DNA from: Aphanocapsa lilacina HA4352-LM1
Lineage (GTDB): Bacteria > Cyanobacteriota > Cyanobacteriia > Gloeobacterales > Gloeobacteraceae
NCBI GenBank assembly: GCA_019359725.1
Contig: JAHHGR010000006.1
Span: 1 to 64,000, forward strand
Length of the DNA stretch: 64,000 bases
Reading direction: 5' to 3'
Position 1 is the stretch's first letter. Each line of letters opens with the position of its first letter. Below are positions 1 through 64,000 of the stretch, one piece after another. The notes beneath the pieces are model-generated. The model did not search any database, was not told where the DNA came from, and saw only the letters and a list, made by a program, of their open reading frames with translations. The translations under genes and the position numbers were made by a program.

Positions 1-210
1 GACGCCCGGAATGTACGCCGTCACTTCAAAACCGCTGGTCAGGCGGACGCGGGCTACCTTGCGCAGGGCCGAGTTGGGCTTTTTGGGCGTAGTGGTGTAC
101 ACGCGCGTGCACACCCCGCGCCGCTGGGGGCAGGCCTTGAGGGCCGGCGACTTGGTTTTGCGCTGGGCGATCCCGCGCTCACGGCGAATGAGCTGGGCAA
201 TCGTGGGCAT
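1..210 (-). CDS. rpsL: 30S ribosomal protein S12, N-terminal part (cut by window edge)
   Basis: This is the first 70 codons of S12, the small-subunit protein that sits at the decoding centre. The minus-strand translation begins [13 protein letters not shown] and contains the family hallmark [19 protein letters not shown], followed by a segment matching [11 protein letters not shown]. The ATG lies at 208-210. The rest of the gene lies beyond position 1. It is transcribed away from the gene at 389. In most bacteria rpsL heads the str operon (rpsL-rpsG-fusA-tuf), so that operon probably continues to the left of the window (inference). Confidence 0.97.
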
Positions 211-388
211 GATTTCGGTTAAAGTCAACGAAGACTTAATATAGCCAGCGAAAGAACCCTTCGTCAACTAAGAATTGTTGCACGGCGTGCCTCAGGAGCG
301 GTTCGCCGCTGCTGGTGCGCCGCCTTGCCACTGCCTGAGGTGTGACCTAAGATTGCGGTACTCAAGGGCATAGGTTCTGGGTCGCCCC

Positions 389-781
389 GTGAAGCCAGAA
401 AAAATCGATCTCCAGGTGGAGTATCCGTGTCCGCGCTGCAAACGGGGGAGGCTGCAGGCCATTGTCCTCACCGAAGCGTTCGGCTGCGACCGTTGCAGCC
501 AGATATTCGGCCTCTCGCCGGACGGGTTGGTGCTTGAGCAGCTTTCGACCAGTTACCCTTACAAAAAAGCCTGGCAGTGGACCGGGGGAAACTGGCGCGA
601 TCAAAACCGTTCTTTGACGGACAACTACTTCCCCTTTATTCTGGTTGCCCTGGCTTTGATCCCTCCGGTCTGGCTGCCCCTGGTGCTCCAATCGCGTTCG
701 GGCCTGGGAGCGCTTGCGGTTACGGTGGTGTTGACGCTGATTGTGCTGATCTTCTGGCTGGCCCGCCGTTCTAGACCCTAG
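389..781 (+). CDS. zinc-ribbon protein with two C-terminal membrane segments, function unknown
   Basis: A 130-residue protein with an N-terminal zinc-ribbon-like fold: CPRC at residues 14-17 and CDRC at 33-36 would hold one metal ion. Two hydrophobic stretches near residues 80-100 and 105-125 are probable membrane helices, and the tail is basic (ARRSRP). I take it to be a small membrane-anchored cyanobacterial hypothetical protein. The start is GTG at 389, with no clear Shine-Dalgarno sequence, so the start is uncertain. proA follows after 27 bp on the same strand, so the two may be co-transcribed. No catalytic function is visible. Confidence 0.75.
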   Translation: MKPEKIDLQVEYPCPRCKRGRLQAIVLTEAFGCDRCSQIFGLSPDGLVLEQLSTSYPYKKAWQWTGGNWRDQNRSLTDNYFPFILVALALIPPVWLPLVLQSRSGLGALAVTVVLTLIVLIFWLARRSRP

Positions 782-808
782 AGGTCACTACAGTTCTCGC
801 GGAAACGT

Positions 809-2074
809 TTGCAGGTGGCATCTTCTCTTTACGAAACCCTCAAAGCCACGGCGCAGCAGGCGCAGCGCTCGGCGAGGGCGCTTGCTCAAGTGCCTTCAGC
901 AATCAAAAACAAGGCGCTACGCGCCATGGCCCGTTCGCTGCGCACCGCCCACAGCGAAATCCTCGAATCGAACACGACGGATCTCGAATTCGGGCGCCAG
1001 ATGGGCCTTTCTGAGGCGTTGCTCGACCGACTGAAGCTGACTCCCCAGCGCCTCGAAGGCATGGCACTCTCTCTGGAGCAGATCGCCGCGCTCAAAGATC
1101 CGGTGGGTGAAATCGTGGGCGGCTGGCAGCACCCCGAGGGCCTCGAAATCGTGCGGGTGCGGGTGCCGCTGGGCCTCATCGGGATCATCTACGAGGCGCG
1201 CCCCAACGTTACCGCCGACGCCGTCGGCCTCTGTCTTAAGTCCGGCAACGGCGTGCTCCTCAAAGGCGGCAAAGAAGCCGAAAATTCCAACCGGGCCATC
1301 AGCTCCGTCCTCAAAGCCGCCGCCTACGAACAGGGCATTCCCGAAGGCTGCATCGAGCAGCTGCCCGGCGAGCGGGCGGTGGTCGAGGCGCTGATTCGGC
1401 TCAATCCGTATCTGGATCTGGTAATCCCCCGGGGAGGGCACTCGCTCATCGACTTTGTCGTGCGCAATGCGACCGTGCCGGTGCTGGAGACCGGTGTGGG
1501 CAACTGCCACATCTACATCGCCGCCTCCGCCGATCTGGAGATGGCCCGCCGCATCGTCCTCAACGCCAAGGTCCAGCGCCCCTCGGTCTGCAACGCCGCC
1601 GAGAAGCTGCTGGTGCACCGAGACACGGTGGTGACGCATCTGGCCCCGCTGCTGGGGGATCTACACGTCCACGGTGTGGAAGTGCGCGGCTGCCCGCGCA
1701 CCGTCGCCTTCGACCCGAAGGTCAAGAGCGCCGGTGAAGAAGACTGGGGCAAGGAGTACCTCGACAAAATCATCGCCATCAAAGTAGTCGATTCGACCCG
1801 CGAAGCGATCGACTGGATCAACCACTACGGCACCCGCCACTCAGAAGCGATCGTCACCGCCAACTACGAGGAAGCCCGCCGCTTCACCGCCGCCATCGAC
1901 GCGGCGGCGGTCTACATCAACGCCTCGACCCGTTTTACCGACGGCGGCGAATTCGGCTTCGGGGCCGAGATTGGCATTTCTACCCAAAAGTTGCACGCGC
2001 GCGGGCCGGTGGGCCTCGTGGAACTGACCACCACCAAATATGTCGTGAGCGGTTCCGGCCAGATCCGGCCCTGA
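809..2074 (+). CDS. proA: gamma-glutamyl phosphate reductase
   Basis: Second enzyme of proline synthesis: NADPH-dependent reduction of gamma-glutamyl phosphate to glutamate-5-semialdehyde in the cytoplasm. The 421-residue length is normal. It shows the aldehyde-dehydrogenase-like core of the family: YEARPNVTADA around residue 128, the GNGVLLKGGKEA segment near 146, and the catalytic cysteine in QRPSVCNAAEKLL (Cys261). The C-terminal motif RFTDGGEFGFGAEIGIST is typical. The start is TTG at 809; GTG at 815 is an in-frame alternative. proB is not adjacent, so the pathway is split in this genome. Confidence 0.95.
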   Translation: MQVASSLYETLKATAQQAQRSARALAQVPSAIKNKALRAMARSLRTAHSEILESNTTDLEFGRQMGLSEALLDRLKLTPQRLEGMALSLEQIAALKDPVGEIVGGWQHPEGLEIVRVRVPLGLIGIIYEARPNVTADAVGLCLKSGNGVLLKGGKEAENSNRAISSVLKAAAYEQGIPEGCIEQLPGERAVVEALIRLNPYLDLVIPRGGHSLIDFVVRNATVPVLETGVGNCHIYIAASADLEMARRIVLNAKVQRPSVCNAAEKLLVHRDTVVTHLAPLLGDLHVHGVEVRGCPRTVAFDPKVKSAGEEDWGKEYLDKIIAIKVVDSTREAIDWINHYGTRHSEAIVTANYEEARRFTAAIDAAAVYINASTRFTDGGEFGFGAEIGISTQKLHARGPVGLVELTTTKYVVSGSGQIRP

Positions 2075-2265
2075 GACTGGACACTCACCATCTTTTGCCT
2101 TACACTCGATATCTGTTGCCTTGCGGCAGCCGGGTGGATACTGGGAGGCTTGCTTCCTAAGTCCCTTTGCCTGATTTTGCTGTTCGTTATGGGACGAGCC
2201 TGACGGGTATAGGAAGTGCCTGTCGGCGGTCCGCCCTGTTCAGATCCCTAAGGTGTACCCAAACC

Positions 2266-2616
2266 ATGGCCGACGAAGTCAAAGCCGTCGCTCGCTTCAT
2301 TCGCATGTCGCCTTTTAAGGTGCGCCGGATCCTCGATCAGATCCGGGGGCGCTCCTATCAAGACGCGCTGATCATCCTTCAGTTCATGCCCCACGCCGCC
2401 ACCGAGCCCATCAAGAAGGTGCTCGAGTCGGCGGCGGCCAACGCCGAGCACAATTTCAGCCTCGATCGGCGCGCTCTGGTGGTGAGCACCGCCTTCGCCG
2501 ACGGCGGTCCGGTGCTCAAGCGCTTTCGCGCCGGCGACCGCGGCCGTGCCCGCCCCGTCCGCAAGCGCACCAGCCACATCACCGTCGCTGTGCGCTCCAC
2601 CAGCGAGGTCGAATAA
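2266..2616 (+). CDS. rplV: 50S ribosomal protein L22
   Basis: A 116-residue L22, which binds 23S rRNA and lines the peptide exit tunnel with a beta-hairpin. The family core is clear: [18 protein letters not shown] at the N-terminus and the basic [20 protein letters not shown] hairpin and end. ATG at 2266 is chosen over longer in-frame extensions because family alignments begin here and AAGGTG lies about 10 nt upstream. It is the first gene of the ribosomal cluster: rpsS, rplB, rplW, rplD and rplC are absent upstream, which is unusual. rpsC starts 2 bp after its stop. Confidence 0.96.
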
Positions 2617-2618
2617 CC

Positions 2619-3362
2619 ATGGGACAGAAAGTACATCCGGTCGGCCTGCGTCTGGGCATTATCCGTGATCACCGCTCGCGTTGGTTCGCCAAGGCGGGCG
2701 AGTACCCCGCACTGTTGGCCGAAGACCACAAAATTCGCGCCTATATCGTCAAGAAACTGGCGAGCGGCGGCATCGCCGATGTCGACATCGAGCGCAAGGC
2801 CGATCAGGTGGAGATCACCATCCGCACCGCCCGGCCGGGCGTGGTGGTGGGCCGCGGCGGCGCGGGCATCGACGAACTGAAGGCCAATCTCGAAAAGCTC
2901 ATCGGCCGCCGCCAGATCCGCATCAATGTCGTCGAGGTCCAGCGCGTCGATGCCGAAGCGGCCCTGATCGCTGAGTACATCGTGGGCCAACTGGAGCGGC
3001 GCGTCGCCTTCCGGCGCGCGGTGCGCCAGGCCATCCAGCGCGCCCAGCGTGCCGGGGTGCAGGGCATCAAGGTGATGGTGGCGGGCCGCCTCAACGGGGC
3101 CGAAATTGCCCGCTCGGAGTGGACGCGCGAGGGACGCATTCCGCTGCACACCCTCCGAGCCGATATCGATTACGCCTACAAAATTGCCCAGACGACCTAC
3201 GGCACGCTGGGGGTCAAAGTCTGGATTTTCCGCGGCGAAATTTTGCCCGGCGCCAGCGGCCCGGCGGCAGCTGCCGAGGAGGTGGCGGCCCAGCCCAAGC
3301 CCGATCAGCGTCCCCGCCGCCGCAAAAAGATCCAGTACGAAGAACGCACCGACGAGCAGTAG
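2619..3362 (+). CDS. rpsC: 30S ribosomal protein S3
   Basis: A 247-residue S3, part of the mRNA entry site on the small-subunit head. It begins [14 protein letters not shown] and carries the type-2 KH domain motif [20 protein letters not shown], then the C-terminal domain segment [31 protein letters not shown], both diagnostic (each written here only in part by key residues). The tail after residue 220 is Ala/Pro-rich and then strongly basic, a lineage-specific extension. It follows rplV by 2 bp and precedes rplP by 18 bp, so it is internal to the operon. Confidence 0.97.
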
Positions 3363-3380
3363 AGGCCAGGGAGTCGCACC

Positions 3381-3827
3381 ATGTTGATGCCCAAACGCAC
3401 CAAGTTCCGCAAGCAGCAGCGCGGACGCATGAACGGGGTTGCCTGCCGCGGCAACGAAATCGAGTTCGGCACCTACGCGCTGCAGGCGCTTGAGCCCGTC
3501 TGGATGACTTCCCGGCAAATCGAAGCCGCCCGACGCGCCATGACCCGCTACATCCGCCGCGGCGGCAAAATTTATATCCGGGTGTTCCCGGACAAGCCCG
3601 TCACCCAGCGCGCCGCCGAGACCCGCATGGGTTCGGGCAAAGGTGCGCCCGAGTACTGGGTGTGCGTGGTCAAGCCCGGTCGAATCCTGTTTGAGATCGA
3701 CGGGGTCGCCGAGGAGATTGCCCGCGAGGCGATGCGCCTGGCGGCGGCCAAGCTGCCCATCAAATCTCGATTTATCGTCAAAAGCGAGATTGCCCCCGCT
3801 GAGGAGCCGACCAATGCCCCTACCTAA
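3381..3827 (+). CDS. rplP: 50S ribosomal protein L16
   Basis: A 148-residue L16, located near the central protuberance and tRNA A site. The N-terminus [19 protein letters not shown] and the internal [20 protein letters not shown] and [19 protein letters not shown] are family signatures. It is slightly longer than the usual 136-140 residues because of an acidic tail. Its last 14 bases overlap the start of rpmC in another frame, which suggests translational coupling. Confidence 0.96.
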
Positions 3828-4026
3828 AATTGACGACTGGCGCGAACTCAGCGACGAGGAGATTTCCGAGCAGATCCTCGCCACCAAAAAAGAACTGTTC
3901 GAACTGCGGTTGCAAAAGGCGACGCGCCAGCTCGAAAAGCCGCACCTCGTGCGCCACGCCAAGCACAAGCTCGCCCAGCTGATGTTGCTTGAAGGCCAGC
4001 GCACTGCCGCCGCCAAGGAGAAATAA
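3814..4026 (+). CDS. rpmC: 50S ribosomal protein L29
   Basis: A 70-residue L29, a two-helix protein at the tunnel exit that helps dock signal recognition particle and trigger factor. The order [31 protein letters not shown] is the expected N-terminal helix pattern (ELxxKxxELxxLRxQxATxQL). ATG at 3814 is chosen because GAGGAG lies about 10 nt upstream and the family starts just before the (D/K)WRELSDEE segment; in-frame sequence further upstream is only the shadow of rplP. It overlaps rplP by 14 bp and is followed by rpsQ after 3 bp. Confidence 0.93.
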
Positions 4027-4029
4027 CCC

Positions 4030-4281
4030 ATGCCGCGCAAAGAAAAAATCGGATTGGTGGTCAGTGACGCGATGCAAAAGACGGTGGTGGTCGCCGTCGA
4101 AAACCGCGTCCCCCACCCCAAGTACAAAAAGATCGTCGTGCGCACCCGCAAGTTCAAAGCCCACGACGAAGAGAACCGCTGCAAAGTCGGCGATCGGGTG
4201 CGCATTCTCGAATCGCCGCCCCTGAGTAAAACCAAGCGGTGGGTCGTGCTGGACATTCTCGAGGAGGCTCGCAACCCATGA
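4030..4281 (+). CDS. rpsQ: 30S ribosomal protein S17
   Basis: An 83-residue S17, an OB-fold primary 16S rRNA-binding protein. The motifs [23 protein letters not shown] and [21 protein letters not shown] are typical (key residues KT, HP, GD and RP/SKTKRW). Length is normal. It lies 3 bp after rpmC. Its stop overlaps the ATG of rplN in an ATGA junction, the signature of coupled translation within the operon. Confidence 0.96.
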
Positions 4282-4679
4282 TCCAGCAGCAGTCCCGGCT
4301 GAGTGTGGCCGATAACACCGGAGCGCGCGAACTGTTGTGCATCCGCGTGCTCGGCTCGACCGTCGGCTCCAAGGGCCTCACCAAAGGCGGCGGCAACCGC
4401 CGCTACGCCTTCGTGGGCGATGTGGTCGTGGCCGTGGTCAAAGACGCCGCCCCCAACATGGGGGTCAAAAAATCCGAGGTCGTGCGCGCGGTGGTGGTGC
4501 GCACCCGCCAGGCGATTCGCCGCGACAACGGCATGGTCATCCGCTTCGACGACAACGCCGCGGTGATCATCGACAAAAACGGCAACCCCCGCGGCACGCG
4601 CGTCTTTGGGCCGGTCGCCCGCGAGCTGCGCGAGAAAAATTTCACCAAGATCATTTCCCTGGCCCCGGAGGTGCTCTGA
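4278..4679 (+). CDS. rplN: 50S ribosomal protein L14
   Basis: A 133-residue L14, which contacts the small subunit in intersubunit bridges and binds the silencing factor RsfS. It begins [26 protein letters not shown] and contains [21 protein letters not shown] and the C-terminal [15 protein letters not shown]. It is about 11 residues longer than the usual 122, because of an insertion at [20 protein letters not shown] and the tail LAPEVL. The start is fixed by the ATGA overlap with rpsQ; the stop overlaps the next ATG as TGATG. Confidence 0.96.
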
Positions 4680-5029
4680 TGGCGACCAACAACGGCGCCG
4701 GCAAGGCGCGGCACAAGTTCCACGTCAAAAAAGGCGACACCGTCCAGGTGATCTCCGGCAAGGACAAAGGCAAAGTCGGCAAGGTAACCGAGGTGTTGCC
4801 CACCGCGGGCAAGGTGATTGTCGAAGGGGTAAACCTGCAGACCAAGCACGTCAAACCCCAGGGCGACCAGCAGGGCCAGACCCTGCGGCGCGAAGCCCCG
4901 ATCTACAGCTGCAAGGTGATGCTGTACTCCGACAAGAAAAAGCAGGCCAGCCGCGTCGGTCACACCGTTACCGAAGCGGGCAAAAAAGTGCGCGTACTCA
5001 AGAAAACCGGCGAGATCCTCGACAAGTAG
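4679..5029 (+). CDS. rplX: 50S ribosomal protein L24
   Basis: A 116-residue L24, an assembly initiator of the large subunit near the tunnel exit. The KOW motif is plain: [20 protein letters not shown], followed by [16 protein letters not shown]. The ATG shares its A with the rplN stop (TGATG), implying coupled translation. The N-terminus carries a short Asn/Gly-rich lead ([12 protein letters not shown]) before the KOW domain. Confidence 0.95.
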
Positions 5030-5039
5030 AGAGTGAACC

Positions 5040-5588
5040 ATGGCCACCACCGTTCGCATGAAGGACAAATACAACCGGGAGGTCGTCCCGCGCCTGCAGG
5101 AGCAGTTCAACTACACCAACCTCATGCAGGTGCCCAAGATCTCCAAAATCGTGATCAACCGCGGCCTCGGTGAGGCTTCGCAGAACGCCAAGGCCCTCGA
5201 TGGGTCGATTGCCGAGGTGGCCCGCATCGCCGGCCAGAAGCCCGTGGTCACCCGCGCCAAAAAGGCGATCGCCGGCTTCAAGCTGCGCGCCGGGGTGCCG
5301 GTGGGCGTCACGGTGACCCTCAGGGCCCGGCGGATGTACGAGTTTCTCGACCGGCTGGTCTCGGTGGCCCTGCCGCGCATCCGCGACTTTCGCGGCGTCA
5401 GCCCCAAAGCCTTTGACGGCCGCGGCAACTACACCCTCGGCCTGCGCGAGCAACTGATTTTCCCCGAGATCGAGTACGACTCGGTCGACAAAATCCGCGG
5501 TATGGACATTACTATCTGCACCACGGCCAAAACCGACGAGGAGGGCCGCGCCCTGCTCGCCGCTCTCGGAATGCCCTTCAGGAAATAA
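5040..5588 (+). CDS. rplE: 50S ribosomal protein L5
   Basis: A 182-residue L5, which binds 5S rRNA at the central protuberance. Diagnostic segments are [18 protein letters not shown] (near residue 30), the [19 protein letters not shown] motif, GVTVTLR and the C-terminal [20 protein letters not shown]. Length is normal for bacteria. Spacing to rplX is 10 bp and to rpsN 4 bp. Confidence 0.97.
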
Positions 5589-5592
5589 CAAC

Positions 5593-5799
5593 ATGGCAAA
5601 AGTATCGATGGTCGAGCGCGAGAAAAAGCGCCAGAAACTGGTCTCAAAGGGCAAGCTCTCCGACACCCGGCTGCACAACCGCTGCTGGCGGTGCGGGCGC
5701 CCCCGCGGTTACATCCGTGACTTTGGCCTGTGCCGCATCTGTTTTCGGGAGATGGCCCACCAGGGTCTGTTGCCCGGCGTCGTCAAAGCAAGCTGGTAG
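5593..5799 (+). CDS. rpsN: 30S ribosomal protein S14, short zinc-binding type
   Basis: A 68-residue S14 with four cysteines arranged as CxxC (31, 34) and CxxC (47, 50) in [19 protein letters not shown], the zinc-binding type Z form. The C-terminal [18 protein letters not shown] matches the end of the family. It sits between rplE and rpsH as in many Gram-positive bacteria. From general knowledge, most cyanobacteria and chloroplasts carry a longer, about 100-residue, cysteine-free S14 encoded elsewhere, so this is notable here. The body is a few residues longer than the common 61. Confidence 0.94.
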
Positions 5800-5808
5800 G
5801 AGAAGACC

Positions 5809-6210
5809 ATGGCGGTAAATGACACCCTTGCCGATATGCTCACCCGCATCCGCAACGCGAGTATCGTCAAACACGATATCGTTCCGGTCCCCTCGACGCG
5901 TATGACGCGCTCGGTGGCGGAGGTGCTGAAGATAGAAGGGTTGATACTCGAATACCAGGACCAGGGCGAAGGCAAAGATCGCCAGCTCCTGCTCACCCTC
6001 AAGTACGCCGGTCGCCAGCGCCGCCCGCTGATCACCAATCTCAAGCGCGTCTCGCGCCCGGGGCTGAGGGTCTACGCCAACCGCAAGGAGTTGCCCCGCG
6101 TGCTGGGCGGCATCGGCATCGCCATCATCTCTACCTCCCAGGGGGTCATGACCGACCGCGACGCCCGCCGGGCGGGTGTGGGCGGTGAAGTCCTCTGCTA
6201 CGTCTTTTAG
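5809..6210 (+). CDS. rpsH: 30S ribosomal protein S8
   Basis: A 133-residue S8, a primary 16S rRNA binder in the central domain. It starts [18 protein letters not shown] and ends with the conserved [31 protein letters not shown] (key STSxGxMTDxxAR and GGExLCYxF). Normal length. AGGAG lies shortly before the ATG. The operon continues with rplF 9 bp later. Confidence 0.97.
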
Positions 6211-6219
6211 GAGCGCGCC

Positions 6220-6795
6220 ATGTCCCGTATCGGCAAACTTCCGATCGCGATCCCGCCCAAGGTCGAAGTCACCCTGGATGGCCAGCGCATCGTCGTCAAA
6301 GGCCCCAAGGGTACCCTCGAGCGCACCCTGCCCGACTCGGTCGAGGTGGTGCGCGAGGACGCCAGGCTTTTGGTGGCCCGCCGCGGCGAGAGCCGCCGCG
6401 CCCGCGAGCAGCACGGTCTGGGCCGCACGCTGGTGGCCAACATGGTCACCGGGGTGACCACCGGCTTCACCAAGCCTATGCAAATCGCCGGGGTTGGTTA
6501 CCGCATTGCGCTTACCGGCCGCAAACTGACGATCAACGCCGGTTTCAGTCACCCGGTCGAAATCGAGCTGCCGGCAGGCATCGACATTGAAGTGGACCCG
6601 AAGGCGTCGGCGATTGCCGGCACCCGCAACCAGCAGGGCTTCAACTTTGTCATCAAAGGCTTCGACAAGCAGGCGGTGGGCGACCTGGCGGCCAAGATCC
6701 GCGATATTCGTCCACCCGAGCCCTACAAGGGCAAGGGCATCCGTTATACCGCCGAGAAGATCTTGCTCAAGGCCGGCAAATCCGGCAAGAAGTAG
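6220..6795 (+). CDS. rplF: 50S ribosomal protein L6
   Basis: A 191-residue L6 near the factor-binding site. The N-terminal MSRIGKLPIAIP, the middle GVTTGFTKPMQIAGVGYRI and the C-terminal RDIRPPEPYKGKGIRYTAE are classic signatures. It has a short Lys-rich tail. It is internal to the operon, with 23 bp before rplR. Confidence 0.97.
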   Translation: MSRIGKLPIAIPPKVEVTLDGQRIVVKGPKGTLERTLPDSVEVVREDARLLVARRGESRRAREQHGLGRTLVANMVTGVTTGFTKPMQIAGVGYRIALTGRKLTINAGFSHPVEIELPAGIDIEVDPKASAIAGTRNQQGFNFVIKGFDKQAVGDLAAKIRDIRPPEPYKGKGIRYTAEKILLKAGKSGKK

Positions 6796-6818
6796 TCCAC
6801 CGCATCTAGAGACGGCAC

Positions 6819-7181
6819 ATGAAAGTCGATCGCAAAACAGCCACCCACCGCCGCCACCAGCGCATCCGCCGCAAAATTGCGGGCACGCCCGAGCAGCCGC
6901 GTCTGGCGGTTTACCGCTCTAACCGGCACATCTACGCTCAGGTGATCGACGATGTTCACCAGCGGACGCTGGTGGCGGCCTCGACCCTGGAATCGCCCTT
7001 GCGCTCCGGCGAGGAGGGCACCGCCACCTGTGAGGCGGCCACGGCGGTCGGCCGGTTGGTGGCCGAGCGCGCCAAAGAAAAAGGGATCACCGCCGTGGTC
7101 TTCGACCGGGGCGGCAAGTTGTACCACGGCCGGGTAAAAGCGGTAGCCGATGCGGCCCGCGAAGCCGGGCTCAATTTTTAA
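6819..7181 (+). CDS. rplR: 50S ribosomal protein L18
   Basis: A 120-residue L18 that binds 5S rRNA together with L5. Recognisable segments are [35 protein letters not shown] and the C-terminal [24 protein letters not shown]. Length is normal. rpsE follows after 18 bp with AGGAG in the gap. Confidence 0.97.
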
Positions 7182-7199
7182 GTACTCAGGAGAGCAGTC

Positions 7200-7871
7200 A
7201 TGCCGCCACAGCAACAAAGAGGCAGAGGCAGAGGCCGTGGACCCGGTGGTCCCGGTGGTCCCGGTGGTCCTGGCCCCGAGCAAGCGCCCGAAGATCCCGA
7301 TCGCGAGTCCGGAGGTGAACGACGCCGGGGCCGGGGCCGCGGCGCCGGTCGCGGCGGCGGTGACAAAGCCGAGCGGGCCCAGGCCGAGACCGAATTTCAA
7401 GAGCGCGTCGTCCAGATTCGGCGCGTCACCAAGGTCGTCAAGGGCGGCAAAAAGCTCAGCTTCAGAGCGGTGATCGTTGTGGGCGACGGTAACGGCCGGG
7501 TCGGTGTCGGTGTGGGCAAAGCCAACGACGTCATCGGCGCGGTCAAAAAGGGCGTCTCCGATGCGCGCAAGGCGCTCATCCGGGTGCCCCTCAACAAGAT
7601 CAACTCGATTCCCCATCCGATGAGCGGCACCTCGGGGGCGGCCAACGTCTTTCTCAAACCGGCCTCAGGCGGTACTGGCGTCATCGCGGGCGGGGCGGTG
7701 CGCACGGTACTGGAGCTGGCCGGGATCAAAAACGTCCTGGCCAAATCCCTGGGCTCCAAGTCGCCCCTCAACAACGCCCGGGCCGCTGCCGACGCCCTGT
7801 CGCGCCTGCGCACCCTCTCAGAAGTTGCCAGCGAGCGCGGCGTGCCCGTCTCAAATCTGTGGAGTCGATAA
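7200..7871 (+). CDS. rpsE: 30S ribosomal protein S5 with long Arg/Gly/Pro-rich N-terminal extension
   Basis: A 223-residue S5; the usual bacterial length is about 165-170. The core from about residue 62 is standard: [20 protein letters not shown], then [18 protein letters not shown] and [14 protein letters not shown]. Residues 1-60 form an unusual low-complexity tract rich in RGRG, GPGG and acidic residues, encoded partly by tandem 9-bp units (cccggtggt) around 7240-7270. The extension starts from ATG 7200, with CAGGAGAG 7-8 nt upstream, so it is probably translated. S5 acts in decoding accuracy and mRNA helicase activity at the entry channel; a basic tail there could touch mRNA (inference). 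Confidence 0.95.
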
Positions 7872-7874
7872 GCC

Positions 7875-8330
7875 ATGAAAAGCCTCCGTCTTGAGGACGC
7901 CGTTCCCCAGTCCGGCTCGCGCCACCGCAAGCTGCGCGTCGGCCGGGGCCATTCCGCCGGTCAGGGCAAGACCAGCGGCCGGGGCATGCGCGGTCAGAAG
8001 TGCCGCTCCGGCGGCGGTGTGCGCCCCGGCTTCGAGGGCGGTCAGATCCCGCTCTACATGCGCCTGCCCAAGCTCAAGGGCTTCGAGCTGGTCAATCCGA
8101 GTTCCTACACGATCGTCAATCTCAAGCAACTGCGCGACCTGCCCGCCGATAGTGCAGTGAACATCGAATCGCTGCTCGATGCCGGTATTCTGACGGCTAC
8201 CAGCGGTCCCTTGCGGGTACTGGGCGACGGCGAAGCGCACGTGGCCCTCCAGGTCACGGCCGCTTACTTCACAGCCTCAGCCAGAGAAAAGATCGAAGCG
8301 GCCGGGGGCACCTGCACGGTCGAAGCGTAA
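7875..8330 (+). CDS. rplO: 50S ribosomal protein L15
   Basis: A 151-residue L15, a late-assembly protein of the large subunit. The glycine-rich N-terminus [37 protein letters not shown] contains the family pattern (read from the key GRGxxSGxGKTxGRGxKGQ). [18 protein letters not shown] and the C-terminal [10 protein letters not shown] are consistent. It is the last gene of the ribosomal operon here; secY, adk and infA, which normally follow, are missing. Confidence 0.96.
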
Positions 8331-8357
8331 CGGCTGCACTTTGCGATCTTGGGCAGA

Positions 8358-8379
8358 GCATCCCCGGCGCCGGGGATGC
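8358..8379. repeat. 22-bp perfect palindrome after rplO
   Basis: GCATCCCCGGC followed directly by its exact reverse complement GCCGGGGATGC. It lies 28 bp after the rplO stop. It could fold as a very stable hairpin and serve as a transcript 3' end, although no T-run follows on the plus strand. A protein-binding site or REP-like element is an alternative. Confidence 0.6.
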
Positions 8380-8412
8380 CTAAAAGAGCACCGAGATACT
8401 CTCCACTCAAGC

Positions 8413-8429
8413 ACGGGCTTGAAGCCCGT
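8413..8429. repeat. 17-bp inverted repeat before the AbgT-type gene
   Basis: ACGGGCTT-G-AAGCCCGT, a perfect 8-bp inverted repeat with one central base, 20 bp before the ATG at 8449. The position suggests an operator or a structure near the start of translation of the transporter; this is inference. Confidence 0.5.
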
Positions 8430-8448
8430 TTCTGGTAACGTCGCGCCG

Positions 8449-10008
8449 ATGACCCGCGATCCTTCCGCCGAGCCGCCCCTTGTCGAATTGCCGCCCCCAG
8501 CGGGCTGGGTGGGTCGGGTTCTCAACCGCGTCGAAGCGATAGGCAACCGCCTGCCCGACCCGCTGACGCTGTTTGCGCTATTTGCCCTTGCCATGCCGGT
8601 GCTCAGTTGGCTGGCGGTCCAGAGCGGCTGGAGCGTCGTCCATCCGGTGAGCGGCAAAACCATCGAAGCGGTCAACCTGCTCACCCCCGAGGGTATCCGC
8701 CGGATGCTCACCGAGGCGATCGCGAATTTCACCGGCTTTCCGCCGTTGGGGATCGTGCTGGTGGTGCTGCTGGGCATCGGCGTGGCCGAGCGCAGCAACC
8801 TGATCGCCGCACTGCTCACCCTGTCGGTGACGGCGGTCCCGCGCGCGTTGGTGACCCCGACGCTGGTTTTCACCGGGGCGAACGCCTCGGTCGCGGCGGA
8901 CGCCGGGTTCGTAGTGCTCATTCCCCTGGGGGCGGTGCTGTACCTCGGGCTTGGCCGCCACCCGCTTGCGGGGCTCTGTGCCGCCTTCGCTGGGGTCTCC
9001 GGCGGCTTCTCGGCCAATTTGCTCATCACCTCGCTCGATCCGCTGCTCGCCGGATTCACCCAGTCGGCGGCCCAGCTGTTTGATCCTGCCTATCAGGTGG
9101 CCCCGACGGCCAACTACTACTTCATGGTCGCTTCGGTCTTTTTGCTCACCGGCCTGGGCTGGTTTGTCACCGAGCGGATCGTCGAGCCGCGGTTGGGGGT
9201 GTGGCAACGCCCGACCGGCTTTCCCGACCCGCCGAGCGCGGATCTGAGCGCCCGCGAGCGCCGGGCCGCCTGGATTGCCCTGGCGAGTTTCGTTGTGATC
9301 CTGGCGGTGTTCGCCTGGCAGGGACTGGCGCCAGGAGGACTGCTCCATGGCGAAAACGGCGATCTGAAGCCCCTATTTCAGTCGCTTATCCCGATCGTTG
9401 CGATTGCCTTTTTGGTGCCGGGTCTTATCTACGGTGCGCTCACCGGCAGCATCCGCGACGATCGGGCGGTGGCTGCGATGATGGCCGAGACGATGGCGAC
9501 GATGGGTTCCTACATCGTGCTCGCCTTCGCCGCCGCCCAATTTATCGCCTATTTCAACTGGTCGAATCTGGGGATTATGGTCGCCATCGCCGGGGCCAAT
9601 TCTCTCAAAGGCATCGGTCTGACCGGTATTCCGCTGCTGCTGCTGTTTATTCTATTTGCCGCTCTGTTGGACCTGTTCATCGCCTCGGCTTCCGCGAAGT
9701 GGGCGGTGATGGCCCCGATCTTCGTGCCAATGCTGATGGGTCTGGGCTACAGCCCCGAACTGACCCAGGCGGCCTACCGGGTGGCCGATTCGTTTACCAA
9801 CGTGATTGCCCCGCTGCTGCCCTATTTCCCGCTCATCGTCGTCTTCGCGCGCAAGTACGAACCCGATCTGCGCCTGGGATCGCTGCTTGCCGCGATGCTT
9901 CCGTACTCGATCGCCTTTGGCCTCGGCTGGTCGGGGTTGTTTGTGCTCTGGTACCTGTTCAACCTGCCCCTCGGACCGGGGGCACCGCTACTGTACGTTC
10001 CTCGGTGA
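8449..10008 (+). CDS. AbgT-family transporter (p-aminobenzoyl-glutamate type)
   Basis: A 519-residue polytopic inner-membrane protein. The family region LVFTGANASVAADAGFVVLIPLGAV, the following GLCAAFAGVSGGFSANLL and the C-terminal FTNVIAPLLPYFPLIVVFARKY are characteristic of AbgT. Family members import p-aminobenzoyl-glutamate (AbgT) or export sulfonamides and other antimetabolites (MtrF, YdaH). About 11-13 hydrophobic segments are visible. ATG at 8449 starts MTRDPSAEP; in-frame sequence upstream crosses the two palindromes and is not family-like. It occupies the place normally held by secY. Substrate is uncertain. Confidence 0.88.
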   Translation: MTRDPSAEPPLVELPPPAGWVGRVLNRVEAIGNRLPDPLTLFALFALAMPVLSWLAVQSGWSVVHPVSGKTIEAVNLLTPEGIRRMLTEAIANFTGFPPLGIVLVVLLGIGVAERSNLIAALLTLSVTAVPRALVTPTLVFTGANASVAADAGFVVLIPLGAVLYLGLGRHPLAGLCAAFAGVSGGFSANLLITSLDPLLAGFTQSAAQLFDPAYQVAPTANYYFMVASVFLLTGLGWFVTERIVEPRLGVWQRPTGFPDPPSADLSARERRAAWIALASFVVILAVFAWQGLAPGGLLHGENGDLKPLFQSLIPIVAIAFLVPGLIYGALTGSIRDDRAVAAMMAETMATMGSYIVLAFAAAQFIAYFNWSNLGIMVAIAGANSLKGIGLTGIPLLLLFILFAALLDLFIASASAKWAVMAPIFVPMLMGLGYSPELTQAAYRVADSFTNVIAPLLPYFPLIVVFARKYEPDLRLGSLLAAMLPYSIAFGLGWSGLFVLWYLFNLPLGPGAPLLYVPR

Positions 10009-10081
10009 GGCCCATTGCATCCGGTTCGACCGTCGCTTCCTCCAACCAAGCACGCTTGACTTTCGCAACGCAATTGGCCAT
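9959..10081 (-). CDS. candidate 40-residue small protein, antisense to the end of the AbgT-type gene
   Basis: Minus-strand ORF starting ATG at 10081, with AAGGAG about 11 nt upstream. The product begins MANCVAKVKRAWLEEATVEPD and ends PPVRGAG. It overlaps the last 50 bp of the transporter gene on the other strand. No family is recognised; the good ribosome-binding site is the only positive evidence, so it may be chance. Confidence 0.25.
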   Translation of the reverse strand: MANCVAKVKRAWLEEATVEPDAMGLTEERTVAVPPVRGAG

Positions 10082-10172
10082 GTTCACCCCGAATCTCCTT
10101 CGCAAAGCCGACGCGGAGGGCACCCCCTGTCCAGTTACCGTGCCCATGTATATGTGTACTGTTTTGCGCCCC

Positions 10173-10556
10173 ATGAGTTGCCGCAATCCCCGGGTTCTCG
10201 TCGTCGACGATCAGCCCGACAACGTGATGTTCCTGATGCTGGCCCTGGAGATGGAGGGTCTGGAAGTGGTGGCTGCGGGCGGCGGCCGGGAGTGCCTGGA
10301 ATTGGTGCACCGGCAGGCCCCGCAGTTGCTGGTGCTCGATGTGATGATGCCGGACCTCGACGGAAGGCAGGTGCTGGCCCGGTTGCGCTCGGACCCTGAA
10401 TTGCCGCACTTCCCAGTGATGATGCTGACCGCCGACCACTCGCCGCTGGAGTCGTACTCGCCCAGGCCGGACCGGCTCCTGCACAAACCCGTGGCCCTCG
10501 ATGAACTGACGGCGGCGGTGCGCGAGTTGCTCCACGCCGCCACCCAGCCTTCGTAG
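10173..10556 (+). CDS. stand-alone CheY-like response regulator
   Basis: A 127-residue receiver domain with no output domain. Acidic pair Asp12-Asp13 (VVDDQ), phospho-acceptor Asp56 in LLVLDVMMP, Thr86 in MLTAD and Lys105 in LLHKPV are all present, so it should be phosphorylatable. The start MSCRNPRVL at 10173 gives the usual short N-terminus; ATGs at 10146 and 10152 are in frame. It lies 175 bp before a histidine kinase that has no receiver of its own, so the two may form a pair (inference). In cyanobacteria such regulators often act by protein-protein contact. Confidence 0.88.
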   Translation: MSCRNPRVLVVDDQPDNVMFLMLALEMEGLEVVAAGGGRECLELVHRQAPQLLVLDVMMPDLDGRQVLARLRSDPELPHFPVMMLTADHSPLESYSPRPDRLLHKPVALDELTAAVRELLHAATQPS

Positions 10557-10731
10557 GCGACTGGGGGCGGCACCGGTGCCGCCGCCCCGCCGCGATTATC
10601 CGCAGGACTTGCGGATGCAAAGGCCGTTGGTCCTCTACAATCGTGAGCATTCACAGGTGCTTGGAAGGTGCTGGGGGCGGAAGTGATTCGTCGGAACCGA
10701 TCCCTTCCACTCCACTATTGACTCGCCAGCC

Positions 10732-11943
10732 ATGGACTTCAGCAAACTACTTGCAGACCGGAGCGATGCGATCATCGAGCAGTGGATCGCGGCCGTCCGC
10801 TCCGACCGCCGGATCAGCAGTGACGATGGACTGCCCTACTCCGCCGTGCGCAACAGTTTGCCCGATGTGCTCAGGGCAATGGTCACCGTCCTTTCCCAGA
10901 CCGAGGAGAGCGACACCAGACTACTGGTGAGCAAAAGCCTCGTGCACGGCTCCCTGCGGGCCAGCCAGGGTTTTAACCCGGCCGAGATTGCTCAGGAGTA
11001 TCGGCTGCTGCGCCGGGTGATCTTCACGGTTCTGGATGGGGAAATGACGCACGGTTCGATCGCCGGGGCGCTGCGGGCCGCCTATCTGATTAACGAGGTG
11101 GTGGACGAGGCGATCGCTTCTTGTTTTCAGAGCTACGTGGATGAGCGCCTGCGCGAACTGGCGCAACTGCAAAGCCAGTTGTTGCTCACCAATCAAGAAC
11201 TCGGCCGGTTGGCGCGCGCCCACCAGGACAATCTCTCGGTGCTGGCCCACGAGTTGAAGACTCCCCTCAATTCGATCATCGGCTATGCGAGTCTCTTTTT
11301 GCGCACCGGCCGCACCCGCTCGGGCATCGGGGACACCCTGCCCGACTTCGAGCACATCGAGCGGGTGGTGCGCAACGGCACCCGGCTGCTGCACCTGATT
11401 AACGATGCGCTGGAGTTTTCGCGCTCGGAGGCCGGGCAGACCCGGCTGCACCTGGAGGCGGTCGCGCTGCGCCCGACGCTCGAAGAAGTGGTCGAGATGA
11501 TCCGGCCCCTGGCCGAAGCGCAGGGCCTGGAAGTTTCGCTCGATTGCGAGACGGCCCCCCAGACCGTAGCGAGCGACAGCGTGCGCCTGCAACAAATCCT
11601 CACCAACCTGCTCAGCAATGCCGTGCGCTACACCCCGAGCGGTTCTGTGCGGGTGGAGTGCAAGGCTGTGGGCGACGGACACTGGTCGGTCGCCGTGAGC
11701 GACACCGGTCTGGGCATCGCCCCCGAAGATCAACCCCACATCTTCGCGCCCTACTCGCGTTTCAGCTGCAACGAGCGCAGCCAGACCGAAGGCACCGGGC
11801 TCGGGCTTGCGATCGTCTCCCAACTGGTGAACCTGCTGCAGGGCAAAATCGCGCTGGTCTCTGAACTCGGTGCCGGCTCGACATTCACTGTGACCTTCCC
11901 TGTTGAAGTCCAATCTCCCGCAGCCCAGAACACGCCGGTTTGA
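10732..11943 (+). CDS. cytoplasmic sensor histidine kinase with RsbRD-like N-terminal domain
   Basis: A 403-residue protein without membrane segments. Residues 1-140 (LLADRSDAIIEQWIAAVRSD onward, all-helical) resemble the RsbRD-type N-terminal sensor domain found on many cyanobacterial kinases. A coiled linker (LRELAQLQSQLLLTNQELGRL) leads to the HisKA domain with His173 in LAHELKTPLN. The HATPase domain shows the N box (Asn292-Asn296), DTGLGI at 324-329 and GTGLGLAI at 354-361, so it should be active. The likely partner is the receiver encoded just upstream. Signal unknown. Confidence 0.9.
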   Translation: MDFSKLLADRSDAIIEQWIAAVRSDRRISSDDGLPYSAVRNSLPDVLRAMVTVLSQTEESDTRLLVSKSLVHGSLRASQGFNPAEIAQEYRLLRRVIFTVLDGEMTHGSIAGALRAAYLINEVVDEAIASCFQSYVDERLRELAQLQSQLLLTNQELGRLARAHQDNLSVLAHELKTPLNSIIGYASLFLRTGRTRSGIGDTLPDFEHIERVVRNGTRLLHLINDALEFSRSEAGQTRLHLEAVALRPTLEEVVEMIRPLAEAQGLEVSLDCETAPQTVASDSVRLQQILTNLLSNAVRYTPSGSVRVECKAVGDGHWSVAVSDTGLGIAPEDQPHIFAPYSRFSCNERSQTEGTGLGLAIVSQLVNLLQGKIALVSELGAGSTFTVTFPVEVQSPAAQNTPV

Positions 11944-12272
11944 GCAGAAGTGGCTGAGCTGCAGCAGCCGGCCGGAACTGTCTGGAATCGGAAAACCCAC
12001 TCACTATCATGCTCTGAAGTGAGTGGTTATCCTTGCGCCAGTCGGCAAAAGCAACGGCTCCGCCCATCGGTAAGCGCAATGACTGGCCATTCTACCGCCT
12101 CCGGTTTTACTGGCTCCGCTCAACCGCGGTTGCAGGGGCAGATCCGAAAAAGCCTTCAGTCGCTGGAGATGCGGACATGCTCAAGCCTTAACCCGAACTC
12201 ACGTTCGTTTGCGTTACCCAGTGTGCTCTATCCATCAATCCAGAGTTTGGAGAGTGAGCCCCGCGCCGTCGC
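11944..12272. other. gene-free stretch between convergent genes
   Basis: About 330 bp between the kinase stop and the stop of the minus-strand oxidoreductase gene. The only structure seen is CCACTCAC (11997-12004) pairing with GTGAGTGG (12019-12026) around a 14-nt loop, which could end the kinase transcript but has no T-run. No convincing coding sequence, repeat or tRNA was found. Confidence 0.5.
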
Positions 12273-13286
12273 TCAAAATCCTTCCAAAACGATCTTGCCT
12301 TTTGCCCTACCGCTCTCGATCAGGGCATGGGCCTTGCGCAGGTTTTCAGCGCAAATCCGTCCGAAATGCTCGCCCACGGTGGTCTGGATCACCCCGGCAT
12401 CGACCATTTGGGCCGCTTCGCCCAACAGACGGTGCTGTTCGATGAGGTCGGCGGTCGTGAAAAGCGAGCGGGTGAACATCCATTCCCAGTGCAGCGACAG
12501 GCTCTTGCGCTTGAGCAGCATCACATCGAGCGGCCCGGGATCGTCGATAAGAGCGAGCCTGCCCTGGGGGGCAAGCGCTTCGACAAGCTGGGTGTAGTGC
12601 GCGTCGGTCTGCGTCAGGCTCGCCACACGGGACACTTGCGGGATGCCGATGCGCTGCAGTTGTTCGACCAGGGGCCTGGAGTGGTCGATCACGTGGTGGG
12701 CACCTAGATCCAGGACCCACTTTTGGGTTTCGGGCCGCGAGGCGGTGCCGATCACCGTGATCCCGGTCAACTGTCGTGCCAGTTGAATAAGGATCGAACC
12801 GACTCCCCCGGCAGCCCCGACAATCAGCAGCGTCTCGCCCCGCCCGGTCCTGTCCCGGGCCACTTGCAGGCGATCGAACAGCAACTCCCAGGCGGTGATC
12901 GTCGTGAGCGGCAAAGCGGCGGCCCGGGCAAAATCGAGGCTCGCAGGCTTGCGGCCCACGATGTGCTCATCGACGGTGTGCAGTTCACTGTTGGTGCCGG
13001 GGCGAACGATCGAGCCCGCATACCATACCGCATCGCCCGGCCGAAACAAACGCACCTGCGGCCCCACCGCGCCCACGACGCCGCTCGCATCCCAACCGAG
13101 CACCTTGATCTGGCCCTGCGGCGGCGCAGTACCGCGCCGCACCTTCGTATCCACCGGATTGACGGAGATAGCCTTGACCTCGACGAGCAGATCGTGCCCG
13201 GCCGCTGCCGGTTCCGGCAAATCGACATCGAGCAGCGCCTTCGGGTCGTCTACCGGCAGCGGCTGTCTGTAGCCCACGGCTTTCAT
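12273..13286 (-). CDS. NADPH:quinone reductase-like MDR oxidoreductase
   Basis: A 337-residue medium-chain dehydrogenase/reductase of the zinc-independent quinone-reductase branch. It opens MKAVGYRQPLP, has the GroES-like domain with ISVNPVDTKVRRG, and the Rossmann nucleotide-binding motif LIVGAAGGVGSILIQLAR near residue 155. The catalytic zinc cysteines of alcohol dehydrogenases are missing. It probably reduces quinones or enones with NADPH in the cytoplasm. ATG at 13286 is chosen because GAGGAG lies 6-7 nt upstream and the family begins MKA(V/I)G; 16 in-frame codons upstream are not conserved in style. Confidence 0.9.
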   Translation of the reverse strand: MKAVGYRQPLPVDDPKALLDVDLPEPAAAGHDLLVEVKAISVNPVDTKVRRGTAPPQGQIKVLGWDASGVVGAVGPQVRLFRPGDAVWYAGSIVRPGTNSELHTVDEHIVGRKPASLDFARAAALPLTTITAWELLFDRLQVARDRTGRGETLLIVGAAGGVGSILIQLARQLTGITVIGTASRPETQKWVLDLGAHHVIDHSRPLVEQLQRIGIPQVSRVASLTQTDAHYTQLVEALAPQGRLALIDDPGPLDVMLLKRKSLSLHWEWMFTRSLFTTADLIEQHRLLGEAAQMVDAGVIQTTVGEHFGRICAENLRKAHALIESGRAKGKIVLEGF

Positions 13287-13480
13287 AAACAACTCCTCAA
13301 AAGCGGGGTCACCGACCGATTTTAGTGGAAGCACCGATGGTGCCGTAGATTATCGATCATTTGAAGTCAACGGCTCCACGCTCAATCTGGAGGCTGATGG
13401 AAAAGCCTGCCGCATTCTGCACCGTGGTGGCAAGCTCCGGATTTCCCTCCCACCGGCAACAGCAACAACCAGCAACAACC

Positions 13481-14911
13481 ATGGATATCAACCACCGCAT
13501 AGCGTCGATTCAGCTTGGCAGTGTCTGTGTTCTGATACTGTTCGGCGGTTCGCCCGCCCTTGCCCAGATCCCGGCCGGTTTTCAGCAAAGCCTGGCTGGT
13601 AGTGGTTTTGACGCCCCAACAGCGATGGAATTTGCCCCCGACGGCCGACTGTTCGTCTGCGAAAAAGGGGGTGCCCTGCGGGTGGCGGCGAACGGCAGCC
13701 TGCTGCAGGAGCCATTTTTAACCGTGGACGCTGCCACCGAGAGCGAGCGGGGACTGCTGGGGATCGCCTTTGATCCCGCCTTTGCCGCCAACCGCTACCT
13801 TTACGTCTACTACACCCGTGCGGCGGAGCCGATCAAAAACCGGATCAGCCGATTCACCGCCAGCGCCGCCAATCCGAACGTGGCCGAGCCGGGCAGCGAA
13901 CTGGTCATCCTTGACAACATCGCCTCCGACGCCGGCAACCACAACGGCGGGGCCATCCACTTCGGGACCGACGGCAAACTGTACGCGGGCGTGGGCGACG
14001 GCGGGGCCAGTTCCAGCAACTCCCAATCGCTGGGAACGCTTTCCGGCAAACTGCTGCGCGTCGATCCGGGCGCTTACCCGAACATCGTCCCGCCGGACAA
14101 CCCCTTCGTGGGCACCAGTGGGGCGCGCGGTGAAATCTGGGCTCTGGGGCTGCGCAACCCGTTTACCTTTGCCGTCCAGCCGGGGACGGGCACCCTCTTC
14201 ATCAACGACGTCGGTTCAAACGCCTGGGAGGAAGTCAACCGTGCGGCCAAAGGCGGCAATTACGGCTGGCCCGCGGTCGAGGGCGATGCCGACGATCCCG
14301 ATTATATCGATCCCGTCTACAGCTATCCACGCGGCAGCAGCGCCTCGATCGCCGGCGGGGCATTCTACCAGGCCACCCAGTTTCCAGGCGCCTACACCGG
14401 CAATTACTTTTTTGCCGATTACATCCAGGGCTTCCTCCACCGTTTGCTGCCCAGCGAATACACCCAGGTGCGCGAGTTCGCCGGGGGTCTGGACGGCGTG
14501 GTCGATCTCAAAGTCGGCCCCGACGGGCAGTTGTACTGGCTGTCGATCAATAGCGGCGCAGTATACAAAATCGGCGCGCTGCCCATCCGGGGCGATTTCA
14601 ACGCTGATCGCACCTCTGAAATTCTCTGGCGCTTACCTGAGACGGGGGCCAATCTTCTCTGGCTGATGAGCGGCACCACCCAGACCGGCGTCGCCTATCT
14701 GCCGACGGTGGCCGACCCCAACTGGCAAATTGGGGGCACGGGCGATTTTGACGGCGACGGCAAGAACAATGACGCCGCCCCCGACCTAGTCTGGCGCAAC
14801 GCCGCCACCGGCGAAAATGCCCTCTGGCTGATGAACGGAACGGTGTTTCTCTCCCGCCAACCCCTACCACTGGTCGCCGACGCCCGCTGGCAGGTGCGCG
14901 GCCCGCGCTGA
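13481..14911 (+). CDS. secreted glucose/sorbosone dehydrogenase-like protein with C-terminal FG-GAP-like repeats
   Basis: A 476-residue protein. The signal peptide MDINHRIASIQLGSVCVLILFG... ends near SPALA-Q. The body is a six-bladed propeller of the PQQ-dependent soluble glucose dehydrogenase (GSDH) family: SERGLLGIAFDP, YVYYTR, NHNGGAIHFGTDGKLY, GDGG, LGLRNPFTF and GGNYGWP. Residues after about 370 hold two FG-GAP/VCBS-like units (RGDFNADRTSEILWR and GDFDGDGKNNDAAPDLVWRN), with DxDxDG calcium-type loops. It probably oxidises sugars in the periplasm or outside the cell using PQQ; whether this strain makes PQQ cannot be seen. The start follows a run of CAGCAACAAC-type repeats; no strong Shine-Dalgarno was seen. 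Confidence 0.85.
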   Translation: MDINHRIASIQLGSVCVLILFGGSPALAQIPAGFQQSLAGSGFDAPTAMEFAPDGRLFVCEKGGALRVAANGSLLQEPFLTVDAATESERGLLGIAFDPAFAANRYLYVYYTRAAEPIKNRISRFTASAANPNVAEPGSELVILDNIASDAGNHNGGAIHFGTDGKLYAGVGDGGASSSNSQSLGTLSGKLLRVDPGAYPNIVPPDNPFVGTSGARGEIWALGLRNPFTFAVQPGTGTLFINDVGSNAWEEVNRAAKGGNYGWPAVEGDADDPDYIDPVYSYPRGSSASIAGGAFYQATQFPGAYTGNYFFADYIQGFLHRLLPSEYTQVREFAGGLDGVVDLKVGPDGQLYWLSINSGAVYKIGALPIRGDFNADRTSEILWRLPETGANLLWLMSGTTQTGVAYLPTVADPNWQIGGTGDFDGDGKNNDAAPDLVWRNAATGENALWLMNGTVFLSRQPLPLVADARWQVRGPR

Positions 14912-14921
14912 ACGTCTGCCG

Positions 14922-16331
14922 TCAGGCTTTTTTCTGGGCAATCGAAGCGTTGACGGCTTTTTTGACCGGGCCGCTCAGCAGCCACATCGCCCCGCCTGCG
15001 GCAAAGCACATACAGGCCATCCCCAGGAAGAACGTCTCCTTGGGTATGCGCTCGATGTAAGTCCCCAGGAAGCCGCCCAGGTAGTTGCCCGCAAAAATCG
15101 CCAAAAACCACATGCCCATCAGCAGCGAGACCATCCGCGCCGGGGCGACCTTGGTCACCAGCGACAGACCGATGGGCGAAAGGTACAACTCCGACACCGT
15201 CAGCAGTGTAAAAAAAGCAAGCAGCCACCAGATGCTGGTCGTGCCGGTCTGGGCGTACTCGCGCGCCCCGCCCACCATGACTAGAAAGGCCATCCCGAGG
15301 AGCATGCAGCTGAAGACCATCTTGGCGATGGTCGAAAGTTCTTTGCCGCGGCCGGCCTGCCAGGCCCACAGGCCGACGATGACCGGGGTCAGGGTGAAGA
15401 TCAAAAACGGGTTGATGGACTGCACCCAGGTGGCCGGAAATAGCCAGCCGTTGCCAAAAAGTTCGCGGTTGGTAAATTTGTCCGCCCAAAAGGCGATCGT
15501 GTTGCCGCTTTGCTCGTAGGCCGCCCACCAGAAGACGTTGATGACGCACAGGGCTACCAGCGCCAGGATGCCGCTGCGTTCGGTGGAATCGAGGGGGATT
15601 TTCTCGGTGTGGTTGGCGCGGGTCTGGGCGAGCTGGTCCGGCGCCAAATAGCGCTGGCCGAACAGATAAATCATCAACCCAATCACCATGCCGACGCCTG
15701 CGGCGCTAAATCCGTAGTGCCAGCCCACCGTCTCGCCCAGGGTGCCGCACACCAGCGGCGCTGCGAACGCCCCCAGGTTGATGCCGACATAAAAAATGCT
15801 GAAAGCCTGGTCGCGGCGCGGGTCGCCCGGCGGGTACAGCCCGCCCACCTGGGTGGAAATGTTCGGCTTAAATGCGCCGTTGCCGAGGATGATCAGCCCC
15901 AAGGCCGGGAAGAACAAACTCTCGAAGGCCATCAAAAAGTGGCCCATCGCCATCAGCACGCCGCCAATCACCACCGTGCGGCGCTGTCCCCAGACCTGAT
16001 CGGCCAGGTAGCCGCCCAACAGGGGCGTCAGGTACACCAGCGCCGTGTAGATGCCGTAAATTTGCGAAGCGAACGCCTGGGTGGCAAGCGGTCCGAACAC
16101 CCCCTCCAGCGCACCGCGCACCGCGCCGTAGCCCAGCACACCGGCTGCAATCTCCGGTTTCGAGAGGTAATTGATCATGTACAGCACCAGCAGGGCGCGC
16201 ATTCCGTAGTACGAGAAGCGCTCCCACATCTCGGTGAAAAATAGCACGTACAGACCGACCGGATGGCCGAAAAACGTCCTTGAAGAGGCGGGACCGGCGG
16301 CAAGGGGGATTTCGGCTTGGAAATTGCTCAT
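14922..16331 (-). CDS. POT-family proton-coupled di-/tripeptide transporter
   Basis: A 469-residue membrane protein of the PTR2/POT branch of the major facilitator superfamily. The ExxER motif occurs in TEMWERFSYYGMRALLVLYM near residue 34, and the second signature QAFSIFYVGINLGAF is present. About 12-14 hydrophobic helices can be followed. It imports short peptides with protons across the plasma membrane. Its stop lies 10 bp from that of the convergent dehydrogenase gene. Together with the peptide-degrading TldD/E and M16 proteins in the window it suggests peptide turnover, but there is no operon link. Confidence 0.92.
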   Translation of the reverse strand: MSNFQAEIPLAAGPASSRTFFGHPVGLYVLFFTEMWERFSYYGMRALLVLYMINYLSKPEIAAGVLGYGAVRGALEGVFGPLATQAFASQIYGIYTALVYLTPLLGGYLADQVWGQRRTVVIGGVLMAMGHFLMAFESLFFPALGLIILGNGAFKPNISTQVGGLYPPGDPRRDQAFSIFYVGINLGAFAAPLVCGTLGETVGWHYGFSAAGVGMVIGLMIYLFGQRYLAPDQLAQTRANHTEKIPLDSTERSGILALVALCVINVFWWAAYEQSGNTIAFWADKFTNRELFGNGWLFPATWVQSINPFLIFTLTPVIVGLWAWQAGRGKELSTIAKMVFSCMLLGMAFLVMVGGAREYAQTGTTSIWWLLAFFTLLTVSELYLSPIGLSLVTKVAPARMVSLLMGMWFLAIFAGNYLGGFLGTYIERIPKETFFLGMACMCFAAGGAMWLLSGPVKKAVNASIAQKKA

Positions 16332-16481
16332 GGTTTGACCGGATTGAAAACGGCAAGAAGTGGGCCGGGGGTGCCCGCCGCATTGCTGTGGGGGGCCAGC
16401 GATTTTTCAATTTCCTACCATACTCGCAATCGCTTTCAACTGCGGAGGTGCGCCAATGCACAATTCTTGGCTCGCCATGGC

Positions 16482-16507
16482 AAAAGCCGGGAGCTTGCGC
16501 CCCCGGC
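16482..16507 (-). terminator. Rho-independent terminator of the stress-protein gene
   Basis: Read on the minus strand: GCCGGGGGC, loop GCAA, GCTCCCGGC, then TTTT. The stem has nine pairs with one G-T wobble and a GNRA tetraloop. It lies about 46 nt after the stop of the gene at 16553-17278. Confidence 0.8.
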
Positions 16508-16552
16508 CTGCCGTTCGAGCGCGTCGAGAAGGTTCCCGACGCTTCACGGTTT

Positions 16553-17278
16553 TTAGTACTTACGGTCGTTGATGTCGGCTTGGCGCTGCTTGGCCTCACC
16601 CTCGATCACATCGGCCGGATCGTTGGTGATGCGGCCCACGGTCTCCTGGGCCGAACCCTGCGCGCGGGTGCCCAGGTTGCGGGCGCGATCCCCCAGGGAG
16701 GGACGGTTGCGGTAGCGCGCTTCGTCGTAGCTGCCGGCGGGCGCATCGTAGACGCCGTAGTCGCGGATGCCCTGGCCGTTGAGGATGCGCTCGGCTTCGT
16801 TGATCTCTTCGGCGGTGCCGTCGATGACCACCAGGTAGTCGCCGCGGGTCACCGCCGCGTTATAGGCTTCGGCGCGCTCCTTGGGGATGCCCAGGCCGAT
16901 GAGGGCACCCACCAGGCCGCCCGCCGCCGCACCGATGGCGCCGCCCGCCAGGGTGGTGGCGAGGGCGGTACCCAGGGCGCCTGCGGTCATCACCGGACCG
17001 ATGCCGGGAATGGCCAGCGCGCCGATACCGACCAGCAAACCGGTCAGACCGCCCACGGCCGCCCCGGTGGTCGCCCCGGTGGCAGCCCCTTCGCCAGCGC
17101 GGTTGCCGACTTCGTCTTTGACGTCGGCACCGGCAATCTCGCCACCGTCTTCGTGCTTACTGACCACGGAGACGTCGTCCATATCAAAACCGGCATCGCG
17201 CAGCCGATAGAGGGCTTGCTCGGCCTGGGCACGATTGGAGAAAGTCCCTACAGCGCGGCGAATGTGTGTATCAGCCAT
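16553..17278 (-). CDS. YflT-like (general stress protein 17M) domain protein with glycine-zipper segment
   Basis: A 241-residue protein. Residues 1-45 (AVGTFSNRAQAEQALYRLRDAGFDMDDVSVVSK) match the beginning of the heat-induced stress protein YflT domain. Residues 70-140 are extremely Gly/Ala-rich with GxxxG repeats (GAAVGGLTGLLVGIGALAIPGIGP), probably a membrane-inserting glycine zipper. The second half of the split domain (YLVVIDGTAEEINEAERIL) follows, then a polar tail (QETVGRITNDPADVIEGEAKQ) that resembles CsbD-type stress proteins. Role probably envelope or general stress; the precise function is unknown. A good terminator follows. Confidence 0.75.
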   Translation of the reverse strand: MADTHIRRAVGTFSNRAQAEQALYRLRDAGFDMDDVSVVSKHEDGGEIAGADVKDEVGNRAGEGAATGATTGAAVGGLTGLLVGIGALAIPGIGPVMTAGALGTALATTLAGGAIGAAAGGLVGALIGLGIPKERAEAYNAAVTRGDYLVVIDGTAEEINEAERILNGQGIRDYGVYDAPAGSYDEARYRNRPSLGDRARNLGTRAQGSAQETVGRITNDPADVIEGEAKQRQADINDRKY

Positions 17279-17367
17279 GTTCTTATGCCTGTCTCAAATG
17301 GGTTCATTTGCAGTGTAGAAATTACCGCCAACCGTCGCCTCCTCCCTGCGACGGGAAGATCCGCTTC

Positions 17368-19185
17368 TCATGCTCGGTACCCCTCTGCCTGAAGGTTGAA
17401 CAGCTCGGCATAGCGCCCGTTTTGGGCGGCAAGTTCGCGGTGGGTTCCCTGCTCGCCGACCCGGCCCCCCTCCAGCACGACGATGCGGTCGGCGGTGAGC
17501 ACCGTCGAGAAGCGGTGCGAGATCAAAAGGGCCATTTTCCCCCGGCGCAGCTCCCGGAATTTGCTGGACACTTCGTGCTCGGCGCGCGCGTCGAGGGCGG
17601 CGGTGGGCTCGTCGAGCACCAGCACCGGCGCGTCGCGCATGTAGGCCCGGGCGAGGGCAATTTTTTGCCACTGGCCGCCGGAAAGATCCTGGCCTTCGCG
17701 GAACCATTTGCCGAGCATCGTGTCATAGCCGCGCGCGAGGCTTGTAACCAGTGCGCTCGCCCCGCCCCGCCCCGCCGCCGCTTCGATGCGCTCCAAATCC
17801 GTGAGGGCGTCCACCCGGCCGTAGCCGATGTTGTCGCGGGCGGTGGCGTGAAAGCGCACAAAATCTTGAAAGACCACTCCCACCAGTTCGCGCAGCTTCT
17901 CGGGTTCGTACTCGGCCAGATCCCGGCCTTCGAGAAGAATACGTCCGCCGGTGGGTTCGTACAGGCGCGTGAGTAACTTGACCAGCGTCGTCTTGCCGGA
18001 GCCGTTTTCGCCCACCAGCGCCACCGTCTCACCGGGCCGGATTTCGAAGCTCACACCGCTCAGCACCTCGCGCTCGGAACCCGGATAGCGAAAAGAGACA
18101 TCTTCGAAGCGGATGCCCTGCTCGATGCGCTCGGGTAGCGGCCGGGGTGCGGCGGCTACGGCCCTGCGGGGCTCGAGATCCAGAAACCTGAACAAATCGT
18201 TGATAAACAGCGCATTTTGATAAACGCGCGCCCCGCTCTCGCTGAGCGACTGCAACTGGTTGTTGAGCTGCAGCACCGCCCCGGCATAGAGGGTCAAATC
18301 GCCGATGGTGAGAAGCCGCCGCAGCGCCATCCAGATGAGGTACCCGTAAAGTCCCGCGTAGCAGAGGGCGTTGAAGACGCTGCTTCCCACCCGCGCCGCC
18401 CCTTTGCGCAGGGCCAGAGCGACCGTCTCGCGGTGCACCTTTGTAAACAGGTTGCGAAAACTCTCGATAAAGTACGGCCCCAGGTCGAACAGTTTGATTT
18501 CCTTGGCGGCCTGATCGGTGCCCATCAGCGTCTTGATATAGCTCATCTGGCGGGCCTCCGGGGTGCGCGCCTGCACAAGCAGATAACCCGTGCGCACGAA
18601 GCGCACCGTCGTCACCAGCAGCGGCACCGAGGCGAGCACCAACACCGGCAGTACGAACACTCCCAGGCGGGCGAGCAGGACCACCAGCGCCCCCATCGAG
18701 ACGACGCTCTGGGTAATCGACAGGCTCTGGATCAGCAGACCCAGGGGCCGGTAGCCCGCCTCGCGCTGGGCGCGCTGCAGCGCGTCGTAGAATTTTGAAT
18801 CCTCGAAGTAGGCCAATTCCAGCGCGTCTGCGTTGCGCAAGATCCGCTCGTTGATCTGGAATGTCAGTTTTTCGCCGAAGACCTCCTGGAGGATCGATCC
18901 GGCCGTCTGGACGGCGGCGGAGAGTACCAGCAACCCCAGTTCCAGACCCACCAATCCGAGCGCCCGGCTGGTGAAGATTTCACCGTCCGGCCGCGTGGAG
19001 GCGGCTACTACCGTGTCGATGATGAGCTTGCCGACGTAGAGTTGCACGGCGGGTAACACTCCGCCTACCAGCGTGAGGATAAGTAGACCGACACAGGCGA
19101 GCGGGCCGCTCTGCCAGACCAGTTCTAGAACGCGGCGCAGGCGGACGAACATCGATAAACCGAACCGGGTGGATGAGATCTCCAT
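17368..19185 (-). CDS. ABC exporter, fused membrane and ATPase domains
   Basis: A 605-residue half-transporter that should act as a homodimer in the plasma membrane. The N-terminal about 320 residues hold six hydrophobic helices. The ATPase domain has Walker A GENGSGKTTLVKLL, the Q loop VFQDF, the signature LSGGQWQKIALARAY, Walker B VLVLDEPTAALDA and the switch His in LLISHRFST. ATG at 19185 (MEISSTRF) is chosen over a longer frame from 19221. Closest in style to lipid or peptide exporters without a peptidase domain; the substrate cannot be told from the sequence. The next gene on the same strand (16553-17278) starts 89 bp beyond its stop. Confidence 0.9.
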   Translation of the reverse strand: MEISSTRFGLSMFVRLRRVLELVWQSGPLACVGLLILTLVGGVLPAVQLYVGKLIIDTVVAASTRPDGEIFTSRALGLVGLELGLLVLSAAVQTAGSILQEVFGEKLTFQINERILRNADALELAYFEDSKFYDALQRAQREAGYRPLGLLIQSLSITQSVVSMGALVVLLARLGVFVLPVLVLASVPLLVTTVRFVRTGYLLVQARTPEARQMSYIKTLMGTDQAAKEIKLFDLGPYFIESFRNLFTKVHRETVALALRKGAARVGSSVFNALCYAGLYGYLIWMALRRLLTIGDLTLYAGAVLQLNNQLQSLSESGARVYQNALFINDLFRFLDLEPRRAVAAAPRPLPERIEQGIRFEDVSFRYPGSEREVLSGVSFEIRPGETVALVGENGSGKTTLVKLLTRLYEPTGGRILLEGRDLAEYEPEKLRELVGVVFQDFVRFHATARDNIGYGRVDALTDLERIEAAAGRGGASALVTSLARGYDTMLGKWFREGQDLSGGQWQKIALARAYMRDAPVLVLDEPTAALDARAEHEVSSKFRELRRGKMALLISHRFSTVLTADRIVVLEGGRVGEQGTHRELAAQNGRYAELFNLQAEGYRA

Positions 19186-19374
19186 TGTCGCCACCTGTCC
19201 ACCCCTTCGGCAGCCGCCCATTTTTCCGGGCGGCTCGTCCTCGGCCGCATCGCCCGAGTCCCACGCGCAGCTGTATCGGCCGGAAGTCTACGGTCGGGGC
19301 GGCAGCGACCGGGCGGCGATCCGCGAGCGATCCCCAGGCTGCAGCCAAAGTTTGATCGTCACGCCATAGAATCA

Positions 19375-19579
19375 ATACCGTCTTCCCCTGAAACTGAACG
19401 CCTACATCGATGGAGTTGCCCTTGCCCAATCGAATGCGCAAGTGACCGTCGAGATCCGCTATCCCCAACTGCACGAAAACATCCGCGACTGTTGCCAGGA
19501 AGCGAGCATCCAGATTTTCGCCCCAAGTTACGAGGCGGATCCCAACGCATTTGGTCCGGCCGCCGGCAAGTTGAACTGA
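19375..19579 (+). pseudogene. coding-like fragment without start codon, ends just before the TSUP gene
   Basis: The 396 bp between the ABC gene start and the TSUP stop hold one plus-strand frame that reads like protein: ...LNAYIDGVALAQSNAQVTVE, IRYPQLHENIRDCCQEASIQ, IFAPSYEADPNAFG, then PAAGKLN and stop TGA at 19577-19579. It is open from a TAG just before 19375 but has no ATG or Shine-Dalgarno; GTG codons occur inside. Third positions are mostly G/C as in real genes here. It may be the remnant of a lost gene or an alternative-start small protein; no family recognised. The rest of the gap shows nothing. Confidence 0.3.
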
Positions 19580-19581
19580 AT

Positions 19582-19959
19582 CTATTTGGTCGTCAGATAG
19601 CGCAGGGCAATCACGACCAAGAACACCCCGAAGGCGCGCTTGACGACGATATCCGGCAAACCGAGCGTCAATTTGGCGCCAAAATACGAACCTACAAACA
19701 GCCCCGCCACCAATAGCAGCGCCGCCGGGATGTTCACCTGGCCGTTTTTGTAGTACTCAAGCACGCCAAACAACCCAAAAGGCAGCAGCAGCGCCGCAAG
19801 TGAAGTGCCGGTGGCCATCTTGGTGCTGAAGCCGATCAAAAACATCATCGCCGGCACCATGATCGCCCCGCCGCCGATGCCGAACATACCGGCCAGCACC
19901 CCGGCCACCAGCCCCAGGCTCAGCAGCGAGGCGATCTGCACCGTGCCCAAACTACCCAA
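19582..19959 (-). CDS. half-size TSUP (TauE/SafE) permease
   Basis: A 125-residue membrane protein with four hydrophobic helices. The signature GLVAGVLAGMFGIGGGAIMVPAMM is the first repeat motif of the TauE/SafE (DUF81) family, whose members move sulfite, sulfoacetate or other sulfur anions. Normal proteins have two such repeats in about 250 residues; this one carries a single half and would have to dimerise, as half-size TSUP members are thought to do. The start is TTG at 19959 with a G-rich stretch before it; no ATG fits. It is divergent from the SNF2 gene. Confidence 0.85.
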   Translation of the reverse strand: MGSLGTVQIASLLSLGLVAGVLAGMFGIGGGAIMVPAMMFLIGFSTKMATGTSLAALLLPFGLFGVLEYYKNGQVNIPAALLLVAGLFVGSYFGAKLTLGLPDIVVKRAFGVFLVVIALRYLTTK

Positions 19960-20030
19960 GTGCCACCCCCAGAAGTGCCATGCCCAATTATTTCACCCAG
20001 CAGCCAGGCTGCGAAGCATAAAATGTCAGC

Positions 20031-23000
20031 ATGGCTATCTTGCACGGTATCTGGGTTCACCACCCCCCCCGGGCCGGGCTTTTCCTTTGGGGAGAAACCT
20101 GGAGGCAGGTTGCAAAGCGGCGCAAGCGCTCCGAAGCACCCTCTGCGCATCCCTATGTCCAGGAACCGGCCGAGCTGTCCCCCCGCCTGGCGGCCCAGTT
20201 TCCCCAAATACCGCTCAGATCGCTGGTTCCCGAGACGTTAGCCCTCCAGTTGCCCGCCACGATTGAAAATGTGGTCTACTCGGCGAGTGCGGCTCCCGAA
20301 GGCAAGCCTTTGGAGCTGGAAACATGGCTGGTGGAAGGTTTCTGGCTCGATGGTCACCAGGCTTTTGAACTGCTGCTTGGGGTGCCCCTGGGCGGCGGGG
20401 ACGCCTCGATTGGTGACGACCTGCGCTTCTGGTCGCAGTGCGCCCGCTGGGTGCTCGACTTGCTGGTGCGCGCCAAGTACCTGCCCGACCTGGAGAGCGG
20501 CAACGGCCCAGAAATTCCCACCGCCCGCTGGGTGCCGCTGCTCGACAGCGCCGTCGATCAAGCCCGCCTCAAAGAATTTGCCGCCCGTCTACCGGGCGCC
20601 TGCCGCGCCGCGACCCCCGAATTGTCAGCGCACCAGATTCTCAAGAGTTTCCTGAGCGCTATGCTCGACGCGCGGGTGCGCACGCTGCTTGCTTGCGAGC
20701 CCCCCGATTCGCGCACGCTGCCTGCCGGAGCGGTGCGCCCCTGGCTTCTGGCCCTGGCCCATCCCCAACCCCAGCTCAAATCCCCGGATCCGGAGACGCC
20801 GACCCTGGCGGAAGCCCTGGCCACCTGGCGCGCCCCCCTGAGCTATCAGGTCCGCTCGCGCACCTGCTTCCGTCTGCAGCCGCCCGAGCAGAGCAAAGAC
20901 GAGTGGAAGCTGGACTTTCTGTTGCAGGCGGGCGACGATCCCGAGGCGCTGATCACTGCCCAGCAAGTCTGGAGCAGCACGGGGGCACTGCAGGAGGTGT
21001 TCCTTGCCGGTCTGGGCCTTGCCTCGCGCATTTTTGCGCCCATCGAGCGGGGGTTGCTCGTCCCCCAGCCCACCTGCTGCACCGTGAGCACCGTCGAGGT
21101 GTTTCAGTTTCTCAAAGCCGCCACCTGGCGGTTGCGCGACAGCGGCTTCGAGGTGTTGTTGCCCGAAAGCCTTGCGGACGCGGGCAGCCTGCGCAACCGC
21201 CTGGGCCTCAAACTCGAAGCGAACGCGCCCGGTCGCAACGGCTCGGGCCTCGGCATGCAGAGCTTGCTCGCGTTTAAGTGGGAGCTGTCGCTTGCGGGCA
21301 AAACCCTGAGTCGCGCTGAGTTCGACCGCCTCGCCGTCAGTTCCGATCCCCTGGTCAAAATCCACGACAACTGGGTCGAATTGCGCCCCCAGGACGTGCG
21401 CGCCGCCCGCAGCTTTTTGCAATCGCGCAAAGATCAAGTGGGACTTTCGCTGGAGGATGTGCTGCGCCTCAACTTCGGCGACACCCCCAAAATTGATGGG
21501 CTGCCCATCGTCAACTTCGACAGCTCCGGCCCCATTCAACAGCTGCTGGAGACCCTCACCGACCAGCGCAAACTCACCCCCATCGACGAACCGCCGGGGT
21601 TCAAGGGCACCCTGCGGCCCTATCAAAAAATCGGCGTCGGCTGGCTCGCCTTTTTGCAGAAGTGGGGCCTGGGTGCTTGCCTAGCCGACGACATGGGACT
21701 CGGAAAGACTGTGGAGTTGATAGCATTTCTTCTTTTTCTCAAATCTAAAAATGAGCTGGACGGCCCTATATTGTTGATTTGCCCGACTTCAGTGATGGGA
21801 AACTGGGAAAGAGAAATAAAGAAATTTTCTCCTAGTTTATCTGTGCATGTCCATCATGGGGCGCGGCGGCCGAAGGGGCGCAATTTTGTCGAGACGGCTC
21901 AGAAAAAGCAGATTATCATCAGCAGCTACGCCCTGGTCCAGCGCGACAGCAAAGATCTCAAGCGCGTCGAATGGTTGGGCCTGGTGCTCGACGAAGCCCA
22001 GAACATCAAAAACCCCGACGCCAAGCAGACCCAGTCGATTCGGGAACTGACGGCGCGCTTTCGGATTGCCCTCACCGGTACGCCGGTTGAGAATCGCCTT
22101 GCAGAACTGTGGTCGATCCTCGATTTTCTCAATCCCGGCTATCTGGGGGCGCGCAACTTCTTTCAGCGCCGCTTCGCAGTCCCCATCGAAAAGTACGGGG
22201 ATCGCTCCTCGGCAAACGCCCTCAAGGCGCTGGTACAGCCGTTTATCCTGCGGCGGCTCAAATCCGACCCGCAGATTATTCAAGATCTGCCCGAGAAGCA
22301 GGAGACCAACGTCTTCTGTCCGCTCACGCCCGAGCAGGCGGCCCTCTACGAGCGGGTAGTGGACGAGTCGCTCGTCAAGATCGAACAGAGCTCCGGCATC
22401 CAGCGGCGCGGGACGGTGCTCGCCACCCTGGTCAAGCTCAAGCAGATCTGCAACCACCCGAGCCACTACCTGGGGGACGACGGACCGCTCGCCGACCGCT
22501 CCGGCAAGCTCAGCCGCCTGGGCGAGATGCTCGAAGAAGTGCTCGCCGAGGAGGAGCGGGCGCTGATTTTTACCCAGTTCGCCGAGTGGGGCCACCTGCT
22601 GCAGGCGCACCTGAGCCGCCAGTTGGGTTCAGAAGTGTTTTTTCTCTACGGCGGCACCAGCAAAAACCAGCGCGAGGCGATGATCGAGCGCTTCCAGAAC
22701 GATCCGCAGGGGCCGCGGATTTTTATTCTGTCGCTGAAGGCGGGGGGGGTCGGCCTCAACCTCACCCGCGCCAACCACGTCTTCCACTTCGACCGCTGGT
22801 GGAACCCGGCGGTCGAGAATCAAGCCACCGACCGCGTCTTCCGCATCGGCCAGACCAAGAACGTACAGGTCTACAAGTACGTGTGCACCGGCACACTCGA
22901 AGAGCGCATCAACGCCCTGATCGAAAGCAAAAAGGCTCTGGCCGAGCAGGTGGTGAGCGCCGGTGAGAACTGGCTGTCGGATCTGAGCACCGATCAACTC

Positions 23001-23057
23001 CGGCAACTGTTGGTGCTCGATCGCTCGGAGATTGTCGATACGGAGGACACCGCATGA
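20031..23057 (+). CDS. SNF2-family helicase-like ATPase
   Basis: A 1008-residue protein of the bacterial SNF2/Rad54 type. The N-terminal about 500 residues correspond to the SNF2-associated domain of bacterial members. The ATPase core starts near residue 530: LRPYQKIGVGWLAFL, motif I DDMGLGKT (553-560), motif II DEAQ in LVLDEAQNIKNP, motif III ALTGTPVENRLAELWS, motif V SLKAGGVGLNLTRANHV and motif VI DRVFRIGQTKNVQVYK. It probably remodels protein-nucleic acid complexes. The stop overlaps the next ATG (ATGA), so it is coupled to the SWIM protein, a pairing widespread in bacteria. Positions 21721-21840 are markedly AT-rich compared with the rest. Confidence 0.95.
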   Translation: MAILHGIWVHHPPRAGLFLWGETWRQVAKRRKRSEAPSAHPYVQEPAELSPRLAAQFPQIPLRSLVPETLALQLPATIENVVYSASAAPEGKPLELETWLVEGFWLDGHQAFELLLGVPLGGGDASIGDDLRFWSQCARWVLDLLVRAKYLPDLESGNGPEIPTARWVPLLDSAVDQARLKEFAARLPGACRAATPELSAHQILKSFLSAMLDARVRTLLACEPPDSRTLPAGAVRPWLLALAHPQPQLKSPDPETPTLAEALATWRAPLSYQVRSRTCFRLQPPEQSKDEWKLDFLLQAGDDPEALITAQQVWSSTGALQEVFLAGLGLASRIFAPIERGLLVPQPTCCTVSTVEVFQFLKAATWRLRDSGFEVLLPESLADAGSLRNRLGLKLEANAPGRNGSGLGMQSLLAFKWELSLAGKTLSRAEFDRLAVSSDPLVKIHDNWVELRPQDVRAARSFLQSRKDQVGLSLEDVLRLNFGDTPKIDGLPIVNFDSSGPIQQLLETLTDQRKLTPIDEPPGFKGTLRPYQKIGVGWLAFLQKWGLGACLADDMGLGKTVELIAFLLFLKSKNELDGPILLICPTSVMGNWEREIKKFSPSLSVHVHHGARRPKGRNFVETAQKKQIIISSYALVQRDSKDLKRVEWLGLVLDEAQNIKNPDAKQTQSIRELTARFRIALTGTPVENRLAELWSILDFLNPGYLGARNFFQRRFAVPIEKYGDRSSANALKALVQPFILRRLKSDPQIIQDLPEKQETNVFCPLTPEQAALYERVVDESLVKIEQSSGIQRRGTVLATLVKLKQICNHPSHYLGDDGPLADRSGKLSRLGEMLEEVLAEEERALIFTQFAEWGHLLQAHLSRQLGSEVFFLYGGTSKNQREAMIERFQNDPQGPRIFILSLKAGGVGLNLTRANHVFHFDRWWNPAVENQATDRVFRIGQTKNVQVYKYVCTGTLEERINALIESKKALAEQVVSAGENWLSDLSTDQLRQLLVLDRSEIVDTEDTA

Positions 23058-23878
23058 ACAGCGATCCGGCCAAAGCTTCTCAGGAGGCAGCAGCGAAGGT
23101 GTTCGCAAGCCAATGGTGGGCACAGCGGTGGATCGACGTGCTCGAATCGTTCGGCTGGACGCAGCGGCTCGCGCGCGGCCGCAACTACGCCCGCGGCGGC
23201 AACGTGCTTGCCATGGAATTTCAAGGCTCGAAGGTCAAAGCCAAAGTCCAGGGAACCGCTCCCACCCCCTACGACGTGACACTCTTTCTCGATCGCTTCA
23301 GCGACGAGCAGTGGCAAGAAGTGATCGAGACCCTCGCAGGCCGCGCCATCTTCGCAGCCAAACTGCTGGCGGGGGAGATGCCCCAGAATATCGAGGAAGC
23401 CTTTATCGCCAGTGGGCTGAGTTTGTTTCCCTTCAACAAATGGGACATCCACAGCCAGTGCTCCTGCCCAGACTCGGCCAATCCCTGCAAGCACATCGCC
23501 GCCGTCTACTACCTGATGGGCGAACGCTTCGACCAGGACCCGTTCGTGCTGTTCGCCCTGCGCGGCCGCAGCCGCACCCAGATCCTCCAGCGCCTGCGCG
23601 AACTGCGCGGCAGCGGTACTACCGCGCCCAGCGAATCCGCCGCCACCGAGTCGACGGCGCCACCGGTGCCGCCCCTCAAAGCCCAGGGATTCTGGCAGCT
23701 CGCAGGCGATCTCGACCCGTCGCTGGTGGCGATTTTGCCGCCGCCGTCGCAGGAGACGGTGCTCGACGTGCTCGGGCCGCCGCCCATCGAAGGGGCGGAA
23801 CCGGTGGTCAACTACTTCAAAGGAACTTACGCCCAAGTGCGCAACTGGGCCATGGCCGCGGCCCTCGGAGCGGAGTAG
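23054..23878 (+). CDS. SWIM zinc-finger protein
   Basis: A 274-residue protein. The SWIM motif CxC-x6-CxH is at Cys136, Cys138, Cys145 and His147 (QCSCPDSANPCKHIAAVYY). The N-terminal RGRNYARGGNVLAMEFQGSKVKAKVQG is typical of the partner proteins of bacterial SNF2 ATPases. SWIM domains bind DNA or protein. It starts in the ATGA overlap with the SNF2 gene, so the two products are probably made in fixed ratio and act together in DNA repair, recombination or remodelling (inference). The C-terminal third is Pro/Ala-rich and variable. Confidence 0.92.
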   Translation: MNSDPAKASQEAAAKVFASQWWAQRWIDVLESFGWTQRLARGRNYARGGNVLAMEFQGSKVKAKVQGTAPTPYDVTLFLDRFSDEQWQEVIETLAGRAIFAAKLLAGEMPQNIEEAFIASGLSLFPFNKWDIHSQCSCPDSANPCKHIAAVYYLMGERFDQDPFVLFALRGRSRTQILQRLRELRGSGTTAPSESAATESTAPPVPPLKAQGFWQLAGDLDPSLVAILPPPSQETVLDVLGPPPIEGAEPVVNYFKGTYAQVRNWAMAAALGAE

Positions 23879-23966
23879 GTCGCCCTGAATTTTGCCGACT
23901 TTGGTTGCCCTGGATTTTGAGCGGCTCGATGCAGCAGGCATGCCTGCTGCCGAGGATTCTGAGGTA

Positions 23967-24040
<74 letters not shown>

Positions 24041-24070
24041 TTGCGCTTAACCAGCCTATCACAAGCCCCA

Positions 24071-26398
24071 TTAGCGGCGGACAGGCTGGAACTCGGTCTG
24101 GCCGGTGCAGGCGGCGGGGTAGCGGATGCGCTGGTGGTTCTGCTCCTTCCAAACTTTGACAAAGCTTTTGGCTATCTGGGGCAACTCTTCTTCTTTGAGG
24201 TCCGAGTCTTTGAGTTGGCCCTCGCGCCAGCGGGCCGCGAGGATGCGCTGCACCATCGCCACCGCCTCGGGCTCGGTGACGTCTTTGAGCGAACGCAGGG
24301 CCGCCTCACAGGCATCGGCAAGCATCACCAACCCGGTCTCACGCGATTGGGGCGTCGGGCCGGGGTAAGTAAAGTCTTCGTCGCGAACGTTTTCGGCGCC
24401 CACTTCTTCGCAGGCCTGGTGGTGGAAATAGGCGATGCGGATGGTGCCCTGGTGCTCGGGAATAAAATTCTGGATCACCTGGGGCAAACCGTGGCGGCGG
24501 GCCAGTTTGAGGCCGTCGGTGACGTGATCGCGGATGACGGCCGCCGAGCGCCAGGGATCGTCCAGTTGCAGGTGGGGGTTGGGAAGGCCCATCTGGTTTT
24601 CGATAAAGTAGCGGGGGCGGACCATCTTGCCGATGTCGTGGTACAGGGTACCCGTGCGCACCAGATCGGCGTTGTCCCCCAGGCAGCGGGCGGCAGCCTC
24701 CGCCAGGTTGGCGACAAATAGGGTGTGCTGGAAAGTGCCGGGAGCCTCGGTGGCCAGGCGCTTCAGCAAAGGCTGGTTGGGATTGGCCAGCTCTGAAAGG
24801 CGCACTGGCGTCACGACGTCGAACAGCCGCTCGAGATAGGGGCTCGCCCCGAGGGCCACGATGCTGCAGACCAGGCCGCCACCGAACATCTCGCCTGTGT
24901 GAACGAGCAGTTCGCGCCAGTCGTAGCCCGCCGGGAAAACCAGATTGAGCAGGGCATAGACCCCCCCCTGGACAGCGGCGGCGAGTACCCCCAAAAAGGC
25001 CATCTCCTCGCGCGAGCGCAGGCGGCCCACCTGCACCGCCGCCACCAGACCGCCCGCCAGCACCGGCCAGAAGATCGTCGTCGGCAAAGCCAGTCCATAC
25101 CAGAAAGGCACCGCCAGGGCCAACAGGGCAACGCTGCCGCGCAGCGAGCCATAAAAGTTGCCCAGCAGCAATCCGGTGGCGATAAAGGGCAAAAAGCCTC
25201 CCCAGCCCCAACTGTTGCCGATGATCACCCCGATAATCGCCGTGCCCAGGGCGACCACCAGCGTCAGCAGATAGTCGCGCTTGCACAGACAGGCGCGGCC
25301 CAGCCGCTTCTCGATGCCCAAAAAAGTCGAGAAGGCGACCATCTGGATCACCGCGAGCAAGCCCAGTTCCGGCCAGTTGATCCCACGCTGGGTCAGATCG
25401 AGCTGATCGAGAATCGCAAACCAGCGGGGGGTCACCGTATCCCCTTTGTCGAGCAGCACCTGACCCTTTTGGATTTTGATGCGGATATCCTCGACGTTCT
25501 GAACGCTTTGCTCCGCCTCGCGCAGGGTCTGGAGCGGGTCGACGCGCAGATTGGGTGTGAGCACCGAAAGCACCAGATCGGTGGCGATCCGGCGCTGGAG
25601 AATATCAAAATTTGCGGGCAGTTGGGCGGTGATCCCCTTTTCGCGCAGCTCCGGATCGAGTTTGGGAACGATGCCAATCGCCAGAAGCCGACGGGTGACC
25701 AGGCGGGCCTGGTCAGCTACGTCCTGCCACTGGGCGGGAGTCAGCCCCAAAAGCCGGTCCTGAAAGACGATAGGGGCGGTGCGCAGGCGCGAGAGCGCCT
25801 GACCGTAGGCCAGACGGGAGCGCTCAATCGCCACGATTAAATTATCGAGTTCACCGCCCTCGCGCCGATTACTGAGACTGGCAAGGATCGGACGCTCGAG
25901 GGTCGGCAAAGTCTCAGCTGAAGGTGTGCCTGGGGAGAAGGCCAGTTGCTTGAGGCGCCGCCAGCCCGCCTGGGGCATCGCGCGCAGGTACTGCTGGGCT
26001 TCGCTGGTGAGGATGCCGGGATTGAGGTAGGGCAGCTTGCCGGCAGTCGCGACGATCTGATCGCCCTCGGTGAGCAGGTCGTCGAGGCGATCGCGCACCT
26101 GGACGTCCACCAGTGGATCGTAGTCGTACACCTGCACGGCGGCGCGGCTCGCCTCGCGGCGGGCTTTTTCGGTCTCGGAGCGGTCGGTGACCTCGACGGT
26201 GCGCGGAGCGACGATCGCCCGATCGACGCGGGTCCCCACCGACAGTCGCGGCTCGCTGTAAAAGCGCACTCCCAAAACGGCAGTGAGCGACAGCACAGCC
26301 AGTAGAAACCAGACCGGCGCGTCCAGTACCGGCCTATAGAAAGCCAGCCACTTCAAAGAACCGCCGCGCCATGAACCAGCGAACAGAGAGTGGCTCAT
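24071..26398 (-). CDS. 7TM-HD protein, probable cyclic-di-AMP phosphodiesterase (PgpH type)
   Basis: A 775-residue membrane protein. One N-terminal helix (residues about 28-48) is followed by a large extracytoplasmic 7TM-HDED-like domain (SVGTRVDRAIVAPRTVEVTD, ending with KIQKGQVLLDKGDTVTP), then about seven hydrophobic helices (residues 335-510), then a cytoplasmic HD domain. The HD pair is His587-Asp588 in TLYHDIGKMVRPRYFIENQ; an earlier metal His is in GTFQHTLFVANLAE. PgpH of Listeria with this layout hydrolyses c-di-AMP. ATG at 26398 is preferred over a TTG two codons earlier. It is 30 bp from the tRNA gene. Confidence 0.88.
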   Translation of the reverse strand: MSHSLFAGSWRGGSLKWLAFYRPVLDAPVWFLLAVLSLTAVLGVRFYSEPRLSVGTRVDRAIVAPRTVEVTDRSETEKARREASRAAVQVYDYDPLVDVQVRDRLDDLLTEGDQIVATAGKLPYLNPGILTSEAQQYLRAMPQAGWRRLKQLAFSPGTPSAETLPTLERPILASLSNRREGGELDNLIVAIERSRLAYGQALSRLRTAPIVFQDRLLGLTPAQWQDVADQARLVTRRLLAIGIVPKLDPELREKGITAQLPANFDILQRRIATDLVLSVLTPNLRVDPLQTLREAEQSVQNVEDIRIKIQKGQVLLDKGDTVTPRWFAILDQLDLTQRGINWPELGLLAVIQMVAFSTFLGIEKRLGRACLCKRDYLLTLVVALGTAIIGVIIGNSWGWGGFLPFIATGLLLGNFYGSLRGSVALLALAVPFWYGLALPTTIFWPVLAGGLVAAVQVGRLRSREEMAFLGVLAAAVQGGVYALLNLVFPAGYDWRELLVHTGEMFGGGLVCSIVALGASPYLERLFDVVTPVRLSELANPNQPLLKRLATEAPGTFQHTLFVANLAEAAARCLGDNADLVRTGTLYHDIGKMVRPRYFIENQMGLPNPHLQLDDPWRSAAVIRDHVTDGLKLARRHGLPQVIQNFIPEHQGTIRIAYFHHQACEEVGAENVRDEDFTYPGPTPQSRETGLVMLADACEAALRSLKDVTEPEAVAMVQRILAARWREGQLKDSDLKEEELPQIAKSFVKVWKEQNHQRIRYPAACTGQTEFQPVRR

Positions 26399-26476
26399 GG
26401 GCAACTCCCACCCGGTGCAAGCAGCGTTCCAAATTTTCTGGCCATGGCCTTCAGCCTCGTTGCCGTGTCGTGAAAC

Positions 26477-27469
26477 TCACTCCAGCCGTCCCCAGCGCGC
26501 CAGCAACACTCCCCAACTCAACCCGGCGCCGAATCCCGCCAACACCACCCGGTCCCCCGCCTGGATGCGTCCATCCTGCACCCACTCCTGCAGTATCAGC
26601 GGCACCGAGGCGCTCGAAGTGTTGCCATAATCGGCGAGGTTACTTGCCATCCGTTCGGGGGCAACGCGCAGGCGACTTGCGACAGAGTCGAGGATGCGCT
26701 GATTGGCCTGATGCAGCAAATAAGCTTTGACCTGTTCTGAACCCACCCCGCAGGCGGCCAGGGTCTTTTCGATCAAGTCGGGCACCGCTTCGACAGCAAA
26801 ACGATAGACCTCCCGGCCATTCATTGTAATGGATGCAAAGCGGGCGCGCGTCGCCGCCATCTCTGCCGCCAGCGGCACCGCCTCCACTGTGCAGTAGACG
26901 TTGAGGTGACCCGCCCGGGCGCCATCGGTGCGCAGCTCGAAACCTAAAATGCCTTCAGCTTCGCCCGCCTCCAACAGCACCGCCCCAGCCCCGTCGCCAA
27001 ACAACACGCAGGTGGCGCGCTCGGTCCAGTCGGTAAAGCGCGACAGCGCATCGGCCCCAACCACCAGCACCGTGCGGTAGGTTCCTGTGCGCACGAACTG
27101 GCTTGCCGTAGCCAGGGCAAAGACAAAACCCGAACAGGCGGCGGTCAAATCGAAGGCGACGGCGCGCACCGCCCCGATCTCGTGCTGCAGATGGGCAGCT
27201 CCTCCGAACAGGTCGTCAGGGGTGGAGGTGGCCAGGACCAACAAGTCGACATCGAGAGGAGAGCGGCCCGCCTGGGCAAGGGCGGCAGCGGCGGCGCGGG
27301 CGGCAAGCTGGGTAAGCGACTGGCCGGGGGCAAGGATGCGCCGGGAGCGAATGCCGGTGCGCGAAGCAATCCACTCGTCTGAGGTGGTGACCAGTTCACT
27401 AAGGTGGTGGTTGGTGAGGACCTGTGCAGGGACGGCCCCGCCCACACCCGTCATCTGTACCGCGGGCAA
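26477..27469 (-). CDS. fabH: beta-ketoacyl-ACP synthase III
   Basis: A 330-residue KAS III that condenses acetyl-CoA with malonyl-ACP to start fatty acid synthesis. The triad is visible: Cys112 in DLTAACSGF, His253 in LLHQANQRI and Asn283 in YGNTSSASVPL. N-terminal TTSDEWIASRTGI is also typical. The start is TTG at 27469: GGAGG lies 6 nt upstream, whereas the ATG five codons later would be too far from it. It stands alone rather than with plsX or fabD. psbO lies upstream on the same strand, separated by a terminator. Confidence 0.95.
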   Translation of the reverse strand: MPAVQMTGVGGAVPAQVLTNHHLSELVTTSDEWIASRTGIRSRRILAPGQSLTQLAARAAAAALAQAGRSPLDVDLLVLATSTPDDLFGGAAHLQHEIGAVRAVAFDLTAACSGFVFALATASQFVRTGTYRTVLVVGADALSRFTDWTERATCVLFGDGAGAVLLEAGEAEGILGFELRTDGARAGHLNVYCTVEAVPLAAEMAATRARFASITMNGREVYRFAVEAVPDLIEKTLAACGVGSEQVKAYLLHQANQRILDSVASRLRVAPERMASNLADYGNTSSASVPLILQEWVQDGRIQAGDRVVLAGFGAGLSWGVLLARWGRLE

Positions 27470-27534
27470 GCCTTTCCTCCGAGAAGTACTCCTTCGATCA
27501 TAAGGTCAAAGGGGGTTCCCCCACCAAAATCCGC

Positions 27535-27559
27535 AAAAAAGGAGCCCGAAGGCTCCTTT
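27535..27559 (-). terminator. Rho-independent terminator of psbO
   Basis: Minus-strand reading: AAAGGAGCC, loop TTCG, GGCTCCTTT, followed by further T residues. A nine-pair stem with the very stable TTCG tetraloop, 34 nt after the psbO stop. It separates psbO from fabH. Confidence 0.9.
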
Positions 27560-27592
27560 GCCAGAGTGTGCGCTGTACCAAGCGGCGGGAAC

Positions 27593-28369
27593 TTAGCTGG
27601 CGCTCTCTTTTTTAGGCTTGAAGGTTCCGATGAAGCGGCCTTCGACATCCACCTCGCCGGGCAAGATCGCCAGACCCGAGGACTGCTTGCTTTTGAAGCT
27701 GCCGGCGATTTCACCGGTCTGGGAGTTGACGCTCTCGATGCTGAGGACCATCTTGCCCTCGCCAGTTTCGCGCGCCCGCGACTCTTTGGTGGCTTCGTCG
27801 TAGGCGGCACCACTGTTGGCATAGGTCGACTGGGAGTTTTCGTAGCCGTAGTCGGTGCCTCGGCCGCGCGAATCGGTGTAACCCAGGCCGCGCAGCGACG
27901 GTACCACCAGCTCGCCGGTAAAGTCGGTGGAGGTATCCACGACATTGCGGGGGGTGGCCGATACGGCGTCCAGGCCGCTCGCGCTGAAGTTGAAGGCGAT
28001 GCGCTCGGAGCCCACCTGCAGCGTCATCTGATAAGTGTTGCGCCCACCGGTCACCTCCATGACGGGCTTGCCCTGCTCGTTCTGGTGCAACTCCGCAATC
28101 ACCGGTCCCAGAGGAGCGGTCTGCCCCCAGATGATCTTGGCAGGGCGGCCTTCGTAAGCAATTTTCTTGGGCTGCAAACACAGGTCGTACGCCTGGCGGA
28201 CTTCACCGGCCCGCAGCTCGAGCGGCGCGCGGTCGCCGGTGGGCTTTTTGCACTCGATGGCGTAGCCGAACTCGGTCGACGACGCGCCGGGTGCACGATC
28301 GGAGCCGCAACCGGTCAGCGAGACTGCGCTGATCGCAACCAACCCCAAAACAAGCGCTGAGTGCCTCAT
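27593..28369 (-). CDS. psbO: photosystem II manganese-stabilising protein PsbO, probable lipoprotein
   Basis: A 258-residue extrinsic PSII protein that stabilises the Mn4CaO5 water-oxidising cluster. Diagnostic stretches: YDLCLQPKKIAYEG, the segment TSTDFTGELVVPSLRGLGY, GRGTDYGYENS and the C-terminal TGEIAGSFKSKQSS. Cys40 and Cys64 match the conserved disulfide pair. Overall it is divergent and the N-terminus is short. The signal peptide ends in a lipobox, SLTGC with Cys21, unlike the AxA-type site known for Synechocystis PsbO, so it is probably a membrane-anchored lipoprotein. ATG at 28369 has GGAGG 10 nt upstream. The gene is monocistronic with its own terminator. Confidence 0.93.
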   Translation of the reverse strand: MRHSALVLGLVAISAVSLTGCGSDRAPGASSTEFGYAIECKKPTGDRAPLELRAGEVRQAYDLCLQPKKIAYEGRPAKIIWGQTAPLGPVIAELHQNEQGKPVMEVTGGRNTYQMTLQVGSERIAFNFSASGLDAVSATPRNVVDTSTDFTGELVVPSLRGLGYTDSRGRGTDYGYENSQSTYANSGAAYDEATKESRARETGEGKMVLSIESVNSQTGEIAGSFKSKQSSGLAILPGEVDVEGRFIGTFKPKKESAS

Positions 28370-28429
28370 CTCGAAAAATCCTCCCGCAGGTACGATCCTG
28401 GGCGCAAAGGGCAATGAAACATGGCCAAA

Positions 28430-28449
28430 TATTGCAAATGGTTGCAATA
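28430..28449. promoter_or_regulatory. 20-bp dyad in the psbO promoter region
   Basis: TATTGCAA-ATGG-TTGCAATA: perfect 8-bp arms with a 4-bp spacer, 61-80 bp upstream of the psbO ATG and about 100 bp before truB, which is divergent. A likely operator for a dimeric regulator of psbO (inference from symmetry and position). Confidence 0.55.
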
Positions 28450-28545
28450 GCTCTCATATTCTAAAGCACTGATCCCCGTTGAGCAACCAAATTGTTCGCC
28501 GGGATCGAGCTGTAATGGGAAGTGTGGCCCGTCGGTTTTCGTTGA

Positions 28546-29451
28546 ATGGCAAAGCTCTCCTCAGGCTCAGGTTTTGAAGGATTTCTCAATCTCGACAAAC
28601 CCGCGGGGCTGACCTCCCACGACTGCATCGCCCGATTGCGGCGGGTGCTGGGCGAGCGGCGCATCGGTCACGGCGGCACCCTCGATCCGGCGGCCACCGG
28701 GGTATTGCCGGTGGCGGTGGGTCGCGCGACGCGGCTGTTGCGCTTTTTGAGCGAAGGGAAGGTCTACCGGGCGACGGTGCGCTTTGGGCTGAGCACCGAC
28801 ACCGACGATCTTGAAGGCAACATCCTCGCCGACGCCGGTGCGGCCGATCTCAATCTCGCTCGCGTACAGGCCCACCTGCCGGCTTTTCGCGGCACAATCT
28901 TCCAAGTGCCGCCGCGCTACAGCGCCATTCACCAGGAGGGCGAACGGCTCTACGAGCTGGCCCGCCGGGGGGCGGCCATCGCCGAAATTGCCCCGCGCAC
29001 CGTCGAAATCCGGGCACTCACGGTGCTGGGCTGGTATGCAGGCCACTACCCCGAATTGCAAATCGAGATCGCCTGCTCCACCGGCACCTACATCCGCTCG
29101 ATCGCCCGCGATCTGGGGGCCGCCCTCGGCACCGGCGCCACCCTCGCCCATCTGCTGCGCACGCGCAGCGGGCCGTTTGCGCTCGAAGCGAGCCTGCCGC
29201 TGGCGGCGCTCGAAGCGCACGTCCAGGCAGGCACCCTCCCGCTCATCGGGCCGCGCACTGCCCTGGCTCACCTCGCCGCGGTGCATCTTGATCCACTGCT
29301 CGCGGCGCGCTGGTTGATGGGCCAGAAGGTACCGGGCGATGGCGAGGGCACCTTCGCACAGATCTGGGAGTCCGAGACGGAGCGCTTTTTGGGTGTGGCG
29401 ACCTGCGAGGCGGGTTCCCTGCAGCCGCTGGTGGTGCTGCCGCCGCTTTGA
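28546..29451 (+). CDS. truB: tRNA pseudouridine-55 synthase
   Basis: A 301-residue TruB that converts U55 of the tRNA T loop to pseudouridine. The catalytic Asp47 is in GHGGTLDPAATGVLPV; other motifs are LNLDKPAGLTSHD at the N-terminus, KVYRATVRFG, QVPPRYSAI and CSTGTYIRSIARDLG. The size fits the bacterial family with a reduced C-terminal domain. It is divergent from psbO and is not linked to rbfA or ribF as in many bacteria. Confidence 0.96.
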   Translation: MAKLSSGSGFEGFLNLDKPAGLTSHDCIARLRRVLGERRIGHGGTLDPAATGVLPVAVGRATRLLRFLSEGKVYRATVRFGLSTDTDDLEGNILADAGAADLNLARVQAHLPAFRGTIFQVPPRYSAIHQEGERLYELARRGAAIAEIAPRTVEIRALTVLGWYAGHYPELQIEIACSTGTYIRSIARDLGAALGTGATLAHLLRTRSGPFALEASLPLAALEAHVQAGTLPLIGPRTALAHLAAVHLDPLLAARWLMGQKVPGDGEGTFAQIWESETERFLGVATCEAGSLQPLVVLPPL

Positions 29452-29468
29452 GCGCGCCAACGGCCGAG

Positions 29469-29493
29469 AGTTTGTTAACATTTGAAACAAACT
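29469..29493. promoter_or_regulatory. 25-bp dyad just upstream of the carotenoid oxygenase gene
   Basis: AGTTTGTT and AACAAACT, perfect 8-bp arms separated by 9 bp, ending 22 bp before the ATG at 29515. It overlaps where the 5' leader should be. It could be an operator or an RNA hairpin just before the GGAGG site. Confidence 0.5.
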
Positions 29494-29514
29494 GTTTGCC
29501 GGAGGCGAGCCGCC

Positions 29515-30963
29515 ATGACCGCCGCCCAGGATTCGCGAAGCTCGTATGCGCCGGCCGATTGGGCCGGAGGGTACCGCACCCTTGAAGCTGAGCAGGCCTA
29601 TAGGATTGACGATATCGAAGGCACGATCCCGGCCGGGCTTGCGGGCACCCTCTTTCGCAACGGCCCGGGCCGCTTCGAGCGCGGCGGGGTGTCCTACAAG
29701 CACCCGTTTGACGGCGACGGCATGATTTCGGCGGTCCGCTTCGCGGGTGGCCGGGCTCACTTCCAGAACCGCTTCGTGCGCACCGAGGGCTTTATCCAAG
29801 AATCGGCGGCCGGGCGGATTCTGAGCAAAAACGTCTTCGGCACCCTCAGGCCCGGCGGATTCTGGGCAAACGCCTTCGACTTCGGCTTCAAGAACGTCGC
29901 CAATACCGGCGTCGTCTACCACGGCGGCCGGCTGCTGGCGCTTTGGGAGGCTGCTCCTCCCCACCGTCTCGACCCGGTGAGCCTCGAAACGTTTGGCCTC
30001 GATGATCTCGCCGGGGTGCTCTGCGGCGGCAAACCCTTCGCCGCTCACCCCCGCCTCGACCCCGCCACGGGCGATTTGATCTCCTTTGGGGTGCGTACCG
30101 GCCTGCAGACGGTTCTGTATATCTACCGCCTCTCCCCCGACGGCGGCGTGCGCATCGAGGGCGAGCACATCGTGCCGGGCTTTGCCTTCGTGCACGATTT
30201 TGCGTTGAGCGAAAACTACTGGATCTTTTTCCAGAACCCGATAGCCCTTGATCCGCTGCCGTTTGTCTTGGGTTTCAAGGCGGCCGGGGAATGTCTGCGC
30301 CTTGCCCCCGGCGAACCGACGCGGATACTGCTCATTCAAAGAAACGGCGGGCCGGTGCAGACGATTGCCACAGACCCGTTCTTTGTCTTTCACCACGTCA
30401 ATGCCTTCGAGCGGGAGGGCCGGATCGTCGTCGACAGCATCCGCTACGAAGAATACATCACCACCCAGGAGGACCGCGATTTTCGCCAGACCGACTTCAG
30501 CCGGTTGCCCGAAGGCTGGATCTGGCGCACGCAGATCGACCCGGCCAACGGTCGGGTCGAGGCCCGACCCCTGCTCAGGCGCTCGGCCGAATTTCCCCAG
30601 GTGCATCCCGACCGCGTCGGGCGTCCCTACCGCTTCGCCTTTGCCGCCGCTGTCCACGCGGCGGGCCGCAACGCCCCTTTGCAGGCCATCGCCAAACTCG
30701 ATGTCGAAACGGGCCAAGCGCAATTTCACAGCTTTGCCCCGTCCGGGTTTGTCGGCGAACCGATCTTCGTGCCCCGCCCGGACGGTACTGCCGAAGACGA
30801 CGGCTGGCTATTGGCGATGGTCTACGATGCCCGGCGCGACAGGAGCGATCTGTGGATCCTCGACGGCCGGGATCTCACCTGCCTGACCCGCCTCGGCCTC
30901 AAGCACCACGTTCCCTACAGCCTGCACGGCACCTTTGTTCCCGAAGTGTTTGTCCATTTTTGA
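29515..30963 (+). CDS. carotenoid / apocarotenoid cleavage oxygenase (RPE65 family)
   Basis: A 482-residue non-haem iron dioxygenase that cleaves a polyene double bond of (apo)carotenoids to aldehydes such as retinal. The four iron-binding histidines can be placed at His178 (FAAHPRLDP), His227 (FVHDFALSEN), His293 (FFVFHHVNAFE) and His471 (SLHGTFVP), close to the spacing in Synechocystis apocarotenoid oxygenase. The N-terminus has the expected LFRNGPGRFE and HPFDGDGM. ATG at 29515 follows GGAGG by 9 nt. Retinal production would fit a rhodopsin-bearing cyanobacterium, but no rhodopsin gene lies in this window. Confidence 0.93.
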   Translation: MTAAQDSRSSYAPADWAGGYRTLEAEQAYRIDDIEGTIPAGLAGTLFRNGPGRFERGGVSYKHPFDGDGMISAVRFAGGRAHFQNRFVRTEGFIQESAAGRILSKNVFGTLRPGGFWANAFDFGFKNVANTGVVYHGGRLLALWEAAPPHRLDPVSLETFGLDDLAGVLCGGKPFAAHPRLDPATGDLISFGVRTGLQTVLYIYRLSPDGGVRIEGEHIVPGFAFVHDFALSENYWIFFQNPIALDPLPFVLGFKAAGECLRLAPGEPTRILLIQRNGGPVQTIATDPFFVFHHVNAFEREGRIVVDSIRYEEYITTQEDRDFRQTDFSRLPEGWIWRTQIDPANGRVEARPLLRRSAEFPQVHPDRVGRPYRFAFAAAVHAAGRNAPLQAIAKLDVETGQAQFHSFAPSGFVGEPIFVPRPDGTAEDDGWLLAMVYDARRDRSDLWILDGRDLTCLTRLGLKHHVPYSLHGTFVPEVFVHF

Positions 30964-30974
30964 ATTGCGAACTT

Positions 30975-30992
30975 GCCGGGCCGCGTCCCGGC
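30975..30992 (+). terminator. weak hairpin after the oxygenase gene
   Basis: GCCGGG-CCGCGT-CCCGGC, a six-pair GC stem 11 nt after the stop. There is no T-run, so it may only stabilise the transcript end. Confidence 0.35.
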
Positions 30993-31151
30993 CCTTGACG
31001 GCCTCCAAGACCGGCGCTTGCGCACTTGTAGACTGGAACTGGATCCCATCCGACGGAGTTCTGTACAGCGGGTACCCGCTGAAGCTTGCATACATTTGGC
31101 GTTATCGCACTACCTGTAGACAGGCCCATGCGTTGGTTGGAAGTGGCAGCC

Positions 31152-32153
31152 ATGATGATCTCTTTCGTGCGTTCGTTATTGTTGTTCGGCGGTTTGATGG
31201 TCTATCTGGCGTCGGGGGGCACCGCTGCGGAGTTGCCCCCCGGCCAGCTTGCCCGCGAAGCGGTTCAGGTCCAGTGGAAACTGCCGCGGCTCAAGACCGA
31301 CGGCACCGCCACCGTCAAAGCGCAGTTGTTGTCCGACGGACACCTGATCGATCCCCAGTTCACCCTGGGCGGTCCCCTCGCTACCGAAGGTGGGCAAGCG
31401 GCCGAGCTGACCCGCCGCAGCCTGGAGGAGGCGATCCGCCGGGCGGTGGTGGCCACAGCCTCCCGCGGTCCGGTGGAATTTACGCTGCAGATCCGCTCCG
31501 GCGGCCGGGTGCCGGGGTGCTTCCCGCTGCGGGTCGCTCTGCCCGTCGTGCTCAAAGATACCCAGGAACCAATTCCTGAGGTGTTGTTCAAAGGTCTCGA
31601 ACAAGGCCTCATCAAGTGGAACGCCATGGTGGTGGGCTACGCCGAGGGCAAATTGCCGGAGCCGCTGGTGGTGGTCCCTTCCCCCGAACAGGCCGATGTC
31701 GTCGTCGAAGCGTTTGAAGATTATCCCGACTACAGCAGCTACTTCATCGACGAGCGCAGCGGCCGGGTCGTGGTACGCATGCCCTTCAAGCGCGATGTCG
31801 GCGCCTTGCTGATGCCGGGCTTTCGCTGGTGGCACCCCGAGCAGATTACCCAGCAGACGATGTTTCAGTTGGGCCGCCAACTGGGGCTGGGGCTTTCCGA
31901 AATCAACACCAACGTCCTCTACCCCGAGCAGTCGCTCACCTTCGTCACCAGCCCCCAGAAAGGGCTGGGCGTCGGCACCAGGAACGTACAGACAGAAGTA
32001 ATCGGCAATCTCGTCAACGAATACGGCGGCGGCGACCGCACCGTCACCAGTTTTCAACTCGAAGATGCAGGCGATTTTGTGCGCACCCGTAGATGCGCCG
32101 CCGAGCGCGCCCCCACTTCACCCAACGTGATCAATCGCCCGGAAACACCCTGA
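31152..32153 (+). CDS. secreted metzincin-like protein with all zinc ligands replaced
   Basis: A 333-residue protein with a signal peptide (helix 5-20, probable cut after GGTAA). The second half has the architecture of a matrixin: a strand region (PLVVVPSPEQADVVVEAF), then residues 238-249 FQLGRQLGLGLS where active enzymes have HExxHxxGxxHS, then LYP at 256-258 in the place of the Met-turn MYP. The three His and the catalytic Glu are replaced by Phe, Arg, Leu and Gln, so it should not be a zinc protease. The N-terminal domain has a short alpha/beta look (LSDGHLIDPQFTLGG). ATG at 31152 is preferred because GGAAGTGG precedes it and it gives a proper signal peptide. Function unknown; perhaps a binding or inhibitor protein. 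Confidence 0.6.
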   Translation: MMISFVRSLLLFGGLMVYLASGGTAAELPPGQLAREAVQVQWKLPRLKTDGTATVKAQLLSDGHLIDPQFTLGGPLATEGGQAAELTRRSLEEAIRRAVVATASRGPVEFTLQIRSGGRVPGCFPLRVALPVVLKDTQEPIPEVLFKGLEQGLIKWNAMVVGYAEGKLPEPLVVVPSPEQADVVVEAFEDYPDYSSYFIDERSGRVVVRMPFKRDVGALLMPGFRWWHPEQITQQTMFQLGRQLGLGLSEINTNVLYPEQSLTFVTSPQKGLGVGTRNVQTEVIGNLVNEYGGGDRTVTSFQLEDAGDFVRTRRCAAERAPTSPNVINRPETP

Positions 32154-32227
32154 AGGCGACTTCCGGCTCGATGCCGGCGGCGTCAGGCTGAGTGAGCGCG
32201 CCCGCCGTGCTTGGGCGCGGGGCACGG

Positions 32228-33691
32228 TCACTTTCCGGCAATTCCCGTGGCACGCACCAGGCTCGCCCGACCGAGATCGAGCCGCTGGAAGGGGATCACC
32301 TCGATGCGGGAGGCGCGCTCGGCAAAGCGCTTGCGCAAGTCGGGTAGAAACGCCTTGGCGTTGCCCACCAGTACCACCGATTGGTTGGACTGCAGGTAGC
32401 CCGCGGCAAATTCCTGGACTTTGAGGGGGGTCACCGCCTCCGCCTCGCCGATGAAGGTGTTGATCTGCCCCAGGGACAAGCCGTAGAGGGCGAGGGTGCC
32501 CACCTGGTTCACCAGACCGTCGATCGTTTCGAGCGAACGGGCGAAGCCGCCAGTGACCACCGCCTTGCGCGGCTTCAGTTCTTCGGCGCCCGCCGGTTGA
32601 CCTACCAGGCTTGCGAGGGTGTCGATCACCACCTGGGTGGCCTCGGCGGCTTTGGCGTGGTCCACCAGGGTGGCAGCCACAAACGGTCCCGGATCGCGGC
32701 GGCCCACCAGGCTGGCACTGGCGCCGTAGGACAGTCCCCGCTTGATGCGCACCTCGGCATTGAGCCGACCGGAGTAACCGGTGAGCACGGCGTTGGTGAC
32801 CACCCCCGGGATGTAGGCCGGATCGGCGCGGCGGAGTACCGCTTTACCCACGGCCACCGCCGTGCGGCCCGCCTCGGGCTGATCGATCACGACGACGCGC
32901 GAAGCGGTCGTGCGTGTATCCGCACTGAAAGCCGGAAGCGGGGCGGCGGGTTTGGCCCAGTTGCCGAAGACGCGCTCGGCCTCAGCAAAAGCTGCTTCTG
33001 AGGCGATGTCTCCTCCGAGCACGAGCACGGCGTTGTCCGGCCGGAAGTAGGTGCGGTGGAAGCGCTCCAGATCGGCGCGGGCGATGGCGCCGACCGATGC
33101 GGGGGTGCCCTCGGCCGGTTGACCGTAGGGGGCTTCGCCGTACATCAGCCGCTGCGCCACCAGCTGCGCCAGGGCTGAAGGGTTGCTGTAGGCCAGTTGC
33201 AGATTGCTGGTCGCCTGGGTTTTGGCCCGGGCAATTTCAGCGGGGGCAAAGGCAGGGGTGCGCACCACCTCGGAGAGGATGGCGAAGGCCCGCCTGAACT
33301 GGGGCGTCGTGGCGCTCACCTCCACGCGGGTCGCATCGAAGCTGGCGCCGGCCTCCAGCTCCGCTCCAAGCGCGTCGATGATCTGGGCAATCTCCAGAGC
33401 GCTGCGGGTCTTGGTGCCTTTATCGAGCAGGTCGGCAGCCAGCGAGGCGATGCCGGGGCGCGTGGGCGGATCGGTCTCGCTGCCGCTTTTGACAATCAAC
33501 TGCGCGGCCACCAGCGGCACGTTCGGGCGCTGCACGGCGATCACCCGCAGGCCGTTTGCGAGGGTGCGCTCGACCGGGGTCGGGTAGCGGACCGAAGGGG
33601 GCGGCCCCGGGGGCGGCGGGGTCTGCGTCTGGGCGGTGGCCGCCCCCGGGGCCAGGAGCGTCGCCGCCAGCGCCCAACACAACATTTTCAT
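32228..33691 (-). CDS. M16 peptidase family protein, non-catalytic subunit
   Basis: A 487-residue secreted protein of the pitrilysin/processing-peptidase family. Signal peptide residues 1-20 end in ATA-Q. The family fold is clear (TLANGLRVIAVQRPNVPLVAAQL; FRPDNAVLVLGGDI; RIKRGLSYGASASLVGR). Where active members have HxxEH this has Ser83, Ala86 and Asp87 (IASLAADLLDKGT), so it cannot bind zinc. Its ATG overlaps the stop of the upstream active M16 gene, so the two should assemble as an active/inactive heterodimer, like mitochondrial processing peptidase or the known bacterial M16 pairs. Confidence 0.9.
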   Translation of the reverse strand: MKMLCWALAATLLAPGAATAQTQTPPPPGPPPSVRYPTPVERTLANGLRVIAVQRPNVPLVAAQLIVKSGSETDPPTRPGIASLAADLLDKGTKTRSALEIAQIIDALGAELEAGASFDATRVEVSATTPQFRRAFAILSEVVRTPAFAPAEIARAKTQATSNLQLAYSNPSALAQLVAQRLMYGEAPYGQPAEGTPASVGAIARADLERFHRTYFRPDNAVLVLGGDIASEAAFAEAERVFGNWAKPAAPLPAFSADTRTTASRVVVIDQPEAGRTAVAVGKAVLRRADPAYIPGVVTNAVLTGYSGRLNAEVRIKRGLSYGASASLVGRRDPGPFVAATLVDHAKAAEATQVVIDTLASLVGQPAGAEELKPRKAVVTGGFARSLETIDGLVNQVGTLALYGLSLGQINTFIGEAEAVTPLKVQEFAAGYLQSNQSVVLVGNAKAFLPDLRKRFAERASRIEVIPFQRLDLGRASLVRATGIAGK

Positions 33692-35091
33692 GGCGACTTG
33701 CGCTCCTTTTTGGTGGGTCCGGCCGGTTGCATCGCCCGGGGCAGGTAGTCGATGACGGTGCGGTTGGTGGGCACCAGATACTGGCGGGCGACGCGCTGCA
33801 CGTCCTGGGCGGTCACTTTCTCGATGTCTTCGAGGGCGGTGTTCACCTGCCTGGGATCCCCGCCTACCAGGGTCGCAAGCACCAGCTCAATGGCGCGGCT
33901 GTTGGCCTGCTCCCGGCCGCGCACCAGTTCAGAGATAAGTTGGGTCTTGGCCTTGGCCAGTTCCGCCTCCGGTACCGGCACTTGCTGCAGCTTTGCGATT
34001 TCGCCGTCAAGCAGGGCGCGGGCCTGCTCGGGCTTTTTGCCCGCGTTCAAGATGGCGTAGACCACAAACAGCCCCGGCTGCTCGCGCAGATCCGCGCTCG
34101 AGGCCACCTGGGAGGCCACCTGCTGTTCGTAGACCAGGGTGCGGTAGAGCCGGGCGCTCTGCCCTTGCGAAAGCACATTCTCCAGCACATCGAGGGCGGC
34201 CCGGTCGGGACTGGAGCGCGCCGGGGCATGGTAGACCAGCGCCACCGCCGGCAGCGGCACATTGGCGCCGTAGTAGGTCGTGCGCCGCTCGGCGCTCTGC
34301 TTGGGCTCGACGACGCTCACCCGCGGAATCGGCCGGGAATTGTTGGGCACCGCCCCAAAGTACTGGTCGATCCACCGGTTGGCCTGGACGGGGTCAAAGT
34401 CCCCCACCACCACCAGCGTGGCGTTGTCGGGCTGGTAGTAAGTGCGGTGAAAATTCTGCACATCTTCGAGGGTGGCGGCGTTCAGTTCGGCCGGGTTGCC
34501 GATCACCCCCCGGCGGTATGGGTGCACCGTGTAGGATTTGCTGTCGAGCAGTTCGAAGAGCATGCCGTAGGGACTGGCCAGCACGCGCTGGTCGTACTCG
34601 CCAATCACCACCTGCCGCTCGGTCTTGAAGTTGGTTTCGTCGACGACGAGGGACCTGAGGCGGTCGGCCTCCGCCCACAGAAGGGTCTCCAAATAGTTGG
34701 AGGGCACCACTTCGAAGTAATTGGTGATGTCCTCGGAGGTAAAGGCGTTGTTGAAGCCGCCCACGTCCTCGGTGAGCCGGTCGAGGGTCTCCGGTTTGGT
34801 GTTGGCCGTTCCCTTGAACATCAGGTGCTCAAACAGATGCGCAAAGCCTGAACGGCCTACCGGGTCGTCCTTGCCCCCGACCCGGTAGGCGACCTGGATG
34901 GCCACCGTGGGCGAGGTGTGATCTTCTACCAAAAGCACCCGCAGCCCGTTGGCCAGGGTGCGTTCGCTAAATTGAACCGGTAGCAGGGGAACAGCCTCGC
35001 TCTCAGCCCGCACCGCCGCCCCGAGCGACAGCATCCCGGCCAGCATCAGGCCCAGCAAAAAACGGCCCACGAACAGCTCCGTCAGGTCCAA
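33688..35091 (-). CDS. M16 zinc peptidase, catalytic subunit
   Basis: A 467-residue secreted zinc metallopeptidase. The inverted zinc motif HLFEH is at His85, Glu88 and His89 (SGFAHLFEHLMFKGT), and the third ligand is Glu165 in IGEYDQR, 76 residues later as expected. Signal peptide residues 10-29 end AVRAE. It should act in the periplasm on peptides or small proteins together with the inactive partner encoded next (ATGA overlap). The middle segment YYQPDNATLVVVGDFDP and the C-terminal domain are complete. Confidence 0.93.
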   Translation of the reverse strand: MDLTELFVGRFLLGLMLAGMLSLGAAVRAESEAVPLLPVQFSERTLANGLRVLLVEDHTSPTVAIQVAYRVGGKDDPVGRSGFAHLFEHLMFKGTANTKPETLDRLTEDVGGFNNAFTSEDITNYFEVVPSNYLETLLWAEADRLRSLVVDETNFKTERQVVIGEYDQRVLASPYGMLFELLDSKSYTVHPYRRGVIGNPAELNAATLEDVQNFHRTYYQPDNATLVVVGDFDPVQANRWIDQYFGAVPNNSRPIPRVSVVEPKQSAERRTTYYGANVPLPAVALVYHAPARSSPDRAALDVLENVLSQGQSARLYRTLVYEQQVASQVASSADLREQPGLFVVYAILNAGKKPEQARALLDGEIAKLQQVPVPEAELAKAKTQLISELVRGREQANSRAIELVLATLVGGDPRQVNTALEDIEKVTAQDVQRVARQYLVPTNRTVIDYLPRAMQPAGPTKKERKSP

Positions 35092-35172
35092 AACGTTATC
35101 CCACCGACGGGGGCGGTGTCAAGAGTTCCCCTGGCGCATCTGCTAGAATTTCGCACACATGGGATTTGGGCG

Positions 35173-35970
35173 ATGTCGCTTCTTGAACGGGGTCTGAGTG
35201 CCTTTCAGTTGCAGCAGTACACCGAAGCGCTCCATTACTTCCAGCAGGCGTTGCCGGGGGAGCGTTCGGCGAGCGAGCGCGAGCGGGTGCGCATGTGGAT
35301 TGCCCGCTGCAGCCTGGCGGTGGGTCGCGAGGAATTGCTGCTCACCCATTGCTCGCAATTGCTCAGTTCCACCGACGCCCAGGTCCGCGCCTTTGCCCGA
35401 GCGGGCCTAAAGCTCTACGGGCTGGCCCATCCCGGCCCGGTGGGCCGCATCGAGCCGCACCTGGGGGGCATACTCACCGCCGCCGGGCGCGTCTATCTCG
35501 ATCGCTTCTGGCAACTGGTGCCGGGCAGCCTGGTAGCCGGGGTGTGGGTGATCGCCCTCAGTTGTCTGGCCGTCGGTTGGGGTGCCCTGACGCTCGGGGT
35601 CAGCTTTCGGGGAATGGTCGATACGCCACTGCATGCTGCCCTGGCGGTCTGGGGGTGGCTGTTGGCCCTGGTACCGGCGGGAGCTTGCGCTCTGGTGGCC
35701 TTCGACCGGCTGCTGGCCATCCTGGTGCGCCAGCGCCACATCGTGCTGGGGGCGGCGGGGACTTGCGCAGAACCGGCCAAAGCTCCCAAAACCGCCGCCG
35801 TCTGGCGGTTGCGTCTGGGGTGCCTGGCGATCACGAGCGCTGCTGTGGCGATCCTCGTGCTGATTGCCCAGGCGCACTGGTGGGCGGCGGGAGTCGCAGC
35901 CCTCACCCTGCAGCCGTGGTTACTGAGTCTTTGGCTGGTGCTGGAGCTGGTTGTGAGCGCGGACGCCTAG
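35173..35970 (+). CDS. membrane protein with N-terminal TPR-like helices, function unknown
   Basis: A 265-residue protein. Residues 1-75 form a TPR-like helical pair (ERGLSAFQLQQYTEALHYFQQAL). From about residue 110 four hydrophobic segments follow (LVAGVWVIALSCLAVGWGAL; AALAVWGWLLALVPAGACAL; LGCLAITSAAVAILVLIAQA; LQPWLLSLWLVLELVV). I do not recognise the family; such small TPR-membrane proteins are common in cyanobacteria. ATG at 35173 is taken as the start because the TPR begins at once; an upstream GTG at 35116 is in frame. Divergent from the M16 pair. Confidence 0.65.
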   Translation: MSLLERGLSAFQLQQYTEALHYFQQALPGERSASERERVRMWIARCSLAVGREELLLTHCSQLLSSTDAQVRAFARAGLKLYGLAHPGPVGRIEPHLGGILTAAGRVYLDRFWQLVPGSLVAGVWVIALSCLAVGWGALTLGVSFRGMVDTPLHAALAVWGWLLALVPAGACALVAFDRLLAILVRQRHIVLGAAGTCAEPAKAPKTAAVWRLRLGCLAITSAAVAILVLIAQAHWWAAGVAALTLQPWLLSLWLVLELVVSADA

Positions 35971-36594
35971 AGTTTTGAATGTTTTTGCAAGAGCGTTTCG
36001 TTCCCGCGTTGAAGACATCCTGGCAATCTTTCGACAGCGATATCCTACCGAAAAGCCGGTCACAAAAGCATTGGTTTCATGCGTTCGGAGCAAGTTTTCA
36101 ACGGGTGCATCGCACTTATTTGACAAGTACAAATACTCAGCCACTTGTCGGCCTGCCTGAGCGACTCCCTCACTCATGAGCGAACAGAAGTTTAGTACAG
36201 GCATGGACAGTAGGGCAAAGCTTCGCGTTGAATCGGTACCGTTCGCTACTGAACTGATGGAGAACCGGGCACAGGCGCAAAGACGCTGTATGTTTGGCCT
36301 GTCAGTCCTCACAATTCTCCTTAGAATGCAATAGCCCTGGACTTTTCAGGTGGAATGTTGACAGGGTTTGCCCTGAGTGGCTGACAAATCGAAAGAATCA
36401 GTGGGACTGGCTCGCAGCCGGTGCTTAAGTTCTACCCCAGTTGAGGGCAGCGCACCTGGGAAGGTTTCAAGTCCAGGCGCACTTCACTCATGTTCAGTAT
36501 CGGCTGTCTCTACCCTACCGTCGTGCCGGACTGAAAACCGTTGTCCGCCAGGGTAGAGAGCCGACCGGCTGTTTTGATGCACCTGACACCTACT
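35971..36594. other. gene-free region with several inverted repeats
   Basis: 624 bp between the membrane protein and the HAD gene. Short ORFs exist (61 residues at 35975-36160; 52 residues at 36176-36334, beginning MSEQKFSTGMDSRAKLRVES), but none has a good Shine-Dalgarno or recognisable family. Codon usage is not like neighbours. Besides the compound hairpin at 36501-36563 there is CAGGG-TTTG-CCCTG around 36360-36376. It could be decayed DNA or hold a structured RNA. Confidence 0.45.
36501..36563. repeat. 63-nt compound inverted repeat, candidate structured RNA
   Basis: The arms TCTCTACCCT (36507-36516) and AGGGTAGAGA (36550-36559) are perfect 10-bp complements, extended by CGGC (36501-36504) and GCCG (36560-36563) across a 2-nt bulge. 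Inside the loop CGGAC (36527-36531) and GTCCG (36543-36547) form a second stem with an 11-nt loop. No T-run follows on either strand within a few bases. Function unknown. Confidence 0.45.
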
Positions 36595-37359
36595 CTAAGC
36601 GCTGTGCACCCGGCGCACCAGGGCAAGGTCGACGTATGCGGCGTCCCCTGCCTCGCCGTCTATCAGGTCAAACGGCTCGCCAGGTTCGCCGAAGCGATCG
36701 ACCACCAGCGCCGCCCCACCGAAGTCGTGGCTGCGGGTGTAGTCGTTGGTGGTGACGATTGTCGTCAGCTGCGCGTCCACAGCCGAGCGCAGACCATTTT
36801 CAGAATCTTCGAAGGCGACGCACTCGGCGGGGTCGAGGCCCATCTTTTCGAGCACGTAACAATAAATGTCCGGAGCTGGTTTTTTGGCAGGGACCACGTC
36901 CCCGGCGCCGATGCACTCGAACAGCACCGCCCCTTCCTCCCCGAGGGTGCTCGCCAGCAGGGCGGTGACGTTGTCCGGCGTGGTGGTCGTGGCGATGGCC
37001 AGGCGCAGCCCGGCCGCCTTCGCTTCTTTGAGCAGGCGTTCAACCCCTGAGCGCAGCGGGATGCCGCCTTCGGTGAGCATGCGCACGTAATGGCGGGTCT
37101 TGGCGGCGTGCAGCCCGGCTACAAATTCCGTCAGGTCCGGGGGAGCTTCAAATCCAGGGTGGTAGCGCTCCAGAAAGTGGCGGATGCGCTCTTTGCCGCC
37201 GGTGACGGCGAGCAGTTCGCCGTACAGCTCTACCGACCAGTTCCAGTCGAGTCCGGCATCGGCAAAGGCGCGGTTGAAGGCGACGCGGTGGCCATCGCGC
37301 TCGGTATCGGCCAGGGTGCCGTCGACATCGAACAGTAGGGCACGCAGTTTTTCGCTCAT
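36595..37359 (-). CDS. HAD-superfamily phosphatase, CbbY-like
   Basis: A 254-residue haloacid dehalogenase-type hydrolase. Motif I is LLFDVDGTLADTE with nucleophile Asp11 and acid/base Asp13; the helical cap follows (YGELLAVTGGKERIRHFL); motif II is ATTTTPDNV; motif III Lys is in PAKKPAPDIY; motif IV is CVAFEDSENGLRSA. The cap sequence AVTGGKERI resembles CbbY, which removes the inhibitor xylulose-1,5-bisphosphate in the Calvin cycle of phototrophs. Substrate is inferred from this similarity only. Confidence 0.88.
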   Translation of the reverse strand: MSEKLRALLFDVDGTLADTERDGHRVAFNRAFADAGLDWNWSVELYGELLAVTGGKERIRHFLERYHPGFEAPPDLTEFVAGLHAAKTRHYVRMLTEGGIPLRSGVERLLKEAKAAGLRLAIATTTTPDNVTALLASTLGEEGAVLFECIGAGDVVPAKKPAPDIYCYVLEKMGLDPAECVAFEDSENGLRSAVDAQLTTIVTTNDYTRSHDFGGAALVVDRFGEPGEPFDLIDGEAGDAAYVDLALVRRVHSA

Positions 37360-37477
37360 CGGTCTTCTCGTAAGGCGGGTTGCTGTTCTTCAGTGTCCTA
37401 CGGCTTTACGCAAGGCGGCCTTGTCCCTGACGGAAGTTACAATGGTGGCGAGGGCGAACGCCCACTGGAGGCCTTTG

Positions 37478-37741
37478 ATGAACCCCAAGGTTGAAATTTA
37501 TACCTGGCAATTCTGTCCGTTCTGCATTCGTGCGAAGGCTCTGCTCAAGAAAAAAAGTGTAGCCTTTACCGAATATGCCATCGACGGCGACGAGGCGGCG
37601 CGCTCTGTGATGGCCGAGCGCGCCGACGGCGGGCGCAGCGTGCCGCAGATATTTATCGACGGCAAGCACATCGGCGGTTGCGACGATCTATACGCACTCG
37701 ATCGCTCCGGCCAGCTCGATCCGCTGCTTGTCGCTTCATGA
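37478..37741 (+). CDS. grxC: glutaredoxin (GrxC type)
   Basis: An 87-residue dithiol glutaredoxin with active site Cys13-Pro-Phe-Cys16 (YTWQFCPFCIRAKALL) and the glutathione-binding RSVPQIFIDGKHIGGCDDL with the cis-proline. It reduces protein and mixed disulfides with glutathione. ATG at 37478 is chosen because GGAGG stands 9 nt upstream and length fits; longer in-frame sequence is not family-like. The stop overlaps the gshB start (ATGA), a functional pair for glutathione metabolism that is common in cyanobacteria. Confidence 0.95.
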   Translation: MNPKVEIYTWQFCPFCIRAKALLKKKSVAFTEYAIDGDEAARSVMAERADGGRSVPQIFIDGKHIGGCDDLYALDRSGQLDPLLVAS

Positions 37742-38712
37742 AGATTCTTTTTATCGTCGATCCGCTCGAGACCCTCAAACCCGGTCACGACACTTCAGTT
37801 GCCCTGATGCAGGCCGCCGCGCGCCGCGGCCACAGCGTTTGGGCGGCGGAGGTGGGCGATTTGCAGGTTCACCACCACCGCGCCGCCGCCCAGGTGCGCA
37901 CCCTGGCGATCCACCCCGGCCGCACGCCGTTCTATACGGTCGAAGCTGTCGGCTTCTACCCCCTGAGCGAAGCCGACGTCATCTGGATGCGCAAAGATCC
38001 GCCGGTCACCTCCACCTATCTCTGGGCCACGCAGATTCTCGATCTGGTCAACGCCGGCCGCGGCGACGGGCGCACAACTTTTGTGCTCAACCGGCCCTCG
38101 GGATTGCGCAACGACAACGAAAAGCTCTACGCCCTACACTTTCCCGACTTGGTCCCCGAGACGCGGGTTTGCACCCACCGCCAGGACATCCTCGATTTTG
38201 TCGATATCCACAGCCGGGCGGTGATCAAGCCTCTAGACGGCAAGGGCGGCGAAGGAATTTTTCTGCTCGCGCGCGCGGATCGCAACCTCAACGCGATCAT
38301 CGAGGCGAGCACCGCCTACGGCACCCGCCCTGTCATGGTGCAGCGCTACCTCGAAGAATCGCGCCAGGGCGACAAGCGCATCGTGCTTTTAGCTGGTGAA
38401 CCGATCGGTGCTCTGTTGCGCGTGCCGCGCGAGGACGACGTGCGCGGCAACATGGCCGCCGGCGGCCGGGTGGTTAAAACTATCCTCAACGAGCGCGACC
38501 GCGAAATCTGCCGGGCGGTTGGACCGCGGCTGGTGGCCGACGGCCACTACTTTGTCGGCATCGATGTGATCGGTACTTACCTCACCGAGATCAATGTCAC
38601 CAGCCCAACCGGAATCTGCGAAATCGATGTGCTGGATGGTGTAGTGTTGGAGGATAAAGTCGTCGACTGGCTGGTCGAATATACGCGCCCCGCACTCGCA
38701 AGGAACCTCTAA
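37738..38712 (+). CDS. gshB: glutathione synthetase
   Basis: A 324-residue ATP-grasp enzyme joining gamma-glutamylcysteine and glycine. Family landmarks: MKILFIVDPLETLKPGHDTS at the N-terminus, MRKDPPVTSTYLWATQIL, VIKPLDGKGGEGIFLL (ATP-binding loop), EESRQGDKRIVLLAGEPIGALLRVP and the C-terminal INVTSPTGICEID. Its ATG overlaps the grxC stop, so the two are translated together. Confidence 0.97.
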   Translation: MKILFIVDPLETLKPGHDTSVALMQAAARRGHSVWAAEVGDLQVHHHRAAAQVRTLAIHPGRTPFYTVEAVGFYPLSEADVIWMRKDPPVTSTYLWATQILDLVNAGRGDGRTTFVLNRPSGLRNDNEKLYALHFPDLVPETRVCTHRQDILDFVDIHSRAVIKPLDGKGGEGIFLLARADRNLNAIIEASTAYGTRPVMVQRYLEESRQGDKRIVLLAGEPIGALLRVPREDDVRGNMAAGGRVVKTILNERDREICRAVGPRLVADGHYFVGIDVIGTYLTEINVTSPTGICEIDVLDGVVLEDKVVDWLVEYTRPALARNL

Positions 38713-38731
38713 ATTGTTGCAAGCCACGGCA

Positions 38732-38749
38732 TACAAACCTTTGTACAAT
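38732..38749. promoter_or_regulatory. dyad overlapping a TACAAT box upstream of the gene at 38772
   Basis: TACAAA-CC-TTTGTA (38732-38745) is a perfect inverted repeat and runs into TACAAT (38744-38749), a good -10 hexamer 23 bp before the ATG. This looks like a promoter with an overlapping operator (inference). A TTGCAA at 38717-38722 is the best -35 match but the spacing of 21 bp is long. Confidence 0.45.
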
Positions 38750-38771
38750 TGTCGGCCTTAGGGAGGTCCGT

Positions 38772-39083
38772 ATGTTGCATCGCAAGATTTACCAGCTCTC
38801 CCGCGAAGGGACAGAAGTCTGGATTTACCTGCGCGATCAAGGGCGTTGGTTGGAGCGAACGCGGATCATCGAGGTCGAAGGGGATCTCGTCACCGTCCGC
38901 TACGAAACCGAAGACGACGACGAAATCTGCGCTTGGGAAGAGATGGTTCGCCTGGAAAGCATCGGCTCGGTCACCCGCCGCCTCTCCTCGGTTCCCCGGG
39001 GCCGCACCAGCGCCAGCGACCTGCTCATCTCCGACGACTGTCCCGAGGCCGAGCGCATCCAGGACCACCGCATCTCCGATTGA
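38772..39083 (+). CDS. small conserved-type cyanobacterial protein, function unknown
   Basis: A 103-residue soluble, acidic protein beginning MLHRKIYQLSREGTEVWIYL. The region RDQGRWLERTRIIEVEGDLVTVRYETEDDDEICAWEEMVRLESIGSV (read as short strands) suggests a small beta-barrel; the tail is polar. GGGAGG lies 6-7 nt before the ATG and a strong terminator follows, so it is a well-defined single gene. I believe similar proteins occur in many cyanobacteria but cannot name a function. Confidence 0.8.
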   Translation: MLHRKIYQLSREGTEVWIYLRDQGRWLERTRIIEVEGDLVTVRYETEDDDEICAWEEMVRLESIGSVTRRLSSVPRGRTSASDLLISDDCPEAERIQDHRISD

Positions 39084-39106
39084 GGCTTCGCCCTTCGCAA
39101 ACGCCC

Positions 39107-39134
39107 AGCCCCGCACCCCGGTGTGGGGCTTTTT
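39107..39134 (+). terminator. Rho-independent terminator
   Basis: AGCCCCGCAC, loop CCCG, GTGTGGGGCT, then TTTT. Ten pairs with one G-T wobble, 24 nt after the stop at 39083. Confidence 0.92.
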
Positions 39135-39288
39135 GCTGGCCCGTCCCCATTTTGTGAAAGGAAGATGAAATGAATGCGGATCCGCGTGATAAGATTTTCC
39201 CTAGAGTTGTTCATTTTTCTTGACAAAAATTCGCTGCCCGGGTCTAGGTGACGGCGGGTTTTTAGATTCAAACAGGCAGGGGGAGTGT

Positions 39289-41523
39289 ATGTCCGGGCTA
39301 CGGGTGGGCGGACTGGTTTTGGGTTGCGCATTTTCAGTTTTGATTGCGGCGGCGGCGGCCGAACCTCTGCCTCCTGTCTCCACGCGGGCGGGCGACCTTG
39401 CCCCGGCTGAATGGAACCGCATTGCCCAGGCGGCCGGGCCACCGGTTGCTCCATCGCAACCGGTGGCCCAGCAGGCAAGCGAGACAGAAGCGGACCCCAA
39501 GGATGAACCCATCGATCTCGACGAGGTGACCGTCACCGGCACCGGTCGAGCCCAGCGGCAGAGCGAGACGACGACGCCGATTTATATCATCGACCAAAAA
39601 GAAATCGAGCAAAAAGGCTCGCGCACCTTGGGAGATGCGATCCGCAACGTGCCGGGGGTGACCACGAATATCTTCGGCGCCGGCTCGGATGTCCACAACG
39701 GCTACTTTATCCGCGGCGTGCCCACCACCAGCACGGCCATCCTCATCGACGGCCGTCCGATCACCAACCTCAACCAGGAACACTACGACCCGAGCGAGAT
39801 TCCTATCAACAACGTCGAGCGCATCGAGGTGATGCCCTCCGGCGGCACGACCCTCTACGGCAGCACGGCCCTGGGGGGCGTCATCAACGTGATCACCCGC
39901 AAGCCCACCCGGCCCCTCGAAGGGCAGTTGTCCGTGGAATTCGGCTCCTACGGCTATAGCAAGTACGGCGCTTACTACCAGGGCAAGAGCGGACCGGTTA
40001 CTTATAATTTCAACTACGAAAATTTCAACACCCTCAACAACTTCTTCTACCGGGTGGAGCGGCCGGTGGGGATGCTGACGGGCACCCGGCCCAACGGCGA
40101 TTTCAACGCGCGCTCCTACAACCTCGATGTCGGCTACGAAATCGACGCGCGCAACACGATCACGCTCAACACCTACTTGCGCAATTTCGCCAAGGGCATC
40201 TCGCCGTTTTCGATCGTCGATACCCGCCAGAACGTCTTTAACGGCCGGAGCGCCGAGCAACTCGGGCTCAACGACGATCACCAATCGCGATTGCTCACCG
40301 ACACCTGGGGTATCGGCCTCACCTGGGACAGCAAACTGGGTCAGGGCAACGATTCGAAGCTGCAATTTCGCGTCTCGGTGGACCGGGCGCTCAACCGCGA
40401 ACTCGACCGCATCGGCGACGATTTCAGCACCGAGATTTATCTATTGGGACTGCGCGGCAGCCACGCCTGGCAGATTTCTCCCGGCTGGGGCATCACCTAC
40501 GGCTTTGACTACCTGCGCGAAATTGGCCGCTCGGGGGTGACGTCGCTGGTCACAGGGGCAAGCACCACCGATTACGACACCAGCCTCGACCGGCCAGCGC
40601 TGTTTTTTCTCAACGACTTCAAATTGGCAAGCAACGTCACCCTGACTGCCGGGGCTAGATACAGCATCACCAGCCAGTTCGGCAATTCTTTTGATCCAAA
40701 TATCGGCATTCGCTGGCAGGTCGCTCCTAACTTTGCCCTGCGCGCCAATTTCAACCAGGGCTTCAAAGCTCCCAACTTTCATGACCTGTTCGGCAAAACC
40801 GTCCACAAGGGTAACCCGAACCTGTTGCCTGAACGCGGTTCATTTTTTGACGCCGGTATCGATTGGCAACCGACCCCCACCACGAGCCTGCGCTTCACGA
40901 CGTTTATCGCCAACATCAGCAACTTGATGTCGCTCAACCTGGCGGATCCGCGCTTCGCGGATTTTGCCTATTTCCAGTCGCTGGGCTACGTCTTCAACGA
41001 CCGGGTGCGGGTCAATTATCCGTCGGTTTACAACACCGGCTTCGAGATGGGCTTCAACTGGCGGATGGCCCCGAGTTGGGAATTCTTTTTGACCAATACC
41101 TACACCGATTCGCGGGTGGTCGAAGGTTTGCGGCCTGAGATCAATCAGACCCAACAGGCGCTGGTGCCCTTTTTGATGGGCCGTGCCGGATTCAGCTACG
41201 AAGATCCGAACGGCTTTCGCGCGGCGGTCTTTGCCAACGTCGTGGGCGGTCGCTCGGTAGACACCTACCACGTCGGGCCGGGGGACGCCGAGGTATTCGA
41301 CCCCGCCGGCAATCCGATATTTATCTCCCACATCGCCAAATTGCCGCCCGGCTCGCTGCTGCCCGGTTATACGACTGTGGATCTGTCGCTTCGGGTACCT
41401 GTGGCCCAGGCCATCGTCTTTAATGCCTACATCGATAATCTGCTCAATACCTATTACGAGCGCTCCTACGGCGGTCCCGCCCCCGGCACCAATTTCCGGG
41501 TGGGCTTGAAGACGACTTTTTGA
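39289..41523 (+). CDS. TonB-dependent outer-membrane receptor
   Basis: A 744-residue receptor. The signal peptide covers about residues 1-25. A TonB-box-like EVTVTG follows an acidic linker (DEPIDLDEVTVTGTGRAQ). The plug domain shows DAIRNVPGV, IRGVPTTSTAILIDG and VERIEVMPSGGTTLYGSTALGGVINVITR. The barrel ends with a terminal aromatic (TF) after GTNFRVGLK. It probably imports an iron chelate or cobalamin with TonB energy; no AMIN domain is seen. ATG at 39289 follows GGGGGAG. A TTGACA box at 39220 with a weak partner TCTAGG 17 bp on may be the promoter. Ligand unknown. Confidence 0.92.
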   Translation: MSGLRVGGLVLGCAFSVLIAAAAAEPLPPVSTRAGDLAPAEWNRIAQAAGPPVAPSQPVAQQASETEADPKDEPIDLDEVTVTGTGRAQRQSETTTPIYIIDQKEIEQKGSRTLGDAIRNVPGVTTNIFGAGSDVHNGYFIRGVPTTSTAILIDGRPITNLNQEHYDPSEIPINNVERIEVMPSGGTTLYGSTALGGVINVITRKPTRPLEGQLSVEFGSYGYSKYGAYYQGKSGPVTYNFNYENFNTLNNFFYRVERPVGMLTGTRPNGDFNARSYNLDVGYEIDARNTITLNTYLRNFAKGISPFSIVDTRQNVFNGRSAEQLGLNDDHQSRLLTDTWGIGLTWDSKLGQGNDSKLQFRVSVDRALNRELDRIGDDFSTEIYLLGLRGSHAWQISPGWGITYGFDYLREIGRSGVTSLVTGASTTDYDTSLDRPALFFLNDFKLASNVTLTAGARYSITSQFGNSFDPNIGIRWQVAPNFALRANFNQGFKAPNFHDLFGKTVHKGNPNLLPERGSFFDAGIDWQPTPTTSLRFTTFIANISNLMSLNLADPRFADFAYFQSLGYVFNDRVRVNYPSVYNTGFEMGFNWRMAPSWEFFLTNTYTDSRVVEGLRPEINQTQQALVPFLMGRAGFSYEDPNGFRAAVFANVVGGRSVDTYHVGPGDAEVFDPAGNPIFISHIAKLPPGSLLPGYTTVDLSLRVPVAQAIVFNAYIDNLLNTYYERSYGGPAPGTNFRVGLKTTF

Positions 41524-41670
41524 TCGAATCCGGGTGAAGCGGCAAGGGTTGAAGCGGACACGGTCTTTTTGGCCGCTCTTTGGCTGGGGCTTTGCTTTTG
41601 CTATGCACGACAGTCTGTGGGGCGAGAGGCGGAACCCCCTTCGCGCTTCCCCTCTCGCGCTCTCCAGCCT

Positions 41671-41709
41671 CCCCGCCTCGCGGGGCGTGCCACCCCCCGA
41701 CACCCCCCC
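41671..41709. repeat. short C-run / G-run element after the receptor gene
   Basis: CCCCGC-CTC-GCGGGG hairpin (41671-41685), then runs of six and seven C (41693-41698, 41703-41709). The minus strand therefore has closely spaced G-runs able in principle to form a quadruplex. It lies between the convergent receptor and tldE genes and may act at transcript ends. Confidence 0.4.
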
Positions 41710-41756
41710 GGACTCGAGGGGGCGGTGGGTGGAATGGGCTTATTCCGACACCTCCC

Positions 41757-43091
41757 CTAAATACTGTCCGTGATGCTGGTGAACCGAAAAGCACCTGAGC
41801 GCACGGCGGGAACTACCATCGGGCCGTAGCGTTCGGCGGCGCCCACCGCGTCGATGTCGCGCAGCAGGTGGGGCAGGCTCTGGTTGAAGCGCAGGTTGCG
41901 GATCGGGTAGGCGATCTGGCCGTCTTCGATCCAGAAGGTGCCGTCGCGGGTCATGCCGGTGACGGTCAGCTCGCGGGGATTGATGGCCCGCACGTACCAG
42001 GCGCGGTGCACCAGTACCCCCCGCTCGGTGCGGGAGACCAGATCCATCGGGCTCGCCCCGGAGCCGACCATCGTCAGGGGGAAAAAGGTGCCCGTGGGGG
42101 CACAGCCTTTGCGGGCGGCCCAGTAGCGGCTATGGTGCAACAGCTTGGGCACACCCTCCCGGATCAGGGTGAGGGGCCGGTTGGGCTGGCCGTCGGGCAA
42201 GAAGGGGGCGCTTTGCAACAGCGGATGGGCCGGATTGCGCTCCAGGTGGACTAGGGGGCTGAACATGGCCTCGCCCAGGCGGGTACCGCCGTCGGGGCGG
42301 GACATAAACGAGCGGCCTTCGTCCGCCGCGCGTGCGTCTAGATTCCAGCCCACCCAGGCAAGCAGTTCGCCGAAGGCGGCGGGGTGCAAGATGACCGGGT
42401 AAAAGCCGGGTTCGACAGCCCGCGGCGACCGGGCGCGGTGGGCGCGGCGGACCACCGCTTCCGCCATTGCGACACAGTCGAGGGCACCAAGCTTCCAGGC
42501 GGTCTGTTCCCCCCAACTCGAGCCGTCGCCGGTGCGGGCGGTACAGCTGAAACTGGCGGTGGTCGAACGGCCGGCGGCCCGCAGCCCCCGGGAGTTGCCC
42601 ACCGCCCGCAGGCGGCTTTCGGCAGCAAGCGTACCGGCTGCCTCGCCGCCCGCCGCCGCCGCTATCCGGCACACCCGCTGGACGATTTCGCCTCGCTCCA
42701 GCGGCGAGCAGCGGGCGGTCCTTTCGTCGAAGGCCGCCTGAGGAGCGTCATACATCTGCGGCTCCAAAAGCGGCATCCACTCGGGATCTTCCGGGGCGAT
42801 GCGCGCCAGGGTCTCCGAACTGCGCAAAGCCGCCTCGATCGATTCGGGATTGCCCACCGTCGCGGTAGCCGTGGCGCCGCGCGAGCCGAAAAAACTGGTG
42901 ATGGCGATCGAAGCGCGCTCCTGATTGACGTTCTGAATCATCTGATTGCCAGAAAAGCGGCTCAAGGCTTGCGCTGCACCGTCGAGGGAAACGAACACAC
43001 CTTCAGCTGCGGATCCGGCAATCACTTGGTCGATGATCTCCAGAGCCTGGGTCTTTGAGGCAATCTCGGCGGGCAGAGCGTCCAGAGTCAT
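41757..43091 (-). CDS. TldE/PmbA-like metallopeptidase partner subunit
   Basis: A 444-residue protein of the TldD/PmbA family, lacking the HExxxH zinc site, so it corresponds to the non-catalytic TldE (PmbA) subunit of the TldD/TldE heterodimer. Family features: early helix-turn ALEIIDQVIAGS, SFFGSRGATATATVGN, the central EPGFYPVILHPAAFGELLAW and GEAMFSPLVHLERNP, and C-terminal RDGTFWIEDGQIAYPIRNLRFNQSLPHLLRDID. Its ATG overlaps the stop of the preceding P450 gene (ATGA). Operon order is tldD-P450-P450-tldE. TldD/E degrade unfolded peptides and mature modified peptides such as microcin B17. Confidence 0.88.
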   Translation of the reverse strand: MTLDALPAEIASKTQALEIIDQVIAGSAAEGVFVSLDGAAQALSRFSGNQMIQNVNQERASIAITSFFGSRGATATATVGNPESIEAALRSSETLARIAPEDPEWMPLLEPQMYDAPQAAFDERTARCSPLERGEIVQRVCRIAAAAGGEAAGTLAAESRLRAVGNSRGLRAAGRSTTASFSCTARTGDGSSWGEQTAWKLGALDCVAMAEAVVRRAHRARSPRAVEPGFYPVILHPAAFGELLAWVGWNLDARAADEGRSFMSRPDGGTRLGEAMFSPLVHLERNPAHPLLQSAPFLPDGQPNRPLTLIREGVPKLLHHSRYWAARKGCAPTGTFFPLTMVGSGASPMDLVSRTERGVLVHRAWYVRAINPRELTVTGMTRDGTFWIEDGQIAYPIRNLRFNQSLPHLLRDIDAVGAAERYGPMVVPAVRSGAFRFTSITDSI

Positions 43092-44464
43092 TGTCCGGCG
43101 CTAGGAGTGCGCGATAGAAGACGGCTTGCCGAGCGCTCGCCGGTCGCAACTAGAAAAAGCCCTGCCGGTGGGGCGAGCGTAACCCCGCGGCGCACCGGTT
43201 TTAAAAGCCGCGGCTGCACCAGATTCAAATCCCGCTGCAACAGCACTGTGGCAAGGACCAGCTTCATCTCGTAGAGGGCGAAGGCCATGCCGATGCAGCG
43301 CCGAGTGCCGCCCCCGAAGGGTAAAAACTCGTAGAGCGAAAAGGTCCGCTCCAAAAACCGTTCCGGCCGAAAGCACTCAGGGTCGGGGTAGGTTTCAGGG
43401 CGGTGATGGGCCAGGTAAATGTTTGCAGCCAGGCGGGCACCCGCCTCGTAGTCGCGGCCGACAATCCGCACCCTCTGCCGGGCAACGCGCGGCGAAGCGA
43501 TCAGCGCCACCGGATAGATGCGCAAGGTCTCCGAGCAGACCGCCCCCAGGTACGGCAATCGGGCGATCGCCTCGGAGTCGGGATCGCTATCCAGACTGTC
43601 CAGTTCCGCAAGCAAACGTTCGCGCACCGCAGGCAGATAGTGGATCCAGTAAAAGGCCCAGGCCATCGCCGTGGCGGTCGTCTCATGACCGGCCACAAGC
43701 AGCGTCATCAATTCGTCGCGCAGTTCGATATCGCTCATACTCTGGCCCGCCTCGTCGCGCGCAGCGAGCAGCAGGCTCAAAATATCGCCCGCCGCCGGAT
43801 CGAACCGCTCGCGCCGCGCGCGAATTTCGGCGTACAGCAACGCGTCGATCGCCCCCAGATGCGTCTGCAGTCGCGCCCGAGGGCTCCAGGGACCCCAATC
43901 CTCCGGCAACATCAGCAACAGTGCCATATTGAGCGGCGAACTCATCGCATCGAGCATGTCGCCGAGCGCCTGGCGCAGCCGAACTAGGCGCGCTCCGTCG
44001 TGCAACCCGAAGACCGCCTGCAGGATCACCCGCAGCGAGATGCGCTGCATGGCACTGCGCACTGAGAAAGGTTTGCCCGGCTGCCAGCGGGCCATCACCT
44101 CCTCGGTGACGCGGCGGATGAGGGTGCCGTAGGCGCGCATGCGCTCGCCGTGAAAAGGTGGGGTGAGCAAGCGGCGCTGCTGCTGGTGGCGCTCGCCATC
44201 GAGCAACAGCAGCGAGTTGACCCCGAGGGTGGGGCGCAAGGCGACATTGGACGCACCGGCATCGAAGCTGCCCGCCTCGGCGGTAAAAAGCTGTTGGATG
44301 GCCTGCGGGTCGCTGAACATCACCAGGGGCGGAAAGACGCCAACGCGCATCGTGAAGGGATCGCCATAGCGCCCGGCGGTCGTGTGCAGATAGTCCGTCG
44401 GGCCGCCGATCCACTGCATCAACTGGAAAGGCGAAGGGGAGGAAGGGCCGAGGGGTAAGGACAT
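43088..44464 (-). CDS. cytochrome P450 (CYP110-like), first tandem copy
   Basis: A 458-residue soluble P450. The I-helix oxygen site is AGHETT (258-263), the K-helix ExxR is Glu312-Arg315 (SETLRIYP), the PERF-type segment is FRPERFLE, and the haem-binding loop is FGGGTRRCIG with Cys390. The N-terminus PLGPSSPSPFQLMQWI is like CYP110 enzymes of cyanobacteria, which hydroxylate fatty acids, alkanes or terpenoids. ATG at 44464 gives the same N-terminus and length as the next copy. It is translationally coupled to tldE and lies 44 bp after the second P450. Confidence 0.93.
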   Translation of the reverse strand: MSLPLGPSSPSPFQLMQWIGGPTDYLHTTAGRYGDPFTMRVGVFPPLVMFSDPQAIQQLFTAEAGSFDAGASNVALRPTLGVNSLLLLDGERHQQQRRLLTPPFHGERMRAYGTLIRRVTEEVMARWQPGKPFSVRSAMQRISLRVILQAVFGLHDGARLVRLRQALGDMLDAMSSPLNMALLLMLPEDWGPWSPRARLQTHLGAIDALLYAEIRARRERFDPAAGDILSLLLAARDEAGQSMSDIELRDELMTLLVAGHETTATAMAWAFYWIHYLPAVRERLLAELDSLDSDPDSEAIARLPYLGAVCSETLRIYPVALIASPRVARQRVRIVGRDYEAGARLAANIYLAHHRPETYPDPECFRPERFLERTFSLYEFLPFGGGTRRCIGMAFALYEMKLVLATVLLQRDLNLVQPRLLKPVRRGVTLAPPAGLFLVATGERSASRLLSRTPSAGQ

Positions 44465-44508
44465 AGCGATATCCCGAGCTTTGGGCGTGTTTCCATCCAC
44501 ACTAGGCG

Positions 44509-45885
44509 CTAGTGGACGGGCAACGGGTCGCGGCGGCCGGAGCGCACGGCTGTGGGGATCAAGTAGAGATCCTCAGGCGGGGCGAGGGTGAGTCCGCGGC
44601 GGACCGGCAACCGAGATCGCAGATCCGCCAGGCGCAGCTCCACGCGCGCGAGCACTGTGGCAAGGACCAGCTTCATCTCGTAGAGGGCGAAGGCCATGCC
44701 GATGCAGCGCCGAGTGCCGCCCCCGAAGGGGACGAATTCGTAGGGTGAAAAGGTCCGCTCCAAAAAACGCTCCGGTCGAAAGCGCTCAGAGTCGGGGTAG
44801 GTTTCGGGGCGGCGGTGGGCCAGATAGATATTGGGAATCAAAAAACTCCCGACCGGATATTCGCGATCGAGAATCTGGACAGGTCGCCTGGGAACTCGGG
44901 CAAAAGCAATCATACCCACCGGATAGATGCGCAGCGCCTCCGAGCAGACTGCCCCCAAATAGGGCAGCCGGGCAATCGCCTCGGAGTCGGGATCATTGCC
45001 CAGGCTATCGAGTTCCGCAAGCAAACGTTCGCGCACCGCAGGCAGATAGTGGATCCAGTAAAAGGCCCAGGCCATCGCCGTGGCGGTCGTCTCATGACCG
45101 GCCACAAGCAGCGTCATCAACTCGTCGCGCAGTTCGACATCGCTCATACCCTGACCCGCCTCGTCCCGCGCGGCCAACAGCAGACTCAAAACGTCGTTGG
45201 CCTGGGGATCGGGGCGCTCCCGCCGCTCGCGTATTTCGGTGTAGAGCAGTGCATCGATGGCGTCAATCTGGGCTTTGAGCTGGCCCATCGGGCTCATTGG
45301 ACCCGCATCCTGCGGGAAGATCAGCCGCAATCCCAAAAGCAAAGGCGAAGCGGACCCATCGATCATGCTGCCTAGCAACTGGCACACCCGCAGGTAACGC
45401 GGGCCGTCGTGCAACCCGAAGACCGCCTGCAAGATCACCCGCAGCGAGATGCGCTGCATCGAGCGGCGGGCTTGAAAGGGTGTGCCCAGGTTCCAGCGGG
45501 CGGTTACCTGTTCTGTGAGACTGCGGATGAGGGTGCCGTAGGAGCGCATGCGCTCGCCGTGAAAAGGCGGGGTGAGCAGGCGGCGCTGTCGCTGGTGGCG
45601 CTCGCCGTCGAGCAACAGCAGCGAGTTGGATCCGAAGGTGATGTTGAAAGTGGACGAAGCGTTCGCCCCGCCGGAGTCAAATAATCCGGGTTCAGGGTTG
45701 AACAGTTGCTGGAGAGCCTCAGGGCTGCTGAAGAAGACGGCCGTCACCGGCGAGTGGAGCCCCAGCCGCATCGTGAACGGATCGCCATAACGCCGGGCTG
45801 TGCGCTCCAAATAATCGGTCGGATGGCCAATCCATTGCAACAGTTGAAGCGGCGGCGGCGAAGCGGGACCGGCGGGTAAAGACAT
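44509..45885 (-). CDS. cytochrome P450 (CYP110-like), second tandem copy
   Basis: A 458-residue paralogue of the neighbouring P450. AGHETT at 262-267, ExxR in SEALRIYP and haem Cys394 in FGGGTRRCIGMAFALYEMK are intact. The two copies share long identical stretches: 110 bp (45011-45120) are the same as 43602-43711, while N-terminal substrate-recognition parts differ (SPVTAVFFSS against FPPLVMFSD). This means a tandem duplication with divergence in selectivity, perhaps with gene conversion in the I-helix region. It lies 69 bp after tldD. Confidence 0.93.
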   Translation of the reverse strand: MSLPAGPASPPPLQLLQWIGHPTDYLERTARRYGDPFTMRLGLHSPVTAVFFSSPEALQQLFNPEPGLFDSGGANASSTFNITFGSNSLLLLDGERHQRQRRLLTPPFHGERMRSYGTLIRSLTEQVTARWNLGTPFQARRSMQRISLRVILQAVFGLHDGPRYLRVCQLLGSMIDGSASPLLLGLRLIFPQDAGPMSPMGQLKAQIDAIDALLYTEIRERRERPDPQANDVLSLLLAARDEAGQGMSDVELRDELMTLLVAGHETTATAMAWAFYWIHYLPAVRERLLAELDSLGNDPDSEAIARLPYLGAVCSEALRIYPVGMIAFARVPRRPVQILDREYPVGSFLIPNIYLAHRRPETYPDSERFRPERFLERTFSPYEFVPFGGGTRRCIGMAFALYEMKLVLATVLARVELRLADLRSRLPVRRGLTLAPPEDLYLIPTAVRSGRRDPLPVH

Positions 45886-45954
45886 AGGGACGCTCCAGGG
45901 ACAACAGTGGGTCCCTCCAGGCTAGTCCAGGGATTGCGAACGCGAACTTTGTTC

Positions 45955-47439
45955 TTAATCGGGGCTGCCCAGGGCGATATCGCGCACGCGCACCGGTACG
46001 CAGGCGTGGCTCATCTGGGCAATCTGCATGGGCTCCCCCTTGCCGCAGATATCGGTCCCCCACTGCTCCAGTTCCCTTTGCGGCCCGAGCGCATCGACGC
46101 GGTTCCAAAAATCAGTGGTCATCGCGCAGTAGGTGACGTCCTTGAACATATGGACGATCCTGCCCTTTTCGATCTTCCAGAACGCATCGCCGCCAAATTG
46201 AAAGTTGCGCCGCTGCTGATCGATCGAATAGCTGCCGATGCCGTCGATCAAAATTCCCGCTTCGGTGTCTGCGATCATCTCCGCGAGCGTGGCGGTAAGC
46301 GCCCCCCCGTCCGCACCGGGCTCCAACCCCAGATTTGGAATGCGCACCATCGGCACATTCGCCCAACTGTCGGCAAAGGCACAGCCGTTGCTGGCGGCTC
46401 TTCCTAGACGGCAAGCCGTCTCCCGGTCGGTCAGATAGTCGACCAGAATACCGTCCTCCACCACCCGCCAGCTCTGGGCGGGCACCCCCTCGTCGTCCCA
46501 GCCGCAGGTGGCCCGTCCCCCCTCCTGGGTGCGATCGGCGCGGAAATTGACCCCCGAAGCGGCGTAGCGCAAGGCCCCCAGTTTATCGGTGGTAGCGAAG
46601 CTGGTGCCGGCAAAGTTGGCCTCGTAGCCGTAGACCCGGTCCAGTTCGGTGGGATGGCCGACCGATTCGTGGATGGTAAGAAACAGATGACTGGGCTTGA
46701 GGAGAAGCGTGGAGCGCACCCCTTGGGGACCCCGGGGAGCGCGCACTTTCTGGATCGCCTCTGTGGCCACCCGCTCGGTCTGCGCCATCAGGTCCGCCGC
46801 ATCGATGTGCTCGTAGCCGATGTTGAGGGGCGGCCGCTCGTAGGAGCGCTCCTGGGCGTCGCCATTGGCCACCGCCGTGCAGCTGAAGCCTGGATAACTT
46901 CGGTAAATCGTCTGCTCGATGAGCGCCCCTTCGGTGGAGGCGAAAAGTTTCTCCTCGCGCCCAAAGCGCAGGAACGAGCGCACCTTGCGGATGCCTTGAT
47001 CTCCATAACGCAAGAGCTGCTCGTTAATTTCCAGCAGCAGTTGCGCCTTCTTTTCGACCGGCACACTGAAAGGATCGACCTTGATGGGTGTGATGTAGCT
47101 GCCCCGCTCCGGGACGACCGGGACCAGCCGGACGCGCGTATTTTGGGCCAGCCGACTTGCCCGGGCCGTCTCCACCGCCAGAGCCACGGTGCGCTCCACC
47201 TGCTCGGCACCCAGCCGGTGGCTCGCGGCGAATCCCCAGGCACCATCGAGGAGCACCCGCACCCCAAAACCGCTGCTGCGCCGCTCACTCAATTCGTCCA
47301 TCGAGCGATCCCGGGCGGTGAGGCGCTGGGTGTGTTCGCCGGTAAAGCGCACCTCGCCGTACTCGCAACCTGTGCGGCGCAACCGGTCAATCGCCAGCGC
47401 CGCGAGTTCTTTGCGGGTGAGCGGGGCGGCCAGAACCAT
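45955..47439 (-). CDS. tldD: TldD-like metallopeptidase, catalytic subunit
   Basis: A 494-residue protein with the TldD zinc site HExxxH at His257, Glu258 and His262 (LTIHESVGHPTE) and the distal Cys465 in DICGKGEPMQ. Other family parts are GWDDEGVPAQSWRVVEDG and FQFGGDAFWKIEKGRI. In E. coli TldD and TldE form a heterodimer that unfolds and cleaves peptides inside a chamber, degrading CcdA and removing the microcin B17 leader. ATG at 47439 has GAGGAG 5 nt upstream. It heads an operon with two P450 genes and tldE; divergent from hutH. Confidence 0.93.
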   Translation of the reverse strand: MVLAAPLTRKELAALAIDRLRRTGCEYGEVRFTGEHTQRLTARDRSMDELSERRSSGFGVRVLLDGAWGFAASHRLGAEQVERTVALAVETARASRLAQNTRVRLVPVVPERGSYITPIKVDPFSVPVEKKAQLLLEINEQLLRYGDQGIRKVRSFLRFGREEKLFASTEGALIEQTIYRSYPGFSCTAVANGDAQERSYERPPLNIGYEHIDAADLMAQTERVATEAIQKVRAPRGPQGVRSTLLLKPSHLFLTIHESVGHPTELDRVYGYEANFAGTSFATTDKLGALRYAASGVNFRADRTQEGGRATCGWDDEGVPAQSWRVVEDGILVDYLTDRETACRLGRAASNGCAFADSWANVPMVRIPNLGLEPGADGGALTATLAEMIADTEAGILIDGIGSYSIDQQRRNFQFGGDAFWKIEKGRIVHMFKDVTYCAMTTDFWNRVDALGPQRELEQWGTDICGKGEPMQIAQMSHACVPVRVRDIALGSPD

Positions 47440-47521
47440 GGGCACTCCTCGTCGGTGGCGGTGTGCCCCATTGTACCTACCGGCGAGCCGGCCATACGGG
47501 AGTGCAAAGCATCCGCCATAC

Positions 47522-47533
47522 CGTTTGCAAACG
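47522..47533. promoter_or_regulatory. 12-bp palindrome between tldD and hutH
   Basis: CGTTTGCAAACG is perfectly self-complementary, 75 bp before the hutH start and 83 bp before the tldD start. A possible operator for either divergent gene. Confidence 0.4.
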
Positions 47534-47607
47534 ATCGTTGCGGCAGCCTCCAGTGGGAGGGGCGCTTGATTAGCATGGCGAACGGGTAGTGGCCAGGCAG
47601 GCGTGTG

Positions 47608-49152
47608 ATGAAGCTTTTGAGCGATCGGTTGGCCATTGACGGTTCTTCCCTGACGGTGGACGATGTCGTCGCCGTCGCCCGCGGCGGTGTACCGGTGATC
47701 ATTTCGGCGGCCAGTCTGGAGGCTGTGCGTCGTTCGCGCGCCGTTGTCGAAACGTTGCTCGAAGGCGATCAGGCTATCTATGGGATCACCACCGGCTTCG
47801 GCTATTTCAAGAACCGGCGCATTCCCCGCTCGTCGCTCGAGCAGTTGCAGCACAATTTGCTGGTCAGCAGTGCCGCCGGAGTCGGAGAACCCTTTAGCCG
47901 CGAGGTGGTGCGCGCCATGTTGCTGCTGAGGGCCAACACCCTGGCGCGGGGGTACTCGGGGGTGTGTCCCGAGACGCTCGAACTGCTGGTGGCGATGCTC
48001 AACCGGGGGGTGCACCCGGTGGTGCCCAGCCGGGGCTCGGTAGGAGCGAGCGGCGATCTGGCGCCTTTGGCTCACCTGGCCCTGGTGCTCACCGGCGAGG
48101 GCGAGGCGGAGGTGGCGGGCGAGGTGCTTTCCGGCAGAGCGGCCCTGGCGAGGGTGGGTCTCGAGCCGATTTGGTTGGGGGCCAAGGAAGGACTGGCGCT
48201 CATCAACGGCACTCAAGCGATGAGTGCCCTGGGGGCGATTACCGTCTACCGCGCCCGGCGGCTGGCCAAGCTTGCGGATCTTGCCTGTGCGATGACCTTG
48301 GAAGCTACCCTCGGTTCGCGCACTGCCTTTTTGCCCCATTTCCACCGCCTGCGGCCCCACCCCGGTCAGCAAGCGAGCGCGCGCAATTTGCTGGTGCTCA
48401 CCGAGGACAGTGCGCTCATCGCCTCCCACGCGGGTTGCGACCGGGTACAGGATGCCTACTCGCTGCGCTGCGCGCCCCAGGTGCACGGGGCGAGCCTGGA
48501 CGCCATCGCTTACGCCGCCGGGGTGATCGCAATCGAAATCAACGCGGTCACCGACAATCCGCTCATCTTCGCGGACACCGGCCAGGTGGTGACCGGCGGC
48601 CACTTCCACGGCCAGCCCGTCGCCATGGCCACCGATGTGCTCGCGATTGCCCTGGCGGAACTGGCCGACATCTCCGAGCGACGCACCGAGCGGCTGGTCA
48701 ACGCCGATTATTCCAATGGTCTGCCGATGTTCCTCACCGAAGCGGGCGGTCTGCATTCGGGCTACATGGTCGCCCAGTACACCGCGGCCTCCCTGGTCTC
48801 CGAGAACAAAGTGCTCGCCCACCCGGCCTGCGTCGATTCGATCCCGACTTCCGCCGGCCAGGAAGATCACGTGAGCATGGGCCTCACCGCCGCCCGCAAA
48901 GCGCTCAGCGTCTGCGACAACTGCGAGCGGGTGCTTGCCATCGAACTGATGTGCGCCGCCCAGGCGCTCGACTTGCGCGGCAAGCTCACCCCCGGCCGCG
49001 GCAGCCGGGCTGCCCTCGGGATGATTCGTTCGGCGATTCCCCATCTGGAATCTGACCGCATCGTCAGCCGCGACATCGAGAAGGTGGTCGAATTGATGGC
49101 TAGCGGCACCTTGCTCGCCGCGGTCGAAGCGGCCTGCGGCCCCCTCGATTGA
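47608..49152 (+). CDS. hutH: histidine ammonia-lyase
   Basis: A 514-residue member of the aromatic ammonia-lyase family. The residues that cyclise to the MIO cofactor, Ala147-Ser148-Gly149, are in RGSVGASGDLAPLAH. YGITTGFG near residue 58 and the QDAYSLRCAPQVHG segment agree. The His-type signature (HxG region rather than Phe/Tyr switch) and length fit HutH, which makes urocanate from histidine. The rest of the hut pathway (hutU, hutI) is not adjacent, and a role as a related aromatic amino acid lyase cannot be excluded. ATG 47608 follows an overlapping GTG. Confidence 0.9.
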   Translation: MKLLSDRLAIDGSSLTVDDVVAVARGGVPVIISAASLEAVRRSRAVVETLLEGDQAIYGITTGFGYFKNRRIPRSSLEQLQHNLLVSSAAGVGEPFSREVVRAMLLLRANTLARGYSGVCPETLELLVAMLNRGVHPVVPSRGSVGASGDLAPLAHLALVLTGEGEAEVAGEVLSGRAALARVGLEPIWLGAKEGLALINGTQAMSALGAITVYRARRLAKLADLACAMTLEATLGSRTAFLPHFHRLRPHPGQQASARNLLVLTEDSALIASHAGCDRVQDAYSLRCAPQVHGASLDAIAYAAGVIAIEINAVTDNPLIFADTGQVVTGGHFHGQPVAMATDVLAIALAELADISERRTERLVNADYSNGLPMFLTEAGGLHSGYMVAQYTAASLVSENKVLAHPACVDSIPTSAGQEDHVSMGLTAARKALSVCDNCERVLAIELMCAAQALDLRGKLTPGRGSRAALGMIRSAIPHLESDRIVSRDIEKVVELMASGTLLAAVEAACGPLD

Positions 49153-49239
49153 ACCGTTGAACTGTTTCGCCGGGATCTATCTTCACCGGCCGGGCGGTCA
49201 AAACTCCAACAGGAAGCGGTTTTTTACCAATTACCTGAT

Positions 49240-50121
49240 CTAACGTTCCGTACTCTGCCAGCCGTGGCTGCGCAGATAGTCCTCCAGACTCGTCAACCAA
49301 GGAAACTCCCTGCGCAACGCTGCAACGTCGATGTCCGGGCCGACATTTTCGATCCAACGCATCAAATTGGTGACTTCGTCGCCCACCGCTTGGCGCGCCT
49401 CGTCGAACGAGATTTGTACGTATTGAACCTGCTTGCCTGTCACCCGCCCAAACAGCTCGGCCATCTGCCGGGCGGTGCTCACGTCGCTCGCCACATCTAG
49501 GGCGCGTCCAAGCCATTGCTGGGGATTGGCGAGGGCGAGGACCACAAAATTTGCGTAATTTTCTTCTGAGATCTGGAAGATTTTTGTATCCGGTGAGAAG
49601 GGATCGACCAGGCGCCCCTGCATCACCCCGTCCCGGTAAGCCTCCAGGCTGTAGTTGAAGGCCACGGGGCGCAAGATGGTGTGCGGCAGCCCGATCTGCC
49701 GGATGTGGCATTCGATCTTCCACTTGCTTTCGATGTGCGGCACACCCGTATGGCGGTGGGCGCTCGCCGCCGAACTGTAGACAAAATGCCCCACTCCCGC
49801 GGCTTGGGCCGCGTCCGCCAGTGCCACGCCTTGGGCTGTCTCCTCCGCCTGATCGGTTTCAAAAAACCGCAGCACCGCAAACACCCCGTCAACGCCGTCC
49901 AGGGCGCGCTCGACAGAGAGCCGGTCCTCCAGATTCCCCTGCACCAGCGCAGCACCTTGGGCGGCGAGTGCCCGCGCCTTTTCGGCCTGCGGCTCGCGCA
50001 CCAGGGCGCGCACTCGGAAAGCACCGTCGGCAAGCAATCGGCGGGCCACCGCTCCACCCTGGTTGCCGGTGGCGCCCGTGACGAGAATCAAAGCCGGTTG
50101 TGTCAATGGTTGTGCTACCAC
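49240..50121 (-). CDS. NmrA-family NAD(P)-binding protein
   Basis: A 293-residue atypical short-chain dehydrogenase/reductase. The dinucleotide-binding motif GATGNQGG (ILVTGATGNQGGAVARRLL) and RALVREPQAEKARALAAQGA are typical of NmrA/NQO-sensor and quinone-reductase-like members; the catalytic YxxxK of true SDRs is not seen. It could sense NADP redox state or act as a reductase. The start is GTG at 50121: AGGAG lies 6 nt upstream, and the family begins close to the glycine motif. Longer in-frame sequence upstream lacks a ribosome-binding site. Confidence 0.85.
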   Translation of the reverse strand: MVAQPLTQPALILVTGATGNQGGAVARRLLADGAFRVRALVREPQAEKARALAAQGAALVQGNLEDRLSVERALDGVDGVFAVLRFFETDQAEETAQGVALADAAQAAGVGHFVYSSAASAHRHTGVPHIESKWKIECHIRQIGLPHTILRPVAFNYSLEAYRDGVMQGRLVDPFSPDTKIFQISEENYANFVVLALANPQQWLGRALDVASDVSTARQMAELFGRVTGKQVQYVQISFDEARQAVGDEVTNLMRWIENVGPDIDVAALRREFPWLTSLEDYLRSHGWQSTER

Positions 50122-50547
50122 GTTGTTCTCCTGCTTAAAGGCTTTGCACCGCTCGCCTTTGCAGCGCTCGGAGCCCGGCCCCGGCGAGCTCAACGATCGT
50201 AGTGGTAGGCCGCTACCCCGGCCTTGTAAAAAAACGGCGAATTACGGTGAAATCCTGCCGCTTTGCCGGCAAAAAGCCGAAGGTTCCAGGCAACAGGCCA
50301 TCGGCCGGGTTTTCCATAACATTTGGGTCGATTCTGGACAATACTTCTACACTGTTTGTGCAGACTATTCTACACAGGGAGATCCGACCGCCGATATCTC
50401 GGACATCCGCCGCGTAGAGCAGGTCGTCAAAACGGTACCCTCTACCGATCGGCGGCGCTCTACCGGGCCGTGGGCGCCTCAACTTAAAAGCCAATCAGCG
50501 AGGCGCGCCATCCGAATCGTTCCCGGTGTCTGCAAGCGCAAATCCCG
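50122..50547. other. gene-free stretch upstream of the NmrA-type gene
   Basis: About 426 bp. It contains the direct repeat TTCTACAC at 50345-50352 and 50368-50375 (23-bp period), and a short stem TGCCG/CGGCA near 50258-50273. Possible ORFs here have no ribosome-binding site and no family. The repeats may be regulatory for the minus-strand gene that starts at 50121, although they are about 225 bp from it. Confidence 0.4.
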
Positions 50548-51390
50548 TCAGTCGAAGGAGATGAGTTCGTCGCCTTCGATCGCGTTGGAGGCGATGGGCC
50601 GGTTGTTGGGAAGCGGGCTGTGCTCGGGTACGGGCAGGCCGCCTTTGAAGACCGGGCGGTTGTTGATTGTCGGCAGATTCTCGGCCACCTCGACGGTGCT
50701 TGGGAAGACCGGGCGGTAGCCGTAGGGCATGTTGCCTTCAGGATGAAAGCGGCCGGTCGCCTCGACGGGGCGCCCGCCGGGCAGCGGCGTCGTGTCGAGG
50801 ATCTTCAAGTCGCTTTTGAAAACCGGGCGGGTGGAAACCGGCGGCAGGTTGGTGACCGCCTGGGTTGGATCCGCGAACACCGGCCGCGGAAAATTGTCGC
50901 GCAACTGCTCGGGGGCTTTGAACTTGCTCGCCTCGATGGGACGGCCGTTGGGCAAAAAAGTCTGGGGCAATATTTTTAATTTGCTCTTGGCGATCGGACG
51001 GTGACCAGGCAGATTGCTCTCAGCCGTCATCTCGACGTCGTCTTTGGTGACCGGGCGATTTTCACCCAGCACGTGCACAATTTTGAGCTTGCTTCTTTCG
51101 ATGGGACGTCCCTCCGGCAGCGGGGTTTCCGGCAAAATCTCGATATCAGAAGGAAAGATCGGCCGCAGACCGAGCTCTCTGGTGGTGCGGTACACCGTCA
51201 GTTCGCCCGCAGGCTGCGTCGCCTTGGACGACTCGACGCGCAGCGCCGGGGCTGTGTGGTACTGGACCGATTCTAGGTGCGCTTCACCGCTTCCTTGGAC
51301 AATCTCGCCGCCCGCCGGGAGATCACCGTTTTCGGCCTTTCCGTTCGGGAGATTCTTGCTGCTGGGTGCTTCCACCGGACTGTCGCTCAT
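50548..51390 (-). CDS. protein of tandem 19-residue RP[IV] repeats, function unknown
   Basis: A 280-residue hydrophilic protein without signal peptide or membrane helix. From Arg76 to the end it consists of eleven units, nine of exactly 19 residues, one of 17, and a final partial one. Consensus: RP[IV]-x2-S-x-[LI]-[KE]-[IV]-x4-PLP-x-[GN]. Examples are RPIFPSDIEILPETPLPEG, RPIAKSKLKILPQTFLPNG and RPVFKSDLKILDTTPLPGG. The first 75 residues are Ser/Glu-rich and probably disordered. ATG at 51390 has AGAGGGA upstream. It is divergent from glcD. I do not recognise the family; such Pro-punctuated units could form a solenoid or an extended scaffold. Confidence 0.85.
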   Translation of the reverse strand: MSDSPVEAPSSKNLPNGKAENGDLPAGGEIVQGSGEAHLESVQYHTAPALRVESSKATQPAGELTVYRTTRELGLRPIFPSDIEILPETPLPEGRPIERSKLKIVHVLGENRPVTKDDVEMTAESNLPGHRPIAKSKLKILPQTFLPNGRPIEASKFKAPEQLRDNFPRPVFADPTQAVTNLPPVSTRPVFKSDLKILDTTPLPGGRPVEATGRFHPEGNMPYGYRPVFPSTVEVAENLPTINNRPVFKGGLPVPEHSPLPNNRPIASNAIEGDELISFD

Positions 51391-51657
51391 ACTGTGTCCC
51401 TCTTTGATTACTGCGCCGTCCCGAAAGAAGCCGGGGTAAGTGTAACAATCCATCAAGAACTTCAACGAAGTTCCACTGGCATTATAGAGAGAAACTTCAC
51501 AAAAGACACGGCCAGTTCGCTTCTGTGCCCGGGGGAGCGCGTCCGGTGCCACCGGCCGTCTGGCTGCGGCCACGACGCGGCCCGCGCCTTGCCGAGCGGT
51601 TTTTTCCCCAAAGCCGGAGTCTACACTGAATCTAGAAGTCGCGCGCATCAGGCCAAA

Positions 51658-53124
51658 ATGCCCACCCTCGCCAAACGCAACTGGCGGGCGATAGCCCAGC
51701 AGATGGAACAGATTGTCGGCAAATCCGGCGTCGTCTGGACACCCGAGGAGTTGCTGGTCTTCGAGTGCGACGGGCTTGCCAGTTACAAACAGCGCCCTGC
51801 CCTCGCCGTATTGCCGCGCACCACCGAGGAAGCCTCGCGGGTGCTCGCGCTGTGCTATCGGGAAGGATTGCCCTTCGTGGCCAGAGGCTCCGGGACGGGC
51901 CTTTCCGGTGGAGCGCTGCCGGTCGAAGGGTGCGTGCTGGTGGTCACCGCGCGCATGAACCGAATTTTGGCCATCGACCTGGACAACCATCAGGTGGTCG
52001 TGCAGCCGGGGGTGATCAACAACTGGGTCACCCAGGCGGTGAGCGGCGCTGGATTTTATTACGCCCCCGATCCTTCCAGCCAGAGCATCTGCTCGATTGG
52101 CGGCAACGTTGCCGAGAATTCCGGCGGCGTGCATTGCCTCAAGTACGGCGTCACCACCAACCATGTGCTCGGCCTCAAACTGGTCCTGCCCGACGGTGAA
52201 ATTGTCGATGTGGGCGGCCCGGTGCCCGAGAGCCCCGGGTACGACCTGGCGGGGGTATTCGTCGGCTCCGAAGGCACTCTGGGAATCGCCGCCGAGATCA
52301 CCTTGCGCCTGCTGCGCAGCGCCGAATCGATCCGGGTCTTGCTCGCCGATTTTGCCACCGTCGAGGCAGCGGGTTCGGCGGTCACGGCGATTATCGCGGC
52401 AGGGATCGTGCCGGGGGGCATGGAGATCATGGACAACCTCAGCATCAACGCCGTCGAGGACGTCGTCGCCACCGAGTGCTACCCGCGCGACGCCGGGGCG
52501 ATTTTGCTCGTCGAGGTGGACGGGCTTGCAGTCGAAGTCGAGGCGACGAGTACTCAGGTGGAAGCCCTTTGCCGGGAGGCCGGTGCGCGCGCGGTGCGCT
52601 CCGCCACCGACCCCGCCGAGCGGCTCAAACTCTGGAAGGGGCGCAAGGCCGCCTTTGCCGCGATGGGCCGACGCGCCCCCAACTACTACGTTCAAGACGG
52701 GGTGATCCCGCGCACGAAGCTACAGTGCGTCCTTCAGCAGATTGAATTGCTGAGCAAAAAGCACGGCTATCCGGTGGCGAACGTCTTTCACGCGGGCGAC
52801 GGCAACTTGCACCCGCTGATTCTCTACGACGGGCGGATCGCCGGAGAACTCGAAAAAGTCGAAATCCTAGGCGGCGAGATTCTCAAGCTCTGCGTGGCGG
52901 TAGGCGGCAGCATTTCGGGCGAGCACGGCATCGGGGCGGAGAAACGCTGCTATATGAGCGACATGTTCACCCCGGCAGATCTAGAGACCATGCAGTGGGT
53001 GCGCGCCGTGTTCGATCCGAAGGGCCTGGCCAACCCCACCAAGCTCTTTCCCACCCCGCGCACCTGCGGCGAAGCCGCCCGCGCCGAATCTGAGGCGCGC
53101 TTCGCTGCTGTGGAACGGTTTTGA
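51658..53124 (+). CDS. glcD: glycolate oxidase subunit GlcD
   Basis: A 488-residue FAD-linked subunit of glycolate dehydrogenase, which oxidises glycolate from photorespiration to glyoxylate. FAD-binding type 4 domain: PFVARGSGTGLSGGALP, SIGGNVAENSGGVHCLKYG and GVFVGSEGTLGIAAEITLRL; the C-terminal half has NVFHAGDGNLHP and GGSISGEHGIGAEK. ATG at 51658 is used because the family starts near this point; in-frame sequence upstream overlaps the divergent promoter. It is followed by glcE after 33 bp. Confidence 0.95.
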   Translation: MPTLAKRNWRAIAQQMEQIVGKSGVVWTPEELLVFECDGLASYKQRPALAVLPRTTEEASRVLALCYREGLPFVARGSGTGLSGGALPVEGCVLVVTARMNRILAIDLDNHQVVVQPGVINNWVTQAVSGAGFYYAPDPSSQSICSIGGNVAENSGGVHCLKYGVTTNHVLGLKLVLPDGEIVDVGGPVPESPGYDLAGVFVGSEGTLGIAAEITLRLLRSAESIRVLLADFATVEAAGSAVTAIIAAGIVPGGMEIMDNLSINAVEDVVATECYPRDAGAILLVEVDGLAVEVEATSTQVEALCREAGARAVRSATDPAERLKLWKGRKAAFAAMGRRAPNYYVQDGVIPRTKLQCVLQQIELLSKKHGYPVANVFHAGDGNLHPLILYDGRIAGELEKVEILGGEILKLCVAVGGSISGEHGIGAEKRCYMSDMFTPADLETMQWVRAVFDPKGLANPTKLFPTPRTCGEAARAESEARFAAVERF

Positions 53125-53157
53125 TCCCCGTATAGTAGAAAAGCACTGAACGTCCGG

Positions 53158-54465
53158 GTGGCTTTGAGCGCGATTTCTAGATCGATCTTCCCGACTCTCG
53201 AAACGATCGTGGGCAGTGCCGGTTGCAGTTCACTCGCTCGATATGCCCCCGCCGCTGCCCTGCTGCTCAAACAAACGGGTGTCAATCCCGAAACACCCGT
53301 GGCGCTGCCGGACAGCCCCGCACTGCTCGCGGAGGTGATGCGCTGCGCCCACCAAAATCGTTGGCGGGTTCTGCCCGCAGGCTGCGGCTCCAAGCTCGGC
53401 TGGGGAAGCTTGCCCTCGGACGCCGACTTGCTGGTGAGCACCGCCAGACTCGACCGGCTCATCGAACATGCCGCCGGGGATCTGACCGTCACTGCCGAGG
53501 CCGGTATCCGTTTTGTCACCCTGCAGGCGCAGTTGGCCAAGGCCAACCAGTTTCTCGCCCTCGACCCTGCCTACCCCGAGCAAGCCTCCCTAGGCGGGAT
53601 ACTGTCCACCGCCGACAGCGGCCCGCTGCGCCACCGCTACGGCGGCGTGCGGGACATGTGCCTGGGGATTGGCGTGGTGCGCGCCGACGGTAAGCCGGTC
53701 AAAGCCGGGGGGCGCGTGGTCAAAAATGTGGCGGGCTACGACCTGATGAAGCTGTTCACCGGCGCCTACGGCACCCTCGGGATCGTCTCGCAATTGACCT
53801 TCAGGCTGCATCCGCTGCCCGAAGCCTGGCGCACAGTCGTGCTGAGCCCCCAGCTCCCGCAAGCGCTATCGCGCGCGGCGGCGGCGCTACGCGCCTCAGC
53901 CCTGACACCCCTCGCGGTGGAGGTTGCCGACGAGAGCACCTTTGTCGGGTTGGGATTGCACAACCAACCGGGCCTGCTGGTCCGCTTCGGTGGGAGCGAG
54001 GCGAGTGTGCGCGAGCAAAGCGCCCAGCTGTTGGCGCTTGCTCCCGGTCTTGGGACGCATATCCTCGAAGGCGAGGCGGACAAAAAGCTCTGGGAGCAGC
54101 TGCGCACTCAGTTCTGGCAATCGGCGAGTCCTGAGGCGGTGATCTGCAAGCTCGGCGTGCCGCCCGCGCGGGTGGTGGCAGCGCTGGGGTGCGCCCGAGA
54201 GCGCGGTGCCCGCCTTTGCCTGCGCAGCGGCAGCGGCGTGGGGCTGGTGCGCTGGGAGAGGGTCGATACCGCCACAGTCGAAGCGCTGCGCCATTTCTGC
54301 CGAGCTGAGGGTGGCTATCTGACGGTGCTCGAAGCGCCGAGCGCCCTCAAAGTCGCCATCGATGTTTGGGATATCGCTCCCGGCGCCGCCGCCCTGATGG
54401 CCCGCATCCGCCGCCGGTTCGATCCGGAGCAAATCTTTGCCTGCCGCCCCTTTGGGCCGGGTTGA
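53158..54465 (+). CDS. glcE: glycolate oxidase subunit GlcE
   Basis: A 435-residue second flavoprotein subunit. It has the FAD-binding core of GlcE: RVLPAGCGSKLGWG, LTVTAEAGIRFVTLQAQL, FLALDPAYPEQASLGGILSTAD and GRVVKNVAGYDLMKLFTGAYGTLGIVSQLTF. The start is a GTG at 53158 without an obvious Shine-Dalgarno; TTG two codons later is possible. It lies between glcD and glcF in the usual order. Confidence 0.93.
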   Translation: MALSAISRSIFPTLETIVGSAGCSSLARYAPAAALLLKQTGVNPETPVALPDSPALLAEVMRCAHQNRWRVLPAGCGSKLGWGSLPSDADLLVSTARLDRLIEHAAGDLTVTAEAGIRFVTLQAQLAKANQFLALDPAYPEQASLGGILSTADSGPLRHRYGGVRDMCLGIGVVRADGKPVKAGGRVVKNVAGYDLMKLFTGAYGTLGIVSQLTFRLHPLPEAWRTVVLSPQLPQALSRAAAALRASALTPLAVEVADESTFVGLGLHNQPGLLVRFGGSEASVREQSAQLLALAPGLGTHILEGEADKKLWEQLRTQFWQSASPEAVICKLGVPPARVVAALGCARERGARLCLRSGSGVGLVRWERVDTATVEALRHFCRAEGGYLTVLEAPSALKVAIDVWDIAPGAAALMARIRRRFDPEQIFACRPFGPG

Positions 54466-54528
54466 ACTCGGACGGTGTGCCCGCCCGGGTGTACCTTGCA
54501 AGCAGGTGCCATTCCAGCGAGTTGACCA

Positions 54529-55875
54529 ATGGAGAACCAGCCCCGGCTTGCCGTACCGAGAGCCTTCGATGCGAATCATCCCCCCGATGCGCAAATGATC
54601 GACACCTGCGTGCACTGCGGCTTCTGCCTCGCTACCTGTCCGAGCTACCGGGTGCTCGGCACGGAGATGGACTCGCCCCGGGGCCGCATCTATCTGATGG
54701 ACGCGCTCAACGAGGGTGAGATTTCCCTCTCGCAGGCGACCGCCGGTCATTTCGACAGCTGCCTGGGCTGCCTCGCCTGTGTGAGTACCTGTCCCTCCGG
54801 CGTGCAGTACGACCAACTGATCGCCGCCACCCGCCCCCAGGTGGAGCGCAACGTCGAGCGCTCCGTCCCCGACCGGCTGCTGCGCGCTTTGATCTTCAAC
54901 CTGCTGCCCTACCCGCGCCGGTTGCGCCCGCTGCTACTTGCGCTGATTCCCTACCAGAAACTTGGCGTGCAGAAGCTGGTGCGCAAAAGCGGCCTGCTGC
55001 AAAAATTTGCCCCGCGTTTGGCGGCGATGGAGTCGATTCTTCCTGCAGTGCCCGCGAGCGCCTTCGCGGCCCCGATGCCCGAGCGGGTGGCCGCCCAGGG
55101 CAAGCAGCGCTTTCGGGTGGGAATGATCACCGGCTGCGTGCAGCGGCTATTTTTTGATCGGGTCAACCGCGCCACGCTGCGGGTACTCACCGCCATCGGC
55201 TGCGAGGTGGTCATCCCCCGCTCCCAGGGCTGCTGCGCGGCCCTTCCCCAGCACCAGGGCCAGAGCGCACAGGCCCGGCAGATGGCCCGCGACCTCATCG
55301 ACAGTTTTGCCGACAGCAATGTCGATTATCTGATCATCAACGCCGCCGGCTGCGGCCACACCCTCAAGGAGTACGGCCACATCCTGGCGGACGACCCCGT
55401 CTACCGCGAGCGGGCCGCCGCCTTTGCCGCCAAAGTGCGCGACGTGCAGGAATTTTTGTACTGGGCCAAAATCCTCGTCCCCCTCCAACCGATTGCCGAC
55501 GGGCCGCTTGCGGTCGTCTATCAGGATGCCTGCCATCTGCTGCACGGCCAGCGCATCAGCCTGCAGCCGCGCCAGTTGCTTGCCCAGATTCCTGGAGTGC
55601 AAGTGCGCGAGCCGGTGGATGCGGCCCTCTGCTGCGGCAGCGCCGGGGTCTATAACATTCTGCAGCCGGAGATTGGCGAGGAACTCGGCCGCCAAAAAGT
55701 CGAGAATCTGCTCGCGACCGGTGCCGTGCTTATCGCTTCTGCAAACCCCGGCTGCACCCTGCAGATCCGCAAGCACCTGGAACTGACCGGCCAGGCAGTA
55801 CCCGTGAGGCATCCCATGGAACTCATCGACGCCGCCATTCGCGGGGTGAAAGTTGCGGATCTTCCCGCAAGCTGA
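54529..55875 (+). CDS. glcF: glycolate oxidase iron-sulfur subunit GlcF
   Basis: A 448-residue electron-transfer subunit. Two 4Fe-4S ferredoxin motifs are at Cys27, 30, 33, 37 (CVHCGFCLATCPSY) and Cys78, 81, 84, 88 (CLGCLACVSTCPS). Two CCG domains follow, with ALCCGSAGVYNIL and SQGCCAALPQHQG. It passes electrons from GlcDE to the quinone pool at the membrane. ATG at 54529 is preceded by a weak purine stretch. The three-gene glcDEF operon marks the bacterial-type photorespiratory route found in cyanobacteria. Confidence 0.95.
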   Translation: MENQPRLAVPRAFDANHPPDAQMIDTCVHCGFCLATCPSYRVLGTEMDSPRGRIYLMDALNEGEISLSQATAGHFDSCLGCLACVSTCPSGVQYDQLIAATRPQVERNVERSVPDRLLRALIFNLLPYPRRLRPLLLALIPYQKLGVQKLVRKSGLLQKFAPRLAAMESILPAVPASAFAAPMPERVAAQGKQRFRVGMITGCVQRLFFDRVNRATLRVLTAIGCEVVIPRSQGCCAALPQHQGQSAQARQMARDLIDSFADSNVDYLIINAAGCGHTLKEYGHILADDPVYRERAAAFAAKVRDVQEFLYWAKILVPLQPIADGPLAVVYQDACHLLHGQRISLQPRQLLAQIPGVQVREPVDAALCCGSAGVYNILQPEIGEELGRQKVENLLATGAVLIASANPGCTLQIRKHLELTGQAVPVRHPMELIDAAIRGVKVADLPAS

Positions 55876-55968
55876 GGCCGATCCCCGCGACAAAAGCCGG
55901 TAAATTCTCGCTGTACTATGAGGAGACGCCCGCCAGCCGCTCTTGAATTGCAGTTTCGAGGATCTTCG

Positions 55969-58185
55969 ATGGTCGTCACGCCGCAGCAGTTGTCCACCCT
56001 GCCCGCTTTTTGCGAAGGTATCCAGTACTTTGCCGAACCCGGCGACTTTTTTGCGAGCCACAGCAAGCAGCCGGTGATCGCCCAGGGCCAGGTGGCCATC
56101 GCCGATGCGACCGATCCCGAGGCGGTCTTCCAAACCCTGCTGGCAGCCGACGCGCTGCGCTACTTGACGTTGCAAATCACTGCAAGCAAGGCCAGCGGTC
56201 ACCCCGGCGGTTTTGCCAGCAGCGCCGAGGCGGTGGCGGCGCTCTTCATGCTCGGGCACAAAAATATGCCGACCGAAGTGGGTCACCACGCGCCCGGATA
56301 CTACAGTGCGATGTTCCTCGATCGCTCGCTGGAGGCGATGGGCATCGAGACGGTCACCCAACTGCGCGAGCGCTACCGCGAAAGGCACGGGCTGCTGGGG
56401 CACCTGTCGGGCTTCATCCCCGGCATCCTCTCCCCTGCCGGTCCCCTCGGCCAGGGCCAGCACTTTGCGATGGCAGGGGCGAAACTCTATCCCGGTACGC
56501 TCTTCCCGGTCACCATCGGCGACGGCGGCCTGGGTGAACCCTACGTGCTGAGCGCCTTCGGCCATTTCCATACCGCCTTTCCCGAGATCACCAACTTTCT
56601 GCCGGTGCTGGTCTGGAACGGCTTCAGCCAGGAGCACCACTCGATGGTCTCGACGGTCGGCAACGAAGCGATGATCGACCTCTGGCGCGCCCAGGGCTTT
56701 GAAGAGGTGTTCCTTGTCGACGCCAAGTCCTTTGAGGATCAAGACCAGCAGGGCGGCCCTTACGTCGACAGCACCGGCTTCGGGTTCACCCAGCGGCTCG
56801 CCTTTACCGCCGCGGTGCTCGCCGCCGCCCACCGGTCCGCCCAGGCGGCCCTCGGGGGAAAATTGTGCGTGCTGATCATCAAACAGCTCAAAGGTGCGGG
56901 TGTACATGCCCGCGGCGCCAAATCCCACAACCTCTACGCCCAGCACACCCTCGACAACCCCGAGATTGTCTCGGCCCTGCAAAGCCGTGCCCTCCCCCCG
57001 GAGGCCTGGGCTCTGGTGCGCGCCAATTTCGAGCGCGCCGGGGGCGGCCCGGCGGCCCGGGTGGCGGTCACCGAGTCGGTCAGACCCCTGCCGCAACTGG
57101 GAGAATTGCCCTGCGAAGCGTTTGAAGTGGGCGGCCCTGCGAAGGTGGCGACCACAGCTATGGGCAACCTGGTGGCCGCCGTCGGCCGCGCCGACCGCAG
57201 CTTTATCGTCAGCAACGCCGACGGCAACGAAGCCTCGGGCATCGCCAACATCAACCAGGCGCTACGCATCGTGCACCCCACCGCCGATGCACTGTACTAC
57301 CAGGAGCCAGGCGGACAGGTCTACGAACCTCTCAGCGAGGATGCCTGCGCCGGACTTGCCGCCGCCCTGTCGCTGTTGGGCTGCCGCAGCCTCTGGTGTT
57401 CCTACGAGTCGTTCGCCATCAACGGATTGCCCATCTGGCAGACGGTCACCCAAGCGATGGCCGAACTGCGCCGCCCCACCCCCTCGGCCGTCTGCCTGTT
57501 CACCGCGGGCGCCCTCGAACAGGGCCGCAACGGCTGGACCCACCAGCGGCCAGAGATCGAAAACTACTTTGCCGCCCTGATGCGCAACGGCAACGTCTAT
57601 CCGGTATTTCCCGTCGATGCCAACAGCATCCAGGCGACCTACGCCTGGGCTCTGGGTACCGTCAACAAGGGTATCGCCATCTTTGCCAGCAAGACGCCCC
57701 TGCCGGTGCGCATCACCCTCGATCAAGGCCGTCAAGCCCTGGCCGAGGGAGCGATCACTCTACTCCAGAGCAGTGAGACGCCCCGGGTCACCTTTGCCGT
57801 GGTCGGGGACATGGCCCTGCTGCCGGTCTTCGAAGCCGCTCAATCGCTCGCAGCGCTGGGCATCGCCGGCCGGATCGTCTCGGTGGTCAACCCGCGGCGG
57901 CTCTACCGGCCCAGCGACGTTGCCTGGCAAAGTTGCTCCAAAGCGGACGGCGAATTTCTCAGCGACGAGGGTTTTGAGCGGCTGTTCGGCGCCGAAGTGC
58001 TCGTCGGAGTCACCGGCGGCGCCGGCGGCATGCTCGAACCGGTATTCCTGCGCTCACAGGCCCGCCGACGCGAAACTTTCTGCTGGAAGCGCGGCGAGAC
58101 CACCGCAAGCCCGGGCGAACTGATGGCCTTTAATGGCCTGACCGCCGCTTCCCTGTGCGAGCGCGTTCAGCAGCTGCTGGTTTAG
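55969..58185 (+). CDS. phosphoketolase/transketolase-related ThDP enzyme
   Basis: A 738-residue thiamine-diphosphate enzyme. The ThDP-Mg motif runs from GDGGLGEPYVLSAF to VLVWNGFS. N-terminal SGHPGGFASSAEAVAAL and EVGHHAPGYYSAMFLD resemble transketolases, while the C-terminal half (SLWCSYESFAINGLPIWQ; GALEQGRNGWTHQRPEIEN; VFPVDANSIQATYAW) matches the XFP phosphoketolase layout (SYEAF, RQDHNGFSHQ, PPDAN). I call it a divergent phosphoketolase-like enzyme acting on xylulose-5- or fructose-6-phosphate; the exact reaction is uncertain because the GHWGTTPG-type motif of XFP is not seen. ATG 55969 has GAGG upstream; ATG 55918 is an alternative. It follows glcF by about 90 bp. Confidence 0.75.
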   Translation: MVVTPQQLSTLPAFCEGIQYFAEPGDFFASHSKQPVIAQGQVAIADATDPEAVFQTLLAADALRYLTLQITASKASGHPGGFASSAEAVAALFMLGHKNMPTEVGHHAPGYYSAMFLDRSLEAMGIETVTQLRERYRERHGLLGHLSGFIPGILSPAGPLGQGQHFAMAGAKLYPGTLFPVTIGDGGLGEPYVLSAFGHFHTAFPEITNFLPVLVWNGFSQEHHSMVSTVGNEAMIDLWRAQGFEEVFLVDAKSFEDQDQQGGPYVDSTGFGFTQRLAFTAAVLAAAHRSAQAALGGKLCVLIIKQLKGAGVHARGAKSHNLYAQHTLDNPEIVSALQSRALPPEAWALVRANFERAGGGPAARVAVTESVRPLPQLGELPCEAFEVGGPAKVATTAMGNLVAAVGRADRSFIVSNADGNEASGIANINQALRIVHPTADALYYQEPGGQVYEPLSEDACAGLAAALSLLGCRSLWCSYESFAINGLPIWQTVTQAMAELRRPTPSAVCLFTAGALEQGRNGWTHQRPEIENYFAALMRNGNVYPVFPVDANSIQATYAWALGTVNKGIAIFASKTPLPVRITLDQGRQALAEGAITLLQSSETPRVTFAVVGDMALLPVFEAAQSLAALGIAGRIVSVVNPRRLYRPSDVAWQSCSKADGEFLSDEGFERLFGAEVLVGVTGGAGGMLEPVFLRSQARRRETFCWKRGETTASPGELMAFNGLTAASLCERVQQLLV

Positions 58186-58358
58186 AGAACTTTTGCCAGG
58201 CGCCGCTCGTCTCCCTGCCCCATCGAAGGGAAAACCGCATCGGACCGTTCTCGGTCGAGCCATTCCCCAAAGTGGGATTTAATGGGACAGTCCCTCCGGG
58301 CCTTTGCGCATCCTGACTTCCCCACGCAGCCTGGTGCACCTTTGAAGCGGAAACTGCA

Positions 58359-58943
58359 ATGAACGGCGGCACCCATGTGGCCATCGCCAACCTGGCTTAC
58401 CTGGCTTTGGGTCTGGTGACCCAGACCCAGGGCTGGTCTTTGCCGGTCGACTGGTCCCATCTGGCGGCGGTATCGGTGGCCGGGGTACTCGCCGATATCG
58501 ACTGCCCCACCTCCTGGTTGGGCTTGCAGGTGCCGCTGCTGAGCCGCCTGCTGGAGCGGAATCTGGGCCGCCGCGGTTGGATGCATACGTTTTGGGCGGC
58601 CTTGCTGGTGAGTGTGCCCTGGCTGGGAGCGAGTGGGAGCCTGGCCTTGGCCGTGTTCGTAGGCTACACCTCCCACCTGGCGTGCGATGGGTTCACCTGG
58701 CCGGGCCTGCGCCCCTGGCCGCCGTTTCCACTGCCCTTCGGGGTGGTGCTGTTTCGCAACGGCGGCTTTTGGGACGTGGTTATCGGCATGGTGGCGATTA
58801 TCGGCAGCTGGATCTGCCTGGTCCACCGGGTCGGTTCCGCTGCCGCCCGCGCTATCGAAGATCCGCTGACCTGGGGCCTGATCTTGCTGTTGGTAGCCCT
58901 GCTGCCGGGATGGCTACTGTCCACCACGATCCGGCGCATCTGA
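58359..58943 (+). CDS. YdjM-like membrane-bound metal-dependent hydrolase
   Basis: A 194-residue inner-membrane protein. The pattern of conserved His/Asp fits the YdjM/DUF457 family: GGTHVAIA (His6), LADIDCPTSWLG, RRGWMHTFW and SHLACDGFTWPGLRPW. Four hydrophobic helices are visible. E. coli YdjM is LexA-regulated and its biochemical activity is not established. The start is ATG 58359; no strong ribosome-binding site. Confidence 0.8.
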   Translation: MNGGTHVAIANLAYLALGLVTQTQGWSLPVDWSHLAAVSVAGVLADIDCPTSWLGLQVPLLSRLLERNLGRRGWMHTFWAALLVSVPWLGASGSLALAVFVGYTSHLACDGFTWPGLRPWPPFPLPFGVVLFRNGGFWDVVIGMVAIIGSWICLVHRVGSAAARAIEDPLTWGLILLLVALLPGWLLSTTIRRI

Positions 58944-58950
58944 ATTTACT

Positions 58951-59151
58951 ATGCAATTTACACGTACCCCGCGGGGACCGATTCTTGACTCAGCCCTTCC
59001 TGACCTTCAAGCGGCCCTTATGGCGCGACCAAATGCATGCATTCTCGTCGATCCGGGCAGGCGAGACGCGGAGAGACGACATTTTGTAGCAATTGCTACA
59101 GATATTTTGCGAAGCGGTATTGTATTAATTATTCTAAACCCTTCCCTGTGA
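58951..59151 (+). CDS. candidate small protein (66 residues)
   Basis: Begins MQFTRTPRGPILDSALPDLQ and ends ILRSGIVLIILNPSL. It starts 7 bp after the preceding stop. Base composition falls from GC-rich to AT-rich within it, and an NtcA-type palindrome lies inside (59085-59100). No family is recognised, and the region may really be a promoter. Its stop overlaps a GTG by four bases (GTGA). Confidence 0.3.
   Translation: MQFTRTPRGPILDSALPDLQAALMARPNACILVDPGRRDAERRHFVAIATDILRSGIVLIILNPSL
59085..59128 (+). promoter_or_regulatory. perfect NtcA-type box with downstream -10-like hexamer
   Basis: TGTAGCAATTGCTACA (59085-59100) is a 16-bp perfect palindrome and exactly fits GTA-N8-TAC, the binding consensus of the cyanobacterial nitrogen regulator NtcA. 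TATTAA at 59123-59128 lies 23 bp after the box, the spacing of class II NtcA-activated promoters; TAN3T at 59118-59123 is an alternative with 18 bp. A transcript would run rightward to the short ORF at 59148 and perhaps to the regulator at 59637. Confidence 0.55.
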
Positions 59152-59282
59152 CTCTTGCTGGTTGGATGTTTAGGCTACTTTTTCTGGTTGGCGCCTGCGT
59201 CGGCAGCTTTTGTTGGGGCGCTACGCTGTTTATCTGCTGCACACCTGGCTACTGCAGTGCCCTCGCCAATATATTCGACTAG
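59148..59282 (+). CDS. candidate 44-residue Cys-rich membrane peptide
   Basis: GTG at 59148 in a GTGA overlap with the previous frame; ATG at 59166 would give 38 residues. The product has one hydrophobic helix with five cysteines: MFRLLFLVGACVGSFCWGAT then LFICCTPGYCSALANIFD. It lies right after the NtcA-type promoter. No homologue is known to me; it may be spurious. Confidence 0.3.
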   Translation: MTLAGWMFRLLFLVGACVGSFCWGATLFICCTPGYCSALANIFD

Positions 59283-59636
59283 TTTTGCTATATCGGGCCT
59301 ATTCTAGTGTTTCCGCGGGTCCGAGCGCCTTCATCGGTACTGTCGAGTGATTCGCTGTATTCAAGAGGGGGTGACCAAGTTACTACCTTCAGCAATCTTT
59401 TCAGCAATCTTTCTGTACATCCACGACGGTGCTTGACGAACTAACGGAGAGTCATCTTTAAAATTCCGCAAGGCCTTTCGGCATTCTGCAGAAGCGCAAA
59501 GGGCGCTCCACAGGAGGCACAGGAGGAATGATACGTCGTCTGTCGGTCTAATTCACTCCGAAGGAGGAGTCTAAGCATTGCCATCTACGGAATAATGCAT
59601 TTATCCGCAATCGACATGAGCCAATGGAGTTACATT
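59283..59636. other. AT-richer leader region of the NarL-type regulator
   Basis: No gene of normal size. It holds a tandem 12-bp repeat (TTCAGCAATCTT twice, 59388-59411), two AGGAGG boxes before a seven-codon ORF at 59528, and a further AAGGAGGAG at 59561-59569 that has no ATG at proper distance. Base composition is clearly lower in GC than the surroundings. Probably a long 5' leader. Confidence 0.5.
59528..59551 (+). CDS. seven-codon leader ORF with strong ribosome-binding site
   Basis: ATG ATA CGT CGT CTG TCG GTC TAA gives MIRRLSV. AGGAGG occurs at 59512-59517 (10 nt upstream) and again at 59521-59526. It lies 85 nt before the regulator ATG. Possibly a regulatory leader peptide. Confidence 0.35.
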   Translation: MIRRLSV

Positions 59637-60335
59637 ATGTCTCGTTCACCCACGGAACATGACAGCGCCAGGGTTGCGGTCATATCCGATCACCCGCTCA
59701 CAGCTTATGCACTCAAAAAGCTCATTGAGGAGTGCACACCGTTGGATCTGGTTTTGCATGTAACCACCGGATCGATCAGCCGCGAAATATTTACGCAGAC
59801 TCCTATCGACTTTGTCATCTTTGAAGTGCGTTCTATTGGGCCTTTCGAGCATCAAATCGTTCAGAATCTGCGAGCCTGGTCTCCGCAGTTGCGCCTACTG
59901 GTCGTGCTTTTGTGCGCGAACCTTGAAGGTGCGACCAGGTTCATGGAGTCGGGGGCCGACAGCCTTTGGACTGAGCAATCTTCGGTCTCGGTTCTGCTGC
60001 GGGCGATGCGTAAAACCACCCTGGGACAGCGGTGGGTCGATCCGGCCTGCGAGGGCACCCGGACGCTGCCTGAATCGAACCAATCGCCCCAGATTACTGC
60101 CTCGCCGGTGGTTCCAGACCACCGCGCCGGGGGCACCCAGGCCGTGTCGCTCTCCCGCCGCGAGCGCGAGATTTTGCAACTGATTCAGCAGGGATTTTCT
60201 AATCAGCAGATTGCCGATCATCTCTATTTGAGCGTCAACACCGTCAAAAACCATATGAGCCGTATCTTCGCCAAGCTCAGCGCCACCAACCGCACCCAGG
60301 CGGTGCTCAAGGCGATGAGTTCTGGCGGCGAATAA
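59637..60335 (+). CDS. NarL/LuxR-type regulator with degenerate receiver domain
   Basis: A 232-residue transcription factor. The C-terminal LuxR helix-turn-helix is complete: LSRREREILQLIQQGFSNQQIADHLYLSVNTVKNHMSRIF (key GxSNxxIAxxLxxSxxTVKxH). The N-terminal receiver has Glu63 (FVIFEVRS) where the phosphorylated Asp should be, only one acidic residue (SDHP) and no clear Lys, so it should not use normal phosphotransfer. ATG at 59637 has GGAG 8-9 nt upstream; 59595 is an in-frame ATG and a strong AAGGAGGAG precedes an ATT at 59577. cobN follows after 32 bp. Confidence 0.88.
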   Translation: MSRSPTEHDSARVAVISDHPLTAYALKKLIEECTPLDLVLHVTTGSISREIFTQTPIDFVIFEVRSIGPFEHQIVQNLRAWSPQLRLLVVLLCANLEGATRFMESGADSLWTEQSSVSVLLRAMRKTTLGQRWVDPACEGTRTLPESNQSPQITASPVVPDHRAGGTQAVSLSRREREILQLIQQGFSNQQIADHLYLSVNTVKNHMSRIFAKLSATNRTQAVLKAMSSGGE

Positions 60336-60367
60336 GCCAGCGTGCGGGCGTGCTAAGCTAACCCTCT

Positions 60368-63300
60368 ATGCATCGCACTTCGGCAACGGCGGGCAGCTGG
60401 CAACCGCAAGGCCAGGGGACTACCCTGATGGAGCAGACGGCGGCGCCGCTTATCTTTTTGAGCGCAGCCGATACCGAGATTCAGGCGCTCGCCGCCGCTC
60501 TTGAGCATCTGCCCGTTGGGCTGGGCCCCGTGCGGGCGGCAAGCCTGCTGCAGCTATCTCAGCAGGTGGCTATCGACCACTACGCCGAGACGGTCCTGGC
60601 CCACAGCCGGGCTATCGTGCTGCGGCTTTTGGGCGGCCGGGCTTACTGGTCCTACGGGCTGGAGGTGGTCTGCGCGCTGGCGCGCGAACGTGGTATCGCT
60701 CTGGCGGTGCTGCCGGGCGACGAGCAGCCCGATTTGGAGTTGCTCGCGTGCTCGACGGTGGATCTGGTGGTGGCCGAACGGCTCTGGCGCTACTGCCGCG
60801 CCGGTGGTCCGCTCAATCTCGGTCGCGCTCTGCAACTGCTCTGCGACTGTGCTTTGGGGAGCGCGTTCGATCCTGGCCCGCCGGTGGAAACACCCCGCAG
60901 CGGCCTGTACGAATGGGGAGGCACACCCCGACCGGGACGAGCGCCGGTGGGGGTGCTTTTTTATCGCGCCCACCTGTTGAGCGGCAACACGGCGGCCATC
61001 GATGCGCTGTGCGCGGCGCTCGACGCACGCGATCTGCAGGCGCGCCCGATTTTTGTCAATTCGCTGCGCGATCCGGACGCCGCAGCCCAGCTCAAATCGC
61101 TGCTTACGGATGTGCAGTGTTTGATCAACACGACCAGTTTTTCGCTGGCCCGCCTGCCCGGTGAATCGGACGGGGCGGAGCCGCCGGATCTCTGGGCGGC
61201 CCTTGATGTGCCGGTGATTCAGGCGATCTTCGCAGGCTGCACCCGCGATGATTGGCAGGCCGGTACCGCCGGGCTCTGGGCGCGCGACGTGGCGATGAAC
61301 ATCGCTCTACCGGAGGTCGATGGCCGCATCGTCGGCCGCGCCGTCTCCTTTAAGCACGCTGCATCGGTGGCTGCGTCCCTCGAAGCGCCGCTGAGCAGCT
61401 ACCGGCCGGAGCCAGACCGGGTGGCCTTCGTGGCGGCATTGGCAGCACGCTGGGTGACATTGCGCCGCACGCCCGTCCCTCGCCGCCGCATCGCCTTGGT
61501 GCTGGCCAATTACCCCAACCGCGACGGCAGGCTCGCCAACGGCGTCGGCCTCGACACTCCCGCCAGTTGCGCCGCCATCCTCGCCGCCCTCGCCGCCGTA
61601 GGCTACGATACCGGCCCTCGGCCACTGCCTGCCGACGGCGACGCGCTGATGGCACAGCTGACGGCGGGTCTCACCAACGACCCTGAGGGCTTCGACTGGC
61701 GCCCACTCGGGCAGTGGGTACCTTTTGACGATTACGAACGCTTTTTTGCAACTTTGCCGGTGGCGGTGCAGGAGCAGGTGCGCAGTCGCTGGGGACCGCC
61801 GCCGGGTGAGTGGGGCGGGCGCCCGCAGGGGCTGCCGGTCAGCGGAGTGCGCTTCGGCAATCTATTCGTGGGCATCCAACCTGCCCGCGGCTACGACGCC
61901 GACCCTGCTTTCAGCTACCACGCCCCGGACCTGGAGCCTCCCCACCCTTACTTTGCCTTTTACCACTGGCTGCGCGACATCTGGGGGGCGCAGGCGATCG
62001 TGCACGTGGGCAAGCACGGCAACCTCGAATGGTTGCCCGGCAAGGCCAACGCCCTGGGGCCGGAATGCTTCCCGGAGGCGGTCTTTGGTGCGATGCCCCA
62101 CCTGTACCCGTTTATCGTCAACGATCCAGGCGAAGGTTCCCAGGCCAAACGGCGCACCCAGGCGGTGATCGTCGATCACCTGACGCCGCCGATGGCCCGG
62201 GCCGAGACCTACGGCGACCTGCTCGATCTCGAAAACTTAATAGACGAATACCACGAAGCGGCCAGCCTCGACCCCGATCGGCTGCCGGTCATTCGCTCCC
62301 GGCTTGCCGAACTCATTCGCCGGACCCAGCTGCACCGCGACTTCGGCCGGGCCGAGCCTCCCTCTGAAGCGGATTTGCCTGCCTTTCTCACCCTCGCCGA
62401 TGGCTATCTGTGCGAACTAAAAGAAGCACAAATCCGCGACGGTTTGCACATTCTAGGCCGTCCGCCCACCGGCGAGCAACGCCTCGGGTTGCTTGCGGCC
62501 CTGGCGCGGGTGGGAAGCAACGGACGCCCCGGCCTCACCCAGGCCCTCGCCCGCGATCTAGGTCTTGAATTTGACCCGCTCGCAGCCGACGGCGCCTTGC
62601 CCTACGGCGGCGCAGCCCTGTCCGGTTGCCGCACGGTGGGCGATGCGATCGAAAAGCTCGAAGCGTTCGGGCACGACTTGCTTGCCCAACTGCCGGTGCT
62701 CCCGGAGGGTTTGCCCGCCACCTGCGCGGTGCTGGGTTGGGTGCGCGCCTTTCTCGATCCGGCCCTGGCTGCCACCACCGACGAAATCACCGCCCTGCTG
62801 CATGGCCTAGCCGGTGGTTTTGTGCCGCCCGGTCCGAGTGGTGCCCCGACGCGGGGCCGGCCGGAGGTACTGCCCACCGGGCGCAACTTTTTTTCGGTTG
62901 ATTTGCGGGCGCTTCCCAGCCCGAGCGCCTGGGATGTCGGGCGGCGGGCGGCCGAGGCGCTCGTCGAGCGCTACACCCAAGATTGCGGCGAGTACCCCCG
63001 CGAGATCGGTCTGTCGATCTGGGGAACCAGCACGATGCGCACCGGCGGCGACGATCTGGCTCAGGCGCTCGCCCTGCTTGGGGTGCAGCCGGTGTGGGAC
63101 CGGACCACCCGCCGGGTGATCGATTTTGAGATTTTGCCGGTCGGCACCCTCGGCCGACCCCGCGTCGATGTCACCCTGCGCGTGTCGGGCTTTTTTCGCG
63201 ATGCCTTCGCGAACCTGATCGATTTGTTCCATAGCGCGGTGCTGGCTGTGACCCGCCTGGACGAGCCGGATGAGGACAACCCGCTTGCCGCCGCGGCGCG

Positions 63301-64000
63301 CGAAGAAGCGGCCGCGGGCGATGGGCTGTTTCGGGTCTTCGGTCCCAAACCCGGGGCCTACGGCGCCGGATTGCAGGGGCTCATCGACTCGCAAGCCTGG
63401 CGGGACGAAGCGGATCTGGCGCGCGCCTACTTGAACTGGAGCGGCTACGCCTACACAGGCAAAGGCGACGGGGTGGCCGCCCCCGCCGCCCTCGCGCGCC
63501 GGTTGCGCCGGATCCAGGCGGTGCTCCACAACCAGGACAACCGCGAGCACGACCTGCTCGATTCGGACGATTACTACCAGTTTCAAGGGGGGATGACCGC
63601 GGCTTCCCGGGTGCTCGCCGGCCGTCAACCGAAGACCTATTTCGGTGATCACTCCCGCCCCCAAAATCCGAAAGTCCGCGCCCTGAGTGAAGAGGTCTCC
63701 CGGGTCTATCGCTCGCGGGTGGTCAATCCCAAATGGATCGCGGGCATGCTGCGCCACGGCTACAAGGGGGCCTTTGAACTGGCGGCGACGGTCGATTATC
63801 TGTTCGCCTACGACGCCACCGCCCGCTGTGTCGAAGATTTTATGTACCGGGGAGTGGCTGAGCGCTATCTATTTGACCCGGCGGTGCAGGAGTTCGTGCG
63901 CGCCAAAAATCCCTGGGTGCTTCGGGATATGGCCGAGCGGCTGCTCGAAGCCCACCAGCGCCAGTTGTGGCAGGACGCCCCCGCCGAGTTGCTCGCCCGC
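60368..64000 (+). CDS. cobN: cobaltochelatase subunit CobN, 5' part (cut by window edge)
   Basis: 1211 codons without stop to the edge; full proteins are about 1250-1300 residues. CobN is the large subunit of the ATP-dependent chelatase that inserts cobalt into hydrogenobyrinate diamide for cobalamin. It belongs to the same family as ChlH/BchH. Seen: MHRTSATAGSW and EQTAAPLIFLSAADTEI at the N-terminus, ANYPNRDGRLANGVGLDTP, WGAQAIVHVGKHGNLEWLPGK, IWGTSTMRTGGDDLAQALALLGVQP and GFFRDAFANLIDLFHSAV. The start at 60368 fits the cyanobacterial N-terminus; ATG 60428 has a better upstream purine run. It may be co-transcribed with the regulator before it. Confidence 0.93.
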   Translation, partial: MHRTSATAGSWQPQGQGTTLMEQTAAPLIFLSAADTEIQALAAALEHLPVGLGPVRAASLLQLSQQVAIDHYAETVLAHSRAIVLRLLGGRAYWSYGLEVVCALARERGIALAVLPGDEQPDLELLACSTVDLVVAERLWRYCRAGGPLNLGRALQLLCDCALGSAFDPGPPVETPRSGLYEWGGTPRPGRAPVGVLFYRAHLLSGNTAAIDALCAALDARDLQARPIFVNSLRDPDAAAQLKSLLTDVQCLINTTSFSLARLPGESDGAEPPDLWAALDVPVIQAIFAGCTRDDWQAGTAGLWARDVAMNIALPEVDGRIVGRAVSFKHAASVAASLEAPLSSYRPEPDRVAFVAALAARWVTLRRTPVPRRRIALVLANYPNRDGRLANGVGLDTPASCAAILAALAAVGYDTGPRPLPADGDALMAQLTAGLTNDPEGFDWRPLGQWVPFDDYERFFATLPVAVQEQVRSRWGPPPGEWGGRPQGLPVSGVRFGNLFVGIQPARGYDADPAFSYHAPDLEPPHPYFAFYHWLRDIWGAQAIVHVGKHGNLEWLPGKANALGPECFPEAVFGAMPHLYPFIVNDPGEGSQAKRRTQAVIVDHLTPPMARAETYGDLLDLENLIDEYHEAASLDPDRLPVIRSRLAELIRRTQLHRDFGRAEPPSEADLPAFLTLADGYLCELKEAQIRDGLHILGRPPTGEQRLGLLAALARVGSNGRPGLTQALARDLGLEFDPLAADGALPYGGAALSGCRTVGDAIEKLEAFGHDLLAQLPVLPEGLPATCAVLGWVRAFLDPALAATTDEITALLHGLAGGFVPPGPSGAPTRGRPEVLPTGRNFFSVDLRALPSPSAWDVGRRAAEALVERYTQDCGEYPREIGLSIWGTSTMRTGGDDLAQALALLGVQPVWDRTTRRVIDFEILPVGTLGRPRVDVTLRVSGFFRDAFANLIDLFHSAVLAVTRLDEPDEDNPLAAAAREEAAAGDGLFRVFGPKPGAYGAGLQGLIDSQAWRDEADLARAYLNWSGYAYTGKGDGVAAPAALARRLRRIQAVLHNQDNREHDLLDSDDYYQFQGGMTAASRVLAGRQPKTYFGDHSRPQNPKVRALSEEVSRVYRSRVVNPKWIAGMLRHGYKGAFELAATVDYLFAYDATARCVEDFMYRGVAERYLFDPAVQEFVRAKNPWVLRDMAERLLEAHQRQLWQDAPAELLAR

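Follow-up and report, generated by a model that had tools for sequence, protein, structure and literature searches.

Four genes on the minus strand of a 64,000-nucleotide stretch of Aphanocapsa lilacina HA4352-LM1 DNA (the whole stretch is called the window here) follow one another in the order tldD, P450a, P450b and tldE, as seen from open reading frames and Pfam matches. The two P450 genes are duplicates of each other, and one relative carries a single P450 that looks like a recombinant of them. Weighing all the evidence, we think it probable that a resident cytochrome P450 gene was inserted in a long-established tldDE operon and underwent duplication there, with no peptide pathway shared between the P450s and the peptidase. 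The features of the locus, with the grounds for each call, are as follows.

tldD, 45955..47439, minus strand: predicted catalytic subunit of a TldD/TldE (MEROPS M103) type metallopeptidase (Pfam PmbA_TldD domains, 5nj5 profile match, motifs)
tldD-P450a spacer, 45886..45954, minus strand: 69 bp, against 66 bp in genome G003; an insertion lengthens it to 372 bp in genome G001 (alignment)
P450a, 44509..45885, minus strand: cytochrome P450 of 458 aa, the more diverged copy (Pfam p450 2.7e-68, motifs, tree)
P450b, 43088..44464, minus strand: cytochrome P450 (Pfam p450 1.5e-70, motifs, starts compared among relatives)
tldE, 41757..43091, minus strand: predicted non-catalytic partner subunit (PmbA_TldD domains 2 and 3, weak PmbA 5nj5_B match, motif scan)
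Interspersed repeat core, 41622..41639, minus strand: just past tldE and not part of the enzymes (repeat count, synteny, ORFs)

Conservation of the arrangement within the genus and order

The coordinates, and the Pfam matches for all four proteins, bear out the gene order that a preliminary description had read from the letters, and the spacers of 69 bp and, between P450a and P450b, 44 bp are as it gave them. The stop of P450b overlaps the start of tldE by 4 bp (ATGA). The ATG of P450b at 44464 agrees with the MSLP beginning of related proteins, and an in-frame GTG upstream, at 44500, is open as well.

The order-wide search covered nine genomes in all, four of them from this genus, which we take to be Gloeobacter: the own genome (G000) and three further ones (G001-G003). 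G001 carries tldD-P450a-P450b-tldE at 85-90% identity to the window, and G003 carries tldD, a single P450 and tldE. The 4-bp overlap between the last P450 and tldE is kept in G000, G001 and G003, and the proposed translational coupling therefore stands. In G002, TldD (77%), TldE (62%) and a P450 (72%) lie at three distant places. Further out, tldD and tldE of G006, from the same order, overlap by 4 bp, and the P450 of that genome lies elsewhere rather than between them, while in G013 and G027 tldD and tldE are apart. The preliminary description had regarded uniqueness to this strain, with the P450s of relatives apart from tldD/tldE, as speaking against its reading. Other genomes share the arrangement, but relatives outside the small clade do have their P450s elsewhere.

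Comparing G000 with G001, we obtained dN/dS values of 0.12 for tldD, 0.10 for P450a, 0.13 for P450b and 0.30 for tldE, and all operon genes are thus under purifying selection. The four-gene arrangement is confirmed as real and more than chance, because the same four genes are ordered in G001 and tldD-P450-tldE in G003, with protein identities of 80-90% and dN/dS of about 0.09-0.30 for the operon genes compared among G000, G001 and G003. The upstream genes, which by reading we take to be hutH, glycolate oxidase genes and transketolase, also retain their order in G001 and G003. Since these unrelated genes are equally order-conserved, the operon order is weak evidence of joint function.

Wider distribution of tldD, tldE and P450 genes

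Scanning 84,980 species genomes, we took the best 80 TldD loci: 21 from cyanobacteria, with identities of 67-73%, and 59 more distant ones, with identities of 38-48%. Several of them have short flanking sequence, and L089 and C89 of G006 seem to be one and the same contig. Among these best 80, tldE lies near tldD in 10 of the 21 cyanobacterial and 52 of the 59 distant loci (2 of the 52 upstream), and it was not seen in the available stretch of 18. Outside the genus, a P450 between tldD and tldE was found in none of the 62 loci carrying both genes, and one of the 80 (L108) has a P450 near tldD, about 5 kb upstream.

Three loci have tldD-tldE gaps of 661-751 bp that hold other ORFs. The gap of L090 contains a 225-aa ORF without a Pfam match, and that of L092, a Microcoleus-type genome, contains DUF6883 and a small DUF4926-like ORF (below cut-off). 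L097, also from a Microcoleus-type genome, has a pair resembling the L092 pair by position and letters. The tldD-tldE junction thus takes up unrelated genes. ORFs that we take, by reading, to be TnpB-like lie near tldD in four loci (L040 7387-8667; L095, L096 and L108); these may explain how some tldD/tldE pairs came apart.

Of 59 genomes, 7 carry this TldD, and the same 7 carry this TldE. P450 matches were found in 43 of the 59, comprising 6 of these 7 and 37 of the other 52, and no tie between TldD/E and P450s is therefore visible; G013 has TldD/E and no P450 match. In 30 clustered stretches there was no widely conserved neighbor of TldD beyond tldE. The best neighbor in this set was a small ORF in five Microcoleus-type loci, presumably acetyltransferase-like as judged by reading.

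The P450 pair arose by duplication, probably of a resident gene

Both P450s carry the haem motif FGGGTRRCIG and AGHETT in the I-helix, and ExxR reads EALR in P450a and ETLR in P450b; the cytochrome P450 signatures (FxxGxRxCxG, ExxR and AGxxT) are thus present in both copies. A P450 is assigned to the CYP110 family when its identity to a named CYP110 exceeds about 40%. Many of the 59 genomes hold best P450 matches of 43-59% identity over the full length, and the P450s are likely CYP110-like, judged from these cyanobacterial relatives rather than from named CYP110 sequences.

The P450 tree comprised 31 P450s, with one per genome outside Gloeobacter (L079, which gave no ORF, and L077 were not included). 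P450a and P450b group together (99/93), the G002 copy falls outside the pair (100/99), that of G004 comes next (100/99), and the P450a branch is the longer. The placement of G002 and G004 points to a resident P450 gene that duplicated late. Overall, P450a and P450b of the window are 70% identical, but unevenly so: in some segments, presumably the substrate-contact regions, 5-10 of 18-20 residues agree, and in the I-helix 20 of 20 do. The two copies share identical runs of 110 and 80 bp in the window genome and of 92 and 84 bp in G001, while the longest identical run between P450a of G000 and P450a of G001 is 34 bp. Such long runs within a genome indicate recent gene conversion. The single P450 of G003 (L039 9184-10590) resembles P450a up to about residue 420 and P450b beyond it; within the P450a-like part, P450b-like residues occur at a few positions near 122-131 and at a single one near 396. 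This switch indicates that recombination removed most of P450b. The pair and its recombinant form make a natural variant set for tests of substrate specificity.

P450a and P450b are best read as oxygenases acting on a small molecule. In G005 (L172 3334-6677), a related P450 gene lies directly beside what we take, by reading, to be a dxs-like gene (isoprenoid synthesis), a neighbor that would suit a terpenoid substrate.

TldD and TldE resemble a two-subunit peptidase

Pfam finds three PmbA_TldD domains in TldD and two of the three in TldE, whose first domain gave no match at the threshold used. TldD has HESVGH at residues 257-262 and CGK at 465; a motif scan found no HExxxH in TldE or in six TldE orthologues. 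Using a profile of seven orthologues, we matched E. coli TldD (5nj5) at 3.4e-22, and TldE gave a weak profile match to PmbA (5nj5_B, 1.4e-9). In the profile alignment, HESVGH and CGK of the window TldD line up with the zinc-binding positions of E. coli TldD, whose zinc ligands we take to be the two His of HExxxH and the Cys at the place matching CGK. NCBIfam equivalog scores were 86.9 against 513 needed for TldD and 29.9 against 438 needed for PmbA. TldD and TldE are predicted to form a two-subunit enzyme with peptidase activity, a pairing to which their presence in the same 7 of 59 genomes speaks indirectly, and the enzyme is best interpreted as a peptidase of general function. The own genome has a second tldD-tldE pair, side by side at C1:121865-124614 (L044) and 46% and 36% identical to the window pair, and seven matches to the first PmbA_TldD domain in all.

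Transcription, spacers and the downstream flank

No promoter-like sites were found in the region, where 1.1 were expected by chance, and terminator-like sites numbered 9 against a mean of 5.3, with the minus-strand ones inside genes. As judged by eye, G000, G001 and G003 all retain TACAAT ahead of tldD and ACTAGCCTGGA ahead of P450a. The P450s are most likely transcribed together with tldE. Given the 372-bp stretch that separates tldD from P450a in G001, tldD may be transcribed separately there; the inserted stretch folds no better than its shuffles (z -1.06). In the window, Rfam matched only a tRNA at 23967-24040.

The 18-base core of the repeat past tldE has 31 copies in the own genome at up to two mismatches, compared with 1 for the reversed control. 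The repeat marks the break of gene order after tldE relative to G001 and G003, and a relative of it, recognized by eye, lies between tldD and P450a in G001 (L038 9178-9549). The TonB receptor gene previously noted beyond the operon is indeed real by Pfam and convergent, but its neighboring position is not conserved: no TonB homologue was found downstream of tldE over about 19 kb in G001 or 23 kb in G003. The receptor was rejected as an exporter or importer partner on this ground.

Alternative explanations for the P450-peptidase operon

The preliminary description had suggested a peptide tailoring system. In RiPP terms, the P450s would oxidize or cross-link a precursor encoded elsewhere, and TldD/E would trim the leader, stopping once the modified core obstructs the channel. 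According to one study, TldD/E, whose genes frequently lie apart from the cluster, matures several RiPPs, microcin B17 among them, and commonly serves further functions in the cell (PMC10885120); P450s, according to two others, cross-link peptides in RiPP pathways (PMC12257519, PMC10635010). Both window P450s also match the model of the RiPP P450 ApyO (NCBIfam NF050147), but their scores of 163.9 and 176.6 bits are far under the cut-off of 525, and the pentalenene oxygenase model gives similar ones (165 and 143). As previously described, the spacers hold no precursor gene, with no conserved short ORF apparent among the small ORFs listed for G000, G001 and G003. MNIO, YcaO and Nif11 had no match in the own genome, and a RiPP cluster was rejected on this basis. 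Considering in addition the P450s standing apart in G002 and in the outside relatives checked, the TldD/E of G013 without a P450, and the TonB gene that is not kept, we do not uphold the suggestion; peptide tailoring is possible but unsupported, and the RiPP scheme is in our judgment quite unlikely. A RiPP-like pathway on the Gloeobacter violaceus side, in which P450s specialized from one ancestor oxidize or cross-link a peptide that TldD/E then trims, with the precursor elsewhere and without the three marker families searched, appears very unlikely. If it existed, one of the most deeply branching groups of cyanobacteria would gain a peptide pathway that combines P450s with TldD/E. A search of the open literature, which does not extend to subscription papers, yielded no study of a Gloeobacter operon combining tldD and P450 genes. 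A defence system was also considered and rejected, the four proteins having no PADLOC match.

The two activities might instead meet on a small molecule, the P450s oxidizing a metabolite for which TldD/E is the amide hydrolase or N-deacetylase. The TldD/TldE family is reported to include N-deacetylases (PMC11450739, citing Vobruba et al. 2022), and CYP110 enzymes oxidize terpenes, flavanones and probably fatty acids, as stated in a survey (PMC7014017). However, beside TldD/E no other biosynthetic gene is conserved in the 30 clustered stretches, and G013 lacks a P450 match; a shared pathway of this type is very unlikely. Alternatively, the P450s were recruited only for the conditions under which tldDE is expressed, such as stress, with no common substrate. 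The 4-bp overlap retained in three genomes fits this idea, and a TldD/PmbA protein of a thermophilic cyanobacterium drops 6- and then 14-fold with heat (PMC11450739), so such genes are regulated. The 372 bp between tldD and P450a in G001, however, mean that co-transcription of tldD is not required there, and regulatory coupling alone seems to us unlikely.

We return to insertion of a resident P450 gene as the preferred explanation. The old tldD-tldE pair would be a two-subunit zinc peptidase in which TldD cuts and TldE supports. A P450 gene already resident in these cyanobacteria would have come between tldD and tldE, and then duplicated in that place, in the common ancestor of G000, G001 and G003, three of the four Gloeobacter genomes. 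The copies would have diverged in the stretches that we take to contact the substrate, whereas the haem-binding core would have stayed similar through gene conversion. Transcribed with tldE, the P450s would have their own small-molecule substrate and form no pathway with the peptidase; this absence of a functional link is what we infer. Speaking for insertion are the commonness of tldD-tldE adjacency without a P450 elsewhere, the overlapping pair of G006, and the P450s of G002 and G006 located elsewhere, together with the lack of a visible tie between the presence of TldD/E and of P450s, the P450 tree, the other genes taken up at this junction and the long identical runs between the two copies. 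Against it, the order is kept in all three clade genomes with the overlap intact and under purifying selection, and G003, while losing half of the pair, retained one full-length P450 reading into tldE. The locus shows the limits of operon context for guessing function: the genes for both subunits of a single peptidase can be separated by unrelated genes, P450s here and other inserts in other cyanobacteria.

Comparison with known systems

Biphenomycin-type RiPP clusters also have a TldD-type protease (PbsP/BpmI/BipI) within a tailoring cluster, together with an MNIO, a B12 radical SAM enzyme and a precursor gene; there, TldD stands without TldE, and no P450 is named in the available parts of the reports (PMC12257519, PMC12707348). 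In contrast, TldE is present at the window locus and its genome has no MNIO match. CYP110-like P450s are widespread in cyanobacteria, and the window copies have their motifs intact; those of the relatives examined lie outside any tldDE operon, unlike the window copies. Of 341 cyanobacterial P450s surveyed, 27 are in biosynthetic clusters, and the accessible part of that survey does not mention TldD (PMC7014017). With E. coli TldD/TldE (PmbA; PDB 5nj5), the window pair shares common domain families and the presence of HExxxH in TldD only. The two pairs are remote in sequence, and here two P450 genes separate the subunit genes.
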